Positions 1 through 52,577 of a DNA stretch of 52,577 nucleotides are shown one piece after another. Below the pieces are notes generated by a model that saw only the letters and a program-made list of their open reading frames with translations, was not told the origin of the DNA and ran no database searches. The DNA lies in NCBI GenBank assembly GCA_021792975.1, contig JAJYTR010000013.1, forward strand, positions 1-52,577, given 5' to 3'. How positions within the stretch are numbered: the first letter of the stretch is position 1; the number at the start of each line of letters is the position of its first letter. Both the position numbers and the translations under genes were made by a program. Source of the stretch: Pseudomonadota bacterium (lineage in GTDB: Bacteria; Pseudomonadota; Gammaproteobacteria; Xanthomonadales; Rhodanobacteraceae).

Positions 1-1
1 G

Positions 2-505
2 TACATCGACGGCGTCAACACGGTGATCCAGATGGCCGTGGACTACGGCAAGTCGATCGGGCTGGGCAGCGGGCCGCTGATCCTGGCGGTGCTGATGGTG
101 CAGTTCATCGGCGTACCGGCGGCGCTGCTGTTCGGCCGGGTGGGCGAACGCATCGGGCCCCGGCGCGGCATCCTGGCCGGTCTCGCCGTGTACGTGCTGG
201 CCAGTGCGTTCGCCGCGGGCATGCGCCACGCCTGGCAGTTTTTCGCGCTGGCCGCCGCGGTGGGGATGGTTCAGGGCGGCGTGCAGTTGCTCTCGCGCGC
301 CTACTTCGCGCGGCTGGTACCGCGCGAGCGCGCCGGCGAGTTCTTCGGCTTCTACAACATGCTGGGCGAGTTCGCCGCCATCCTGGGACCGCTGCTGATC
401 GGCCTCACCAGCTATCTCAGCGGCGATCCGCGCGCGTCCATCCTGTCGGTCATCGTGCTGTTCGCGGCCGGCGGCGCGTTGCTGCTGCGGGTGCCGAAGG
501 TCTAG
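2..505 (+). CDS. MFS transporter, UMF1/Atg22-like family, C-terminal part
   Basis: This is the last 167 codons of a gene that starts before the window; the frame is open from base 2 and the first Met at 23 is internal. The visible start reads YIDGVNTVIQMAVDYG, which resembles the mid-protein loop and transmembrane segment of UMF1-type major facilitator carriers. Four to five hydrophobic segments follow, with the loop GRVGERIGPRRG between two of them, a typical MFS intracellular motif. The protein ends in a hydrophobic helix and RVPKV. It is an inner-membrane carrier whose substrate cannot be read from the sequence. The next gene runs toward it, with its stop two bases away, so the two are convergent. 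The family call is fairly safe and the subfamily less so. Confidence 0.8.
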   Translation, partial: YIDGVNTVIQMAVDYGKSIGLGSGPLILAVLMVQFIGVPAALLFGRVGERIGPRRGILAGLAVYVLASAFAAGMRHAWQFFALAAAVGMVQGGVQLLSRAYFARLVPRERAGEFFGFYNMLGEFAAILGPLLIGLTSYLSGDPRASILSVIVLFAAGGALLLRVPKV

Positions 506-507
506 AT

Positions 508-1191
508 TCAGCGCCGGGACACGACGCGCACGATGGTCTCCCGGTAGTCGCGGAAGCCCGTGCGCCGGTACAGGCGGCGCGCGCGGTCGTTGTCGCTCAT
601 CACGTGCAGGAAGGGCGTTTCGCCGCGCCGTCGCTGGCGGCGGACCAGCTTGGCCATCAGCCGCCACGCCAGCCCGCGTCCCTGGAAATCCGGGTGGGTG
701 CACACGCCGCTGATCTCGCGCAGCGTGCCGGCATGGCAGCGCTCGCCGGCCATGGCGATCAGGCGCGTGCCCACGAACAGGCCGAAATACTCGCCCAGTT
801 CGAGATTGCGCGGCCCGAAGGGTCCGGGCTGCGTCAGCGCGGCCAGGTCCAGCATCTGCGCGGTGTGTCCGGCACCGAGCGGCCGCGCGTCGGGGGCGGC
901 GTCGGCCGCGGGCACCGGCGCGTCCCACACCATCTTGAACATGGTGGATTCGGCTTCGATGCACCAGCCCTCCGGCGCGGCACCCGACCAGCGGTCGCAG
1001 TAGAACCGTTCGCCGGGCGCGCAGTACGGCGCCAGCGCCGCGAAATCGGGCGCTTCAGCCTCGGCGAAGCCGAGGATCGGCGGGAAGCCTTCGGCGTAAC
1101 GGCGCGCGCCGCCGGCGCCGGTCGCGAAGCCCGCATGCGGTCCGGTCAGCGTGTGCCAGAAGATGTTGTCGAGTGCGGTTTCGAAGGTCAT
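508..1191 (-). CDS. GNAT family N-acetyltransferase
   Basis: A 227-residue protein whose C-terminal half carries a GNAT acetyl-CoA fold. The motif-A stretch GVCTHPDFQGRGLAWRLMAK contains the Q-x-x-G-x-A/G pyrophosphate loop, and the closing region DNDRARRLYRRTGFRDY is the usual GNAT motif B. The N-terminal half (about residues 1-110) is the variable domain seen in two-domain acetyltransferases of this type. The substrate is unknown. I chose the ATG at 1191; a GTG at 1230 would add a 13-residue Pro-rich extension of low plausibility. No strong ribosome-binding site precedes either start. The stop is two bases from the convergent MFS gene. Confidence 0.85.
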   Translation of the reverse strand: MTFETALDNIFWHTLTGPHAGFATGAGGARRYAEGFPPILGFAEAEAPDFAALAPYCAPGERFYCDRWSGAAPEGWCIEAESTMFKMVWDAPVPAADAAPDARPLGAGHTAQMLDLAALTQPGPFGPRNLELGEYFGLFVGTRLIAMAGERCHAGTLREISGVCTHPDFQGRGLAWRLMAKLVRRQRRRGETPFLHVMSDNDRARRLYRRTGFRDYRETIVRVVSRR

Positions 1192-1300
1192 GTCCGATGG
1201 GGGCGAGGGTTGGCGGGGCCGCGCAGACACCGGGTGCGTCCCCGGCTTCGCGGGGTGATGCCACGGGGCGATGCCGCGCGGCGGGCCGGTGGGGTTGCCG

Positions 1301-1807
1301 TCAGTGCAGGGCGAAGGGCAGTGCGCCGGATTCCAGATCCAGCAGCCGGCGCTTGACCTCCAGCCCGCCGCCGAAGCCGACCAGGCTGCCGTCGCGGCCG
1401 ATTACGCGGTGGCAGGGCACCACGATCGGCAGCGGATTGCGGCCGTTGGCGGCGCCCACGGCACGGCGCGCGGCGGGGTTGCCGATGCGCGCGGCCAGTT
1501 CGGCGTAGCTGATCGTCTCGCCGTAGCCGATGCCACACAGTGCGCGCCACACCCGCAGCTGGAAGGGTGTGCCCACGGCATGCAGCGGCAGGTCGAACGC
1601 GCGCCGCGTGCCGGCGAAGTACTCGTCGAGTTGCCGGCGCACCGGCGCCAGCCGCGCCGCGTCGCGACGTCCGGCCGCATCGATGGCCTGCGGATGGCGG
1701 TCGCTTTCGAAGCAGATGCGGCGCAGTCCTGCGGCATCGGCGATCAGGCGCAGTGCGCCGACCGGCGATGCCATGACGTCGAAGTACAGTATCCCGCTGT
1801 CGTTCAT
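1301..1807 (-). CDS. ogt: methylated-DNA--[protein]-cysteine S-methyltransferase
   Basis: A 168-residue O6-alkylguanine-DNA alkyltransferase that removes methyl or alkyl groups from O6-guanine by irreversible transfer to its own cysteine. The acceptor motif is IVVPCHRVIGRDGS, with the reactive Cys at residue 132. The recognition helix region GETISYAELAARIGNP (about 96-111) and the C-terminal LVGFGGGLEVKRRLL are standard for the family. Length matches stand-alone Ogt proteins. Its ATG overlaps the stop of the upstream Ada-AlkA reading frame as ATGA, so the two are translationally coupled in one alkylation-response operon. This fits an arrangement in which the Ada regulator is fused to AlkA and the Ogt activity is a separate protein. 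Confidence 0.93.
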   Translation of the reverse strand: MNDSGILYFDVMASPVGALRLIADAAGLRRICFESDRHPQAIDAAGRRDAARLAPVRRQLDEYFAGTRRAFDLPLHAVGTPFQLRVWRALCGIGYGETISYAELAARIGNPAARRAVGAANGRNPLPIVVPCHRVIGRDGSLVGFGGGLEVKRRLLDLESGALPFALH

Positions 1808-3280
1808 GCGGAGTCTCCCGGCGCATGGGCGCGCCATAGATGGATGGCAGCGTAGGCGCGCCAGGGCCGCCAGGCTTCGGCGCGCGCTTCGAGTTCGCGG
1901 GCGGCGAGGATGCCGCCGCCGGTGGCACGCCGCAGCACCAGGTCCCCGGCCGGAAACGCATCGGGGTGCCCCAGCGCGCGCAGCGCGATGTAGTGCGCGG
2001 TCCACGCGCCGATGCCGGGCAGCCGGGTCCACGTGCCGATCTGCGCGTCGAGTGCGCGGCCGGGCTCGAAATCGACGCGGCCGGCGTACACCGCCTGCGC
2101 CAGCGCGCGCAGCGCCGCGATCCGTGCCCGGGTCAGGCCCAGCCCGTCGAGACCGGCCCCGGCCAGCGTCGCCGGCGATGGGAACAGCCGCGTCAGCCCG
2201 TCCGCGCCGGCGGGGGCGATGGGCTCGCCATGGCGTTCCAGCAGGCGCATGGCCAGCGTGCGCGCGGCAGCGATGCTGACCTGCTGGCCCAGTACCGCAC
2301 GCACCGCCAGTTCGAAACCGTTCCAGGCGCCCGGCAAGCGCAGGCCGGGATGCCTGCGGATGCACGCACGCAGCCGCGCGTCGCGGCCGAGGACCGCGGC
2401 GATGGCCCGCGGGTCTGCGTCCAGATCGAACATGCGCCGCACGCGCGCGACCAGCGCGAGCAGGTCGCCGGGCGCCGCGCCGTGCAGTTCCAGACGCAGC
2501 GCGTGCTCGCCCGCGTCCCAGGCGCTGACGCGCAGCCACGCCGGCTGCTGCGCATTGCCGAACGCGCGCGCGTAGGAACGGCCGTCGATGCGCTCCAGCC
2601 CCGGCAGCGCGCGCGCGCAGAAAGGTCAGCACTCCGGCGAGATCGTACGGCGGGCGGTATCCCAGACGCAGCACTAGTGCTCCGCGGGCCGGTGCCTGTG
2701 CGCGCCTGCGCAGCGCGCTGGGCGGCATCCGGTACGCGGTGCGGAACGCGTCGTTGAAACGGCGCAGGCTGCGGAAGCCGGAGGCCAGCGCGACCTGCGT
2801 GACCGGCAGCGTGCCGTCGGCCAGCAGCTGCTTGGCGAACAGCAGCCGGCGCGTGGACTGCACCTGCATCGGCGTCGCCCCCAGCCGCGCCGCGAACAAC
2901 CGGCGCAACTGGCGGTCGCCGAGCGCCAGCCGCCGCGCCAGTTCCGCGGCCGGCCGGGTGTCGAGCAGTCCGGCGTCGATCATTCGCAGCGCGCGCGCCA
3001 CCGTGGTATCGCCGCGGCGCAGGACATCGGCGTGCGGCGCCAGTTCCGGCCGGCAGCGCAGGCAGGGACGGAAACCGTCCGCCTCGGCGGCGGCCGCATC
3101 CGGGTAATAGACGACGTGCTCGCGACGCGGCGCCGGTGCCGGGCACACCGGCCGGCAGTAGATGCCGGTGCTGGTGACCGCGGTGAAGAACAGCCCGTCG
3201 AAGCGCGCGTCGCGGCTTAGCCGCGCCTGCTCGCAGGTCCGCAAGTCGGGCAGTTCGGTCGTGGTGGAATTGCCGATCAT
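1804..3280 (-). pseudogene. Ada regulator - AlkA glycosylase fusion, frameshifted
   Basis: Read with one frame correction, this is a 492-residue protein joining three parts. First is an Ada metal-binding methylphosphotriester domain with Cys42, Cys46, Cys73 and Cys76 (GIYCRPVCPA, RPCLRCRPE). Next comes an AraC-type helix-turn-helix domain (about 85-190). Last is a full AlkA 3-methyladenine glycosylase with the hairpin LPGIGAWTAHY and a catalytic Asp in FPAGDLVLRR. The frame breaks inside a (GC)6 tract at 2607-2618. Upstream of it the protein reads LTFLRARA; downstream it resumes as LPGLERIDGRSYARAFGN in another frame. Restoring one GC pair heals the frame without any residue mismatch to the family pattern. 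Both halves are otherwise intact, so this may be a recent mutation, slippage variation or a sequencing error. I chose the ATG at 3280. Confidence 0.8.
2607..2618. repeat. (GC)6 dinucleotide tract at the Ada-AlkA frameshift
   Basis: Six GC units in a row coincide exactly with the point where the reading frame of the Ada-AlkA fusion changes. Loss of one GC unit (two bases) from a (GC)7 tract gives the observed frame change. Dinucleotide tracts are prone to polymerase slippage, which is established knowledge; whether this one varies in the population is inference. Confidence 0.7.
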
Positions 3281-3600
3281 GGCATGCACGCTAGCACCGA
3301 CGTCGGCGTGCGACTCGCCATTTTCGGACAGTGATGTCGCGGGCACCGCCGCTGCCGTCGATGGCAAGGTGGCGCGTGAAGGCGCATGGTCCGCGGCGCG
3401 GCGGAACGCCAGCCGAGGAACAGGTGCGACGGCGGTCGGCGGCGTATCCCCGCAGGCGTGCGTGCAACAAGCACCACCATGGTCCACAGGGTGCGCATCC
3501 TGCGCAGGAGGGATGGGCAGGGCCATGGTGGCGCCCAGGCTATCAACGCGAGGCGCCCACTCCGGTTGACCGGCGTGCATTCAATGTCTCGGCGCCCCGC
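3281..3600. other. 320-bp gap with no recognisable gene
   Basis: This gap lies between the start of the Ada-AlkA gene and the stop of the CHAD gene, both on the minus strand. Short open frames exist on both strands but have Arg/Pro/Ala-rich compositions typical of non-coding GC-rich DNA. I see no RNA gene, repeat or terminator hairpin. It presumably holds the promoter and possibly an Ada-binding site for the repair operon, but no convincing boxes could be picked. Confidence 0.5.
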
Positions 3601-4509
3601 TCACGTCTCATGTCTTGCGTTTCCCGTATTCGCCGCCGCGTGATAACGCGCGATGCGCGCGGCGAGGATACGTGGCGGTTCGGCGTGCACGTGTGCGCCC
3701 AGCGCATGGGCATCGCGCAGCAACGCCGCGCGGACGCGGTGCAGACGCTGCAACAAGCTATCGCGGCTGAGGCGGCCGAGATGTGTGCCGCGCAGGCGGC
3801 GCACGTGCGCTTGCAGGCTGCCGAGGTCGCGCCAGTGGCCGAGCATGCGCGCGAGGCGCTTGCGTTCGGCCACTTCGCCGGCCAGCACCAGCGGCCATGC
3901 GCCGCCGAACAACTCCAGTTGCAGCGCGTGATCGCGCATGCGCCGGCGCCAGCGGTGCAGGGCTGTTTCGTCGGCGTGCCCGCGGGCGGCATGGGCAGCA
4001 CGCGCGGCGCGCAGGGCGCCGCGACGCAGGCCGCGCCAAAGCTGCGCATGGGTGACTTCGGGCCGCCATTCGGCCAGCGTCGTGGCCAGTGTCCGTAGGG
4101 CAACGGTGGCGTTGCGCACGCCGTCGACATGCCTGCGTTCGCCGGCGCGTACCTGACGCGCCAGCCGCTGCAGCAGTGCGGGATGGGCGCTGCCCAGCAG
4201 CGCGGGTTGCTGCTGTTGCAATTGCGCGATGGTTTCCAGCAGTGCCTGAGCGTCGCGCAGCGGTGACAGCGCGCGTCCGGCGGCGCGCAACGGTTGCACC
4301 AGCGTGTCGATGGCGAGATCGGGTGGCAGCAGCCGCAACGCCGCGCGGCAGCGGCGCAAGGCGCGGCGCGCGTCGTGGATGGCGGTGCGAAACGCGCCGG
4401 CATCGCGTGGTGTCACCGCGAGCAGGCGCAGCGCGCAGTCCACCTCAAGGCGCATGACGCGCGCCAGTTCGGCGCCGGGATCGCGGTCGAGCTTGAGCAC
4501 AAAGGCCAT
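3601..4509 (-). CDS. CHAD domain-containing protein
   Basis: A 302-residue, Arg- and His-rich, all-helical protein of the CHAD (conserved histidine alpha-helical domain) family. CHAD proteins bind inorganic polyphosphate through basic and histidine residues and often sit next to CYTH triphosphatases; no CYTH gene is seen here. The pattern [20 protein letters not shown] near residue 40 and the later segments [16 protein letters not shown] and [18 protein letters not shown] are the two helical repeats, with the expected R/K-x-x-R-x-R spacing. The ATG at 4509 ([12 protein letters not shown]) is preferred over an upstream in-frame ATG at 4554. It is transcribed away from hutU, whose start lies about 100 bp away. 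The polyphosphate role is a family inference. Confidence 0.78.
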
Positions 4510-4613
4510 GCGGTATGCGGTTCCCGACCAGGCGGCCGTGCGAGCGTAGCGCAAGGCTGCGAGACGCCGCGACGGCGCATAATGTCGCGTCTTTTCATCA
4601 GTCGGAGCATGCG

Positions 4614-6284
4614 ATGAGCACCTTCACGCGCCGCGATCCCAGCCGCCGCATCCGTGCTCCGCGCGGATCCGAAAAGACCTGCAAGAGCTGGGTCACCGAG
4701 GCCGCCTACCGCATGATCCAGAACAACCTCGATGCCGAGGTGGCGGAGAACCCGGCCGAACTGGTGGTGTACGGCGGCATCGGCCGCGCCGCGCGCAACT
4801 GGGAATGCTTTGACGCCATTCTCGAATCGCTGCGCGAATTGAACGACGACGAGACCCTGCTGATCCAGTCCGGCAAGCCGGTGGGCGTGTTCCGCACGCA
4901 TGCGGACGCGCCGCGTGTGCTGATCGCCAACTCCAACCTGGTGCCGCACTGGGCCACCTGGGAGCACTTCCACGAGCTGGACCGCAAGGGCCTGATGATG
5001 TTCGGGCAGATGACCGCGGGCTCGTGGATCTACATCGCCAGCCAGGGCATCGTGCAGGGCACCTACGAGACCTTCGTCGAGCTGGGCAACCGGCACTACG
5101 GCGGCAGCCTCGAGGGGCGCTGGATCCTCACCGCGGGCCTCGGCGGCATGGGCGGCGCGCAGCCGCTTGCGGCGAGCATGGCCGGTGCCTGCAGCCTCAC
5201 CATCGAGTGCCAGCAGCCGCGCATCGACTTTCGCCTGCGCACGCGCTACGTGGACGAGCAGGCGCGCGATCTGGATGACGCGCTGGCGCGCATCGAGCAA
5301 TACACGCAAGCCGGTGCGGCCAAGTCCATCGCGCTGCTGGGCAACGCCGCCGAGCTGCTGCCCGAGCTGGTGCGCCGCGGGGTCAGGCCCGATGCGGTCA
5401 CCGACCAGACCAGCGCGCACGATCCGCTCAACGGCTATCTGCCGATCGGCTGGACGCTGGCGCAATGGGCCGAACGCCGCGCCGCCGATCCCGAAGGCGT
5501 GCGCGACGCCGCCAAGCGCTCCATGCGCGTGCACGTCGAGGCCATGCTGGCCTTCATGGACGCCGGCGTGCCCACCTTCGACTACGGCAACAACATCCGC
5601 CAGATGGCGCTGGACGAGGGCTGCACGCGCGCGTTCGATTTCCCCGGCTTCGTGCCGGCCTACATGCGCCATCTGTTCTGCCGCGGCAAGGGGCCGTTCC
5701 GCTGGGTGGCGCTGTCGGGCGACCCGGACGACATCCGCAAGACCGACGCCAAGGTGCGCGAGCTGCTGCCCGACGACGCGCACCTGCACCACTGGCTGGA
5801 CATGGCCGGGCAGCGCATCGCCTTCCAGGGCCTGCCGGCACGCATCTGCTGGGTGGGCCTGGGCGACCGCCATCGCCTGGGTCTGGCGTTCAACGAGATG
5901 GTGCGCACCGGCGAACTGAAGGCACCGGTCGTGATCGGCCGCGACCATCTGGACTCCGGCAGCGTGGCCAGCCCCAACCGCGAGACCGAGGCCATGCGCG
6001 ACGGCTCCGACGCGGTGTCCGACTGGCCCATCCTCAACTGCCTGTTGAACGCGGTCAGCGGCGCCAGCTGGGTGAGCTTTCATCACGGCGGCGGAGTGGG
6101 CATGGGTTACGCGCAGCATGCCGGCGTGGTGATCGTGTGCGACGGCAGCGCGGCCGCCGACGCGCGCATCCGCCGCGTGCTGTGGAACGATCCCGCCAGC
6201 GGCGTCATGCGCCACGCCGATGCCGGCTACCCCGAGGCCCTTGCCTGCGCGCGCGAGCAGGGACTGAAGCTGCCGATGGCGTGA
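4614..6284 (+). CDS. hutU: urocanate hydratase
   Basis: A 556-residue urocanase that converts urocanate to 4-imidazolone-5-propionate in histidine degradation, using tightly bound NAD+. Family hallmarks are present through the whole length: [14 protein letters not shown] near the start, [19 protein letters not shown] as the NAD-binding Rossmann turn, [26 protein letters not shown], and the C-terminal [19 protein letters not shown]. The length matches the family (about 555). The ATG at 4614 is preceded by CGGAG at about 4603. No hutH, hutI, hutG or hutC is adjacent, so in this window the gene stands alone between a CHAD gene and a restriction-system relic. The rest of the pathway must be elsewhere if it is functional. 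Confidence 0.97.
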
Positions 6285-6319
6285 CACACGCCCTCCGGTC
6301 GCTCCATTCAACGGCGGCG

Positions 6320-6469
6320 CCACCGATCGCTGAGCAGCAGGCAATAGATTGGCGTCCTCTCCGACATAGGCGCCGGAATCGACGCGCTGGAAGCGCGCCT
6401 GACCGAGTCCCGCGTGCTCAAGGCCGGCATCATGCGGACACTGCTGACCGGCCCACCCGCCTGGTCTGA
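6320..6469 (+). pseudogene. type I restriction specificity subunit (HsdS), C-terminal relic
   Basis: Just after hutU the translation gives the end of an HsdS protein spread over frames. PPIAEQQAI appears in one frame, then VLSDIGAGIDALEARL and TESRVLKAGIMRTLLTG in a second, then PTRLV and a stop back in the first. Together these match the usual HsdS tail (PPLAEQ..AI, a coiled-coil alpha helix, LLTG..RLV, stop). Only about 50 codons remain and at least two indels are needed, so this is a dead fragment. No hsdM and no HsdS target-recognition domain is present upstream; hutU abuts the fragment. Together with the HsdR piece at 7752-8125 it marks a decayed type I locus. Confidence 0.72.
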
Positions 6470-6515
6470 GCGGCCTGTCGCCGGCCTGCGCCGTGGCCGC
6501 GCCCAAATTTAGATC

Positions 6516-6548
6516 ATGAAAATCCGCCATCGCATGATGGATTTTCAT
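6516..6548. promoter_or_regulatory. palindrome upstream of the AAA/DUF4143 ATPase gene
   Basis: ATGAAAATCC at 6516-6525 and GGATTTTCAT at 6539-6548 are perfect 10-bp inverted arms around a 13-base centre that itself contains a shorter CAT/ATG symmetry. The right arm ends 14 bases before the start codon at 6563. Position and AT-richness, in a GC-rich setting, suggest an operator or promoter-overlapping binding site, possibly for autoregulation. A transcribed hairpin is the alternative. Confidence 0.5.
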
Positions 6549-6562
6549 GGTACGCTGCAACC

Positions 6563-7735
6563 ATGATCGTCACCCGCCCAGTTGTGCTCGCCGCCATCGA
6601 AACGGCGCTGGCCCGCCGCCCGGTGGTGGTGCTGACCGGGCCGCGCCAGTGCGGCAAGACCACGCTGGCGCGCGAGCTGTTGAGCGAGGCATCACTCAAC
6701 TACTTCGATCTGGAGGATCCCGCCAGCCTCGCGCGGCTGGACGAGCCCATGACCGCGCTGCGTCCGCTCGAGGGTCTGGTGGTGATCGACGAGGTGCAGC
6801 GGCGGCCGGAGTTGTTTCCGGTGTTGCGCGTGCTGGCCGATCGCCGCGCGAAACCCGCACGCTTTCTGATCCTCGGCAGCGCCTCGGGCGATCTGTTGCG
6901 GCAGAGTTCGGAAAGCCTGGCCGGGCGCACGGAACGTATCGGCATCGGCGGTTTTTCCCTGCGGGAGGTCGGCGCGCGGGCCGGCCAGATGTTGTGGCGA
7001 CGCGGCGGCTTTCCGCTGTCGTATCTGGCCGACAGCGAGGCCGACAGCCTGGCGTGGCGCAAGCAGTTTATGCAGACCCTGCTCGAGCGCGATTTTCCGC
7101 AGTGGGGCGTACGCGTGCCGGCGGCGGCGCTGCTGCGGTTCTGGGCCATGTTGGCGCATTACCACGGGCGGGTCTGGAACGCGGCCGAGCACGCGCGGGC
7201 GCTCGGCGTGAGCGAATCCACCTGCCGCCGCTACCTGGACCTGCTATCGGATGCGCTGATGATCCGCATCCTGCAGCCGTGGCATGCCAATCTGCGCAAG
7301 CGGCAGGTGAAGTCGCCGAAGATCTATGTGCGCGACAGCGGCCTGTTGCACTCGTTGCTGGGCATCGCATCGGACAAGGCGCTGCTGAGTCATCCGCGGC
7401 TGGGCGCCTCGTGGGAGGGGTTCGTGATGGAGCAGGTCCTGTCGGTCGAGCCGCATGATGAGGCCCTGTTCTGGGCCACGCATCAGGGCGCTGAAATGGA
7501 TCTGGTCCTGCGCCGCGGCGACCGACTGCTGGGCGTGGAGTGCAAACGCGCGGATGCGCCGCGCATGACGCCATCCCTGCATATCGCGCTGGGCGATCTG
7601 CAACTCGAGCGGGTGGCGGTGATCTACCCCGGCGAGAAGCGCTATCCACTGTCCGACCGGGTCGAGGCCGTGCCGCTTGCGGCACTTGCCGGGCCGCGCG
7701 GATTGTTCGGGGATGCCGGAGGAAGCGGCACGTGA
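6563..7735 (+). CDS. ATP-binding protein, AAA_14 / DUF4143 family
   Basis: A 390-residue ATPase. The N-terminal AAA domain has Walker A GPRQCGKT at about residues 26-33, Walker B LVVIDEVQRRPELF around 72-85 and a sensor region RFLILGSASGDLL. A C-terminal DUF4143 domain (about 180-380) includes YVRDSGLLHSLLGI and the nuclease-like stretch EMDLVLRRGDRLLGVECKR, which resembles the D-x-n-E-x-K pattern of PD-(D/E)XK folds. The molecular role of this family is not established; members are common in accessory regions. Here it lies between an HsdS tail and an HsdR fragment, the slot where passenger genes often sit in type I restriction operons. The frame is intact, unlike both neighbours. An AT-rich palindrome precedes the ATG. 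Confidence 0.88.
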   Translation: MIVTRPVVLAAIETALARRPVVVLTGPRQCGKTTLARELLSEASLNYFDLEDPASLARLDEPMTALRPLEGLVVIDEVQRRPELFPVLRVLADRRAKPARFLILGSASGDLLRQSSESLAGRTERIGIGGFSLREVGARAGQMLWRRGGFPLSYLADSEADSLAWRKQFMQTLLERDFPQWGVRVPAAALLRFWAMLAHYHGRVWNAAEHARALGVSESTCRRYLDLLSDALMIRILQPWHANLRKRQVKSPKIYVRDSGLLHSLLGIASDKALLSHPRLGASWEGFVMEQVLSVEPHDEALFWATHQGAEMDLVLRRGDRLLGVECKRADAPRMTPSLHIALGDLQLERVAVIYPGEKRYPLSDRVEAVPLAALAGPRGLFGDAGGSGT

Positions 7736-7751
7736 ACGATATCGGTAACGC

Positions 7752-8125
7752 TTCGGCATCGCCGAGGAGGTGACGCTGCGCGGCGGCCACGAACGCCGGC
7801 CGGACCTGGTGCTGTATGTCAACGGCATCGCGGTGGCGGTGATCGAGCCGAAGAGCAGCCGCGCCGGCGTCGGCGAGGACATCCGGCAGTTGCGGTCCAA
7901 CCAGAGGCCCGAGTTCAGCGCCGGCTTCTCCACACGATGCAGCGGATGTCTGCCGGCAACGACAATGTGGGCCTGAAATACGGCACGGTCGGTACATCGG
8001 AGAGCCTTTTTCTGATCAGGAAGAAGGACGAGACCGACCACCGCGGCTACGAGGCGAAGCCGGGCAACGGCGCTTCCCTGGTGGGCATCGCCAGGACGAT
8101 CGCAAACACCCTGATCCAGAAGTGA
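7752..8125 (+). pseudogene. type I restriction endonuclease R subunit (HsdR), N-terminal-domain relic
   Basis: The stretch FGIAEEVTLRGGHERRPDLV, continuing LYVNGIAVAVIEPKSS and GEDIRQLRSNQRPEF, is the nuclease-domain core of HsdR. The family pattern here is FAIAEEVTV..., then KRPDIVLYVNGIALGVLELK. In the family the Glu and Lys of LELK are catalytic; here the residues read IEPK. After FSAGF the frame shifts by one base at about 7935 and continues as MQRMSAGNDNVGLKYGTVGT, again HsdR-like, ending at a TGA at 8125. The upstream part of the domain and the whole helicase are missing. This is a remnant that follows the ATPase gene by about 15 bases. Confidence 0.72.
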
Positions 8126-8255
8126 ATCCCGCTGCCGGCGCGGATGCGGGCGCAGGGGTTCACGGGCGGCTGACGCCGGCCGCACGCCGCCCGCATGGCT
8201 GACGCCGGCACCCTGCTGGCGCTACCCTCGCGCGCTGGTTTGCGCGGGAGCGCCC

Positions 8256-8912
8256 ATGAAATTCGATCTGCCGCCGGTTACCGGCGCACTGATCGCCGCC
8301 TGCGTGGTGGTGTTCCTGCTGCAGCATTACGGCGGCTACAACGACACGCTGATCGCGCACTTCGCACTGTGGCCCTTCGGCCACCGGCTGGCGCAGACCG
8401 CCAGCGGCCGCGTGCTGGAGGTGGGTTTCGAACCCTGGCAACTGCTCACTTACGCGTTCCTGCACGGCGGCTGGCTGCACCTGGGCCTGAACATGTGGGG
8501 CCTGTTCCTGTTCGGGCCGCCCATCGAGCGGCTGTTCGGAGCGGGCCGCTACCTGCTGTATTTCACGGTGTGCACGGTGCTGGCGGCCCTGGCGCAGCTG
8601 CTGGTGATCGCTTTCCTCAGCGGTGGCTTCTATCCCACCATCGGCGCCTCCGGCGGGATTTTCGGCGTGCTGCTGGCCTTCGGCATGTTCTTTCCCAACG
8701 TGCGCCTGATGCTGCTGATCCCGCCGGTGCCGGTGCCGGCCTGGCTGTTCGTGATCGGCTACGGCGCCGTCGAACTGGTGCTGGGGGTCACCGGCACCGA
8801 GGCCGGGGTGGCGCACTTCGCGCATCTGGGCGGCATGCTGGGCGGCCTGCTGCTGATCCTGTACTGGCGCGGACGGCTGCCGCTGAAGCCGCGCGTGCGC
8901 CTGCTGCGCTGA
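8256..8912 (+). CDS. rhomboid family intramembrane serine protease
   Basis: A 218-residue polytopic inner-membrane protein with six predicted transmembrane segments. The catalytic dyad is visible: Ser132 in TIGASGGIFGVLL and His190 in HFAHLGGMLGG. The L1-loop region WQLLTYAFLHGGWLHLGLNM, with its HxxxxHxxxN pattern, is characteristic of bacterial rhomboids. These enzymes cleave transmembrane helices of substrates near the membrane surface; the substrate here is unknown. The ATG at 8256 follows GGGAGC and gives a standard short cytoplasmic N-terminus. A GC-rich palindrome lies just downstream, and the next gene is convergent. Confidence 0.93.
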   Translation: MKFDLPPVTGALIAACVVVFLLQHYGGYNDTLIAHFALWPFGHRLAQTASGRVLEVGFEPWQLLTYAFLHGGWLHLGLNMWGLFLFGPPIERLFGAGRYLLYFTVCTVLAALAQLLVIAFLSGGFYPTIGASGGIFGVLLAFGMFFPNVRLMLLIPPVPVPAWLFVIGYGAVELVLGVTGTEAGVAHFAHLGGMLGGLLLILYWRGRLPLKPRVRLLR

Positions 8913-8920
8913 AACGGAAA

Positions 8921-8942
8921 GGGGGCGCCGCGGCGCCCCTTC
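8921..8942. terminator. GC palindrome between convergent genes, possible terminator
   Basis: GGGGCGCCG at 8922-8930 and CGGCGCCCC at 8931-8939 form a perfect 18-bp palindrome, with AAA on the left and TTCC on the right. It lies between the stop codons of the rhomboid gene and the convergent M13 peptidase gene. The lack of a loop and of a real T-tract makes it a weak candidate. Confidence 0.4.
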
Positions 8943-8966
8943 CGTCCGCCGCGCGGGCGGTCCGCG

Positions 8967-11000
8967 TCACCAGATCACCACCTGCCGGGCGCCGCTGCGC
9001 ACCATCGGCTGGCCGGCTTTGCAGCCGAAAGCCCGCCAGAACGCCGGCATGTTGGAAGGCGCACCGATCGCGCGGAACCGCGCCGGCGAGTGCGGGTCGA
9101 CGTTGAGCAGGACCTCCTGCCGCGCGGGGCGCACCGAACCGCGCCAGATGCGCGCCCAGCTCAGGAAGTAGCGCTGGTCCTCGGTGTAGCCGTCGATCTT
9201 CTCGCGCGCCAGCGCCGGGTCTTTCTTCAGGGCGTTCTGCAGGGCGGTGTAGGCGATGTTGAGCCCGCCCAGATCGGCGATGTTCTCGCCCAGCGTCAGC
9301 TTGCCGTTGACGTGTTTGCCCGGCAGCGGCGAGTAGCCGTCGAACTGCCTGACCAGCTTTCCGGTGCGCGCCTCGAAGGCGGCGCGGTCGGCCTTGCTCC
9401 ACCAGTTGGCGTTGTTGCCGTAGGCGTCGAACTGGCTGCCTTCGTCGTCGTAGCCGTGGGTCATCTCGTGGCCGATCACCGCGCCGATGCCGCCGTAGTT
9501 GATGGCGTCGTCGCCGTCGGCGTAGAAGAACGGCGGCTGCAGGATCGCGGCCGGGAAGTTGATGGTGTTGTTGGTGGGGTCGTAGTAGGCGTTGACCGTC
9601 TGCGGCGTCATCGCCCATTCGTAGCGGTCGGTGGGCTTGCCGATCTTGGCGAGGTCATAGCGGTAGTTGAAGGCGTCTGCGCGCTCGACGTTGGCGAAGT
9701 AGTCGTCCGGCGTCACCGTCAGGCCGCGCCAGTCGCGCCACTTGTCGGGATAGCCGATCTTGGGCAGCAGCGTCTGCCACTTCTCCATGGCCTTGGCCTT
9801 GGTGGCCGGGCCCATCCAGCCTACCGCCTCGATGTGCTGGCGCAGCGCCTCGCGCAGATTGTTGACCATGGCCAGCGCGCGCGCCTTGGCCTCGGGTGTG
9901 AAGGTCCTGGCCACGTACAGCTCGCCCAGTGCCATGCCCATCCCGCCGTTGACCGCGGCCAGCACGCGCTTCCAGCGCGGCTCGATCCGCGGCTGGCCGC
10001 CGAGGGTCTTGTTGTAGAAATCGAAGCGCGCATCCACGAACGGCTTCGAGAGATACGGCGCGGCGCTGGAAATCGCGTGGAAGCGCAGATAGGCGCGCCA
10101 GGTGGCGACGGGCTCCTCGCCGATCATGCGGCCGACCTCGGCGAAGAACTTCGGCTGCGACAGCGAGAAGCCCTGCACCTCGACACCCTGCACGGCGAAG
10201 AACTTCCGCCAGGAAAAGTCGGGCGTGACCCGGTCGGCCTGGGCGACGCTGACGAAGTGGTACTGATTGGCCGGGTCGCGCAGCTCCACCGGGCTCAGCG
10301 AGGCTTTTGCCAGCCGCGTCTCGAAGGCCATCACGGCTTGCGCGTCGTGCGCGGCGCGTTCGGCCGGCTCGCCGCCCAGTTGCAGCATCTTGCCGATGTA
10401 GGCCAGGTACTGCGCGCGTTTCTCGGCGAACTCGGGCTTGGTGTAGTAGTCGGGCGTGGGCAGGCCCAGGCCACCCTGGAAGGCGTAGCCGATCTGCATC
10501 CTGGCATTCTTGAAGTCGGCGCCGGAACCGAACGCGAACAGCTCACCCTGGCCCTTGGCGAAGCTGGCGTCGAGATAGTCCACCAGTTGCGGCTGCGTCA
10601 TCACCTGGTCGATGGCGTGCAGCGTCGGCTGCAGCGGCTGGATGCCGGCGGCGTCGATGGCCGCCTGGTCCATGCCGCTCTCGTAGAAGTAGCCGATCTT
10701 CTGCTCGATCGAGCCCGGCTTGGCCTTCGCTGCGTTGGCGGCAGCCTGCCGCACGATCTCGTGCTGGATGTCCAGCGATTTCTCGGCCAGTTCGTCGAAG
10801 GCGCCCCAGCGCGTCTTGTCGGCCGGGATCGGATGCGTGGCCACCCACTTCGCGTTGACGAACGCGTTGAAGTTGCTGCACGCGCTGACCTGCGTGTCCA
10901 GTTCCTTGACGTTGAACACGCTGGAATCGGCGGCGGCGGCCAGCGCGGACAGGGCGAGGCCGATGGCCAGCGCGGCGGGCTTGAGGACGGGATGCTTCAT
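8967..11000 (-). CDS. M13 family zinc metallopeptidase (neprilysin/PepO type), exported
   Basis: A 677-residue zinc endopeptidase with an N-terminal signal peptide (MKHPVLKPAALAIGLALSAL, cleavage near AAAA-DSS). Zinc ligands are in GAVIGHEMTHGYDDEGSQFD at about residues 505-525 (HExxH) and in LGENIADLGG near 571, where the Glu is the third ligand and the Asp supports catalysis. The NAYYDPTNNTINFPAAILQPP stretch (substrate-edge NAYY motif) and the C-terminal CKAGQPMV...VIW ending are classical for M13. It is probably periplasmic. The ATG at 11000 gives a complete signal peptide. It is the last gene of a minus-strand run that begins at gcvR. Confidence 0.95.
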   Translation of the reverse strand: MKHPVLKPAALAIGLALSALAAAADSSVFNVKELDTQVSACSNFNAFVNAKWVATHPIPADKTRWGAFDELAEKSLDIQHEIVRQAAANAAKAKPGSIEQKIGYFYESGMDQAAIDAAGIQPLQPTLHAIDQVMTQPQLVDYLDASFAKGQGELFAFGSGADFKNARMQIGYAFQGGLGLPTPDYYTKPEFAEKRAQYLAYIGKMLQLGGEPAERAAHDAQAVMAFETRLAKASLSPVELRDPANQYHFVSVAQADRVTPDFSWRKFFAVQGVEVQGFSLSQPKFFAEVGRMIGEEPVATWRAYLRFHAISSAAPYLSKPFVDARFDFYNKTLGGQPRIEPRWKRVLAAVNGGMGMALGELYVARTFTPEAKARALAMVNNLREALRQHIEAVGWMGPATKAKAMEKWQTLLPKIGYPDKWRDWRGLTVTPDDYFANVERADAFNYRYDLAKIGKPTDRYEWAMTPQTVNAYYDPTNNTINFPAAILQPPFFYADGDDAINYGGIGAVIGHEMTHGYDDEGSQFDAYGNNANWWSKADRAAFEARTGKLVRQFDGYSPLPGKHVNGKLTLGENIADLGGLNIAYTALQNALKKDPALAREKIDGYTEDQRYFLSWARIWRGSVRPARQEVLLNVDPHSPARFRAIGAPSNMPAFWRAFGCKAGQPMVRSGARQVVIW

Positions 11001-11098
11001 GGATGGTGGCTCCTGGGGGTCATGGGCTGCGCGCAGGGCTGGGCCGAGGCAAGCGGCGGACGCTAGGTCCGCTTGCGGCCGCCTTACAGTGCCGTGAG

Positions 11099-11662
11099 TC
11101 ACGTGCCGCCGCAATGCGACCGTAAACCGGCGCCGCGCACCCACTTCGGGATGGGCACCTCGACCCGCGTGAAGTGACGGTAGCGGCCGTTCTGCGCGCG
11201 GCTGACGACGAGCGCCAGCGCGGCGGCGGTGAACACCGGCAACGGCGTCGCGGTCGCGGGCCGGGCCCGTACCGCACCGCGGCCGCGCGCCAGGGTGACG
11301 TGCGGCTGCCACGGGATCGCGCCGGCCGCCGGATCGGGCATCCAGCGGGCCAGTGCCGCATGCAGGCGCAGCAGCCCGGCGTGCGGCGCGTACTCGACCA
11401 CCTGCACCCAGGTGTGCGGGCCGGTCGCCCATCCCGTCAGCGCCACCGGCGCGAGCGGCGGCAGCGATGCGGCCAGCGTGGGCAGGATGCGGGCCGCGTC
11501 TTCGAGCGTCCGCTGCGGCAGCGCGGGATGGAAGCGCAACGTCAGATGCAGCCCGTCGTCGGGTGCCGGCGGGGTGCCGGGTGGGCGCGCAGGGCGCAGC
11601 GCGGTCAGCGCATCGCGGGTGGCGGCATCCGGCAGCAGCGCGAAGAAACAGCGCGCGGACAT
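11099..11662 (-). CDS. thpR: RNA 2',3'-cyclic phosphodiesterase (LigT/ThpR)
   Basis: A 187-residue 2H phosphoesterase. The two catalytic H-x-T/S-x motifs are HLTLRF at about residue 39 and HVTLARG at about residue 125, spaced as in the family. The opening MSARCFFALLPDAATRDAL is the usual beta strand and helix start (RLFFAL-P). Enzymes of this family open 2',3'-cyclic phosphates to 2'-phosphates and can join 2'-5' RNA ends in vitro; the in vivo substrate is unknown. The gene lies 16 bases downstream of the thiD stop on the same strand and is likely co-transcribed with it. Confidence 0.88.
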   Translation of the reverse strand: MSARCFFALLPDAATRDALTALRPARPPGTPPAPDDGLHLTLRFHPALPQRTLEDAARILPTLAASLPPLAPVALTGWATGPHTWVQVVEYAPHAGLLRLHAALARWMPDPAAGAIPWQPHVTLARGRGAVRARPATATPLPVFTAAALALVVSRAQNGRYRHFTRVEVPIPKWVRGAGLRSHCGGT

Positions 11663-11678
11663 GGGCCGTGCACCGCGC

Positions 11679-12533
11679 TCAATGCCGCAGCAGGATCAGG
11701 CCGCCGCGGCGCAGCCGCCAGCCGCGCGCCAGTGCGCGTTGCACGTAGGCGACCGCCAGCGCGGCGGCGCGGCGCGGCGTGCGGCCCTTGGCCAACTCGG
11801 CGGCGAGCGCCGCGGCCAGGGTGCAGCCGGTGCCGTGGGCGATGCCCGGCCGGCGTGCGTGCATGAACGCCAGCGGGCCCTCGGCATCGCGGTACAGATC
11901 GCGCACGGTGCGGCCTGCGCCGTGGCCGCCTTTCAGCAGCACGGCGCGCGGACCCAGCGCCAGCAGGCGATCGACGATGCGCGGCAGATTGCGCGCAGGC
12001 CCGGCGTCGATGCCGGTCAGCGCGGCGGCCTCGGGCAGGTTGGGGGTCAGCACCGTGGCCAGCGGCAGCAGTTCGCCGACCAGCACGCGCACGGCGCCGG
12101 CATCCAGCAGGCGCGTGCCGCGGGTGGCGACCATCACCGGATCGAGCACCAGCGGCACCTGTGGATGCGCGCGCAGCGCGCGCGCCACGGCGCGGATCAC
12201 CGGCGCGCCGCCCAGCATGCCGGTCTTCACCGCCGCCACCGGGAAGTCCGCGAACACGGACTCGATCTGCGCCTGCACCTCGCGCGCCGGCAGCCGGTGG
12301 ATGGAGTGCACGCCGCGCGTGTTCTGCGCGGTCACCGCGGTGATCGCGCTGGTGCCGTGCACGCCGCGCGCCAGGAAGGTCTTGAGATCGGCCTGGATTC
12401 CCGCGCCGCCGCCGGAGTCGGAGCCGGCGATGGTGAGGACGACCGGGACCGCCGGGACTCGGGACTCAGCAAGCGGGACCCGGGACCCGGGACCCGGGAC
12501 CCGGTATATCGCGCGAGGCGATTTGCGATGCAT
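11679..12533 (-). CDS. thiD: hydroxymethylpyrimidine/phosphomethylpyrimidine kinase
   Basis: ThiD phosphorylates HMP and HMP-P for thiamine synthesis. The core is complete: VVLTIAGSDSGGGAGIQADL at the start, KTGMLGG, PLVLDPVMVATRG, LTPNLPEAAALTG, VLLKGGHG, and the anion hole GTGCTLAAALAAEL. The start is unusual. The ribokinase-fold core normally begins within a few residues of Met, but here the first ATG (12533) lies about 35 codons upstream. The added segment (RVPGPGSRVP...SRVP) is translated from a tandem CGGGACC heptad array. Either the protein carries this repeat-coded leader, or translation begins at a non-ATG codon inside it. No thiamine riboswitch is recognisable upstream. Downstream is thpR. 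Confidence 0.92.
   Translation of the reverse strand: MHRKSPRAIYRVPGPGSRVPLAESRVPAVPVVLTIAGSDSGGGAGIQADLKTFLARGVHGTSAITAVTAQNTRGVHSIHRLPAREVQAQIESVFADFPVAAVKTGMLGGAPVIRAVARALRAHPQVPLVLDPVMVATRGTRLLDAGAVRVLVGELLPLATVLTPNLPEAAALTGIDAGPARNLPRIVDRLLALGPRAVLLKGGHGAGRTVRDLYRDAEGPLAFMHARRPGIAHGTGCTLAAALAAELAKGRTPRRAAALAVAYVQRALARGWRLRRGGLILLRH
12444..12504. repeat. tandem CGGGACC/CGGGACT heptad array
   Basis: Seven-base units occur at 12444 (CGGGACC), 12453 and 12460 (CGGGACT), then, after a 7-base spacer, four CGGGACC units at 12474-12501 followed by CGG. The array falls at the 5' end of thiD and is paired with a degenerate, opposite-strand copy at 12608-12640. Confidence 0.8.
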
Positions 12534-12607
12534 GTGCGTTGGGTGTGGCTTCATCACGCGAGCCGGCGGCAGCATGAACATGCATCCCACACGACGTGCG
12601 GATTCTC

Positions 12608-12640
12608 CCCGGGTTCCGGACCCCGGGTCCCCGGTCCCGG
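12608..12640. repeat. degenerate GGGTCCC-type heptads, opposite orientation
   Basis: A CCGGGTTCCGGACC stretch followed by CCGGGTCCCCGGTCCCGG is the reverse-complement style of the heptad array at 12444-12504, with several changes. It stands between the first thiD ATG and the phoH stop. The two arrays bracket about 103 bp that contain no gene. Confidence 0.6.
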
Positions 12641-12645
12641 CTCTC

Positions 12646-14025
12646 TCACAGCGCCTCCGATGCGAAGTCCGCCAGCCGCGAACGCTCGCCGCGACGCAGG
12701 GTGATATGCGCCGAATGCGGCCAGCTTTTGAAGCGGTCCACGGCGTAGGTGAGGCCGGAGTTGGTCTCGGTGAGGTAGGGCGTGTCGATCTGCTCGACGT
12801 TGCCCAGCGCCACGATCTTGGTGCCGGGTCCGGCCCGCGTAATCAATGTTTTCATCTGCTTGGGGGTTAGATTTTGTGCTTCGTCGAGAATGACGTAACG
12901 GTTGAGGAAGGTGCGTCCGCGCATGAAACTCAGCGAGCGCACCTTGACCCGCGAGGTGATCAGGTCGTTGGTGGCGGCGCGGCCCCAGCTGCCGCCCTCC
13001 TCGGGATTGGTCAGCACCTCCAGGTTGTCGGTGAGCGCGCCCATCCACGGCGTCATCTTCTCTTCCTCGGTGCCGGGCAGGAAGCCGATCTCGTCGCCCA
13101 CCGACACGGTGGCGCGGGTCATGATGATCTCGCGGTAGCGCTGCTGGTCCATCACCTGCGCCAGGCCGGCGGCCAGCGCCAGCAGGGTCTTGCCGGTGCC
13201 GGCGGTGCCCAGCAGGGTGACGAAGTCGACCTCGGGATCCATCAGCACGTTGAGCGCGAAGTTCTGTTCGCGGTTGCGCGCGGTGATGCCCCACACCGCG
13301 TGGTTGGCGTGGCCGTGGTCGTCCTGCAGCACCAGCCGCGCGGTGCCCTCGCTGATTGCCAGCACACGCAATTCGACGCTGTTGTCGCCGGGCAGGTACA
13401 GGCACTGCTGCGGATGCCAGGGTTCGTCGGAACGCAGGGTCAGTTCGTAGTAGGTGCGTCCGCGTTCGGCCCAGGAACGCAGCTCCGCATGCCGCTGCCA
13501 GAAATCCTCGGGCAGTTCGGCGTGCCCGGTGTAGAGCAGCGCGAAATCGTCCAGCGCGCGGTCGTTCTCGTAGTCCTCGGCCGGCAAGCCCTGGATGCCG
13601 GCCTTGATGCGCAGGTTGATGTCCTTGCTGACCAGCACCACCGGGGTGTCGGGATGGCTCTCGCGCAGCGCCAGCACGGCGCCGAGGATCTGGTTGTCCG
13701 GCGATCCGTTGCCGTTGCCCAGCCTGCTCTGGAACCACAGCCTGCCGCGCGCGTCGGAGCGGCCCAGCGAAACGCCGCCCGGATTGCGCAGCGGCAGCCC
13801 CGCGGCGATGCCGCCGCGGCCGGTACCCTGGATCAGCTCGTTGAAGAAGCGGCTGGCCTGGCGCGCGTTGCGCGCCAGCTCGGAGCTGCCGCTTTTTTTC
13901 TCGTCCAGTTCCTCCAGCACTTTCATCGGGATGAACACGTCGTGTTCCTCGAAGCGGAACAGCGAGGTGGGGTCGTGCAGCAGCACGTTGGTGTCGAGCG
14001 CGTAGATGCGCTTGCCGCGACTCAT
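12646..14025 (-). CDS. PhoH family ATPase with N-terminal PIN domain
   Basis: A 459-residue PIN-PhoH fusion (PhoH2 type). The PIN domain (about 1-150) begins KRIYALDTNVLLHDP, with the first acidic metal ligand, and includes PVVLVSKDINLRIKA. The PhoH P-loop ATPase domain (about 240-455) has Walker A GTAGTGKT, the segment TRATVSVGDEIGFLPGTEEE and Walker B RYVILDEAQNLTPKQ. Studied PIN-PhoH proteins act as RNA helicases with ribonuclease activity; that is family knowledge, not shown here. The ATG at 14025 gives the standard N-terminus; an upstream extension would be Arg-rich and unlike the family. It sits between bcp and thiD on the minus strand. Confidence 0.93.
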   Translation of the reverse strand: MSRGKRIYALDTNVLLHDPTSLFRFEEHDVFIPMKVLEELDEKKSGSSELARNARQASRFFNELIQGTGRGGIAAGLPLRNPGGVSLGRSDARGRLWFQSRLGNGNGSPDNQILGAVLALRESHPDTPVVLVSKDINLRIKAGIQGLPAEDYENDRALDDFALLYTGHAELPEDFWQRHAELRSWAERGRTYYELTLRSDEPWHPQQCLYLPGDNSVELRVLAISEGTARLVLQDDHGHANHAVWGITARNREQNFALNVLMDPEVDFVTLLGTAGTGKTLLALAAGLAQVMDQQRYREIIMTRATVSVGDEIGFLPGTEEEKMTPWMGALTDNLEVLTNPEEGGSWGRAATNDLITSRVKVRSLSFMRGRTFLNRYVILDEAQNLTPKQMKTLITRAGPGTKIVALGNVEQIDTPYLTETNSGLTYAVDRFKSWPHSAHITLRRGERSRLADFASEAL

Positions 14026-14116
14026 GGGCCGGATTCCTCTGCGCCGGGAAGAAACGCATGCGTGCGCGCGTCCGCTGCGGCGAGAGCCGCCGGGCGCGCG
14101 CGGGGAAGGGTGGGGA

Positions 14117-14599
14117 TCACGGAGCGGGGATGGCGTCCAGCACCGCCTGCGCATGGCCGGGCACCTTGACGCCGCGCCAGCTCTGCGCGATGCGCCCGTC
14201 GGGCGCGATCAGAAAGGTGCTGCGCTCGATGCCCAGCACCTGCCTGCCGTACATGTTCCTGGGCCGAATCACGCCGAATGCCCGGCACAGCGCGGCGTCG
14301 GCGTCGCTGACCAGATCGAAGCCGAAGCCCTGCTTCGCGCAGAAGTTGCGGTGCGACTGCAGCGAGTCGCGCGAGACGCCCAGCACCTCGGCCCGCTTCG
14401 CGCGGAAGCGTTGCAGCAGGGCGTTGAACCCGAGACCCTCGGCGGTGCAGCCGGGGGTGGCGTCCCGGGGATAGAAGTACAGCACCAGCCAGCGTCCGGC
14501 GTAATCGGCCAGGCGCGCGCCGCGGCCGCTGGAGAGCGCCAGCGGCAGGTCGGCGACCCGGTCACCCGTATCGAGCGCGCGCACACCGCCCATCGCCAT
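14117..14599 (-). CDS. bcp: thiol peroxidase, Bcp/PrxQ type peroxiredoxin
   Basis: A 160-residue peroxiredoxin reducing hydroperoxides. The peroxidatic Cys51 is in FYPRDATPGCTAEGLGF, the classic P-x-x-x-T/S-x-x-C active site. In many PrxQ proteins a resolving Cys follows five residues later (E. coli Bcp C45/C50); here that position is Leu. Another Cys occurs at residue 87 (NFCAKQGF), so resolution must use that residue or an outside thiol. The ATG at 14599 is 15 bases from the gcvR-like stop, so the two are probably co-transcribed. An ATG two codons later is equally possible. Confidence 0.92.
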   Translation of the reverse strand: MAMGGVRALDTGDRVADLPLALSSGRGARLADYAGRWLVLYFYPRDATPGCTAEGLGFNALLQRFRAKRAEVLGVSRDSLQSHRNFCAKQGFGFDLVSDADAALCRAFGVIRPRNMYGRQVLGIERSTFLIAPDGRIAQSWRGVKVPGHAQAVLDAIPAP

Positions 14600-14614
14600 T
14601 CCTCCGCCAAATGC

Positions 14615-15205
14615 TCAGTACTTCACCGGCTCCATGACCGCGTCCAGATTGAGGCCGTCGCACAGTTCGAGAAACTCGTCGCGCAGCGCGGCGATGTGCA
14701 GATCGGACGGGATGCCCAGCGTGATCTGCGCCGAGAACATCTCGGCGCCGGTCTGCATGGCCTGGTAACGCTGCGAGCTGAGCTGCTCGATGCTGATCTG
14801 GCGCTCGGCGAAAAACTCCAGCACCTCGGCCAGCACGCCCTGGCGGTCCGCCGCCACCACTTCGATCAGATAGGGCAGCAGGTGCTGCTGCGGCTTGCGC
14901 GGCGCGCTGCGATAGGTCACCAGGTGCAGATCGGGATCGCGGCCCAGGCGCGCCAGCGCCGTCTCCAGCTTGGCCACGGCGTCCCACGAGCCTTGTGCCA
15001 TCAGCGCCACCGAGATATCCGCGCCCAGCGTACTGACGCGGGCGTCGCTGAGCGAGCAGCCGGAGTCGGCCACACGGCGCGCCAGTTGCAGCAGCGGCGA
15101 CTGCGCGGCGGGCGTGAGCGTCTGGACCAGCAGGATGTGCTCGTTGCCGCCACGCGGCGCGGTGGTGTTCAAGTGCGGATCCCGTGCTTCATTGCGGCTG
15201 CGCAT
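14615..15205 (-). CDS. gcvR: glycine cleavage system transcriptional repressor-like, tandem ACT protein
   Basis: A 196-residue protein made of two ACT-like amino-acid-binding modules (about 20-95 and 105-185). It matches the GcvR family, in which HILLVQTLTPAAQSPLLQLA opens the first module and LIEVVAADRQGVLAEVLEFF the second. E. coli GcvR binds glycine and restrains GcvA rather than binding DNA itself. The gene is divergent from dapA with 48 bp between starts, and is followed by bcp. This gcvR-bcp-phoH order is, as I recall, common in Xanthomonadales. Whether it controls gcv genes here is unknown. Confidence 0.82.
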   Translation of the reverse strand: MRSRNEARDPHLNTTAPRGGNEHILLVQTLTPAAQSPLLQLARRVADSGCSLSDARVSTLGADISVALMAQGSWDAVAKLETALARLGRDPDLHLVTYRSAPRKPQQHLLPYLIEVVAADRQGVLAEVLEFFAERQISIEQLSSQRYQAMQTGAEMFSAQITLGIPSDLHIAALRDEFLELCDGLNLDAVMEPVKY

Positions 15206-15217
15206 GCGCGGTGCAGC

Positions 15218-15248
15218 TTACTTGCCCGCGCGCGCGAGCCGCAAGTAA
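15218..15248. promoter_or_regulatory. inverted repeat in the gcvR/dapA divergent promoter region
   Basis: TTACTTGC at 15218-15225 and GCAAGTAA at 15241-15248 are perfect 8-bp inverted arms with a 15-base GC-rich centre. Each arm leads into an AT-rich hexamer close to its gene: TAACAT just before dapA, and TAAGCT on the other strand before gcvR. The arms could therefore be symmetric promoter elements with very short leaders, or a two-fold operator shared by both genes. Confidence 0.4.
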
Positions 15249-15253
15249 CATCC

Positions 15254-16174
15254 ATGTGTTCCCACCCCGCGGATCACGCCGTGCAGCTGACCGGCAGCAT
15301 CTGCGCGCTGGCCACGCCGTTCGCGGCGGACGGCGCGCTCGATCTGGAAGCCTTCGCCCGTCTCATCGACCACCAGCTCGCCGGCGGTACCCAGGGCCTG
15401 GTGGTGGCCGGCTCGACCGGCGAAGCGCACATGCTGGAATCCGGCGAATGGGAACGGCTGCTCGCGTTCGCCGTGTCCCGCGTGGCCGGACGCGTGCCGG
15501 TGCTGGCCGGCGCTGGCGCCGCCGCCACCGCGGAGACGCTGCGCAACGTGCAGCGCGCATGCGCACTGGGCGCCGATGCCGCGCTGGTGGTCACGCCGTA
15601 CTACGTGCGGCCCACACAGGACGGCCTGCTGCGCCACTTCACCGTACTGGCCGACCGCGGCGGGCTGCCCATCGTGCTCTACAACGTACCTTCGCGCACC
15701 GGTTGCGATCTGCTGCCGGAAACCGCGGCACGGCTGGCGCAACACCCGGCCATCGTCGGCCTCAAGGAGGCCCGTGCCGACGAGGCGCGCATCGCGGCCG
15801 CGGCGCGGCTGGTGCAGCCGGGCTTCGCGGTGCTGTCGGGCGATGACGCCAGCGCGCACCGCGCGATGCGCGCGGGCATGCAGGGCGTGATCTCGGTGGT
15901 CAACAACCTGGTGCCGCGGCGGATGCGCCGCCTGTGCGATGCTGCGCTGGGCGGGGATGCCGGCGCAGCCGAACGCGAGGCGGCGCAACTGGATTCGCTG
16001 CTGCGTGCGCTGGAGTGCGCGCCCAATCCCATCGCGGTCAAGGCCGGGCTGGCGGCCTTGGGCCTCGCTGGCGCCGGCGTGCGCCTGCCGCTCACCGAAC
16101 TGACGGCCGGCGAGGCGCGCACGCGCCTCGAAACCTCACTCGCAGCGCTGGCTCCGGCCGCCGGCGTTGCCTGA
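15254..16174 (+). CDS. dapA: 4-hydroxy-tetrahydrodipicolinate synthase
   Basis: A 306-residue TIM-barrel lyase condensing pyruvate with aspartate semialdehyde, the first committed step to diaminopimelate and lysine. The Schiff-base Lys171 lies in IVGLKEARAD, Tyr143 in VLYNVPSRTG and the second catalytic Tyr in LVVTPYYVRP. The triad threonine of E. coli (T44, in GTTGE) aligns with Ser54 here (VAGSTGEAHM); Ser can supply the same hydroxyl. The neighbouring Thr55 is kept. The ATG at 15254 is used, with 48 bp to the divergent gcvR-like gene. The bamC-like lipoprotein gene follows after 15 bases, as in many gammaproteobacteria. Confidence 0.93.
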   Translation: MCSHPADHAVQLTGSICALATPFAADGALDLEAFARLIDHQLAGGTQGLVVAGSTGEAHMLESGEWERLLAFAVSRVAGRVPVLAGAGAAATAETLRNVQRACALGADAALVVTPYYVRPTQDGLLRHFTVLADRGGLPIVLYNVPSRTGCDLLPETAARLAQHPAIVGLKEARADEARIAAAARLVQPGFAVLSGDDASAHRAMRAGMQGVISVVNNLVPRRMRRLCDAALGGDAGAAEREAAQLDSLLRALECAPNPIAVKAGLAALGLAGAGVRLPLTELTAGEARTRLETSLAALAPAAGVA

Positions 16175-16189
16175 TTCACGGATCCCGCA

Positions 16190-16762
16190 ATGAAAAGACT
16201 CCCGCTGATCACGCTGCTGGCGCTGGCTGCCACGGGCACCGGCTGCAGCTGGTGGCATTCGAACACGCGCGCCGCATGGCAGAACGCCGTGCAGGAACGG
16301 CCGCTGGAAGTGCCACCGGATCTGCAGCGCCCGGTCAACGCGGCGGCCCTGACCATCCCCGACGTGCCCGGCCAGCCGGGTGCGGGAGCGCCCGCCGCCG
16401 AGCCTCCCGGCACGGCGGCGGCTCCGGCGGGCGGTCCGCAGGGCAGCGCCGCGCTGCTGCTCGACGACACCGTCGCCAGCGCCTACCACCGCGTGGGCCT
16501 GGCGCTGAAGCGCGGCGACCTCGCCACGCTGCAGAGCGAGGACGCCGCCGCGCACCGCTACCAGGTGACGGTGCCGGTGCGCGTCAAGGGGAAACCGCAG
16601 GGTTTCTTCGCGCGTATTTTCTCGCGCAACCGCACCCGCGAAGTGCAGGTACCGGTGACCATCACGGTGGTCGCCGCGGACGGCAAGGCGCAGGTGCAGC
16701 TCAGCGGCGGCGAGGCGGCGGTCAGACAGCTCCGGGCCGGCCTGCAGCAGCGTCTGGGCTGA
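16190..16762 (+). CDS. lipoprotein, BamC/NlpB-like, short form
   Basis: A 190-residue outer-membrane lipoprotein. The signal peptide MKRLPLITLLALAATGTGCS ends in a lipobox with Cys19. The segment RPLEVPPDLQRPV shortly after resembles the lasso region by which BamC contacts BamD. A Pro/Ala/Gly-rich linker (about 55-85) leads to one alpha/beta helix-grip domain (about 95-190). E. coli BamC is about 344 residues with two such domains, so one is missing here. The position right after dapA matches E. coli dapA-bamC, which supports the assignment. It is probably an accessory part of the outer-membrane protein assembly machine. Confidence 0.72.
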   Translation: MKRLPLITLLALAATGTGCSWWHSNTRAAWQNAVQERPLEVPPDLQRPVNAAALTIPDVPGQPGAGAPAAEPPGTAAAPAGGPQGSAALLLDDTVASAYHRVGLALKRGDLATLQSEDAAAHRYQVTVPVRVKGKPQGFFARIFSRNRTREVQVPVTITVVAADGKAQVQLSGGEAAVRQLRAGLQQRLG

Positions 16763-16805
16763 ACCCGCGTACACGAGATCCCGGGCGCGGCGGGAGCGGC
16801 GTGGC

Positions 16806-17825
16806 TCAGCGCGCGTCGCGGTAGACCAGCAGCGCGCCGGCGCCCGGATCGCAGACATAGGCCTGGTGCCGTCCGTCGGTGGTCACGCAGTGCGCGTGCG
16901 CCGCGGTGGGGACGGTGGCCAGTCGCGTCAGGGCATGCCCGTCGTAACCCAGCACGGTGAGCGTGGCGCTGCGCGCGCCCGGCGCGTACAGGTGTCCGAG
17001 CCGCGGGTTCCAGGCGATGATGTCTACGCCCGCACCCACCGGCGCGCGCGCGACGACGTGGCCGTCGCGCGTGTCCAGCGCCACCACCTTGCCCTCCGCG
17101 CAGCCCACGAACAGGGTGTGCCGGGCGGCGTCCAGCGCCAGCCCGCGGCTGCCGGTACAGCCGTTGGGCCAGACCTTCATGGCCTGCGGGTCGCGCAGCG
17201 GCAACGCCAGCGTGTGGCCCCGCCACTGGTTGGTGTAGGCCATGCCGGCGGCGTCGTCGATGACCAGCGACTCCGGTCCGTGCGCGACTGCCACCGCGCG
17301 CAGCCGCCGCAGCACGGGGTGCGCGCCGCCGCGCAGTGCGAAGCGCTCGATCTGCTTGGCGTGCGGCTCGGTCACCCATACCTGGTGCAGCGGCGCCACG
17401 TAGCGCACGTAGTCGGGCTGCGCCGCCAGCGCCGCGCGTGCCAGCACCGCTCCAGTGGCCGGGTCCACCGCCAGCAGCGCTTGCTGCGGATGGTCGCTGG
17501 CCAGCAGCAGGCCCTGGCCGTAATCGGCCGAGGTGGTGCCGGCATCGTGGCCGGGCCGGGCACTGCCGACCGGCGTGATGGGGGGCAGCACGCGCAGGGT
17601 GTCGTGGCGCGGATCCACCAGCACCAGGCGGCCGGTCTGCGCCGCCGGCACCACCACGCGGTCCAGCGCGGCGATGTAGCCGAGATCATCGAAACCCAGG
17701 CCACGTGTGCCGCCGGGGATGCGCAGCAGCGTGGTGGCGGGGGTGGCGGCGGCCGCGACCAGCGGCAGCAGCAGGGCCAGCAGGCCCGGCAGGCAGCGGC
17801 GGCGATTCCGGAAGGGTACGGCCAT
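16806..17825 (-). CDS. exported YncE-like beta-propeller repeat protein
   Basis: A 339-residue secreted protein. The signal peptide is RRRCLPGLLALLLPLVAAAA, followed by repeating blade-like segments such as LLAVDPATGAVLARAAL, LVLVDPRHDTLRVLPP and VVALDTRDGHVVARAPVG. These VDPxTGxV patterns are typical of seven-bladed YncE/NHL-type propellers. Four Cys residues late in the protein could form disulfides. No catalytic residues are evident; family members bind DNA, ligands or cell-wall components. The gene is convergent with the bamC-like gene and divergent from dapE. The ATG at 17825 gives a complete signal peptide. Confidence 0.75.
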   Translation of the reverse strand: MAVPFRNRRRCLPGLLALLLPLVAAAATPATTLLRIPGGTRGLGFDDLGYIAALDRVVVPAAQTGRLVLVDPRHDTLRVLPPITPVGSARPGHDAGTTSADYGQGLLLASDHPQQALLAVDPATGAVLARAALAAQPDYVRYVAPLHQVWVTEPHAKQIERFALRGGAHPVLRRLRAVAVAHGPESLVIDDAAGMAYTNQWRGHTLALPLRDPQAMKVWPNGCTGSRGLALDAARHTLFVGCAEGKVVALDTRDGHVVARAPVGAGVDIIAWNPRLGHLYAPGARSATLTVLGYDGHALTRLATVPTAAHAHCVTTDGRHQAYVCDPGAGALLVYRDAR

Positions 17826-17984
17826 GTGGCTTCTCCGTGGGGCGGATGTACGCGGCGCAGTCTGCCTGTACGCCGGCGGCGGCGGCGTGCCGGCGGCGTA
17901 TCCGTAAAGCACCGGTAAGCTGCGCGCCGCGGCCGCTGACGCAGTATCGTGCCGGCCTGCCGTCGCCCAGCCCGGGGAAGCGCC

Positions 17985-19118
17985 GTGTCCGAGGTGTTCG
18001 AACTTGCCTGCGAACTGATCCGCCGCCGTTCCGTGACACCGCGCGACGAGGGCTGCCAGGCGCTGCTTGCGGCGCGGCTTGCGCGCGCCGGGTTCCGCTG
18101 CACCGCGCTGCCGTTCGCCGAGGTCGAGAATCTCTGGGCCACGCATGGTGACGGCGCGCCGGTGCTGGTGTTCCTGGGCCATACCGACGTGGTGCCGCCG
18201 GGACCGGAGACGGCCTGGAGCAGCCCGCCATTCGAGCCCAGCGTGCGCGAGGGCCGGCTGTACGGCCGCGGCGCCGCCGACATGAAAGGCAGCGTGGCGG
18301 CGATGTGCCTGGCACTGGAACAGGTGGCCGTGCATCACCCCGACCATACCGGCACGCTGGCGCTGCTGCTGACCAGCGACGAGGAAGGCGTGGCCGAGCA
18401 CGGTGTGCGCCGCGTCGCCCAGCATTTCCGCGAGAGCGGGCAGCGCATCGACTGGTGCGTGGTGGGCGAACCGTCCTCGCGCGAGCGGCTGGGCGACCTG
18501 CTGCGGGTGGGTCGCCGCGGGTCGCTCACCGGACGCCTCGCCGTACGCGGCGTACAGGGCCACGTGGCCTATCCGGAACGGGCGCGCAACCCCATCCATC
18601 GCGCCGCCCCGGCGCTGGCCGAACTGGCCACGATGCGCTGGGATGCCGGCAACGCCGCGTTTCCGCCCACCTCGTTCCAGATCTCCAACGTGCACGCCGG
18701 CACCGGCGCCGACAACGTCATTCCCGGTGCGCTGGATGCGGTGTTCAACTTCCGCTACGGCAGCGCCAGCACGCCGGCCGAACTGAAGGCACGGCTGGAA
18801 TCGGTGCTGCGCCGGCACGGGCTGGACTTCAGCATCGAGTGGCGCCTCTCCGGCGAACCTTTCGTGACCGGCGACGGGCCGCTGCGCCGTGCGGCCGCGG
18901 CGGTGCTGGCCGAACAACTGGGCGTGAAGCCCGAGCCCAGCACCGGCGGCGGCACTTCCGACGCGCGTTTCATTTCTCCGCTGGGCGCCGAGGTGGTCGA
19001 GCTGGGGCCGGTCAACGCCAGCATCCACAAGGTCGACGAGTGCATCGATCTGTCCGATCTCGAGCGTTTGCCCGCGGTTTTCGCCGGCATCGCCACGCGG
19101 CTGCTGGGTTGCGGCTGA
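17985..19118 (+). CDS. dapE: succinyl-diaminopimelate desuccinylase
   Basis: A 377-residue M20-family dizinc amidohydrolase that releases L,L-diaminopimelate from its N-succinyl form. Metal and catalytic residues are in [12 protein letters not shown] (His, Asp), [14 protein letters not shown] (bridging Asp), [13 protein letters not shown] (catalytic Glu plus ligand Glu), WCVVGEPSS and the final [10 protein letters not shown] (His). The dimerisation and anion-binding stretch [12 protein letters not shown] is typical of DapE. The GTG at 17985 is chosen because GGGGAAG sits at 17974-17980 and the protein then begins at the normal point ([14 protein letters not shown]). It belongs to the same pathway as dapA about 2 kb upstream, separated by a reverse-strand gene. 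Confidence 0.95.
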
Positions 19119-19212
19119 GACGGCGTACTGCGCGGCGGCGATGCGCGCGGCCGGGCCGCGAAGTCCCCGGAGGGACAGGTATGATGCCGCTCCGCCCGCC
19201 GGATTCCCGCGC

Positions 19213-19758
19213 ATGAGCGCCTTGCTGCGTCCCCGCCCGCTGCTGCTGATTCTGGCCGCGCTGCTGCTGGCCGGTTGCGGCTTTCACCTGCGCCGCAGCG
19301 CGCAGTTGACGCCGGCGCTGCAGCACCTGCATCTGGAGATCTCCGGCGGCGGCGCGCTGCAGCGCCGGCTGGCCACCGCGCTGCGCCTCTCGGGCGTGAC
19401 CCTCGAGCCCGCCACCGGGCCGGGCATCGCCACGCTGCGCGTGCCGGTCAATGCGTTCAGAACACAGGCGCTGACATTGACCGGTTTCGCGCGGGTCAGC
19501 GAGTACAGCGTGCATTACGACGTGCAGTTCGAGGTGGTGGGCGCGGACGGCAGGCTGCTGGTGCCGCTGCAGGCGATCCACATGTCGCGCAGCTTCACCT
19601 TCGACCAGACCCAGGTGATCGGCAGCGCCGGGCAGCAGGAGCAGATCCAGCGCAGCCTGGTGGACGACATGACCCAGGCCATCCTGATGCGCCTGCAGAA
19701 GCAGGGCTATGGCGTGGCCGGCCAGGCTGCGGGCGCCGCGGCCGGCGGACATCGCTGA
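19213..19758 (+). CDS. lptE: LPS-assembly lipoprotein LptE
   Basis: A 181-residue outer-membrane lipoprotein that plugs the LptD barrel and helps insert lipopolysaccharide. The signal peptide ends in the lipobox LLLAGCGFHLRR, and GFHLR directly after the Cys is the LptE signature. The segment FARVSEYSVHYDVQFEVV and the end LVDDMTQAILMRLQKQGY are also family-typical. In many relatives leuS lies directly upstream; here dapE does. The stop is one base before the holA ATG, so the block lptE-holA-nadD-rsfS-rlmH is one operon. Confidence 0.92.
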   Translation: MSALLRPRPLLLILAALLLAGCGFHLRRSAQLTPALQHLHLEISGGGALQRRLATALRLSGVTLEPATGPGIATLRVPVNAFRTQALTLTGFARVSEYSVHYDVQFEVVGADGRLLVPLQAIHMSRSFTFDQTQVIGSAGQQEQIQRSLVDDMTQAILMRLQKQGYGVAGQAAGAAAGGHR

Positions 19759-19759
19759 G

Positions 19760-20776
19760 ATGCACGGCGCTGCCGACTGGGCGCGTGCGCTCGCGGCGCT
19801 GCAACTGCCGCCGGTGCTGCTGCTGGCCGGCGACGAACTGCTGGTGCTGGAAGCCGGCGATGCGGCACGTGCCCGCGCCCGCGCGCTGGGTTACAGCGAG
19901 CGCACGCGTTTCGATGTCGAGGCCGGTTTCGACTGGAACGAGCTGGCGCGTGCCGGCGCCGGCCTGTCGCTGTTCGCCACGCAGCGGCTGCTGGATCTGC
20001 GCCTGCCCGGCGGCCGCCCCGGCAAGGAGGGCGCGGAGGCGCTGCTGGCCTGGTGTGACGCGCCGCCGCCGGACACGCTGCTGCTGATCACCTGCCAGGA
20101 GTGGAGCCGCAAACACGAGGCCGCCTGGTCGCAGGCGATCGAGCGCCGCGGCATGGCCGTGCACCTGCCGGCGCCGCGCCCGCAGGAGCTGCCGCACTGG
20201 CTGGGGCGGCGGCTGGCCGCACGCGGACTGTCGGCGGAGCCCGAGGCGCTGGACTGGCTGGCCGCGCGGGTCGAGGGCAACCTGCTGGCCGGGGCCCAGG
20301 AAGTGGACAAGCTGGCGCTGCTGTTGCCGGTAGGCACCCGTCTGGACCGCGAAGCACTGGAGCAGTGCGTGGGCGACAGCGCGCGCTACGATGCCTTCCA
20401 GCTCATGGATGCGGTGCTGGGCGGCGAGACGGCGCGCGCCCTGCGCATCCTGTCCGGGCTGCGCGCCGAGGGCGAGGAGGTGCTGCCGCTGCTGGGCCTG
20501 CTGAATCTGCAACTGGCGATCGCCGCACGCCTGGCCGCCGCGCGCGATTTCGAGACCGCCGCGCGCGCCGAGCGCCTGTGGCAGGCGCGCGCCGCGCAGT
20601 TCCGCCGGGCGCTGGCGCGGGCGCCGCAGCCGCGCTTCTGGCAGCGCGCCCTGGTCTGGGCCGGCCGCATCGACCGCATGGCCAAAGGCCGCGAGCCCGG
20701 CGAACCCTGGCGCGAGTTCGAGCGCCTGCTGACGGCGCTGGCGCAACCGCGCAGCGCCGCGGCGCTGGCGCCGTGA
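19760..20776 (+). CDS. holA: DNA polymerase III subunit delta
   Basis: A 338-residue clamp-loader subunit that opens the beta sliding clamp. The N-terminal domain begins with LPPVLLLAGDELLVLEAGDA, equivalent to the E. coli delta clamp-binding region, and continues SLFATQRLLDLRLPGGRPGK, which contains the loop with the clamp-contacting Leu-Phe pair. The middle has DWLAARVEGNLLAGAQEVDK, a strong HolA signature, and the C-terminal collar domain ends near EFERLLTAL. The ATG at 19760 follows the lptE stop by one base. Its TGA overlaps the GTG start of nadD. Confidence 0.95.
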   Translation: MHGAADWARALAALQLPPVLLLAGDELLVLEAGDAARARARALGYSERTRFDVEAGFDWNELARAGAGLSLFATQRLLDLRLPGGRPGKEGAEALLAWCDAPPPDTLLLITCQEWSRKHEAAWSQAIERRGMAVHLPAPRPQELPHWLGRRLAARGLSAEPEALDWLAARVEGNLLAGAQEVDKLALLLPVGTRLDREALEQCVGDSARYDAFQLMDAVLGGETARALRILSGLRAEGEEVLPLLGLLNLQLAIAARLAAARDFETAARAERLWQARAAQFRRALARAPQPRFWQRALVWAGRIDRMAKGREPGEPWREFERLLTALAQPRSAAALAP

Positions 20777-21456
20777 ATACGGCCGCGACGGCGGATGCGG
20801 GCGGACCTGCGCAGCGCCCGCTGGCCATTCTGGGCGGCACCTTCGATCCCGTGCACCTGGGCCATCTGCGCGTGGCCTGGGAAGCAGCCGAGGCACTGGA
20901 TGCCGAGGTGCGCCTGCTGCCGGCGCGCCAGCCGCCGCACCGCCCGCAGCCGGTAGCCGGTGCCGCACAGCGAGTGGCGATGCTGCGTGCGGCGCTGGCC
21001 GGGCAGTCACGCCTAGGTCTGGATCTGCGCGAACTGGAGCGCGAAGGAGCGTCCTACACCGTGGACACGCTGGCCTCGCTGCGCGAAGAGATCGGCGCCC
21101 AGCGGCCGCTGGTCCTGCTGCTGGGACAGGACGCCTGCGCCGGGCTGCCTACCTGGCACCGTTGGCGGGAATTGTTCGAACGGGCCCACCTGGCCATGCT
21201 GACACGACCGGCCGGCATGCCGGCCTGGCCGCAGGCGCTGCAGGCGCAGTGGCGCCGGCGTCTCGCGTCCTCGCCCGCGGCGTTGCGCGAGGCGCCCGCC
21301 GGACGCGTGCTGGCCCTGCGCGTCAGTGCGCTGGAGATCAGCGCCTCGCACGTGCGCGCCCTGCTGGCGGCGGGGCGTGAGCCGCGCTGGCTGCTGCCGG
21401 ATGCATTGCTGTCCGACCCGGCGTTGCTGGCGCCCTATCGCATACCGCGTGCCTGA
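20773..21456 (+). CDS. nadD: nicotinate-nucleotide adenylyltransferase
   Basis: A 227-residue enzyme making nicotinic acid adenine dinucleotide from NaMN and ATP. The nucleotidyltransferase motif is ILGGTFDPVHLGHLRVA (GGxFDPxHxGH) near residue 20, and the second ATP-binding motif is SALEISASHVRALL near 195, corresponding to ISxTxIR. The substrate loop LLLGQDACAGLPTWHRW is as in NadD. The GTG start at 20773 overlaps the holA stop (GTGA), giving translational coupling. The short N-terminal extension (about 15 residues) before the core is mildly longer than usual. Confidence 0.95.
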   Translation: MNTAATADAGGPAQRPLAILGGTFDPVHLGHLRVAWEAAEALDAEVRLLPARQPPHRPQPVAGAAQRVAMLRAALAGQSRLGLDLRELEREGASYTVDTLASLREEIGAQRPLVLLLGQDACAGLPTWHRWRELFERAHLAMLTRPAGMPAWPQALQAQWRRRLASSPAALREAPAGRVLALRVSALEISASHVRALLAAGREPRWLLPDALLSDPALLAPYRIPRA

Positions 21457-21511
21457 GAGGCCGCGGCAGCGTGGGCACGCGGACAGCCAGCACTTGCGCG
21501 CTGTCCATGGC

Positions 21512-21925
21512 ATGCCCACACTGCCGTCGAAGCCAACCGCCCGAGGCCGCACCGATTTGACCCGCGCCGCCGCAACTTCCGTGTCCGCATCCGAAATCCT
21601 GCGCGAGCGCGTGCTGGCCGCGCTGGAGGAACTCAAGGCCAGGGACGTGCGCCTGATCGATGTGCGCGGCAAGACCTCCATTGCCGATACCCTGGTGATC
21701 GCTTCCGGAACCTCCACGCGCCACGTCAAGGCGCTGGCCGACGAGGTGGTGAAGTTTGTCAAGCAGGCCGGCATGTTTCCGCTGGGCGTGGAGGGGCAGA
21801 GCGAGGCGGAATGGGTGCTGGTCGACCTGGGCGACGTGATCGTGCACGTGATGCTGCCGCGTATCCGCGAGTTCTACGGACTGGAACGCCTGTGGAGCGT
21901 GGAGGCGGCGGAAGCCGCCGGCTGA
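21512..21925 (+). CDS. rsfS: ribosomal silencing factor RsfS
   Basis: RsfS binds ribosomal protein uL14 on the 50S subunit and blocks subunit joining under starvation. The core is LEELKARDVRLIDVRGKTSI followed by ADTLVIASGTSTRHVKALAD, VEGQSEAEWVLVDLGDVIVH and the ending MLPRIREFYGLERLW, all standard. The start is uncertain. I give the ATG at 21512 (137 residues), but a TTG at 21557 or a GTG at 21581 would begin nearer to where the family usually starts. None has a convincing ribosome-binding site. It lies between nadD and rlmH as in many proteobacteria. Confidence 0.9.
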   Translation: MPTLPSKPTARGRTDLTRAAATSVSASEILRERVLAALEELKARDVRLIDVRGKTSIADTLVIASGTSTRHVKALADEVVKFVKQAGMFPLGVEGQSEAEWVLVDLGDVIVHVMLPRIREFYGLERLWSVEAAEAAG

Positions 21926-21951
21926 GTTCCTGCCGCGGCGCCGGGCGCGGA

Positions 21952-22419
21952 ATGCGCGCGATCCTGCTGAGCGTCGGCGAGCGCATGCCCGCGTGGGTCG
22001 GCGCCGGCTTCGCCGAATACCGCAAGCGCCTGGCGCCATGGCTGCCGCTGGAACTGCGCGAGGTGCGCCCGCCGCGCGGACGTGCGCAGACCCCCGCGCA
22101 GGCCCGTGCGCTGGCGGGCGAAGCGCTGCTGGCCGCCATGCCGCGCGATGCGCGCGCGGTCGCACTGGATGGCCGCGGCGCGGCCTGGAGCAGCGAGCAT
22201 CTGGCCCGCCAGCTGGCCGCCTGGCGCATGGACGGGCGCGACCTGTGGCTGCTAGTCGGCGGCGCCGAGGGCCTGCACGAGTCGGTGCTGGCGCGCGCGC
22301 AGGCGCGCTGGTCGCTGGGTCCGCTGACGCTGCCGCACATGCTGGTGCGGGTGCTGGTGGCCGAACAGCTCTATCGCGCCGCCAGCATGCTGGCCGGGCA
22401 TCCCTATCACCGCGCCTGA
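21952..22419 (+). CDS. rlmH: 23S rRNA (pseudouridine1915-N3)-methyltransferase RlmH
   Basis: A 155-residue SPOUT methyltransferase modifying pseudouridine 1915 in helix 69 of 23S rRNA. The knot residues are seen in LWLLVGGAEGLHESVLARAQ (family FLIGGADGL) and in WSLGPLTLPHMLVRVLVAEQ, where LGPLTLPH is the SAM-binding loop, ending QLYRAASMLAGHPYHRA (family ..GHPYHR). The length is normal. It is the last gene of the lptE operon and is followed by a convergent gene after 27 bases. Confidence 0.96.
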   Translation: MRAILLSVGERMPAWVGAGFAEYRKRLAPWLPLELREVRPPRGRAQTPAQARALAGEALLAAMPRDARAVALDGRGAAWSSEHLARQLAAWRMDGRDLWLLVGGAEGLHESVLARAQARWSLGPLTLPHMLVRVLVAEQLYRAASMLAGHPYHRA

Positions 22420-22446
22420 GAGCACGCGGGCCGGCACGCCGCGGGT

Positions 22447-23181
22447 TCAGGTGGGCTGGTCGCGTCCAGTTGCCGCGCTGTGCGTCGCCGGCATCGGCGC
22501 GCGCAGGGTGAAATCGGTGTACTGGAAACGGCCCTCGCGCAGCCGCGACACGCCGCGCCGGATCGGCAGAGGGTGATTGAACAGCGGCCCGCCGTGGCAC
22601 AACGTGTGGAATTCACCGCGCTCGCCGCAGGGGTCCACGCCGGGCGGCAGGGCATCGAGCAGCGCGTCGTCGAATGCGCGCCCGCTGAACGAGGCGTCCA
22701 GTTGCGCGGTGTCCACGCAGGTGAGCACGGCGCGGTGACCGGCGGCGATGAAATGCCGGGCCAGCGCGTGGGTGTCCTCGCCCCACAGCGGGAACACGCC
22801 CCGCCAGTCCAGCGGTGCCAGCAGCGCCTCGCGCCAGCCGCGCACGTCGGCCAGGAACAGGTCGCCGAAGGCGACGTGCATCAGCCCCGGCGTGGCCGCG
22901 CGCGCCTGCTCCAGGCTGGCGGCGAATGCACGCGTGTAGCGGTCGTTGTCGGACGGCCAGTCGAGCGGTGATTCCAGCAGCGGCACACCCAGCGCCGCGG
23001 CCTGCGCGTGCAGCACGCTGCGCCGGATGCCGTGCATGGCCACGCGCTCGAACGCGGCGGTGACCGTGGTCAGCAGGCCGACGACGCGCCAGGCCGGGTC
23101 GGCGCGCAGGCGTTGCAGCGCCATCAGGCAGTCCTTGCCGCCGCTCCACGAGAGCAGCACCGGGCGGGGCGAGGGCGGCAC
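22447..23181 (-). CDS. PP-loop ATPase, diphthine--ammonia ligase-like (DUF71)
   Basis: A 244-residue ATP-pyrophosphatase-fold protein. The P-loop is VLLSWSGGKDCLMAL at about residues 8-22. The family-specific region is PCGERGEFHTLCHGGPLFNH near the C-terminus, corresponding to GExGEYHT. Eukaryotic and archaeal relatives amidate diphthine; bacteria lack diphthamide, so the bacterial role is unknown. I use the GTG at 23181; a TTG four codons upstream is possible. The gene is downstream of, and on the same strand as, the GGDEF-EAL gene, with 58 bases between them. Confidence 0.8.
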   Translation of the reverse strand: MPPSPRPVLLSWSGGKDCLMALQRLRADPAWRVVGLLTTVTAAFERVAMHGIRRSVLHAQAAALGVPLLESPLDWPSDNDRYTRAFAASLEQARAATPGLMHVAFGDLFLADVRGWREALLAPLDWRGVFPLWGEDTHALARHFIAAGHRAVLTCVDTAQLDASFSGRAFDDALLDALPPGVDPCGERGEFHTLCHGGPLFNHPLPIRRGVSRLREGRFQYTDFTLRAPMPATHSAATGRDQPT

Positions 23182-23239
23182 GGCGCGGCTCAAAACTCCG
23201 TGCAACCGGTCCGCGGCGCCCGCCCGCGGGGTACGGTGG

Positions 23240-25978
23240 TCACAGCGCCTGCCCCAGCAGGCCGGGGATGGCGGAAGCCGGCAGCGGATGCGCGAACAGG
23301 TAGCCCTGGCCTTCCTGGCAGCCGGCCTCCAGCAGGAACTGGCGCTGTGACTCGGTTTCGATGCCTTCGGCGATGGCACGCAGCCCCAGGCTGGCCGCCA
23401 GGGCCAGGATGGCGCGGGTGATGGCGGCGTCGTTGCCGTCGTCCGGCAGTCCGCTGACGAAGCTCTGGTCGACCTTGATGGTGTGGATGGCCGGCAGTTT
23501 CAGGTAGGCCAGCGACGAGTAGCCGGTACCGAAGTCGTCCACCGCCACCGCGACACCCATCGCATGCAGCGCGTTCAGCGTTCTGCGCGCGCGCTCGCCG
23601 ACGTGCAGGATGGCGCTTTCGGTCAGTTCGATCATCAGCGCGCGCGGCGGGCAGCGGTGCCGGGCCAGGGTGTCGCGCAGGTGGTCGACGAAGCCGGGAT
23701 GGCGCAGATGGCTGGCGGAAATGTTGACCGCCACGCGCAGTTCCGGCAGCCCGGCGTCGAGCCAGGCGCGCACCTGCCCGCAGACGGTATCCAGCACCCA
23801 TTCGCCCACTGCACGCACCATGCCCAGGCTTTCGGCCAGCGGAATGAACTCGGCCGGGGAGACCTCGCCGCGCTCGGGATGCCGCCAGCGCAGCAGGGCT
23901 TCCACCGCCACCAGCCGGCGCGTGCGCAGATCCAGGCTGGGCTGGTAGAGCAGGTGGAATTCGCCGCGGCTGATCGCCTGGCGCAGCTCGCCGGCCAGGC
24001 TGAGGCGGGTGCGTGTGGAAGCCTGCATCACCGGGCTGTACAGCCGGTAGCTGTTGCGCTCCTCGGCCTTTACCGCATACATGGCCGCATCGGCGTTGGC
24101 GATCAGCAGCGCCGGCTCCTCGCCGTCGTCGGGGAAGCCGGCCACGCCGATGCTGGCGGACAGGTACACCTCGTGCTCGAGCACGTGGTAGGCCTCGCCC
24201 AGCAGCAGCAGCAGCTTGCGCACCACCGGCAGCGCATCTTCGCGGCTGCCCAGGCCGTACAGCAGCACGGTGAACTCGTCGCCGCCGATGCGGCCGGCCA
24301 GATCGTGCTCGCCCAACTGGCTGAACAGCCGCTGGCCCACCTGCTGCAGCAACTGGTCGCCGAACGCGTGGCCGTAGCTGTCGTTGACGGTCTTGAAGCC
24401 GTCGAGGTCGATGAACAGCATGGCGGCGCGGCGACCGGCGCGGCGCATATCGCCCAGCGCCACCGCGGCCTTGCGCTCGAACGCGGCGCGGTTGAGCAGA
24501 TCGGTGAGCGGGTCGTGCAACGCCAGGTGCTCGAGCTGGCGCTGGTACGCCTCGGATTCGGAGATGTCCTCGAACACAGCCACGTAGCGGACGGGTCTGC
24601 CGTCCTCGCCGCGGATGGCGCTGAGGCTGAGCCGTTCGGGATAGCTGCGACCGTTTTTGCGCTGGCTGGTGACGCGGCCCTGCCAGTGTCCGACGTAGGC
24701 CAGATCGTCCCAGATCCCTGCACCCAACGGTCCGCCGTCGAGCCGCTGCCGGCCCGCCTCCAGCGGCATGCCCAGCAGTTCGGCGGCGCGGTAGCCGGTC
24801 ATGGCCTCGGCCGCGCTGTTGGCGCTGATGATGCGCCGCGAGGCATCGGCGATCAGCACGCCCTCGGCGATGTTGGCCAGCGCCTCGGCGGCGACCTTGC
24901 GGTCGGCCTCCTCGCGCAGGCGCTCGCTCATGTCGCGCATGATGGCCAGTTGCACCGGTCGCTCGCCCAGGCTGTGCCGGCTGAGGCTGACGGCGACGTG
25001 CACGGTCTGGCCGTCGCGCGTGCGCAGCGCCATGTCCTTGCGCGGAGCCGTGTCGAGTTCGCCGCCGATGTCCAGCCCCTCGGGGAACAGGCTGCCGAAC
25101 GCGCATCCGTACAGCGTCTGACGATCGTCGCCCAGCATGCGCTCGGCGGCGTGGTTGACCTCGAGGATGCGTCCGCTGCCGGCATCGATGACCACGATGG
25201 CATCGCGCGCGCCTTCCAGCAGCGTGCGGTAGCGCGACTCCGAGCCGCGCAGCGCCAGCAGCGTGCGCCGCGCGAAGTACAGCCAGATCGCCAGCATCAG
25301 CAGGGTGGCCAGGACCATCGACCAGAACAACAAGCGGGCCAGCCAGGCTGCACCCAGGGCGATGCTGCGCGAGAAGTCATCAGTCAGCGGTGCGATGCGC
25401 TTGTCGATGACGATGATGCGTTGAGCGATTGCGTTGCGTTTTTGCGCCGCAGGGCCCTTGATATCGGTGGGAGATGTCCACAGTACCTGTGCTTGAAGCG
25501 CGAGCTGGTGCAGTTCCTCCATGTTCGAGTCGGTATCGCGCCAGTTGCGCAGAGCGGCATGGATATAAGGCGTGCTCGCAAAGTGACGTAGCACGAACAG
25601 GCCGACAGGAATGCTTTGCCGCATTGCGCCGGTGCGTGCCAGCATCCGTTCGATCGCCGGATACTCGGGTCGACTACTGGCCAGTGCATTGCGTGCAACG
25701 CGATAATCGTCAACGATCTGCGCTTGCCTGCGGAACCCGGCCAGATCATCCGGATGGCCGGTTTGTACATAGGCGTAAAGATCGATAACTGCCTGCTTTT
25801 CGGCTTTGGACCAGATGCTCTCGCCATTGAGCAGGCCGGCGACAGCCACCTGTACCTGCAGGGCCACCCACGTCAGCACAAGCACGAGCAGAACAATCAG
25901 CAGCATACCGACCAGCAGGGGGCGGAGCTGTTGTGACAACGGGATGGCGGTCGGCTGGTTGGAGCGAAGCGCGTTCAT
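23240..25978 (-). CDS. membrane PAS-GGDEF-EAL cyclic-di-GMP protein
   Basis: A 912-residue inner-membrane signalling protein. TM1 is at about 18-42 and TM2 at about 215-240, enclosing a roughly 170-residue periplasmic sensor region of unknown ligand. Two PAS domains follow (about 250-365 and 370-490). The GGDEF domain has an intact RIGGDEFTVLL (about 566). The EAL domain has LVAVEALLRWRHPERG (about 691), IELTESAI, and VAVDDFGTGYSSLAYLK with the metal-binding Asp pair. No RxxD inhibitory site precedes GGDEF (it reads LGEHDLAGR). The protein may therefore make or degrade c-di-GMP, most likely the latter with regulatory GGDEF. The ATG at 25978 is preferred over one at 26041. The sensor part has lower GC than the catalytic part. 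Confidence 0.93.
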   Translation of the reverse strand: MNALRSNQPTAIPLSQQLRPLLVGMLLIVLLVLVLTWVALQVQVAVAGLLNGESIWSKAEKQAVIDLYAYVQTGHPDDLAGFRRQAQIVDDYRVARNALASSRPEYPAIERMLARTGAMRQSIPVGLFVLRHFASTPYIHAALRNWRDTDSNMEELHQLALQAQVLWTSPTDIKGPAAQKRNAIAQRIIVIDKRIAPLTDDFSRSIALGAAWLARLLFWSMVLATLLMLAIWLYFARRTLLALRGSESRYRTLLEGARDAIVVIDAGSGRILEVNHAAERMLGDDRQTLYGCAFGSLFPEGLDIGGELDTAPRKDMALRTRDGQTVHVAVSLSRHSLGERPVQLAIMRDMSERLREEADRKVAAEALANIAEGVLIADASRRIISANSAAEAMTGYRAAELLGMPLEAGRQRLDGGPLGAGIWDDLAYVGHWQGRVTSQRKNGRSYPERLSLSAIRGEDGRPVRYVAVFEDISESEAYQRQLEHLALHDPLTDLLNRAAFERKAAVALGDMRRAGRRAAMLFIDLDGFKTVNDSYGHAFGDQLLQQVGQRLFSQLGEHDLAGRIGGDEFTVLLYGLGSREDALPVVRKLLLLLGEAYHVLEHEVYLSASIGVAGFPDDGEEPALLIANADAAMYAVKAEERNSYRLYSPVMQASTRTRLSLAGELRQAISRGEFHLLYQPSLDLRTRRLVAVEALLRWRHPERGEVSPAEFIPLAESLGMVRAVGEWVLDTVCGQVRAWLDAGLPELRVAVNISASHLRHPGFVDHLRDTLARHRCPPRALMIELTESAILHVGERARRTLNALHAMGVAVAVDDFGTGYSSLAYLKLPAIHTIKVDQSFVSGLPDDGNDAAITRAILALAASLGLRAIAEGIETESQRQFLLEAGCQEGQGYLFAHPLPASAIPGLLGQAL

Positions 25979-26044
25979 CCGCAGGGTCACAATAGAGGGC
26001 AGCCAGCGCACATGCTCAAGCGCCGGTGGCCCGTTTTGCAAGTT

Positions 26045-26827
26045 TCAAGCGGCCACGTATTCTCGCGTGGAATCCGGCATGTCCTGCAGATTGCGCAGGC
26101 ATTGGTCGATGCCCAGATATTTGTAGATGTAGGTGTTCTGCACACAGGAACGCAAATGGTCGACGAGCGCCGGATCAGGGTGTGTGCCGACCAGAGTGCA
26201 GACGATCTCCAGCGCTTCCCACGGATGGATGTCGTCATACTCGGCGTGCAGCTTGAGCCAGCGCATGGCCTTGGCGCGGACGCGCGCGTCGAAGCCATAG
26301 GCGTAGATGTCATCCCTGGTCACCAGCGCTGCCCACTCGCCGGTAATGCCCTCGACGGCGTAGTTGGTAGCCATCATGCCGGCGGCCAGTGTGTCGCTGG
26401 CACTGACCTGCCAACACCAGTGGCTCAGGATGGCGGCTTCCGGATCGGTTTCGGTACGCAGGGATTCACTACGCGATACACCACTGGCCTCGGCCCAGTC
26501 CAGCCAGTAATCGGCGTGGTTCTGCTCGACGCGAATGTTGCGCACCAGCCAGCGGCGTGCAAGCGTTTCGCCGCGCGTGTAGCCATAACGTGCTTTCAGC
26601 AGGTTCAGAGCCATGTACTTGGGAAACTGCTCGATCAGCGGCCACGCTCCGAGCAGGAAACTGCGCATGGCGACATCCGGCAGGGTGCCTTCGCGCATCA
26701 TCGACCAGATCGGGTGGTCGAGTACGCGCCGTTTGGCCGGCTCGCAGGATTCCACCAGCGCCTGTGCCCATTGCGGGTAGGTGCGCAGGTCGCGCAGATC
26801 GCCGGTGTGGATGTAGGTGTCGCTCAT
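26045..26827 (-). CDS. undA: UndA-like heme-oxygenase-fold diiron oxidase (TenA superfamily)
   Basis: A 260-residue all-helical protein. Its segments RNIRVEQNHADYWLDWAEA, LSHWCWQVSASDTLAAG, TNYAVEGITGEWAALV and WLKLHAEYDDIHPWEALEIV closely resemble Pseudomonas UndA as I remember it. UndA is a non-heme iron enzyme that oxidatively decarboxylates dodecanoic acid to the volatile alkene 1-undecene. The iron ligands recalled for UndA (Glu101, His104, Glu159, His194) fall at exactly these numbers here, and Asp198/199 and His201 could complete a diiron site. Such genes are often labelled TenA-like or iron-containing redox enzyme. The Chlamydia CADD family is a more distant alternative. The ATG at 26827 is clear. 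It lies between typA and the GGDEF-EAL gene, all on the minus strand, in a patch of lower GC. Confidence 0.82.
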   Translation of the reverse strand: MSDTYIHTGDLRDLRTYPQWAQALVESCEPAKRRVLDHPIWSMMREGTLPDVAMRSFLLGAWPLIEQFPKYMALNLLKARYGYTRGETLARRWLVRNIRVEQNHADYWLDWAEASGVSRSESLRTETDPEAAILSHWCWQVSASDTLAAGMMATNYAVEGITGEWAALVTRDDIYAYGFDARVRAKAMRWLKLHAEYDDIHPWEALEIVCTLVGTHPDPALVDHLRSCVQNTYIYKYLGIDQCLRNLQDMPDSTREYVAA

Positions 26828-26961
26828 GGCTCGCTCCTCAGGGGTGTGGACGCGGGCCAGCTATAGCATGTTTGTGAACGGTTGTGTCGGGGCCGGCGCC
26901 GGCCCGCGCGGGCGCCGGGACAGGGCGCCGGACAGGGCCGCTCCGCTCCTGGGGGGAAGGA

Positions 26962-28791
26962 TCAGGCCGCCCGCGAGGCGCGCTTGCGGTCGCTTTCGGT
27001 GAGGTGCTTCTTGCGCAGGCGGATGCCCTTAGGGGTCACCTCGACCAGTTCGTCATCCTCGATGAACTCCAGCGCCTGCTCCAGCGACATCTTGACGGGC
27101 GGGGTCAGCATGACGTTGTCGTCCTTGCCGGCGGCGCGGATGTTGGTGAGCTGCTTCTCACGCAGGGCGTTGACGGTGAGGTCGTTGTCCTTGGCGTGGA
27201 TGCCCACCAGCTGGCCCTCGTAGATCTCCTCGCCGCCGCCGACCAGCAACCGCCCGCGCTCCTGCAGCGCCATCAGCGCGTAGGGCGGGGCGCGCCCGGT
27301 GCCGTTGGAGATCATCACCCCGTTGGGCCGCCTGGCGATGGCGCCCTCGCTGCGCGGCCCGTAGTGGTCGAACACATGGAACAGCAGCCCGGTGCCGGCG
27401 GTGAGCGTGCGGAACTCGGTCTGGAAGCCGATCAGCCCGCGCGCCGGGATCAGGTACTCGATGCGCACGCGGCCCTTGCCGTCGGGCTCCATGTTCCTGA
27501 GCTGCGCGCGGCGCAGGCCCAGGCGCTCCATCACGCCGCCCTGGTAGTTCTCCTCCAGGTCCACCACCAGCTGCTCGTAGGGCTCCATCGGCCGGCCGTC
27601 GACGGTCTTGACGATGACCTCGGGGCGCGAGACCGCCAGCTCGTAGCCCTCGCGGCGCATGGCCTCGATCAGCACCGACAGGTGCAGCTCGCCGCGGCCG
27701 GAGACCTTGAACCTGTCGGCGTCGTCGGTTTCCTCCACGCGCAGCGCCACGTTGTGCAGCGTCTCGCGCAGCAGGCGCTCGCGCAGCTGGCGGCTGGTGA
27801 GGAACTTGCCGCCGCCGTGCTCCTTGTTGCCGGCGAACGGCGAGGTGTTGACCTGGAAGGTCATGCTGATGGTGGGCTCGTCCACCGTCAGCAGGGGCAG
27901 CGCCTCGGGCGCGGCCGGGTCGCACACGGTGTCGGAGATGCCCAGGCCCTCGACGCCGGAGATGGCCACGATGTCGCCGGCCTGCGCCTCGGGCACCTCG
28001 CGCCGTTCCAGCCCCAGGAAGCCCAGCACCTGCAGCACGCGGCCGCTGCGGCGTCTGCCCTCGCGGTCGATCACGGTGACCGGCGTGTTGGTGCGCACGC
28101 GACCGCGCTGGATGCGGCCGATGCCGATCAGTCCCACGTAGCTGGAATAGTCGAGCTGGCTGATCTGCATGCGGAACGGACCGCCGGTGTCCACCGGCGG
28201 CGGCGGTACGTGGCGCATGATGGCCTCGAACAGCGGCGTCATGTCGCCTTCGCGCGCCTCCGGGTCGTTGCTGGCGTAGCCGTGCAGCGCGGAGGCGTAG
28301 ACCACCGGGAAATCGAGCTGCTCGTTGGTCGCGCCCAGGCGGTCGAACAGGTCGAAGGTGGCGTTGAGCACCCAGTCGGGGCGTGCGCCGGGGCGGTCGA
28401 TCTTGTTGATCACCACGATTGGCCGGAAGCCCATGTTGAAGGCTTTCTGCGTCACGAAGCGCGTCTGCGGCATCGGCCCGTCCATGGCGTCGACCAGGAT
28501 CAGCACCGAGTCCACCATCGACAGCACGCGCTCCACCTCGCCGCCGAAGTCGGCGTGGCCGGGGGTGTCGACGATGTTGATGCGGTTGCCGCGCCAGGCG
28601 ATGGCGGTGTTCTTGGCCAGGATGGTGATGCCGCGCTCGCGCTCCTGGTCGTTGCTGTCCATCACGCGGTCGGGCACCACGGCGCGCTCGCTGAGCGTGC
28701 CGGACTGCTTGAGCAGCTGGTCGACCAGGGTGGTCTTGCCGTGGTCGACGTGGGCGACGATGGCGATGTTGCGCAGGTTTTCGATGGACAT
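26962..28791 (-). CDS. typA: ribosome-dependent GTPase TypA/BipA
   Basis: A 609-residue translational GTPase linked to stress and low-temperature ribosome assembly. The G motifs are [15 protein letters not shown] (G1), RGITI (G2), [19 protein letters not shown] (G3), [13 protein letters not shown] (G4) and YASALHG (G5). The BipA-specific C-terminal region includes [16 protein letters not shown] and [19 protein letters not shown]. Length is as expected. The ATG at 28791 gives [19 protein letters not shown], the standard start. The undA-like gene follows after 134 bases that contain GC-rich palindromes but no clear T-tract. Confidence 0.98.
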
Positions 28792-28948
28792 GCGGGTGCG
28801 CCTGCGGACAGGCCGCAGGCCCCTGGAGGGAGGAACAGCCCGCTAGTCTAGCCGCAGCGTGCGCTTTGCGGTGCGCCGCAGCATGAACTCGGCTATCGTG
28901 GGCGGCCCTGCGCCCGCCGGCGCACTCCTTCCGTCCGCGAGTTCCATC

Positions 28949-29481
<533 letters not shown>

Positions 29482-29491
<10 letters not shown>

Positions 29492-29730
29492 CGGGTCAAC
29501 GCGCGGTGCAGCAGGAGCAGCAGCATCGCGCCCAGCACCGAGGCGATGAAACCGGCCGGCTGGCCGGGCGCGTACCAGCCCAGCATCTGCCCGGCCCAGG
29601 TGCCGACGATCGCGCCGGCGATGCCCAGCAGCGCGGTGAGGATGATGCCGCGTGGACCGCGGCCTGGCGTCAGCGCGCGCGCCAGCAGGCCGACGACGAG
29701 GCCGATCAGGAACACCGCGATCCAGTGCAT
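29482..29730 (-). CDS. GlsB/YeaQ/YmgE family stress-response membrane protein
   Basis: An 82-residue protein with three hydrophobic helices and the Gly-rich pattern [20 protein letters not shown] that defines the transglycosylase-associated (YeaQ/GlsB) family. The segment [17 protein letters not shown] is the second glycine-zipper helix. The function is unknown in detail; relatives are induced by envelope or stationary-phase stress. The ATG at 29730 gives a full-length protein. The stop overlaps the end of the convergent cyclophilin gene by 10 bases. Confidence 0.88.
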
Positions 29731-29872
29731 GGCCGTCTCCCAGGACGGTAGGTGGCATGTGCGACAAGCATGCCGCGGCGGACGCCGCCGCGCACGCATG
29801 GCGTTCGATGCTGCACTGCAGTGCAGGCAGGGGCGCGTGTTAGCATTCGCAGTCCCCGCGCGAGAGATCCCC

Positions 29873-31072
29873 ATGCTCCAGCTCGCCCAGCGCATGCGCC
29901 GCGCCAAGCCCAGCGCGATCATGCTGATCGCCGAAAAGGCCAAGGCCCTGCAGGCGGCCGGCCGCGACATCATCAGCTTCTCGATCGGCGTGCCCAATTT
30001 CCTGCCCGGCCCGCACGTCTACGCAGCCGCGCGCAAGGCGCTGGAGTCCGACAGCGGCCAGTACGGCTCCAACCGCGGCAGCAACGCGCTGCTGGACGCC
30101 TTTCTCGCGCATCTGCAGCAGGCGGGTCTCACCGACTACGCGCGCGAGAACCTCAGCACCGGCGTCGGCGCCAAGCACGTCCTCTACAGTCTGGCCGAGG
30201 CGCTGCTGGAGGAGGGCGACGAGATCGCCTTCCCCACGCCCTACTGGACCAGCTACATGGACATCGCCGAGATCGTCGGCGCCAAGGTCAAGCTGCTGCC
30301 GTGCCCGCCGGCGCAGGGCTACAAGCTGACCCCGCAGCAGCTCGATGCCGCGATCACGCCGGCGACGCGCGTGTTCCTGTTCAACAATCCGTCCAATCCC
30401 ACTGGCATGGTCTACACGCGCGCGGAAATCGCCGCGCTGGCCGCCGTGCTGGCACGCAAGCCGGACACCTGGATCGTCACCGACGACATCTATCACCGCA
30501 TGGTGTTCGATGGCATCGGCTATCACAATTTCGTGCAGTTCGAGCCCTCGTTGCGCGAGCGGCTGGTGTTCGTGGACTCGCTGTCCAAGACCTACGGCAT
30601 GCCGGGCTGGCGCGTGGGCTTCATGGCCGGTCCCAGGATCGTGGCCGACGCCGTGACCACGCTGAACTCCAACCACATCACCAACCTTCCCGAGATCACC
30701 ACGGCGGCCGCCATCGCCGCGCTGGCCGGCCCGCAGGACGTCACCAGGCGCCAGGTCGAGGACTTCGCCCGCCGCCGCGACCGCGTGCACGCGGCGCTCA
30801 CGGCGATCGCCGGCGTCGGCTGCCCGCGGCCGCAGGGTGCGTTCTACGCTTTCCCCGACGTGTCGGCGTTCTACGGCAAGCGCCATGACGGCGCCGTCAT
30901 CGCCGACGACGTCGCCTTCTGCGCCGCGCTGCTGGAGAGCAAGGGCGTGGCCTGCGTGCCCGGCTCGGCCTTCGGCGAGCCGCATGCGTTGCGCATCTCC
31001 TACACCTGCAAGGCCGCGCAGTTGGAGCCGGGCCTGGCGCGCATCGCCGAGTTCTGCGGCGAACTGCGCTGA
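29873..31072 (+). CDS. pyridoxal phosphate-dependent aminotransferase, aspartate type
   Basis: A 399-residue fold-type I aminotransferase. The PLP lysine is in VDSLSKTYGMPGWRVGF, the PLP-contact Asn in FLFNNPSNPTGMVYT, the Asp and Tyr in IVTDDIYHRMVF, and the substrate carboxylate Arg in ALRISYTCK. Family Ib aspartate aminotransferases (AspC/AatA type) show this set. The gene lies 45 bases upstream of malate dehydrogenase in the same direction. That is consistent with a role in interconverting aspartate and oxaloacetate, although substrate specificity cannot be proven from motifs. The ATG at 29873 gives the standard start (QLAQRMRRAKPSAIMLIAEK). Confidence 0.9.
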   Translation: MLQLAQRMRRAKPSAIMLIAEKAKALQAAGRDIISFSIGVPNFLPGPHVYAAARKALESDSGQYGSNRGSNALLDAFLAHLQQAGLTDYARENLSTGVGAKHVLYSLAEALLEEGDEIAFPTPYWTSYMDIAEIVGAKVKLLPCPPAQGYKLTPQQLDAAITPATRVFLFNNPSNPTGMVYTRAEIAALAAVLARKPDTWIVTDDIYHRMVFDGIGYHNFVQFEPSLRERLVFVDSLSKTYGMPGWRVGFMAGPRIVADAVTTLNSNHITNLPEITTAAAIAALAGPQDVTRRQVEDFARRRDRVHAALTAIAGVGCPRPQGAFYAFPDVSAFYGKRHDGAVIADDVAFCAALLESKGVACVPGSAFGEPHALRISYTCKAAQLEPGLARIAEFCGELR

Positions 31073-31117
31073 GTCCGCCGCGTCACGCGTTTTCCGCATC
31101 ACCCTGGAGTCCCACCG

Positions 31118-32101
31118 ATGAAAGCACCCGTCCGCGTTGCCGTCACCGGCGCTGCCGGCCAGATCGGCTATGCCCTGCTGTTCCGCATCGCCGCCGGCGA
31201 CATGCTGGGCCCCGACCAGCCGGTGATCCTGCACCTGCTCGAAATCACTCCGGCGCTGCCCGCGCTGCGGGGCGTGGTGATGGAACTCAACGACTGCGCC
31301 TTCCCGCTGCTGCAGGGGATCGTCGCCACCGACGACGCCGGCGCGGCCTTCAAGGACGTGGACTACGCGCTGCTGGTGGGTTCGCGTCCGCGCGGTCCGG
31401 GCATGGAACGCAAGGACCTGCTGGAGGTCAACGGCGGCATCTTCGCGCCGCAGGGCAGGGCGCTGAACGCGCACGCCAAACGCTCGGTCAAGGTGCTGGT
31501 GGTGGGCAACCCGGCCAACACCAACGCGCTGATCGCGCAGGCCAACGCGCCCGATCTCGACCCCGGCTGCTTCACCGCGATGGTGCGGCTGGACCACAAC
31601 CGCGCGCTCTCGCAACTGGCCGAGAAGACCGGCGTGCACACCACCGACATCCGCAAGGTCACGGTGTGGGGCAACCACAGCTCGACGCAGTACCCGGACC
31701 TTCACCATGCCACGGTGGGTGGCAAGCCGGCGCTGTCGCTGGTGGACCGGGAGTGGTACGAAAAGACCTTCATCCCCGTGGTGCAGCAGCGCGGCGCGGT
31801 CATCATCAAGGCGCGCGGCGCCTCTTCGGCCGCCAGCGCCGCCGGTGCCGCCATTGATCACATGCGCACCTGGGTGACGGGGACGCCGGCTGGCGACTGG
31901 GTGTCGATGTCGGTGCCTTCCGACGGCAGCTACGGCATCGCCCCGGGCGTGATGTTCGGCTATCCGGTCACCTGCCGCAACGGCCGCTACAGCATCGTGC
32001 AGGGGCTGGAGATCGACGCGTTTTCACGCGTGCGCATCGCCGCGACCGAACAGGAGCTGCGCGAAGAGCGCGCCGGCGTCGAGCACCTGCTCGGGCGCTG
32101 A
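31118..32101 (+). CDS. mdh: malate dehydrogenase
   Basis: A 327-residue NAD-dependent malate dehydrogenase of the citric acid cycle, of the cytosolic-eukaryote-like type found in Xanthomonas and many beta-proteobacteria. Motifs are [17 protein letters not shown] for NAD binding, [20 protein letters not shown] as the active-site loop, [19 protein letters not shown] with the substrate Asp/Arg, and the catalytic His in [14 protein letters not shown]. Length is as expected. The ATG at 31118 follows CCTGGAG at about 31103. A strong hairpin with a short T-run follows the stop. Confidence 0.97.
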
Positions 32102-32120
32102 GCGCGACCTGCGTCCGCAG

Positions 32121-32157
32121 CGCAACGGCGCGCCCGTCGCGGTGCGCCGTTGCGTTT
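32121..32157 (+). terminator. Rho-independent terminator after mdh
   Basis: CGCAACGGCGC at 32121-32131 pairs with GCGCCGTTGCG at 32144-32154 (11-bp perfect stem, 12-base loop) and is followed by TTT, then the reversed stop of rsmE. It lies 20 bases past the mdh stop. The T-run is short, but the stem is strong. Confidence 0.65.
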
Positions 32158-32885
32158 CAGCCGTCGCCGAAGCGGGCCTGCAAGGCGGCCAGTGCGGCTA
32201 GCCCGGCGGTTTCGGTGCGCAGGATGCGCGGACCCAGGCTGAGGCCGCGTGCGCCGGCGGCGCGCACCGGATCGAGATCGCGCGCATCCAGCCCGCCTTC
32301 CGGACCGGCCAGCACGCACGCCGCGGTCAGCGCGGGCAGGTCGCGCACGCGCGTGCCGCCGGCCGGGTCGAGCACCAGCAGGGGATTGCCGGGCGCTTGC
32401 CCCAGCCACTGCGCCAGCGGCTGCGGCGGCTGCAGCCGCGGCAGGCGCGCGCGTCCGCATTGCTCGCAGGCGCCGGCGATCACCCCGCGCCAGTGCGTCA
32501 TGCGCCGGTCGCTGCGCTCGTTGTCCAGCTTGACCTCGGTGCGTGCAGTCAGTACGGGTACGATGCAGGTCACGCCCAGTTCGGTGGCCTTCTGCAGGAT
32601 CCAGTCCATCTTCTCGCCGCGCGCGATGCCCTGCACCAGCGTCAGTGCCAGCGGCGACTCCGCGGCCGCCGCGGCCTGCGCGTGCTCGATGCGCACGCGC
32701 GCGCCGCCGCGCGCGGCGTCCAGCAGCACGGCCGCGTAGTCGTGGCCGTCGCCGTTGAACAGCACCACGCGCGCACCGGCGGCGAGCCGCAGCACGCGCG
32801 TCAGATGCTCGCCGGCGCCGCCCCGCAGCACCAGTTCGGCGCCTGCCCGCAACGGTTGCTCGACCAGGATGCGGATCGTGCGCAC
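32157..32885 (-). CDS. rsmE: 16S rRNA (uracil1498-N3)-methyltransferase
   Basis: A 242-residue SPOUT methyltransferase acting on U1498 of 16S rRNA. The N-terminal PUA-like part has HLTRVLRLAAGARVVLFNGD; the catalytic part has MDWILQKATELGVTCIVPVL, AACVLAGPEGGLDARDLD and LSLGPRILRTETAGLAAL, which form the knot and SAM pocket. The GTG at 32885 (VRTIRILVEQPL) gives the usual N-terminus and follows the bioA stop by five bases, so the two genes form one minus-strand unit. It is convergent with mdh. Confidence 0.94.
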   Translation of the reverse strand: MRTIRILVEQPLRAGAELVLRGGAGEHLTRVLRLAAGARVVLFNGDGHDYAAVLLDAARGGARVRIEHAQAAAAAESPLALTLVQGIARGEKMDWILQKATELGVTCIVPVLTARTEVKLDNERSDRRMTHWRGVIAGACEQCGRARLPRLQPPQPLAQWLGQAPGNPLLVLDPAGGTRVRDLPALTAACVLAGPEGGLDARDLDPVRAAGARGLSLGPRILRTETAGLAALAALQARFGDG

Positions 32886-32890
32886 GGCGC

Positions 32891-34264
32891 TCAACGGCAC
32901 GCGGCTTCGATGCCGTGGGCGATGGCGCCGGCGATCAGGTCGATCTCGTCCGGCGTGGTGCAATAGGGCGGCATGGCGTAGATCACGTCCCCGAGCGGGC
33001 GCAGCGCCACGCCGCGCGACAAGGCATCCAGACGCGCGCGCAGGCCGCGCCGCTCGTGTGCCGGGAAGGGCGTGCGCGAGGTTTTGTCCGCCACCAGTTC
33101 CACCGCGGCGATCAGCCCGGTCTGGCGCACGTCGGCCACGTGCGGGTGTTCGCGCAGCGGCGCCAGGCGCGCGGCCAGGCGCGCGGCCAGGGTGCGGTTG
33201 TGTTCCAGCACCGGCTGTTCGCCGAACAGGTCCAGTGTGGCCAGCGCGGCGCGGCAGGCCAGCGGATTGCCGGTGTAGCTGTGCGAGTGCAGAAACGCCT
33301 TGCCGGCGTTGTACTCGGCGTAGAAGGCGGCATATACGTCGGCCGTGGCCAGTACCGCGGCAAAGGGCAGGAAGCCGCCAGTGATGCCCTTGGAAAGGCA
33401 CAGGAAGTCCGGCGTGATGCCGGTTGGTCCGCCCGGGTGCGCGGACGGGGCCTGCTCGCAGGCGAACAGCGTGCCGGTGCGGCCGAAGCCGACCGCGATC
33501 TCGTCGGCGATCAGGTGCACGCGGTAGGCGTCGCACAGCGCGCGCAGGCCGGTGAGATAGCGCGGGTGGTGCATGCGCATCCCGCCTGCGCACTGCACCA
33601 GCGGTTCGACGATGACCGCGCACACCTCGTGTGCATGCCGCTCCAGCAGCGCCCGCAGATCCTGCAACCGGCACAGCGCCGTTTGTTCGGCATCCTCGCC
33701 GGGCTGCGCGTCGTAGGCGTCGGGCGAGGGCGCCAGCAGGCGCTGCATCAGCAGCGGCGCGTAGGCGTCGCGGTACAGGCCGGTGTCGCCCACCGCCAGC
33801 GCACCCAGCGTCTCGCCGTGGTAGCCGCCGGTGAGGGCGATGAAGCGCGTGCGTGCGGGTTCGCCGCGGTTGCTCCAGTAGTGGAAGCTCATCTTCAGCG
33901 CCACTTCCACTGCGGCCGAGCCGTTGTCGGCGTAGAACACCCGCGCCAGTCCCGGCGGCGCCAGCGCCAGCAGGCGCTCGGCCAGTTGCACGGCAGGCTC
34001 GTGGGTGAAGCCCGCGAAGATCACCTGTTCGAGCGCGTGCGCCTGGGCGGCGATGGCGGCAGCGATGCGCGGATGCGCGTGACCGAACAGATTGGTCCAC
34101 CACGAGCTGATGGCGTCGAGGTAGCGCCTGCCGTCGTGACCCACCAGCCACGCCCCTTCGCCGCGCGCGACGGGCACCAGCGGCACGGTCTCGTGGTCGT
34201 GCATCTGCGTGCATGGGTGCCACAGCGCGGCGAGGTCGCGCCGGATCAGTTCGTCGCCTTGCAT
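32891..34264 (-). CDS. bioA: adenosylmethionine--8-amino-7-oxononanoate transaminase
   Basis: A 457-residue class III aminotransferase making 7,8-diaminopelargonate for biotin synthesis with SAM as amino donor. Motifs include LWHPCTQMHDHE, the BioA-specific start, then AISSWWTNLFGHAHPRI, FYADNGSAAVEVALKM, LIADEIAVGFGRTGTLFAC with the PLP-ring Asp, and the Schiff-base Lys in FLCLSKGITGGFLPF. The ATG at 34264 is standard. No bioB, bioC, bioD or bioF is nearby; the partner downstream is rsmE. The divergent nudE gene begins 78 bases upstream. Confidence 0.96.
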   Translation of the reverse strand: MQGDELIRRDLAALWHPCTQMHDHETVPLVPVARGEGAWLVGHDGRRYLDAISSWWTNLFGHAHPRIAAAIAAQAHALEQVIFAGFTHEPAVQLAERLLALAPPGLARVFYADNGSAAVEVALKMSFHYWSNRGEPARTRFIALTGGYHGETLGALAVGDTGLYRDAYAPLLMQRLLAPSPDAYDAQPGEDAEQTALCRLQDLRALLERHAHEVCAVIVEPLVQCAGGMRMHHPRYLTGLRALCDAYRVHLIADEIAVGFGRTGTLFACEQAPSAHPGGPTGITPDFLCLSKGITGGFLPFAAVLATADVYAAFYAEYNAGKAFLHSHSYTGNPLACRAALATLDLFGEQPVLEHNRTLAARLAARLAPLREHPHVADVRQTGLIAAVELVADKTSRTPFPAHERRGLRARLDALSRGVALRPLGDVIYAMPPYCTTPDEIDLIAGAIAHGIEAACR

Positions 34265-34328
34265 GACGGCATGATCGCCGCAGCCGCGCGACGCGACAAG
34301 CGTGCGCCTGCGCGACGACCGCCGCGGC

Positions 34329-34334
34329 TACAAT
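34329..34334 (+). promoter_or_regulatory. candidate -10 element (TACAAT) for nudE-cysQ-mazG
   Basis: TACAAT lies 8 bases upstream of the nudE ATG in the bioA/nudE divergent gap, which would give a very short or leaderless transcript. No good -35 match is seen 17 bases upstream, so the call rests on the -10 box and position only. Confidence 0.35.
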
Positions 34335-34342
34335 CGCTGTCC

Positions 34343-34897
34343 ATGTCCGTGCCGCCGCGCATTCTCGCCACACGCCTCGCGTCCTCCACGCCGTTCCTGC
34401 GTGTCGAGAAGGTGGATCTGGAGTTCTCCAACGGCGAGCGCCGCACCTTCGAGCGCCTGCTGCCCTCGGGGCCCGGCGCGGTGATGATCGTGCCCATGCT
34501 GGATGCCGATACCGTACTGCTGGTGCGCGAGTACGCGGTGGGCGTGGAGCGCTACGAGCTGGGTCTGCCCAAAGGCCGCATCGAGGCTGGCGAGAGTGTC
34601 GAACAGGGCGCCGAGCGCGAACTCAGGGAAGAGGTCGGCTACGGTGCGCACCGGCTGCGGCGACTGGCCGCGCTGACGCTCTCGCCGGCCTATATGACCC
34701 ACTGCACGCACGTGATGCTGGCCGAGGACCTGTATCCCGCACGGCTGCCCGGCGACGAGCCCGAACCGCTGCAGGTGGTGCCGTGGCGGCTCGCCGACCT
34801 GCATACGCTGCTGGGTCGCGAGGATGTCAGCGAGGGGCGCTCCATCGCGGCGCTGTTCATGGCGCGTGAAGTGCTGGCCGGCAGGCTCACGCCATGA
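34343..34897 (+). CDS. nudE: ADP compounds hydrolase NudE
   Basis: A 184-residue Nudix hydrolase cleaving ADP-ribose, NADH or Ap3A-type compounds. The Nudix box GX5EX7REUXEEXGU is intact in LPKGRIEAGESVEQGAEREL followed by REEVGYG. NudE-like flanks include FERLLPSGPGAVMIVPML before the box and LTLSPAYMTHCTHVMLAEDL after it. The ATG at 34343 is used. The stop overlaps the start of cysQ by four bases, making an operon nudE-cysQ-mazG of nucleotide-cleaning enzymes. Confidence 0.93.
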   Translation: MSVPPRILATRLASSTPFLRVEKVDLEFSNGERRTFERLLPSGPGAVMIVPMLDADTVLLVREYAVGVERYELGLPKGRIEAGESVEQGAERELREEVGYGAHRLRRLAALTLSPAYMTHCTHVMLAEDLYPARLPGDEPEPLQVVPWRLADLHTLLGREDVSEGRSIAALFMAREVLAGRLTP

Positions 34898-35706
34898 GCG
34901 CGGATCTGGCCGCTGCGGTGGGCGATCTGGCGCGTGCGGCCGGACGGGCCATCCTGGAGATCTATGCCGGCAGCTTCGCCGTGCAGCACAAGGTCGATGC
35001 CTCGCCGCTGACCGCCGCCGATCTGGCCGCACAGCGCGTGCTGCTGAACGGGCTGTGCAGACTGCGGCCGCAGCTGCCGGTGCTCAGCGAGGAATCGGCC
35101 GCCTCGCCGTGGAGCGAACGCGGCCGCTGGCGCCGCTACTGGCTGGTCGATCCGCTGGACGGCACGCGCGAATTCGTCAAGCGCAACGGCGAGTTCACCG
35201 TCAACGTGGCGCTAATCGAGGACGGCGCCAGCGTGCTGGGCGTGGTGCATGCGCCGGTCTCCGGTGAACTGGCGTGGGCGGCAGCGGGTGATGGCGCTTG
35301 GCTGCAGTACTCGCCGCAGGCGATTCCGGTGCGTCTGTCCACGCGGTCGGCGCCGGCGCAGCCGGTGCTGGCCTGCAGCCGTTCGCATGGCAGTGCCGAG
35401 GAGGCATGCCTGATCGGGCGTCTGGGTGCGCACCAGCGGCTGCCGCTGGGCTCGTCGCTGAAGTTCCTGCGTCTGGCCGAAGGCCGTGCGGACCTGTATC
35501 TGCGGCTGGGCCCCACCTCGGAGTGGGACACTGCGGCCGCGCAGTGCATCCTCGAGGAGGCCGGCGGCGCGGTGCTGGATCTGCAGGCGCGGCCGCTGCG
35601 CTACAACGGCAAGGAATCGCTGCTCAACCCACCATTTCTCGCCATCGGTGATCGTGCGCGCGACTGGCACGCCGCCCTCGGCCTCGCCGGAGCCAGCACC
35701 GCATGA
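34894..35706 (+). CDS. cysQ: 3'(2'),5'-bisphosphate nucleotidase CysQ
   Basis: A 270-residue inositol-monophosphatase-fold enzyme that removes the 3' phosphate from PAP formed in sulfate assimilation. Metal-binding motifs are LPVLSEESA (Glu), YWLVDPLDGTREFVKRNGEF (D-P-L-D-G-T) and SEWDTAAAQCILEEAGG (W-D-x-A). The start overlaps nudE and the end overlaps the mazG ATG by four bases each, so translation of the three genes is coupled. Confidence 0.94.
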   Translation: MSADLAAAVGDLARAAGRAILEIYAGSFAVQHKVDASPLTAADLAAQRVLLNGLCRLRPQLPVLSEESAASPWSERGRWRRYWLVDPLDGTREFVKRNGEFTVNVALIEDGASVLGVVHAPVSGELAWAAAGDGAWLQYSPQAIPVRLSTRSAPAQPVLACSRSHGSAEEACLIGRLGAHQRLPLGSSLKFLRLAEGRADLYLRLGPTSEWDTAAAQCILEEAGGAVLDLQARPLRYNGKESLLNPPFLAIGDRARDWHAALGLAGASTA

Positions 35707-36527
35707 GCGGACATCGGAGCTACGACACCGCGGCGCTGCTGGTCATCATGGCGCGGCTGCGCGACCCCGCGCAGGGCTGTCCGTGGGATGTGCAGCAGGA
35801 TTTCGATTCCATCGCCCGCTACACGCTGGAAGAAGCGCACGAGGTGGTCGATGCCATCGAGCGCCGCGATTTCGAAGATCTGCGCGAGGAGCTGGGCGAC
35901 CTGCTGCTGCAGGTGGTGTTCCACGCGCGCATGGCCGAGGAGGCCGGGCTGTTCGCCTACGGCGACGTGGTGCAGGCCATCGCCGAGAAACTGGTGCGCC
36001 GCCATCCGCACGTGTTCGGCGACGTGCGCTACGCCAGCGTCGAGGAACAGACGCGCGCATGGGATGCGATCAAGACGGCGGAGAAGCGTGCGCGCGGCAA
36101 GTCACCGGCATCGCCCGGCGTGCTGGATACGGTCTCGCGCGGCCACTCCGAGTGGCAGCGGGGCCTCAGGTTGCAGCAGGCGGCGGCGACCGTCGGCTTC
36201 GACTGGCCGGGGCCGGCACCAGTGCTGGACAAGCTGGAGGAGGAGCTGGCCGAGCTGCGCGCCGAGTTCTCCGCCGTACCGCCCGACGCCTTGCGCATCG
36301 AGGACGAACTGGGAGACCTGCTGTTTGTGGCGGTCAACCTGGCGCGCCACGCCGGGGTGGATCCGGCACGCGCGCTGCGCCGCGCCAACGCCAAGTTCGA
36401 ACGCCGTTTCCGCGGCATGGAGGCACTGGCGGCAGGGCGCGGGCAGGCGCTTTCCGCGCTGGATCTGTCCGCGCAGGACGCACTGTGGAACGCGGTCAAG
36501 GCCGCCGAGCGCGCAAGCGATCCGTGA
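35703..36527 (+). CDS. mazG: nucleoside triphosphate pyrophosphohydrolase MazG
   Basis: A 274-residue tandem MazG protein that hydrolyses NTPs to NMP and pyrophosphate, cleaning non-canonical nucleotides and lowering ppGpp-related pools in E. coli. The first domain has CPWDVQQDFDSIARYTLEEA and the metal-binding EELGDLLLQVVFHARMAEE (ExxE...ExxD). The second has LEEELAELRAEF and IEDELGDLLFVAVNLARHAG. The length is normal. It ends the nudE operon; about 260 bp separate it from the response-regulator gene. Confidence 0.95.
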   Translation: MSGHRSYDTAALLVIMARLRDPAQGCPWDVQQDFDSIARYTLEEAHEVVDAIERRDFEDLREELGDLLLQVVFHARMAEEAGLFAYGDVVQAIAEKLVRRHPHVFGDVRYASVEEQTRAWDAIKTAEKRARGKSPASPGVLDTVSRGHSEWQRGLRLQQAAATVGFDWPGPAPVLDKLEEELAELRAEFSAVPPDALRIEDELGDLLFVAVNLARHAGVDPARALRRANAKFERRFRGMEALAAGRGQALSALDLSAQDALWNAVKAAERASDP

Positions 36528-36752
36528 GCGTGACGCCCGGCGGGCCTGCGCTGTTTTCCCCGAGTGCGACCGCTCTGCCGCGGCGAGGCGGCGGCGGGCT
36601 GTCCCGGAGCGGCCACCCGGGCTGCCGGCCCGCGGGAGGCTCGCGCGCCGGCGGGCCAAGAGTGCCGGACACCGTGTGGCCGGCGGTACGGCGGGTGCCG
36701 GCGAACGGCACGCGGGCGCCTTCACGCCCGGCTCACCGGCCCTGGGTTGCAA

Positions 36753-36770
36753 TCTTCACGTCCGTGAAGA
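36753..36770. promoter_or_regulatory. inverted repeat before the response-regulator gene
   Basis: TCTTCACG at 36753-36760 and CGTGAAGA at 36763-36770 are perfect 8-bp inverted arms separated by TC, ending 17 bases before the response-regulator ATG. It could be an autoregulatory operator or a small hairpin in the leader. The rest of the 260-bp gap (36528-36752) shows nothing I recognise. Confidence 0.4.
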
Positions 36771-36787
36771 CAAGCCGGGAGCGCGCC

Positions 36788-37522
36788 ATGAACACACGCG
36801 AAGAGCCTGCAGGCATGATCCTGCTGATCGAGGACAACCGCGGCATCGCCGAAATGGTGGGCGAGTTCCTCGAGCGCCGCGGCTACGAGGTGGACTACGC
36901 CGCTGACGGCATCACCGGCCTGCATCTGGCGGTGAGCCATGGTTTCGATGTGATCATCCTCGATCTGATGCTGCCCGGCATGGACGGGCTCGATCTCTGC
37001 CGCAAGCTGCGCCAGGAGGCCAAGAAGTCCACCCCGGTGCTGATGCTGACGGCGCGTGACACCCTGCAGGACAAGCTCACCGGCCTGGACGCGGGTGCCG
37101 ACGACTATCTGGTCAAGCCCTTCGAGATCCGCGAATTGGAGGCGCGCGTGCGCGCGCTGATCCGGCGCGACCGCCGGCAGGTCTCCGACGGGGTGCTCGA
37201 GGTGGGCGATCTGGTGCTGGATACCGCGACGCTGCGCCTGACCCGCGCCGGCCAGGACCTGCAGATCTCGCCGATCGGGCTGAAGCTGCTCGGCATCCTG
37301 ATGCGCGAGTCGCCCCGTGTGGTCAGCCGCCAGGACATCGAGCGCGAGATCTGGGGCGATGGTCTGCCCGATTCCGACACCCTGCGCAGCCACCTCTACA
37401 ACCTGCGCAAGGTGATCGACAAGCCGTTCCAGAAGCCGCTGCTGCACACCATCCACAGCGCCGGCTACCGTCTGGCCGACCTCGACCAGGAAGTGGCCGG
37501 CGGTGCGCAGCGGATCGGCTGA
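36788..37522 (+). CDS. OmpR/PhoB-family response regulator
   Basis: A 244-residue two-component regulator. The receiver domain (about 10-125) has the acidic pair in LLIEDNRGIAEM, phosphoacceptor Asp59 in VIILDLMLPGMDGLDL, the conserved Thr in LMLTARDTLQDKL and Lys in DDYLVKPFEIRELEA. The winged-helix DNA-binding domain (about 140-230) ends SHLYNLRKVIDKPFQKPLLH and IHSAGYRL. The partner kinase gene begins just after its stop. The ATG at 36788 has GGGAGCG shortly before it. The stimulus and regulon are unknown. Confidence 0.94.
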   Translation: MNTREEPAGMILLIEDNRGIAEMVGEFLERRGYEVDYAADGITGLHLAVSHGFDVIILDLMLPGMDGLDLCRKLRQEAKKSTPVLMLTARDTLQDKLTGLDAGADDYLVKPFEIRELEARVRALIRRDRRQVSDGVLEVGDLVLDTATLRLTRAGQDLQISPIGLKLLGILMRESPRVVSRQDIEREIWGDGLPDSDTLRSHLYNLRKVIDKPFQKPLLHTIHSAGYRLADLDQEVAGGAQRIG

Positions 37523-37529
37523 GGGCACG

Positions 37530-38870
37530 GTGGCGGTGCAGGAAACCGGCACGCGTCGGGTCGGCATCCGCCGCAAGATGTGGACCATGCTGGTGCTGCA
37601 GGTGGCGGCGATCACCTTCGCCACCATCCTCGGCGTGTACGGTGCAGCGATCATCCTCGAGGATGTGCTGATCAAGCAGGCGCTGGTCGAAGAAGCGGCG
37701 CATTACTGGAAGCGTGTGCAGGCCAACCCCGGTGCGCGTCCGCCCAACACCGCCAACCTGCGCGGCTTCCTGCAGCCCCGGGGGCGCAGCGTGGCGGTGC
37801 TGCCGTCCTACCTGCGTGGATTTCCACTGGGCTACCACCGGCTCGACCGCCCGGATGGACACGACCTGGTCTATATCAGCGACTGGCCCGACGGCCGCGT
37901 GTTCCTCGTGTTCAAGCAGGAGCAGGTGGACCGGCTGGCGTTCTTCTTCGGTTTCGTGCCGCTGACCGTGGTGTTGCTGATCATTTACGTCACGCTGTAC
38001 GTGACGTACCGCGCCTCGCGGCGTGCGCTGTCGCCGGTGATCGCCCTGGCCGGGATGGTGCGCGAACTGGACCCGCTGCATCCCGAGCTCAGCCGGCTGG
38101 CGCCGGAGCGGCTGCCCTCGGATGCCGATGGCGACGTGCTGGTCCTGGCGCAGGCGCTGCACCGCTTCGCCAGTCGCAACGAGCAGTTCATCGAGCGCGA
38201 GCGCAACTTCACCCGCGATGCCAGCCACGAACTGCGCAGCCCACTGACGGTGATCAAAGTCGCCGCCGACGTCCTCGAGGAGGAGCCCGGCGTCAGCAGT
38301 TTCGGGCAACGTTCGGTGCAGCGCATCCGCCGCGCCGCGCGCGACATGGAGTCGCTGATCCAGGCATTCCTGATCCTCGCCCGCGAGGGCGACGTGGGGC
38401 TGCCCGCAGAGGACTTCGTGCTCAACGACATCCTGCGCGAGGAAGTGGACAAGGCACAGGACCTGATCGCGGGCAAGCCGGTGACGCTGGAGCTGATCGA
38501 ACGCTGCCGCCTGCAATTGCACGCGCCGGCACGGGCATTCGCGGTGCTGATCTCCAACGTCATCCGCAACGCCTGTCTCTACACCGAGCAGGGCAGCATC
38601 CGCGTGGTCGTCGAAGGCGCCGGCGTGCGCGTCACCGACAGCGGCATCGGCATGAGCGCCGACGAACTGGCGCGCCTGAGCACGCCGTTCTTCCGCGCCC
38701 AGCGCAGCGGCAGCGACGGTCACGGCATCGGCCTCAACATCGTGCGCCGGCTGACGGAGCGTTTCGGCTGGAGCATCGCGTTCGAGAGTGAGCTCAACAC
38801 GGGTACCACCGTGCAGCTCGGCTTTCCCCATGCCCGGGTGATCGGTGCGGACGACGATGCAGGCCGCTGA
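37530..38870 (+). CDS. sensor histidine kinase
   Basis: A 446-residue inner-membrane kinase. TM1 is at about 17-43 and TM2 at about 137-162, enclosing a small periplasmic sensor of about 95 residues. There is a short linker and a dimerisation domain with His233 in FTRDASHELRSPLTVIK. The ATPase domain has N-box VLISNVIRNACLYTEQG, G1 VRVTDSGIGMSADEL and G2 GSDGHGIGLNIVRRL. I start it at the GTG at 37530, behind GAGGG at 37521; a GTG at 37503 inside the regulator gene and one at 37536 are alternatives. It pairs with the regulator upstream. Its stop overlaps the isoaspartyl peptidase start by 14 bases. Confidence 0.93.
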   Translation: MAVQETGTRRVGIRRKMWTMLVLQVAAITFATILGVYGAAIILEDVLIKQALVEEAAHYWKRVQANPGARPPNTANLRGFLQPRGRSVAVLPSYLRGFPLGYHRLDRPDGHDLVYISDWPDGRVFLVFKQEQVDRLAFFFGFVPLTVVLLIIYVTLYVTYRASRRALSPVIALAGMVRELDPLHPELSRLAPERLPSDADGDVLVLAQALHRFASRNEQFIERERNFTRDASHELRSPLTVIKVAADVLEEEPGVSSFGQRSVQRIRRAARDMESLIQAFLILAREGDVGLPAEDFVLNDILREEVDKAQDLIAGKPVTLELIERCRLQLHAPARAFAVLISNVIRNACLYTEQGSIRVVVEGAGVRVTDSGIGMSADELARLSTPFFRAQRSGSDGHGIGLNIVRRLTERFGWSIAFESELNTGTTVQLGFPHARVIGADDDAGR

Positions 38871-39795
38871 TGCCGCGCCGCTGCTGCTGGTGCACGGCGG
38901 TGCCGGTGCGCTGCCGCGGCTGCTGGACGAGCGGCAGACGCGCGCCATCGGCGAGGCGCTGGCGCAGGCATTGCGGCAAGGCCTGGCCGTGCTGCAGGAC
39001 CACGGCCGCGCGCTGGATGCCGTGGTGGCCGCGGTCACCGTGCTGGAGGACGCACCCTGGTTCAACGCCGGACGCGGCGCCGTCTACACCGCCGAGGGTC
39101 GACACGAATTGGACGCCGCGGTGATGGAAGGGGCCACGCTGCGTGCCGGCAGCGTGGCCGGCGTGCGCTGCGTGCGCAATCCGGTGCAGTTGGCGCACGC
39201 GGTGCTCGAACGCTCGCCGCACGTGATGCTGTCCGGTGCCGGCGCCGACGCCTTCGCGCGCCAGGCCGGACTACCCGTGGTGGAGAACACGTACTTCGAT
39301 ACGCCGCAGCGCGAAAACGAGTGGCGTGCCTGGCAGGCGCAGGCCGGCGCCGGCACGTCCCACTACGGTACCGTGGGGGCGGTGGCACGCGATGCACAGG
39401 GCACGCTGGCCGCCGCCACGTCCACCGGCGGCATGACCGGCAAGCGCTGGGGACGCATCGGTGACAGCGCGCTGATCGGCGCCGGAACCTGCGCCGACGC
39501 GCATGCGGCGGTGTCCTGCACCGGCTGGGGCGAGTTCTTCATCCGTACCTGCGCCGCGCACGCCATCTGCAGCCGCATCGCCGCGGGCGAGACCCCGTCC
39601 GGGGCGGCCGCGGCGCTGGTGCTGCGGCAGATTCCCGCGCTGGGCGGCAGCGGCGGCGCCATCGTGCTGGTGTCCGACGGTGGATATGCACTGGTGTTCG
39701 GCACCGAGGGCATGTACCGCGGTGCCATCGGTGCCGACGGTGTGCCGCGTGTGGCGATCGCGCCCGGCCCGCTGCGGCCGGCGGCGGAAAGCTGA
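38857..39795 (+). CDS. isoaspartyl peptidase/L-asparaginase (Ntn hydrolase)
   Basis: A 312-residue plant-type asparaginase family enzyme that cleaves itself to expose a threonine nucleophile, then hydrolyses beta-aspartyl dipeptides or asparagine. The start LLLVHGGAGALPR, then DAPWFNAGRGAVYTAEG, the autoproteolysis site SHYGTVGAVARDAQG (nucleophile Thr172), STGGMTGKRWGRIGDSALIG and VSCTGWGEFFIR are all family marks. No signal peptide is seen. The ATG at 38857 overlaps the kinase gene; a GTG at 38845 is also possible. Its fusion to a two-component operon is unusual. Confidence 0.93.
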   Translation: MQAADAAPLLLVHGGAGALPRLLDERQTRAIGEALAQALRQGLAVLQDHGRALDAVVAAVTVLEDAPWFNAGRGAVYTAEGRHELDAAVMEGATLRAGSVAGVRCVRNPVQLAHAVLERSPHVMLSGAGADAFARQAGLPVVENTYFDTPQRENEWRAWQAQAGAGTSHYGTVGAVARDAQGTLAAATSTGGMTGKRWGRIGDSALIGAGTCADAHAAVSCTGWGEFFIRTCAAHAICSRIAAGETPSGAAAALVLRQIPALGGSGGAIVLVSDGGYALVFGTEGMYRGAIGADGVPRVAIAPGPLRPAAES

Positions 39796-39833
39796 GCGGG
39801 GCACTGCCGGCGTTGCGCCGGCGTATCGCGGAT

Positions 39834-40490
39834 TCAGCCGGCAGCGCGCGCGCTGCGTGCGCCGCCCCTGGCCGCTTGCCGTCGCTGTGCGCGTTGCGCG
39901 TCGCGGAACGCCTGCAAGTAGTCGGCCAGCTCCTGGCGCAGGACCTTGCCGGCCACGCCGCGCGGTGCGGGACCGCCGGCGAGCGCCTGCTCCATGCGCT
40001 CGAGCAGGTCGTAGTCGTGGTAGTCGCGGTAGGGCTTGAGGTCGAGATCGGCAGGCACCTTCCGCAACCGCTCGTCGCCGATGGCCTTGACGTACTTCTG
40101 CATGAAGCGGTCGTAGGCGCGCCAGGCCACGCGGTCGGCGTGCACGGCCGCCTCTTCGGCGCGGGTGGCGATCTGGTGCGCGTGCAGATAGTGCAGGCCG
40201 AGCTGGTCGATCAACGTCTTCTCGACCTCCTCGTGCAGGATCAGGTAGCGGTCCACCGCGATGTCCTTGCCGCGGTAGCGGAAAGTCTTGGGCAAATGGC
40301 GGTCGATATAAATGGTCTTGCCGTCGCGGCTGTAGCCGGCCAGATAGGGGATGTCGTGGCTGCGGTCGAGCTTCTTCACGCGCCGCAGGATGGCGTCCAG
40401 CGCACGGTCCATCATCAGGCTGGAGACGAACCAGTCCGGAGTGTGCAGCTTGCGGTGCGGCGCGGCGGGGTGGCAGCTGAGGGTGGGCAT
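39834..40490 (-). CDS. conserved protein of unknown function, HExxE-containing
   Basis: A 218-residue soluble protein that I do not recognise. It begins HTPDWFVSSLMMDRALDAIL, followed by DGKTIYIDRHLPKTFRYRG and a helix YLILHEEVEKTLIDQLGL, then HYLHAHQIATRAEEAAVHAD. The HEEVE motif with a downstream Y-x-x-A-H-x-x-A-T-x-x-E resembles a metallopeptidase-like active-site helix, but the second His of HExxH is Glu. The tail is basic (Arg/Ala-rich). The gene is convergent with the isoaspartyl peptidase gene, 38 bases apart. The balanced composition and conserved-looking motifs support a real gene. Confidence 0.75.
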   Translation of the reverse strand: MPTLSCHPAAPHRKLHTPDWFVSSLMMDRALDAILRRVKKLDRSHDIPYLAGYSRDGKTIYIDRHLPKTFRYRGKDIAVDRYLILHEEVEKTLIDQLGLHYLHAHQIATRAEEAAVHADRVAWRAYDRFMQKYVKAIGDERLRKVPADLDLKPYRDYHDYDLLERMEQALAGGPAPRGVAGKVLRQELADYLQAFRDAQRAQRRQAARGGARSARAAG

Positions 40491-40571
40491 GGCGGCGATC
40501 CGGCAGGCGTGGCCGCCACCTTACTCCGCCGGGCGGCCGCGCGCCGGTCGGCGTGCAGCCGCCCGCACGGC

Positions 40572-41033
40572 TCAGCGCCGGCCGACGACGGTGATGTTGC
40601 CGTTGCCGTCCAGACGCACGATATCGCCGTCGCGGATGCCCTGCGCATCCTTGACCTGTACGCGCTGGGTGTTGCCGTCGGCCATGCGGATGTGGATCAC
40701 GTACACGACGTTCTGGCCGCCCTGGCCGATACGGTTGCCGACGTAGCCGCCGCCCACGGCACCGGCGATGGTGGCCAGCGTCTTGCCGCGGCCGCCGCCG
40801 ACCTGATGGCCCAGCAACCCGCCCACCACGCCGCCGAGGATGGTGCCGGCGACCTGGTGGTTCGCGCCCTGGCTGATCAGGGTCTCCACCTGTACCACGC
40901 GTCCGCAGTCGTAGCAGCGCACGTAATACGCACCATGGCGGTTGATCACGCTCTGCGCCTGCGCGGGCGCGGCCCACATCGTGCTGCCGGCCAGCGCGGC
41001 GAGCGTGGCCACGGCGATCAGCGGTCGGTTCAT
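40572..41033 (-). CDS. glycine-zipper 2TM domain envelope protein
   Basis: A 153-residue exported protein. The signal peptide is LIAVATLAALAGSTMWAAPA with cleavage near AQA-QS. A Gly-rich two-helix zipper follows (about 60-105): QVAGTILGGVVGGLLGHQVG and LATIAGAVGGGYVGNRIGQ, as in the Rickettsia 17-kDa antigen and SlyB families. A C-terminal beta-rich part ends with NGNITVVGRR. No lipobox Cys is seen; two Cys at about 40-43 (RCYDCGR) may bind metal or form a disulfide. It is likely periplasmic or outer-membrane associated. Confidence 0.82.
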   Translation of the reverse strand: MNRPLIAVATLAALAGSTMWAAPAQAQSVINRHGAYYVRCYDCGRVVQVETLISQGANHQVAGTILGGVVGGLLGHQVGGGRGKTLATIAGAVGGGYVGNRIGQGGQNVVYVIHIRMADGNTQRVQVKDAQGIRDGDIVRLDGNGNITVVGRR

Positions 41034-41186
41034 ATGCGGTCTCTCCAGTGATGGGCGATGCCCGCGCCGAGTCTAGCCACGATCGGGCCGTCGCGATCAC
41101 CCCCGCCGTCACGGCAGGCGCGGATTCAGGCTGCGGCCGGCACGGACGGGTGCGGACGGTGCCTCCACACTCGTGAAAATTCTGCT

Positions 41187-41192
41187 ATCGTG
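41187..41192 (+). promoter_or_regulatory. candidate extended -10 (TGCTATCGT) for the cold-shock gene
   Basis: TATCGT preceded by TGC forms an extended -10 element about 148 bases before the cold-shock ATG. It would leave a leader of roughly 140 bases, similar in scale to the long regulated leaders of E. coli cspA-type mRNAs. No clear -35 box was found. The leader is also open in frame with the gene, probably by chance in GC-rich DNA. Confidence 0.35.
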
Positions 41193-41339
41193 CGCGCGCT
41201 GTGTATGCACGGTCCTCGTGCGGGCCTGATGCCGGTTGCTCCGCAGTCCGCTCCATCGCTACGCTCCTGTTCCATGCACATCCAGCAAGTCGGCGTTGCC
41301 CAAGCGCCTCGCCTCAGTTCCATTCATCAGGAGTGTTTC

Positions 41340-41549
41340 ATGTCGGATCGTCAGATCGGCACCGTCAAGTGGTTCAACGACGCCAAGGGTTTCGGCTTCA
41401 TCAGCCGCGACGATGGCCCGGATGTGTTCGTGCATTTCCGCGCCATCCAAGGCAATGGCTTCAAGTCGCTCAAGGAAGGCCAGCAGGTCAGCTTCAAGGT
41501 CGTGCAGGGCCAGAAGGGCCTGCAGGCCGACGAGGTGCAGGCGGTGTGA
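41340..41549 (+). CDS. cold-shock protein, CspA family
   Basis: A 69-residue single-domain cold-shock protein binding single-stranded RNA and DNA. RNP1 is KGFGFIS and RNP2 is VFVHFRAI, both intact; the start [20 protein letters not shown] is the standard strand 1-2 region. AGGAG at 41329-41333 fixes the ATG at 41340. A long upstream leader and an immediate strong terminator suggest a monocistronic, post-transcriptionally controlled mRNA. Confidence 0.96.
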
Positions 41550-41585
41550 AGTCCGCGGGTCCGGCCGCGGCCGGAATCACCGCAC

Positions 41586-41617
41586 AGAGGGCCGGCGCAA
41601 GCCGGCCCTTTCCGTTT
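41586..41617. terminator. Rho-independent terminator after the cold-shock gene
   Basis: GGGCCGGC at 41589-41596, loop GCAA, and GCCGGCCC at 41601-41608 form a perfect stem followed by TTTCCGTTT. On the other strand the stem is flanked by fewer Ts, so it mainly serves the cold-shock gene. It also separates this gene from the convergent diguanylate cyclase gene. Confidence 0.85.
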
Positions 41618-43286
41618 ACGCGCCCGCGGCCTGCACCTGGTCGCGGCCGCCGCGCTTGGCGGCGTACATCGCCTGGTCCGCGCGCTCCAGCAGATGGGTC
41701 AGCGGCTCGCCGGGCTGCGCCTCGGCGGCACCGATGCTGATGGTCAACGGCGGCAGATCGGGGCGCGCACTCATGCGCCGCCGGCGCACGGCTTCCAGCA
41801 GGCGCTCGGCCACCGACAGGGCCTGCGACAGGCTCTGCCCGGGCAGCAGCACCATGAACTCCTCGCCGCCATAGCGGCCCAGGCAGTCGCCCTCGCGCAG
41901 TTCCAGCCGCAGCACGCGCACCAGCGCCAGCAGCGCCTGGTCGCCGGCCTGGTGGCCGGCGGCATCGTTGAGACGCTTGAAATGGTCGAGATCGATGAAC
42001 AGCACGCTGAGCGGTGTATCGGTCTCCGTCTGCAGCCGGCGCAGACGCGCCAGCAGGGCGCCGCGGTTGAGCACGCCGGTCAGCGCATCGTGCTCCGCCA
42101 TGCGCAGCGCCTGGTGGTGATCGCGGCGCGCGCTCAGGGTGCGGTCGGCCAGCCCGGCGATCAGCACCAGCGCCTCGAAGCCGGCGGCGCCCAGGGTGGC
42201 CGGACTCAGCCAGGTCCAGTCCAGCAGCCAGCCGAACGCCTGCAGGCTGCCGCAGACGCTGGCCAGCACCAGCGGCGACCAGCCCACCAGCATCAGCCGC
42301 GCATAGCGACCGCCGCGCAGTGCGGCCAGCACCAGCATCGTCAGCAGCAGCACGCCGGCGACCACCACCACCGGGTTCTGCAGCCAGCCGCCCAGCGCGC
42401 GCAGCGTCGGCCACGGTGCCAGGCTGAACACGATGATGGCGGCGAACAACGCCCGCGCCCCGCGCAGGAGAGCGCGCGACCATGGGATGTAGCCCGGCAG
42501 GTCGGCAAAGCGTTCCGCGAACAGGATGCTGGCGAAGCCCGCCACGCCACCGGCCACGCGCGCCACCTGCGCCGGGTCGGCGGCCACCCAGGCCAGTTCC
42601 AACGGATGGAAGGCGTAGCCGTCGCTGACCGCGCTCAGCAGTGCGTAGGCGCCGACATACATGGCGTAGCTGAGGTAGGCGCGGTCGCGCAGCAGCAGGC
42701 CGAACCACAGCGCCATCAGGCCCATCACCACCAGCACGCTCAGCATCGCCGTGGTGAAGGCCAGCCAGTCCGCGGCCCCGCGCGCCCACGCCTGCGGGGT
42801 GCGCAGGACAAAGTGCATCGAACTGCCCAGCCAGGGATTGGGCGCGAAGTACAGCCACAGCGCCGCGTCGCCGGCCAGCGCCGGCAACCGGAACGCCAGC
42901 TGCCCCGGCGTATGCGCCACGCCCGGGTGCAGCGACTCCAGCGCATCCCGCTGCGGCACGTGACCGGCGCGATACAGCGTCACCTCGCCCAGACCCGGAT
43001 GCTCGATCACCAGCACGCGGTCATCGCTTGGCCAGGTGCCACGTGCCGGCAGCAGGCGTACCCAGACGCCCTGCGGGCCGCGCGGCGGGCGCACCAAGCG
43101 GGCGGTGTCGAACGGATGCAGCGCGGCCGTTTTGACGCGTGGCGGCGCCGGCGAGGCCGGCGCCTGCAGCCAGGCGCCACGCAGCACGGGTGCATCCCGC
43201 GCGAGCGCCATCCCCGGCAGCAGGGCCAGCAGCAGCACCGGCGCGCAGGCGCGGAGCAGGCGTCGGATCAGGGACAATGCGGGCAT
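41616..43286 (-). CDS. 7TMR-DISM type diguanylate cyclase (GGDEF)
   Basis: A 556-residue inner-membrane cyclase making c-di-GMP. An N-terminal signal peptide (LLRACAPVLLLALLPGMALA) and an extracytoplasmic domain (about 30-165) are followed by seven hydrophobic helices (about 170-375), the layout of 7TMR-DISM receptors. The GGDEF domain starts EHDALTGVLNRGALLARL and has the active site RYGGEEFMVLLPG near residue 472. An RxxD inhibitory site is present five residues upstream (LREGDCLGRY), so product feedback is likely. The ATG at 43286 is preferred to an upstream one at 43361 because it gives a proper signal peptide. Confidence 0.92.
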   Translation of the reverse strand: MPALSLIRRLLRACAPVLLLALLPGMALARDAPVLRGAWLQAPASPAPPRVKTAALHPFDTARLVRPPRGPQGVWVRLLPARGTWPSDDRVLVIEHPGLGEVTLYRAGHVPQRDALESLHPGVAHTPGQLAFRLPALAGDAALWLYFAPNPWLGSSMHFVLRTPQAWARGAADWLAFTTAMLSVLVVMGLMALWFGLLLRDRAYLSYAMYVGAYALLSAVSDGYAFHPLELAWVAADPAQVARVAGGVAGFASILFAERFADLPGYIPWSRALLRGARALFAAIIVFSLAPWPTLRALGGWLQNPVVVVAGVLLLTMLVLAALRGGRYARLMLVGWSPLVLASVCGSLQAFGWLLDWTWLSPATLGAAGFEALVLIAGLADRTLSARRDHHQALRMAEHDALTGVLNRGALLARLRRLQTETDTPLSVLFIDLDHFKRLNDAAGHQAGDQALLALVRVLRLELREGDCLGRYGGEEFMVLLPGQSLSQALSVAERLLEAVRRRRMSARPDLPPLTISIGAAEAQPGEPLTHLLERADQAMYAAKRGGRDQVQAAGA

Positions 43287-43393
43287 CGCGGCAGGCCGCC
43301 GGGCCACGGGAGGCCTCGTTCGATGACATTCAAGCAAACCCCGTGCCGCCGTGTCAGCCACGGTGGCGCCCGCCGCACGGCGGTCGGTGAAGC

Positions 43394-44284
43394 ATGACCG
43401 CCGTCACGGTGGTCCTGGCGCCGACGCGGCTTGCGGTCCGGACCGCCGACGGCGCTCGGGCCGAATTGCAGTTGTTCGACGCCGAGGATGCGCCGGAGGC
43501 ACTGTTGTGGCTGCCGGCCATGGGCATCGCGGCACGTCACTATGCGGCGCTGGGTGAGCAGTGTGCGGCGCACGGACTGGCCTGTGCGGTACACGAATGG
43601 CGAGGCCTGGGCAGCAGCAACCTGCGTGCCGGCCGACGTTGCGACTGGGGCTACGCCGAGCTGCTGGAGGATATCGGTGCCAGCCTCGATGCCGCGCGCG
43701 CGCACTGGCCGCGGCGGCGCTGGCTGCTGGGCGGTCACAGCCTGGGCGGCCAGATGGCGGTGCTGTTCGCGGCGCGGCGTCCTGCGGCCGCGCAGGCGCT
43801 GGTGCTGATCGGCTGCGGCATGCCCTACTGGCGCGATTTCGGCCCGCTGGCGCGCTGGCCGGCACGTGCCGCGTTCACGCTGGCGCCGCTGCTGGCCGCA
43901 GGCATCGGCCGCTTTCCCGGGCGCGCGCTGGGATTCGGCGGCAACGAATCGCGCGGCGTGATCCGCGACTGGACGCGCAGTGCGCGCAGCGGTCGCTATG
44001 CGCCGCGGCAGTGGTCCGACGCCGAAGAAGCGCTGGCTGCGCTGTGCCAGCCGCTGCTGCTGCTGCATGCGGGCGACGACCGGCTGGTGTCGCGGGCCGC
44101 GATCGACCACCTGCTGGTGAAGATGCCGATGGCACCCAGCAGCGTGCGGTTGCTGGACCCGGCCGATTTCGGCACCGCACGCATCGGCCATTTCCGGTGG
44201 ATGGGAACGCCGGCGCCGGTGGCCGCCGCGATTGCCGCCTGGCGCCGCCCGCGGCATCCGCCGGCGACCGGCGCACCGGCGTGA
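43394..44284 (+). CDS. alpha/beta hydrolase
   Basis: A 296-residue alpha/beta-hydrolase-fold protein. The nucleophile elbow is LLGGHSLGGQMAVLFA with Ser116. The acid is probably the Asp in LLLLHAGDDRLVSRAA, and the catalytic His lies in ARIGHFRWMG near residue 260. There is no signal peptide, so it acts in the cytoplasm. The substrate is unknown; the fold resembles serine aminopeptidase/monoglyceride-lipase types. It is divergent from the diguanylate cyclase gene, and the oxidoreductase and pirin genes follow in the same direction. Confidence 0.86.
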   Translation: MTAVTVVLAPTRLAVRTADGARAELQLFDAEDAPEALLWLPAMGIAARHYAALGEQCAAHGLACAVHEWRGLGSSNLRAGRRCDWGYAELLEDIGASLDAARAHWPRRRWLLGGHSLGGQMAVLFAARRPAAAQALVLIGCGMPYWRDFGPLARWPARAAFTLAPLLAAGIGRFPGRALGFGGNESRGVIRDWTRSARSGRYAPRQWSDAEEALAALCQPLLLLHAGDDRLVSRAAIDHLLVKMPMAPSSVRLLDPADFGTARIGHFRWMGTPAPVAAAIAAWRRPRHPPATGAPA

Positions 44285-44401
44285 ATGCAGCGTTTCGCGC
44301 CACATCACCCTGCGGCTGCCACGGCGGCGCCGGCTTTGCGACACTTGCGGCCCGCACGCGCCGCGCACGGCGCTTGGCATCCATCCCCGCCAGGAGCACG
44401 T

Positions 44402-45460
44402 ATGGAGTTGTTCGAACCGCTCGCCCAGCGCGGCCTGAGTCTGCGCAACCGCATCGTCGTCTCGCCCATGTGCCAGTACTCGGCGCACCAGGGCGTGCCG
44501 AACGAGTGGCATCTGGTGCACCTGGGCGCGCGTGCCGTGGGCGGTGCGGCGGCGGTGTTCACCGAGGCCACGGCGGTAACGCCGGAAGGGCGCATTTCCG
44601 CAGCCGATACCGGCATCTGGAACGACGCCCAGCAGCAAGCCTGGGCGCGCATCGCCGCCTTCATCGAAACGCAGGGTGCGGTGCCGGCGATGCAACTGGC
44701 ACATGCGGGCCGCAAGGCCAGCACGGCGCCGCCCTGGGCGGGCGGCAAGGCGGTGGCCGACGAGGATGGCGGCTGGCAGCCGCTGGCGCCCGGCGAGGCA
44801 CCGTTTTCGGCCGATTATCGCATCCCGCGTGCGCTCGACGCAGCCGCGATCGCGGCGCTGCCCGCACGGTTCGCCGACGCCGCGCGGCGGGCCGATACGG
44901 CCGGCTTCGGCCTGGTCGAGATCCACGCCGCGCACGGCTACCTGCTGCACCAGTTCCTTTCGCCGCTGAGCAACCCGCGCACGGATGCCTACGGCGGCAG
45001 CTTCGAGAATCGCACGCGCCTGCTGCGTGAGGTGGTGGCGGCAGTGCGTGCCGTCTGGCCCGAACGCAAGCCGCTGTGGGTGCGCATCTCGGCCACCGAC
45101 TGGGTCGAGGGCGGCTGGGAGATCGAGCAGAGTGTCGCGCTGTGCCGCACGCTGCGCGCGCTGGGCGTGGATCTGGTGGACGTTTCCAGTGGTGGTCTGG
45201 ACCCGCGCCAACATGTCGCCGCGGGACCGGGCTACCAGGTCGGCTTCGCCGCGCGCATCCGCCGCGAGGCGGACATCGCCATCGGTGCCGTGGGGATGAT
45301 CACGGATCCGGTGCAGGCCGAGACCATTCTCGCCACCGGCCAGGCCGACGTGGTGCTGCTGGCGCGCGAACTGCTGCGCGATCCGTACTTTCCGCGTCGT
45401 GCGGCGCACGCGCTGGGCGTGAAACCCGACGCACCGCGGCAATACCTGCGAGCCTGGTGA
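44402..45460 (+). CDS. NADH:flavin oxidoreductase, old yellow enzyme family (YqjM-like)
   Basis: A 352-residue FMN-dependent ene-reductase. The thermophilic-like/YqjM subgroup is marked by SPMCQYSAHQG, with the redox-tuning Cys24 and Tyr26. The substrate-binding His pair is in LVEIHAAHGYLLHQF, followed by LSPLSNPRTDAYGGSFENR, the OYE signature. The C-terminal phosphate-binding region is IAIGAVGMITDP...ADVVLLARELLRDPY. The enzyme reduces activated C=C bonds using NAD(P)H; the physiological substrate is unknown. CAGGAG about 10 bases before the ATG supports the start. Pirin follows after 41 bases. Confidence 0.95.
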   Translation: MELFEPLAQRGLSLRNRIVVSPMCQYSAHQGVPNEWHLVHLGARAVGGAAAVFTEATAVTPEGRISAADTGIWNDAQQQAWARIAAFIETQGAVPAMQLAHAGRKASTAPPWAGGKAVADEDGGWQPLAPGEAPFSADYRIPRALDAAAIAALPARFADAARRADTAGFGLVEIHAAHGYLLHQFLSPLSNPRTDAYGGSFENRTRLLREVVAAVRAVWPERKPLWVRISATDWVEGGWEIEQSVALCRTLRALGVDLVDVSSGGLDPRQHVAAGPGYQVGFAARIRREADIAIGAVGMITDPVQAETILATGQADVVLLARELLRDPYFPRRAAHALGVKPDAPRQYLRAW

Positions 45461-45501
45461 GGGCGCGCTCACCGCACCGGCTTGCACCGGAGGAGACGAG
45501 G

Positions 45502-46374
45502 ATGGACGTGCAACGCCTGCTGATCCAAGGTCGCTTGCATGAACTCGGCGAGGGCTTCGACGTGCGCCGGCTGCTGCCGCATGCGCAGCGGCGCATGGTC
45601 GGTCCGTTCGTGTTCTTCGACCACATGGGCCCTGCCGCCTTCACGCCGGGACATGGCATCGACGTGCGCCCGCACCCGCACATCGGGCTGGCCACCGTCA
45701 CCTACCTGTTCGAAGGCGTGCTGCGCCATCGCGACAGCCTGGGCTGTGTGCAGGACATCGAACCCGGCGACGTCAACTGGATGACCGCCGGCCGCGGCAT
45801 CGTGCATTCCGAGCGCACGCCGCCGGCCCGGCGCGCCGCCGGCCAGCGCGTGCATGGCGTGCAGACCTGGGTGGCCCTGCCGCCCGCAGAGGCCGAATGC
45901 GCGCCCGCATTCGCGCACCATGCGGTCGGCAGCCTGCCGGTCTGGCATGAGGGTGGCGCACGATTGCGTCTGGTCGCCGGCAGCGCCTACGGACGCGAAG
46001 CAGGCGTGCGCGTGCCTGCTCCGCTGTTCGAGGTGGCCTGCCGCGCCGAGGCCGGCGCGCAGATCGCGTTGCCCGCCGAACATGCCGAGCGCGCGGTGTA
46101 CGTGCTGGAAGGCGAGGCCGAGCTGGAAGGACTGGCCATCCCGGCCGGCGGCATGGCCGTCGAGATCGGCGGCGCGCCTGGACGCCTGCGCGCTCGCGGT
46201 GCGTTCACCGCCATGCTGTTCGGCGGCGCCCCCTACGGCACCCCGCCGCACCTGTGGTGGAATTTCGTCGCGAGCGAACGCGCGCGCATCGAACAGGCCA
46301 AGGCCGACTGGCTCGCCGGCCGCTTCGGCACGATACCCGGCGAGCATGAGTTCATCCCGCTGCCCGAGCGTTGA
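45502..46374 (+). CDS. pirin family protein
   Basis: A 290-residue double-cupin protein. The N-terminal cupin carries metal ligands in DVRPHPHIGLATVTYLFEG and in GRGIVHSE; the Pirin signature FVFFDHMGPAAFTPGHG precedes them. The C-terminal cupin includes YVLEGEAELEGL. Some bacterial pirins have quercetin 2,3-dioxygenase activity, others modulate metabolic enzymes, so the role is open. GGAGGAG at 45489-45495 fixes the ATG at 45502. It is likely co-transcribed with the ene-reductase. Confidence 0.93.
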   Translation: MDVQRLLIQGRLHELGEGFDVRRLLPHAQRRMVGPFVFFDHMGPAAFTPGHGIDVRPHPHIGLATVTYLFEGVLRHRDSLGCVQDIEPGDVNWMTAGRGIVHSERTPPARRAAGQRVHGVQTWVALPPAEAECAPAFAHHAVGSLPVWHEGGARLRLVAGSAYGREAGVRVPAPLFEVACRAEAGAQIALPAEHAERAVYVLEGEAELEGLAIPAGGMAVEIGGAPGRLRARGAFTAMLFGGAPYGTPPHLWWNFVASERARIEQAKADWLAGRFGTIPGEHEFIPLPER

Positions 46375-46553
46375 ATGCGCCACCGTGACCGGTTCCGGGC
46401 GGGCGCCGGCGGCCGGACCCGCGCACCGGGCAACGGTGCGAACGTACGCTGGAGTCCGGTATGCACCTGCTCGCGGATTTCGGCGGCGCTGGCGGTGTCG
46501 TTGCGTGCGCGCTAGGGTGTACTTCGCGCCGATGCGCTGCGCCGGGGCCTGCC

Positions 46554-46856
46554 GTGACGCGATTCCGCAGCTTCGCCGAGTTCTATCCGTTCTATCTGGG
46601 CGAGCACCGCAACGCCGCCTGCCGCAGACTGCATTTCATCGGCAGTGCCATCGTGCTGGGGCTGCTGGCGGTGGCGCTGCTGACACGCGACGCATGGTGG
46701 CTGCTGGCGATGCCGCTGGCGGGTTACGGGTTCGCCTGGGTGGGGCATTTCTTCTTCGAGAAGAACCGGCCGGCCACTTTCACCCACCCGTGGTACAGCC
46801 TGCTGGGCGACTGGCGCATGTTCGCGGACGTGCTGCGCGGACGCGTGCGGCTGTAG
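46554..46856 (+). CDS. Mpo1-like (DUF962) membrane protein
   Basis: A 100-residue protein with two hydrophobic helices. It carries the DUF962 marks FAEFYPFYLGEHRNAACRRL, then HFIGSAIVLG, and GHFFFEKNRPATFTHPWYSL followed by LGDWRM. The yeast relative Mpo1 is an Fe-dependent dioxygenase of 2-hydroxy fatty acids, and its key histidines correspond to H13, H21, H63 and H75 by position in these motifs (approximate). The GTG at 46554 gives the usual start; an upstream ATG (46461) would add a non-conserved 31-residue extension. Its last codon and stop (CTG TAG) form the left copy of a possible target duplication of the MITE-like element. Confidence 0.85.
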   Translation: MTRFRSFAEFYPFYLGEHRNAACRRLHFIGSAIVLGLLAVALLTRDAWWLLAMPLAGYGFAWVGHFFFEKNRPATFTHPWYSLLGDWRMFADVLRGRVRL

Positions 46857-47006
46857 AGCGGTTTGCAAAACCGCTCCGTGGATGTGCCGCCGCGACGAGC
46901 ACGCAAGTGCTGGTCGCGACCAAGGTGGCGCGGCCTGGCCGCGCCCGTTTGCTTGCATGCAGTCGCTTCGAGTCAGGCGGCAGGATGCCCGGTTTTGCAA
47001 ACTGAT
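46857..47006. mobile_element. MITE-like element, 150 bp
   Basis: Terminal inverted repeats contain the perfect 13-mer GTTTGCAAAACCG at 46861-46873 and its complement at 46990-47002; extended to 17 bp they match at 15. The hexamer CTGTAG flanks both ends (46851-46856 and 47007-47012), consistent with a target-site duplication. Inside are two strong hairpins, 46891-46918 (two-part stem, GCAA loop) and 46927-46945 (9-bp GGCGCGGCC stem). There is no open reading frame, so it would need a transposase in trans. The left end also folds as GAGCGGTTT-GCA-AAACCGCTC and could act as a terminator hairpin. Confidence 0.55.
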
Positions 47007-47013
47007 CTGTAGT

Positions 47014-47409
47014 TCAGCGATACACCTCGTGGCAGGCCTGGCAGGCGGCGCCGATGCTGCGCGCCGCGACACGCAGCGCGGGACAGTCGGCCGGGGCGAC
47101 CGCCTGTGCGGCGGCGACGCGCGCGTCCAGTTTGCGTACGTAGGTATCGAAGCGCAGGTCGGCGGCCTGCGGATTGAGCGCGGGATTGATCTGCGTGCTC
47201 ATGCGCGCCACCCAGGCCAGGTTCTCCGCGTTGGCCCCGGCATTGCAGGCCTTGCCGCCCAGCGCCTGGCGCAGCGCGCCGTAGTGCTGCTGCATCACCG
47301 CCATCACCCCGCGCGGATAGGCATCGCGCGCGGCCAGGATCCTGCCGATCTGGCTCATGGCCAGCGCGCCGATGGCGATGCCGAGCAGCAGCAGCAGTGC
47401 GTAGCGCAT
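47014..47409 (-). CDS. cytochrome c'-like c-type cytochrome
   Basis: A 131-residue exported protein with a single haem-binding site CQACHEVYR at the extreme C-terminus (Cys123, Cys126, His127), the position expected for cytochrome c' (four-helix) proteins. The N-terminal hydrophobic segment LLLLLGIAIGALAMSQIGRI is a signal peptide or membrane anchor without a clear cleavage site. MxxxxxHYGAL near residue 45 and Cys residues (KACNAG, PADCPAL) suggest an extra disulfide. The role could be electron transfer or gas (NO/CO) binding. I use the ATG at 47409; one at 47430 would add seven residues. Confidence 0.8.
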   Translation of the reverse strand: MRYALLLLLGIAIGALAMSQIGRILAARDAYPRGVMAVMQQHYGALRQALGGKACNAGANAENLAWVARMSTQINPALNPQAADLRFDTYVRKLDARVAAAQAVAPADCPALRVAARSIGAACQACHEVYR

Positions 47410-47527
47410 CGGGAACGGTCCGGGTGCCATGCCGAGGGTGCAAGCATAACGGTCGCCGCATTGCAGGTGCTTTGCGCGCGCCGCACGGCTTTGCGCGGCG
47501 CCCTGCCGCTGCTAGCCTCGCCGCCCC

Positions 47528-48304
47528 GTGGAGATTTCCGCCGCCGCCGATCCGCGCTTCGAGGCCGTAGCCCGCCTGTACGGGAGCAGTGCGCTGGCAC
47601 GGCTGGGCGCTGCACGGGTGGCGGTGGTGGGCGTGGGCGGCGTGGGTTCGTGGGCGGCGGAGGCACTAGTGCGCAGCGGCGTCGGTGCGCTGCGGCTGGT
47701 CGATGCCGACGAGGTATGCGTGGGCAACACCAACCGACAGTCGCACGCGCTGGCGGGCACCGTCGGCCGGCCCAAGGTGGCGGTGCTGGCCGAGCGCTTC
47801 GCCGCGATCAATCCGTCGCTGCGCATGCAGGCGGTGGGACGTTTTCTCACCGTCGATGGCCTCGACCTGCTGGACGATTGCGATGCGGTACTGGATTGCT
47901 GCGATGCGCTGGCGGTGAAGACCGCGCTGGTCGCGCACTGCCGCCGCCGCCGGCAACCGGTGGTGACGGTGGGCTCGGCCGGCGGGCGCGGCGATGCCAC
48001 CCGGGTGCGGGTGCGCGATCTGTCGCGTACCGAACACGACGCCCTGCTGGCGCTGCTGCGCAAGCGCCTGCGCCAGCAGCACGGCTTCCCGCGCAATCCC
48101 GAACGCTATTTCGGCGTACCCGCGGTGTATTCGCTGGAAAACCTGCGCACACCGCCGCCGGATGCGGCCTGCGCCGCGGCGGGTGGCCGCCTCGACTGCG
48201 GCGGCGGTCTGGGCTCGGTGATGCACGTCACCGCCAGCTTCGGCATGGCCGCCGCGGGACGCATCATCGAGCTGCTGCTGCGCGGGCACGACGGATCCGG
48301 CTGA
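47528..48304 (+). CDS. tcdA: tRNA threonylcarbamoyladenosine dehydratase
   Basis: A 258-residue E1-like enzyme (TcdA/CsdL) that dehydrates t6A37 in tRNA to the cyclic form using ATP. The nucleotide loop is VAVVGVGGVGSWAAEAL, followed by LRLVDADEVCVGNTNRQSHA and YWIAAM-free core AVLDCCDALAVKTALVAHCR. The C-terminal LDCGGGLGSVMHVTASFGMA is the family ending. The GTG at 47528 begins the standard N-terminus (EISAAADPRFEAVARLYG). It is divergent from the cytochrome gene and convergent with the efflux operon. Confidence 0.94.
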   Translation: MEISAAADPRFEAVARLYGSSALARLGAARVAVVGVGGVGSWAAEALVRSGVGALRLVDADEVCVGNTNRQSHALAGTVGRPKVAVLAERFAAINPSLRMQAVGRFLTVDGLDLLDDCDAVLDCCDALAVKTALVAHCRRRRQPVVTVGSAGGRGDATRVRVRDLSRTEHDALLALLRKRLRQQHGFPRNPERYFGVPAVYSLENLRTPPPDAACAAAGGRLDCGGGLGSVMHVTASFGMAAAGRIIELLLRGHDGSG

Positions 48305-48398
48305 TCCCGCACCCGGCTTTCGGCGGGGGACGCGGCCGCCACGGAACGGACCGGCGCGATGTCCGGGCGCGATTCGATACGCCGCCGGCGGCACCGGC

Positions 48399-49946
48399 TC
48401 AGTGCATGGCCGCCATGCCGGCATTGAAGGGCGGTCGCGCCAGCCAGATCAGCGGAATGATCAGGATGAACAGCCAGCCGAACAGCCAGAACACGTCATT
48501 GACGGCCAGCGTGTAGGCGTCCTTGCTGACCACCAGCTCGATCAGGCCGAACACCGGCGGGCCGTGCAGCCCCAGTGCGTGGACCCGGTCGATGTAGGCC
48601 ACCGCTCCGGCGTTGCCGTTGCTCACATGCTCGGCCAGTACCGCATGGTGGTAGTCGCCACGGTGTTGCCACAGCGTCACGGTCACCGCGGTGGACACGC
48701 TGGAGGCGATGGTGCGGAAAAAATTGGCCAGACCCGAGGCCGAAGCGATCTGGTCCGGGCGCAGCCCGGCGATGATGATCTGGTTGAGCGGAATGAAGAA
48801 CAGGGCGATCGCCGCGCCCTGCACGAAGCGCGGCGTCACCAGCTGCCAGAAGCTGGATTCGGTGGTGAACCCGGCGAACCAGAATGAGGTGAACGAGAAC
48901 ACCACGAACGCGAGGGTGACCAGCAGGCGCAGCTCCATGCGGTGCAGGTTCCTGCCCACCAGCGGCGAGAGGAACACCGCGAGCAGCCCCACCGGCGCGG
49001 TCGCCAGGCCGGCCCATTCGGCGGTATAGCCCAGCGTGGTCTGCAGCCACAGCGGATACACCACGTTGATGCCGAAGAAGCAGAACATGCCCACCGTCAG
49101 CGCCACCACGCCGGCGGTGAAATTGCGTGATTTGAACAGGCGCAGATCGACGACGGGGTGCCGTTCGGTGAGCTCCCACAGCACCAGGAAGCTGAGGCAC
49201 ACCAGCGCGGTGATGCCCAACGTGAGGATCAGCGGCGAGGCGAACCAGTCCTTGTTGTTGCCGTTGTCCAGCATGAACTGCAGCGAGCCCACGCCCAGCG
49301 CCAGCAGCAGCAGGCCGATCACGTCGATGGGGACCCTGAAGGTCTTCGACTCGCGGCCGCGCATCAGCGTGAGCGTAAGCATCCCCGCGGCCAGGCCCAC
49401 CGGGATGTTGATCAGGAAGATCCACGACCAGTGCAGGTTGTCGGTGATGTAGCCGCCCAGCACCGGGCCGAAGATCGGCGCCACCACGACGGTCATCGCC
49501 CACAGGCCCAGCGCCACGCCCTGGCGGTCGCGCGGGTAGATGCTGAACAGCAGGGTCAGCGACAGCGGCACCATCGGTCCGGACACCATGCCCTGCATCA
49601 GCCGGAAGAACACCAGCATCGGCAGGCTGGTGGACAGCCCGCACAGGGCCGAGAAGAACACGAACAGCAGCACCGAAACGGTGAAGGTGCGCACCTCGCC
49701 GAAACGCCGCGCGATCCAGCCGGTCAGCGGCTGCATGATGGCGCTGGCCAGCGCATAGGAGCTGATGGCCCAGGTGCCTTCCTCGGGACTGACGCCCAGC
49801 GAACCGGCGATGGTGGGCACCGAGACATTGACGATGGTCAGATCCAGCACCTCCATGAAGGTCGCGAAGGCGATGCCCGCGGTCATCAGCGCCAGCGGCC
49901 AGCCGCGCATGGGCTGGCCGTGGAGGTCGTGCTGTTGCGGGCTCAT
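48399..49946 (-). CDS. DHA2-family drug:H+ antiporter, EmrB type
   Basis: A 515-residue, 14-helix major facilitator transporter. DHA2 marks include FATFMEVLDLTIVNVSVPTI in TM1, GWIARRFGEVRTF as motif A between TM2 and TM3, RLMQGMVSGPMVPL, and WSWIFLINIPVGLAAG in TM5-6 (motif C region GPVLGGYI). It would pump substrates across the inner membrane into the adaptor encoded upstream. Its ATG overlaps the stop of the emrA-like gene by four bases. Substrates are not predictable from the sequence. Confidence 0.95.
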   Translation of the reverse strand: MSPQQHDLHGQPMRGWPLALMTAGIAFATFMEVLDLTIVNVSVPTIAGSLGVSPEEGTWAISSYALASAIMQPLTGWIARRFGEVRTFTVSVLLFVFFSALCGLSTSLPMLVFFRLMQGMVSGPMVPLSLTLLFSIYPRDRQGVALGLWAMTVVVAPIFGPVLGGYITDNLHWSWIFLINIPVGLAAGMLTLTLMRGRESKTFRVPIDVIGLLLLALGVGSLQFMLDNGNNKDWFASPLILTLGITALVCLSFLVLWELTERHPVVDLRLFKSRNFTAGVVALTVGMFCFFGINVVYPLWLQTTLGYTAEWAGLATAPVGLLAVFLSPLVGRNLHRMELRLLVTLAFVVFSFTSFWFAGFTTESSFWQLVTPRFVQGAAIALFFIPLNQIIIAGLRPDQIASASGLANFFRTIASSVSTAVTVTLWQHRGDYHHAVLAEHVSNGNAGAVAYIDRVHALGLHGPPVFGLIELVVSKDAYTLAVNDVFWLFGWLFILIIPLIWLARPPFNAGMAAMH

Positions 49947-51154
49947 GCGCGCGGTGTGGCGGTGACACCGGTCGCCGCCCGCTCGGCGGCGCGGATGATC
50001 GCGGCGGCAGCCGCATCGGCGCCGGCCAGTTCGTGCGCGTAGACCGCGGTGCTGGCCGCCGGCATGTGCGCCGGCCGTTGCGCCAGTACCGGACCGTTGC
50101 GGTCACGAATGTCCACCACGACGTTCATCGACAGCCCCAGCCGCAGCGGATGGCGGCGCAGATCCTGCGGCGCGATGGCGATACGCACCGGCAGGCGTTG
50201 CACCACCTTGATCCAGTTGCCCGACGCGTTCTGCGGGGGCAGCAGCGCGAACACCGAGCCGGTGCCGGCACCCAGGCCCGCCACGGTGCCGTGGAAGGTG
50301 ACGCCGCCGCCGTAGAGGTCGCTGGTCAGGGTGGCCGGCTGGCCGATGCGCATGTCGGCCAGTTGCGTCTCCTTGAAATTGGCGTCCACCCATACGTGAT
50401 CGAGCGGAATCACCTGCATCAGCGGCTGGCCCGGCTGGATGCGCTGGCCCAGCTGCGCGGTGCGCTGCGCCACATAGCCGGTCACCGGTGCCAGCACCGT
50501 GTGTCGCTCGAGGTTGATCCACGCCGCACGGTAGGCGTCGCGCGCGCGCAGCACGGCCGGGTTGTCGGCGATGTTGGTGCCCTGCACGGCGGCCCGCGCC
50601 GCGCGTTCCTGCTGCCGCGCGGCATCGAGTGCGGCGCGTGCGGCGATCACCGCGTTGCGCAACCGCGTCACCTGCTCGGCCGACACCGCGCGCTGGCCCA
50701 GCAGCGGCGCGCTGCGGTGCAGGGTGTCCTCGGCCTGCGCGAGCTGCGCGCGTCGCGCGGCGACCTCGGCTTCGGCCTGCGATACTTTCGCGAACTGCGC
50801 CGCCACGCCGCGCACCGCCTGCTGCAGGGCATGGCGTGCGCTGGAGAGCTGCAGCTCGGCGTCGGTGCGGTCGAGCCGCACGAGCGGCTGGCCGGCACGC
50901 ACCCGTTGCGTATCGTCGGCCAAGATCGAGACGATGGTGCCGGGCACGGCGGCGGCCACGTTGACCTGGTTGCCATGCACGTAGGCATCGTCGGTGGTTT
51001 CGCGCTTGGAGTACACGAGGATCCAGAGCGCCAGCCACACCAGGCCCGCCAGTACGAACACGCCGGCCAGCGCCAGCAGCATCGCCCGACGGCGGCCCGG
51101 CGGCGTGCCGGCTGCCTCGGAGGACGGTGATGCGGAAACGGGCGCGTCGCTCAT
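49943..51154 (-). CDS. HlyD/EmrA-family membrane fusion protein
   Basis: A 403-residue periplasmic adaptor. One transmembrane anchor lies at about 25-50 (AMLLALAGVFVLAGLVWLAL). The lipoyl half RETTDDAYVHGNQVNVAAAV (EmrA signature TDDAYV) is followed by a long coiled-coil hairpin (about 100-215) and the returning segment RHTVLAPVTGYVAQRTAQLG. A beta-barrel with DHVWVDANFKETQLADMRIG completes it. It links the EmrB-type pump to the outer-membrane channel. The ATG at 51154 overlaps the stop of the channel gene by four bases. Confidence 0.95.
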   Translation of the reverse strand: MSDAPVSASPSSEAAGTPPGRRRAMLLALAGVFVLAGLVWLALWILVYSKRETTDDAYVHGNQVNVAAAVPGTIVSILADDTQRVRAGQPLVRLDRTDAELQLSSARHALQQAVRGVAAQFAKVSQAEAEVAARRAQLAQAEDTLHRSAPLLGQRAVSAEQVTRLRNAVIAARAALDAARQQERAARAAVQGTNIADNPAVLRARDAYRAAWINLERHTVLAPVTGYVAQRTAQLGQRIQPGQPLMQVIPLDHVWVDANFKETQLADMRIGQPATLTSDLYGGGVTFHGTVAGLGAGTGSVFALLPPQNASGNWIKVVQRLPVRIAIAPQDLRRHPLRLGLSMNVVVDIRDRNGPVLAQRPAHMPAASTAVYAHELAGADAAAAAIIRAAERAATGVTATPRA

Positions 51155-52577
51155 GGTCGGGCTTCCGGTGCGTGCTGCGTGGAGGAGGGGTGGGGGGCCG
51201 GCGCGGCGGCGGGCGCGCTCTGGAAGCCGCCGCCCAGCGTCTGGATCAACGCGATCTGCGCGTCGAGCTGCTGGCCCTGCAGTGCGGTGAGCGCGGCGCG
51301 CTGCGCCAGCACGGCGGCCTGCGCCGCCAGCGCGGGCGTGGCATCGGTCAGGCCCTGCCGCAGCCGCGCGGCGGCCTGCCGTTGCAACTGTTCGCTGTCG
51401 GCGAGCGTGCGCGCCTGCACCGCACGCTGCTGGCGCAGACGTTCGAGATCGAGCACCGCCACGCCCACTTCGCGCGCGGCATCCAGCACGGCCTGGTTGT
51501 ATTGCGCCGCGGCGGCATCGAGCTGGGCGACACTGACACCGTAGCGCGCCTTCAGCAGGCCGCCGTCGAACAGCGGCAGACTCAGCGCGGGGCCCACGCC
51601 GAACACGCGGCTGCCCAGCGCCAGCGCCTTGCCGGTGTGGATGCTGGAGAAGCCGGCCATCGCGTCCAGATTGAGGTTGGGCAGGAAATCGGCGCGCGCC
51701 GCACGCACGTTCTGGCCCATGGCCTCGACCTGCCAGCGCAGCGCGACCAGGTCCGGCCGGCGGCCCAGCAGTTCCAGCCGCGCGTCGGCGGGCAGCGCGG
51801 CGGCCGGTTGCGGCAGCGGCCGCGCATCCAGGTGCAGGTCGGCCGGCGCGACGCCCAGCAGCGCCGCCAGCATCGCATGCCGGGTGCGCAGCGCGCCGGC
51901 CAGCGCCACGCGCTGTGCTTCGGCCCGGCCCACCTGCAGTCGCGCCCGGGTATCCGCATCCTCCGGGACCAGGCCCTGGCGCACGCGCGCGGCGCTGAGC
52001 GCCGCCATCCGCCGCTGCAGATCGACCAGCCGGACGGCATCGTCCAGTTGCGCATGACCCGTCTGCCAGGCGAAGTAGGCACTGGCGATGGCGCTGGCCA
52101 GCGCGTTGCGCACGGCCCGCGCCTGCGCCTGCGCGGCGCGCGCCTCGTCGATGCGGGCAGCCAGTGCGGCCTGCTGCCGGCCCCAGAAATCGAAGCTGTA
52201 GCGCAGTTGCGCGGCGAGGTCGGTCTGCGTGTACCAGGTGAAGCCCAGGAAGCGCGGCGGAATCAGGCCGTTTTCGCTGAGGCGCTGGCGCGTGATGTCC
52301 GCCTTGGCGCCCGCCTGCGGCAGCGTCGCGGCGCGGGCCATGCCGGCCACTGCCTCGGCCGCCCGCACGCGCGCCCGGGCCGCGGCCAGGCTGGGCGAGG
52401 TGGCCAGCGCGCGGCCGATCAGCGCATCCAGCTGGACGTCGCCGAAGGATCGCCACCAGTCCTCGCGCGGCCACGCGGCGCGATTCGCGGCGGGCAGCCC
52501 GGCCAGCGGCGCGTGCGTGGCAAGCGCGGGCGGCGGCGGCAGGCTGGGCGGCAGACCCGCGCAGCCGGCGAGCATGG
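51151..52577 (-). CDS. outer-membrane efflux lipoprotein, NodT/OprM family (5' end cut off)
   Basis: At least 474 residues of a TolC-like channel; the gene runs off the right edge. The visible start MLAGCAGLPPSLPPPPAL contains a lipobox (LAGC), so most of the signal peptide lies beyond the window and the Met at 52575 is probably internal. Two efflux-protein repeats are seen: WWRSFGDVQLDALIGRALAT and LRYSFDFWGRQQAALAARID in the first, LELLGRRPDLVALRWQVEAM and LSLPLFDGGLLKARYGVS in the second. These form the barrel and periplasmic helices. It is the first gene of a channel-adaptor-pump operon. A regulator, if any, would be outside the window. Confidence 0.93.
   Translation of the reverse strand, partial: MLAGCAGLPPSLPPPPALATHAPLAGLPAANRAAWPREDWWRSFGDVQLDALIGRALATSPSLAAARARVRAAEAVAGMARAATLPQAGAKADITRQRLSENGLIPPRFLGFTWYTQTDLAAQLRYSFDFWGRQQAALAARIDEARAAQAQARAVRNALASAIASAYFAWQTGHAQLDDAVRLVDLQRRMAALSAARVRQGLVPEDADTRARLQVGRAEAQRVALAGALRTRHAMLAALLGVAPADLHLDARPLPQPAAALPADARLELLGRRPDLVALRWQVEAMGQNVRAARADFLPNLNLDAMAGFSSIHTGKALALGSRVFGVGPALSLPLFDGGLLKARYGVSVAQLDAAAAQYNQAVLDAAREVGVAVLDLERLRQQRAVQARTLADSEQLQRQAAARLRQGLTDATPALAAQAAVLAQRAALTALQGQQLDAQIALIQTLGGGFQSAPAAAPAPHPSSTQHAPEARP

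Follow-up and report, generated by a model that had tools for sequence, protein, structure and literature searches.

In the window, by which we mean the whole stretch of 52,577 nucleotides that was analyzed, a gene for a predicted fatty-acid decarboxylase of the UndA type is followed on the same strand by a gene for a c-di-GMP protein with an N-terminal sensor domain of the RbdA type. The second gene, to which the initial annotation made no reference, tells more about the locus than undA does. The new finding is a portable unit of undA and an RbdA-type sensor gene outside Pseudomonas, in which the gene order is reversed and the output core is different. The association of undA with rbdA was already known within Pseudomonas, because Rui et al. 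2014, as cited in the available text of PMC10614000, reported that undA is always associated with rbdA in Pseudomonas genomes. The extension to the Rhodanobacteraceae, the reversed order, and the exchange of the catalytic core were not found in the literature searched, which leaves out most subscription journals.

Family assignment and occurrence of the undA-like gene

The undA-like gene (26045..26827, minus strand) putatively encodes a heme-oxygenase-like diiron fatty-acid decarboxylase of 260 aa. The initial annotation had given the reading frame and its length correctly without naming a strand; the start codon is ATG, and a Shine-Dalgarno-like GAGGAG (26834..26839, minus strand), found by eye, is located 6 nt before it. 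The upstream flank of the pair in the window's genus is a gene (26962..28791, minus strand) that we take to be typA/bipA, for a GTPase, from sequence recall and not from a family scan. The downstream flank is a diphthamide-synthase-like gene (PF01902; 22447..23379, minus strand), the listed GTG start of which overlaps the rbdA-like gene, so that translation probably begins at a more internal position. Nothing useful came from a scan for promoters and terminators. The undA gene is under purifying selection, with dN 0.13 and dS 1.5 relative to an 80%-identical congener and dN/dS values of 0.09-0.17 over three congeners.

Judging by sequence and by a modeled structure, we are fairly confident that 26045-26827 encodes a UndA-type enzyme. 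The protein is 47-48% identical to Pseudomonas UndA over its whole length, with a TM-score of 0.93. When solved structures were searched by sequence (phmmer), the best matches were PSPTO1738 of P. syringae (3oql, 9.5e-88) and UndA (4wwj, 2.2e-84; 6p5q, 3.8e-84), followed at a distance by a TenA-family protein (9wdg, 8.3e-4) and CADD (1.4e-3 and 1.8e-3). An AlphaFold2 model built from 32 sequences (pLDDT 90.6, pTM 0.87) gave TM-scores by query length of 0.89-0.93 to 3oql and UndA and 0.70-0.73 to CADD, whereas the TenA and PqqC structures among the best 50 fold matches reached about 0.59-0.71 at 11-16% identity. PSPTO1738, a solved structure labelled 'TenA homolog', was the best match by both sequence and fold, at 50-51% identity and with TM-scores to the model of 0.90 by query length and 0.96-0.97 by target length. 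In Pfam, Haem_oxygenas_2 (42.3 bits) and TENA_THI-4 (31.3 bits) both exceeded their cut-offs, and the NCBIfam matches were to CADD, at 37.8 bits against a cut-off of 200, and to one further model at chance level.

Membership in the neighboring families was rejected. For CADD (TIGR04305), the score is far under the cut-off, and W41 occupies the position of the sacrificed Tyr27, a column that by itself cannot separate CADD from UndA because Pf-5 UndA also has Y there. CADD and NePabS, which are self-sacrificing pABA synthases, have the fold and ligand motif of heme-oxygenase-like diiron oxygenases (HDOs) in common with the window protein, but the CADD structures are only 19-20% identical to it. 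For PqqC (TIGR02111) and the TenA thiaminases (TIGR04306), there were no matches at E <= 0.001 in the host genome G000. Therefore, by sequence, profiles, fold, and tree, the protein groups with UndA and not with CADD, PqqC, or TenA, as had been proposed.

The proposed iron ligands Glu101, His104, Glu159, and His194 were indeed found at the UndA numbers in an alignment with Pf-5 UndA, and the window protein also has two further HDO ligands, D198 and H201, that had not been listed. All six residues, together with W190, are present at the same numbers in 32 of 32 UndA-type rows, Pf-5 UndA included; thus, no row lacks a ligand, the loss of which had been named as a reason to doubt the assignment. 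We take positions 101, 104, 159, 194, 198, and 201 to be the published UndA ligands. The heme-oxygenase-like outgroup row L093 also has all six, with Y at 190, and therefore the set is a mark of the superfamily rather than of UndA specifically. In the portions available, PMC11363339 gives the UndA motif as E-H-X-H-D-H and PMC13108848 gives a 3H/3C set, the latter also reporting that a W190F variant abolishes the UndA tyrosyl radical.

A separate alignment, A1 (32 rows), which holds no Pseudomonas sequence, has 51 invariant columns that include the six ligands and W190. P69 and Q102, the latter beside ligand E101, are likewise invariant in A1, whereas Pf-5 UndA has A and L at these positions and Y in place of W41. 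The characterized Pseudomonas enzymes (Pf-5, 4wwj/6p5q; PA14_53120; MFE01) are otherwise like the window protein in length, fold, ligand numbers, W190, and motif segments. Two segments cited earlier as matching UndA proved close to Pf-5 UndA but not identical (RNIRVEQNHADYW versus RNIRVELNHADYW and HAEYDDIHPWEALEI versus HAQYDDAHPWEALEI). The expectation that such genes are hidden under TenA-like labels was borne out for 2 of 12 matching plasmid-collection records, annotated 'TenA family transcriptional regulator', but not for the other 10, of which 3 were named 'iron-containing redox enzyme family protein', 1 was hypothetical, and 6 had no listed feature.

In a phylogenetic tree from which the two longest outgroup rows were left out, the 32 UndA rows were split from CADD and PqqC (92/90, branch 3.7). 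In the same tree, the window and four congeners (99/98) fell inside a 12-row clade (96/94), in which L080 is the only row from outside the Rhodanobacteraceae and which lies beside and outside the Pseudomonas clade holding Pf-5 UndA (99/94). With all outgroups, the placement of the window was the same (95/94) and the six outgroup rows grouped at only 60/82; the position of UndA relative to the outgroups is shaky because the outgroup branches are very long. Three divergent UndA-like proteins (L081, L101, and L203), 33-38% identical to the window protein, formed a clade of their own (100/100).

The host genome (2.28 Mb, 76% complete) has one undA copy. It was found that 44 of 99 genomes, G000 included, carry undA, in 46 copies: 44 of the 59 genomes (G000-G058) of family f1, which is taken to be the Rhodanobacteraceae, and none of the 40 from the order's other families. 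Within the window's genus, 10 of 13 genomes carry the gene. Named relatives include Dyella, Frateuria, and Luteibacter, in agreement with the description of the genome as xanthomonad-like. Across the phylum sample undA was present in 11 of 398 genomes, and in the class sample in 4 of 369 (G000 is in both); the family and phylum genome searches scored part of the first-look candidates (at most 29 per genome for the family sensor search and at most 7 and 6 for the phylum), so that absences in them are not proof. The gene was also found in records of Caballeronia, Paraburkholderia, Vogesella, Janthinobacterium, and P. aeruginosa. Provided that the encoded enzymes are active, this distribution argues against UndA being exclusive to Pseudomonas, and a gene for a volatile-alkene synthase would be common in a bacterial family other than that of Pseudomonas. 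We know of no enzyme of this UndA clade from outside Pseudomonas that has been assayed.

Predicted reaction and products

In the proposed mechanism, a medium-chain free fatty acid would be bound through its carboxylate by the diferrous cluster held by E101, H104, E159, H194, D198, and H201, which would also activate O2. The acid would then lose C1 as CO2 and a hydrogen from C3, so that a volatile 1-alkene would be formed; in Pseudomonas, lauric acid yields 1-undecene. The activity, chain length, and product that we assign to the window UndA are inferred from its likeness to the Pseudomonas enzymes. For UndA, the available text of PMC13108848 describes the conversion of a medium-chain acid and O2 to a 1-alkene and CO2 at a diiron cluster, and undA mutants of PA14 and MFE01 are reported to lose 1-undecene (PMC8246062, PMC10614000, as far as these were available). 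The accessible part of PMC10614000 also reports that the mature biofilm of P. fluorescens MFE01 becomes flatter when undA is deleted.

The window protein might instead be a heme-oxygenase-like diiron oxygenase whose substrate preference has drifted to a hydroxy-acid, unsaturated, or amino-acid substrate and which forms no 1-alkene. The superfamily is functionally diverse according to the available portion of PMC13108848, the window protein and the assayed enzyme are only 47-48% identical, and Q102 and P69 are unlike Pf-5. However, the similarity extends over the whole length, the 51 invariant columns of A1 include W190 and the six ligands, these residues are also kept in the Pseudomonas rows, and the partner sensor is of the same type as in Pseudomonas; such drift is quite improbable. 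A main role in oxidative stress or O2 scavenging has a precedent in the HDO DtpC of Acinetobacter (PMC13232832, seen in part), but close Pseudomonas homologues make 1-undecene and undA mutants lose it, as noted above from PMC8246062 and PMC10614000, and we regard this role, in place of volatile formation, as very improbable indeed.

A sharper version of the UndA explanation, and not its opposite, concerns the products. Rhodanobacteraceae make mostly iso fatty acids, which distinguishes the window's host family from Pseudomonas, and therefore the main products there may be iso-branched 1-alkenes, namely 10-methyl-1-undecene from 11-methyldodecanoic acid and a shorter alkene from iso-C11. We offer this tentatively, as a reading that has some standing without being the expected one. 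By our own chemistry, removal of C1 from iso-C13:0 and introduction of a terminal double bond give exactly the skeleton of 10-methyl-1-undecene. The compound is described in the available text of PMC9330711 as 'specifically emitted by D. yeojuensis', a species now named Luteibacter yeojuensis (PMC9965599, in part). The fatty acids of Luteibacter are mainly iso, with iso-C11:0 at 3.8% and iso-C13:0 3-OH at 2.4% in L. yeojuensis (same source and portion), those of F. aurantia are described as iso-branched in the partial source at hand, and all 3 genomes sampled from genus g11, which is taken to include L. flocculans, carry undA.

Several points stand against this reading. In the available part of the source, the name of the D. 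yeojuensis volatile depends solely on a match to NIST spectra. To our knowledge, iso acids are not expected in Pseudomonas; yet 10-methyl-1-undecene has also been reported for a Pseudomonas strain (PMC8840531, seen in part), and of 6 papers in which its name appears, at least three concern Pseudomonas, judged by title. The available portion of PMC9965599 gives iso-C13:0 itself as undetected in L. yeojuensis. In addition, the fatty-acid support comes from Luteibacter and F. aurantia and not from the window's own genus, and the undA support comes from genus g11 and not from L. yeojuensis itself. If the products are branched in this way, an unexplained Dyella/Luteibacter volatile would obtain its enzyme.

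The paired rbdA-like gene, its sensor, and its catalytic core

The rbdA-like gene (23240..25978, minus strand) lies 66 bp downstream of undA on the same strand, and a simple scan showed no terminator-like site. With the ATG taken at 25978, it encodes 912 aa with an N-terminal membrane sensor (25259..25978, minus strand), two PAS domains, a GGDEF domain (24053..24523, minus strand), and an EAL domain (23285..23989, minus strand), the GGDEF and EAL motifs both being intact. The same order, undA and then a PAS-GGDEF-EAL gene on the same strand, was found in 46 of 46 Rhodanobacteraceae copies, where the contig copies L032-L034, L037, and L039, paired by identity and position, were used for G003-G006. 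The neighboring gene runs off the contig end in L032, L105, and L119, and that of L119 is spread over two frames. Locus L080, from another family, has the Rhodanobacteraceae gene order.

Elsewhere the order is the opposite. In the P. aeruginosa plasmid record NZ_CP131792.1 (L100), an 818-aa EAL protein, which from gene order and domain make-up we take to be RbdA/PA0861, is encoded directly upstream of undA. A c-di-GMP gene also precedes undA, by coordinates, in 8 undA-bearing genomes of family f171, taken to be the Pseudomonadaceae, in the phylum sample, and in 25 of 31 other loci (mostly Burkholderiaceae, also Vogesella), although in pieces in L078 and L079. Of the remaining six loci, L048 shows an EAL end at which the contig stops, and no c-di-GMP gene was seen in L061, L071, L072, L074, and L076, with 540 bp of upstream sequence in L071 and 1.6 kb in L061. 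Two Janthinobacterium loci and one betaproteobacterial MAG carry undA without a GGDEF/EAL gene within 5 kb on either side. The Pseudomonas order (rbdA and then undA) was rejected for the window, as it is reversed in all 46 Rhodanobacteraceae copies.

The 847-kb 'plasmid' record of L100 is possibly a mis-assigned or recombined replicon; on it, undA is accompanied by the EAL gene and by hppD, three genes that are presumably chromosomal neighbors in PAO1.

The window neighbor is like RbdA in having a homologous N-terminal membrane sensor, PAS, GGDEF, and EAL domains, and adjacency to undA; it differs in its second PAS domain, in the gene order, and in a catalytic core from another clade. The homology of the sensors was evaluated by single-sequence BLAST, in which the first 235-240 residues of the window neighbor and of the P. 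aeruginosa protein found each other with E values of 1.5e-9 and 2.2e-8. Among 111 GGDEF/EAL open reading frames, matches at E <= 1 were restricted to undA-linked proteins and L143, the weakest (E 0.59) coming from a piece of L078, which is itself undA-linked. This search gave no sensor match for any of the unlinked controls in the series L144-L172, in which L153, L155, L158, and L165 are undA-linked proteins present a second time. Because 15 of the 16 sequences behind the sensor profile, A2, are undA-linked, its matches to them are by construction, and the independent test is the single-sequence BLAST. Profile A2 matched beside undA in 46 of 46 Rhodanobacteraceae copies.

The sensor, which has a conserved ESxWSKxxK motif, belongs to no Pfam family: a Pfam search gave scattered single-member matches only (best 0.0034), and a search of PDB sequences gave nothing below 0.13. 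A structural model (pLDDT 91.4) shows two long terminal helices around a helical bundle. Foldseek returned nothing for this model at E <= 0.001 (the best E was 0.23); NarQ (5jeq) and the Adeh_2942 sensor (4k0d) had probabilities of 0.87-0.91 with E values of 0.79-1.4.

The catalytic cores gave a different result. The window neighbor scored best with the NCBIfam model DibA and the L100 protein with PRK09776, both under the cut-offs. When cores were compared with that of the window by BLAST, the 8 RbdA-type cores scored 149-188 bits. Of 25 GGDEF-EAL controls of the same family that are not linked to undA, 22 scored 261-352 bits and the other 3 scored below the RbdA-type cores, at 109-132 bits. 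In the core tree, 12 Rhodanobacteraceae-type cores formed one group (100/100) and 8 RbdA-type cores another (94/93), and a single clade for all 21 sensor-bearing cores was rejected (p-AU 3.69e-05). In a whole-genome search with the full-length L100 protein, the undA neighbor scored 216.7 bits against a best of 240.3 in G000; it is not the best match because the catalytic domains dominate the score, and only the sensor separates these proteins. Full-length orthology of the neighbor to RbdA was therefore rejected for the catalytic core and kept for the sensor. Because both the cores and the gene order differ, the sensor and undA stayed together while the order and the output module changed.

The sensor also occurs apart from undA. 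Among scored candidates in family f1, it was found in every one of the 44 undA-bearing genomes and in 4 of the 15 that lack undA. In the phylum sample, 10 of 11 undA genomes carry the sensor beside undA, and 35 of the 45 genomes with a sensor have no undA match among scored candidates, and therefore the sensor represents a wider family and its cue need not be the substrate or product of UndA. RbdA itself takes part in P. aeruginosa biofilm dispersal and is needed for dispersal induced by cis-2-decenoic acid, a signal the sensor of which is reported to be DspS (PMC10746223, available portion). Mn2+ raises RbdA activity, and the N-terminal cue is described as unsettled in the part of PMC10294637 at hand.

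Strong sensor matches in Rhodanobacteraceae genomes without undA were seen in G028 (L143, family f1) and G048, where the sensor-bearing open frames are short (547 and 586 aa); the G028 sensor, at 42% identity to the L100 sensor, is nearer to the Pseudomonas type, and its longer match is interrupted by a stop. Further RbdA-type sensors unlinked to undA were seen in the Lysobacterales genomes G031, G035, G040, G055, G068, G072, G085, and G087. The window contains a second c-di-GMP gene (41616-43361, minus strand), of the 7TMR-DISM and GGDEF type, in which the RbdA-type sensor profile had no match.

Apparent joint gain and loss of the pair and its possible meaning

The undA gene and the sensor gene seem to be gained and lost as a pair. 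Neither undA nor the sensor is present in the congener G010 (99% complete), where typA is followed directly by the diphthamide-synthase-like gene. G001 and G002 are the other two congeners that lack the pair; the empty site is readable only in G010, as typA is split over contigs in G001 and G002 has no full typA match. The gene typA is upstream of the pair in 11 of 11 copies from the window's genus and in none of the 35 other Rhodanobacteraceae copies. UndA and sensor distances were correlated, with r 0.94 over 71 pairs and 0.88 within the Rhodanobacteraceae, which fits joint inheritance and is no proof of function.

If undA and the membrane-anchored PAS-GGDEF-EAL gene with its RbdA-type sensor form a two-gene unit, presumably co-transcribed, then alkene formation, or the supply of its medium-chain fatty acids, is probably tied to c-di-GMP control of biofilm or dispersal, a signaling link that we infer from the arrangement of the genes. 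Alternatively, the two genes could be lucky neighbors, inherited together without functional meaning. Simple vertical co-inheritance would give just such a distance correlation (r 0.94), and the sensor is often found without undA. However, the pair persists through changes in gene order and catalytic core, its surroundings differ (as seen from typA), it is absent as a unit from G010, and the three divergent undA-like homologues that were examined have c-di-GMP neighbors of other architectures. We therefore consider an accidental pairing unlikely and favor a functional tie.

These three homologues were simply the ones examined and were not picked as a test. In L101 (A. baumannii), a diguanylate cyclase gene adjoins on the opposite strand; in G306 (L211), an 857-aa GGDEF-EAL open reading frame lies upstream; and in G638 (L212), a GAF-PAS-GGDEF-EAL-type open reading frame lies downstream, all three without the RbdA sensor. 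The partial homologue L082 has no c-di-GMP gene in its 1.5 kb upstream.

A more specific proposal, which we hold as doubtful, is that the RbdA-type sensor is a receptor for the substrate or product of UndA, and undA plus sensor a portable volatile-signaling unit. The cell would make a volatile 1-alkene, branched in the Rhodanobacteraceae, and the paired membrane protein would read either the alkene or the fatty acid that is consumed and would set c-di-GMP. The unit has been kept in Pseudomonas, Burkholderiaceae, Vogesella, and Rhodanobacteraceae despite the swapped order and core, and the retention of the sensor beside a predicted fatty-acid decarboxylase through these changes provides a concrete ligand hypothesis for cultured soil and pond bacteria.

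In L078 (Candidatus Burkholderia humilis), the rbdA neighbor and undA are in pieces, and in L079 (an uncultured Caballeronia symbiont), the rbdA neighbor is in pieces and the undA match stops at residue 207, so that the pair seems to decay jointly in symbionts. Two genomes, G004 (L032 and L037) and G025 (L108 and L111), have two undA-rbdA units each. The two units of G004 are each accompanied by a separate typA, and their UndA proteins are 74% and 64% identical to that of the window; a mixed bin, rather than a duplication, is possible.
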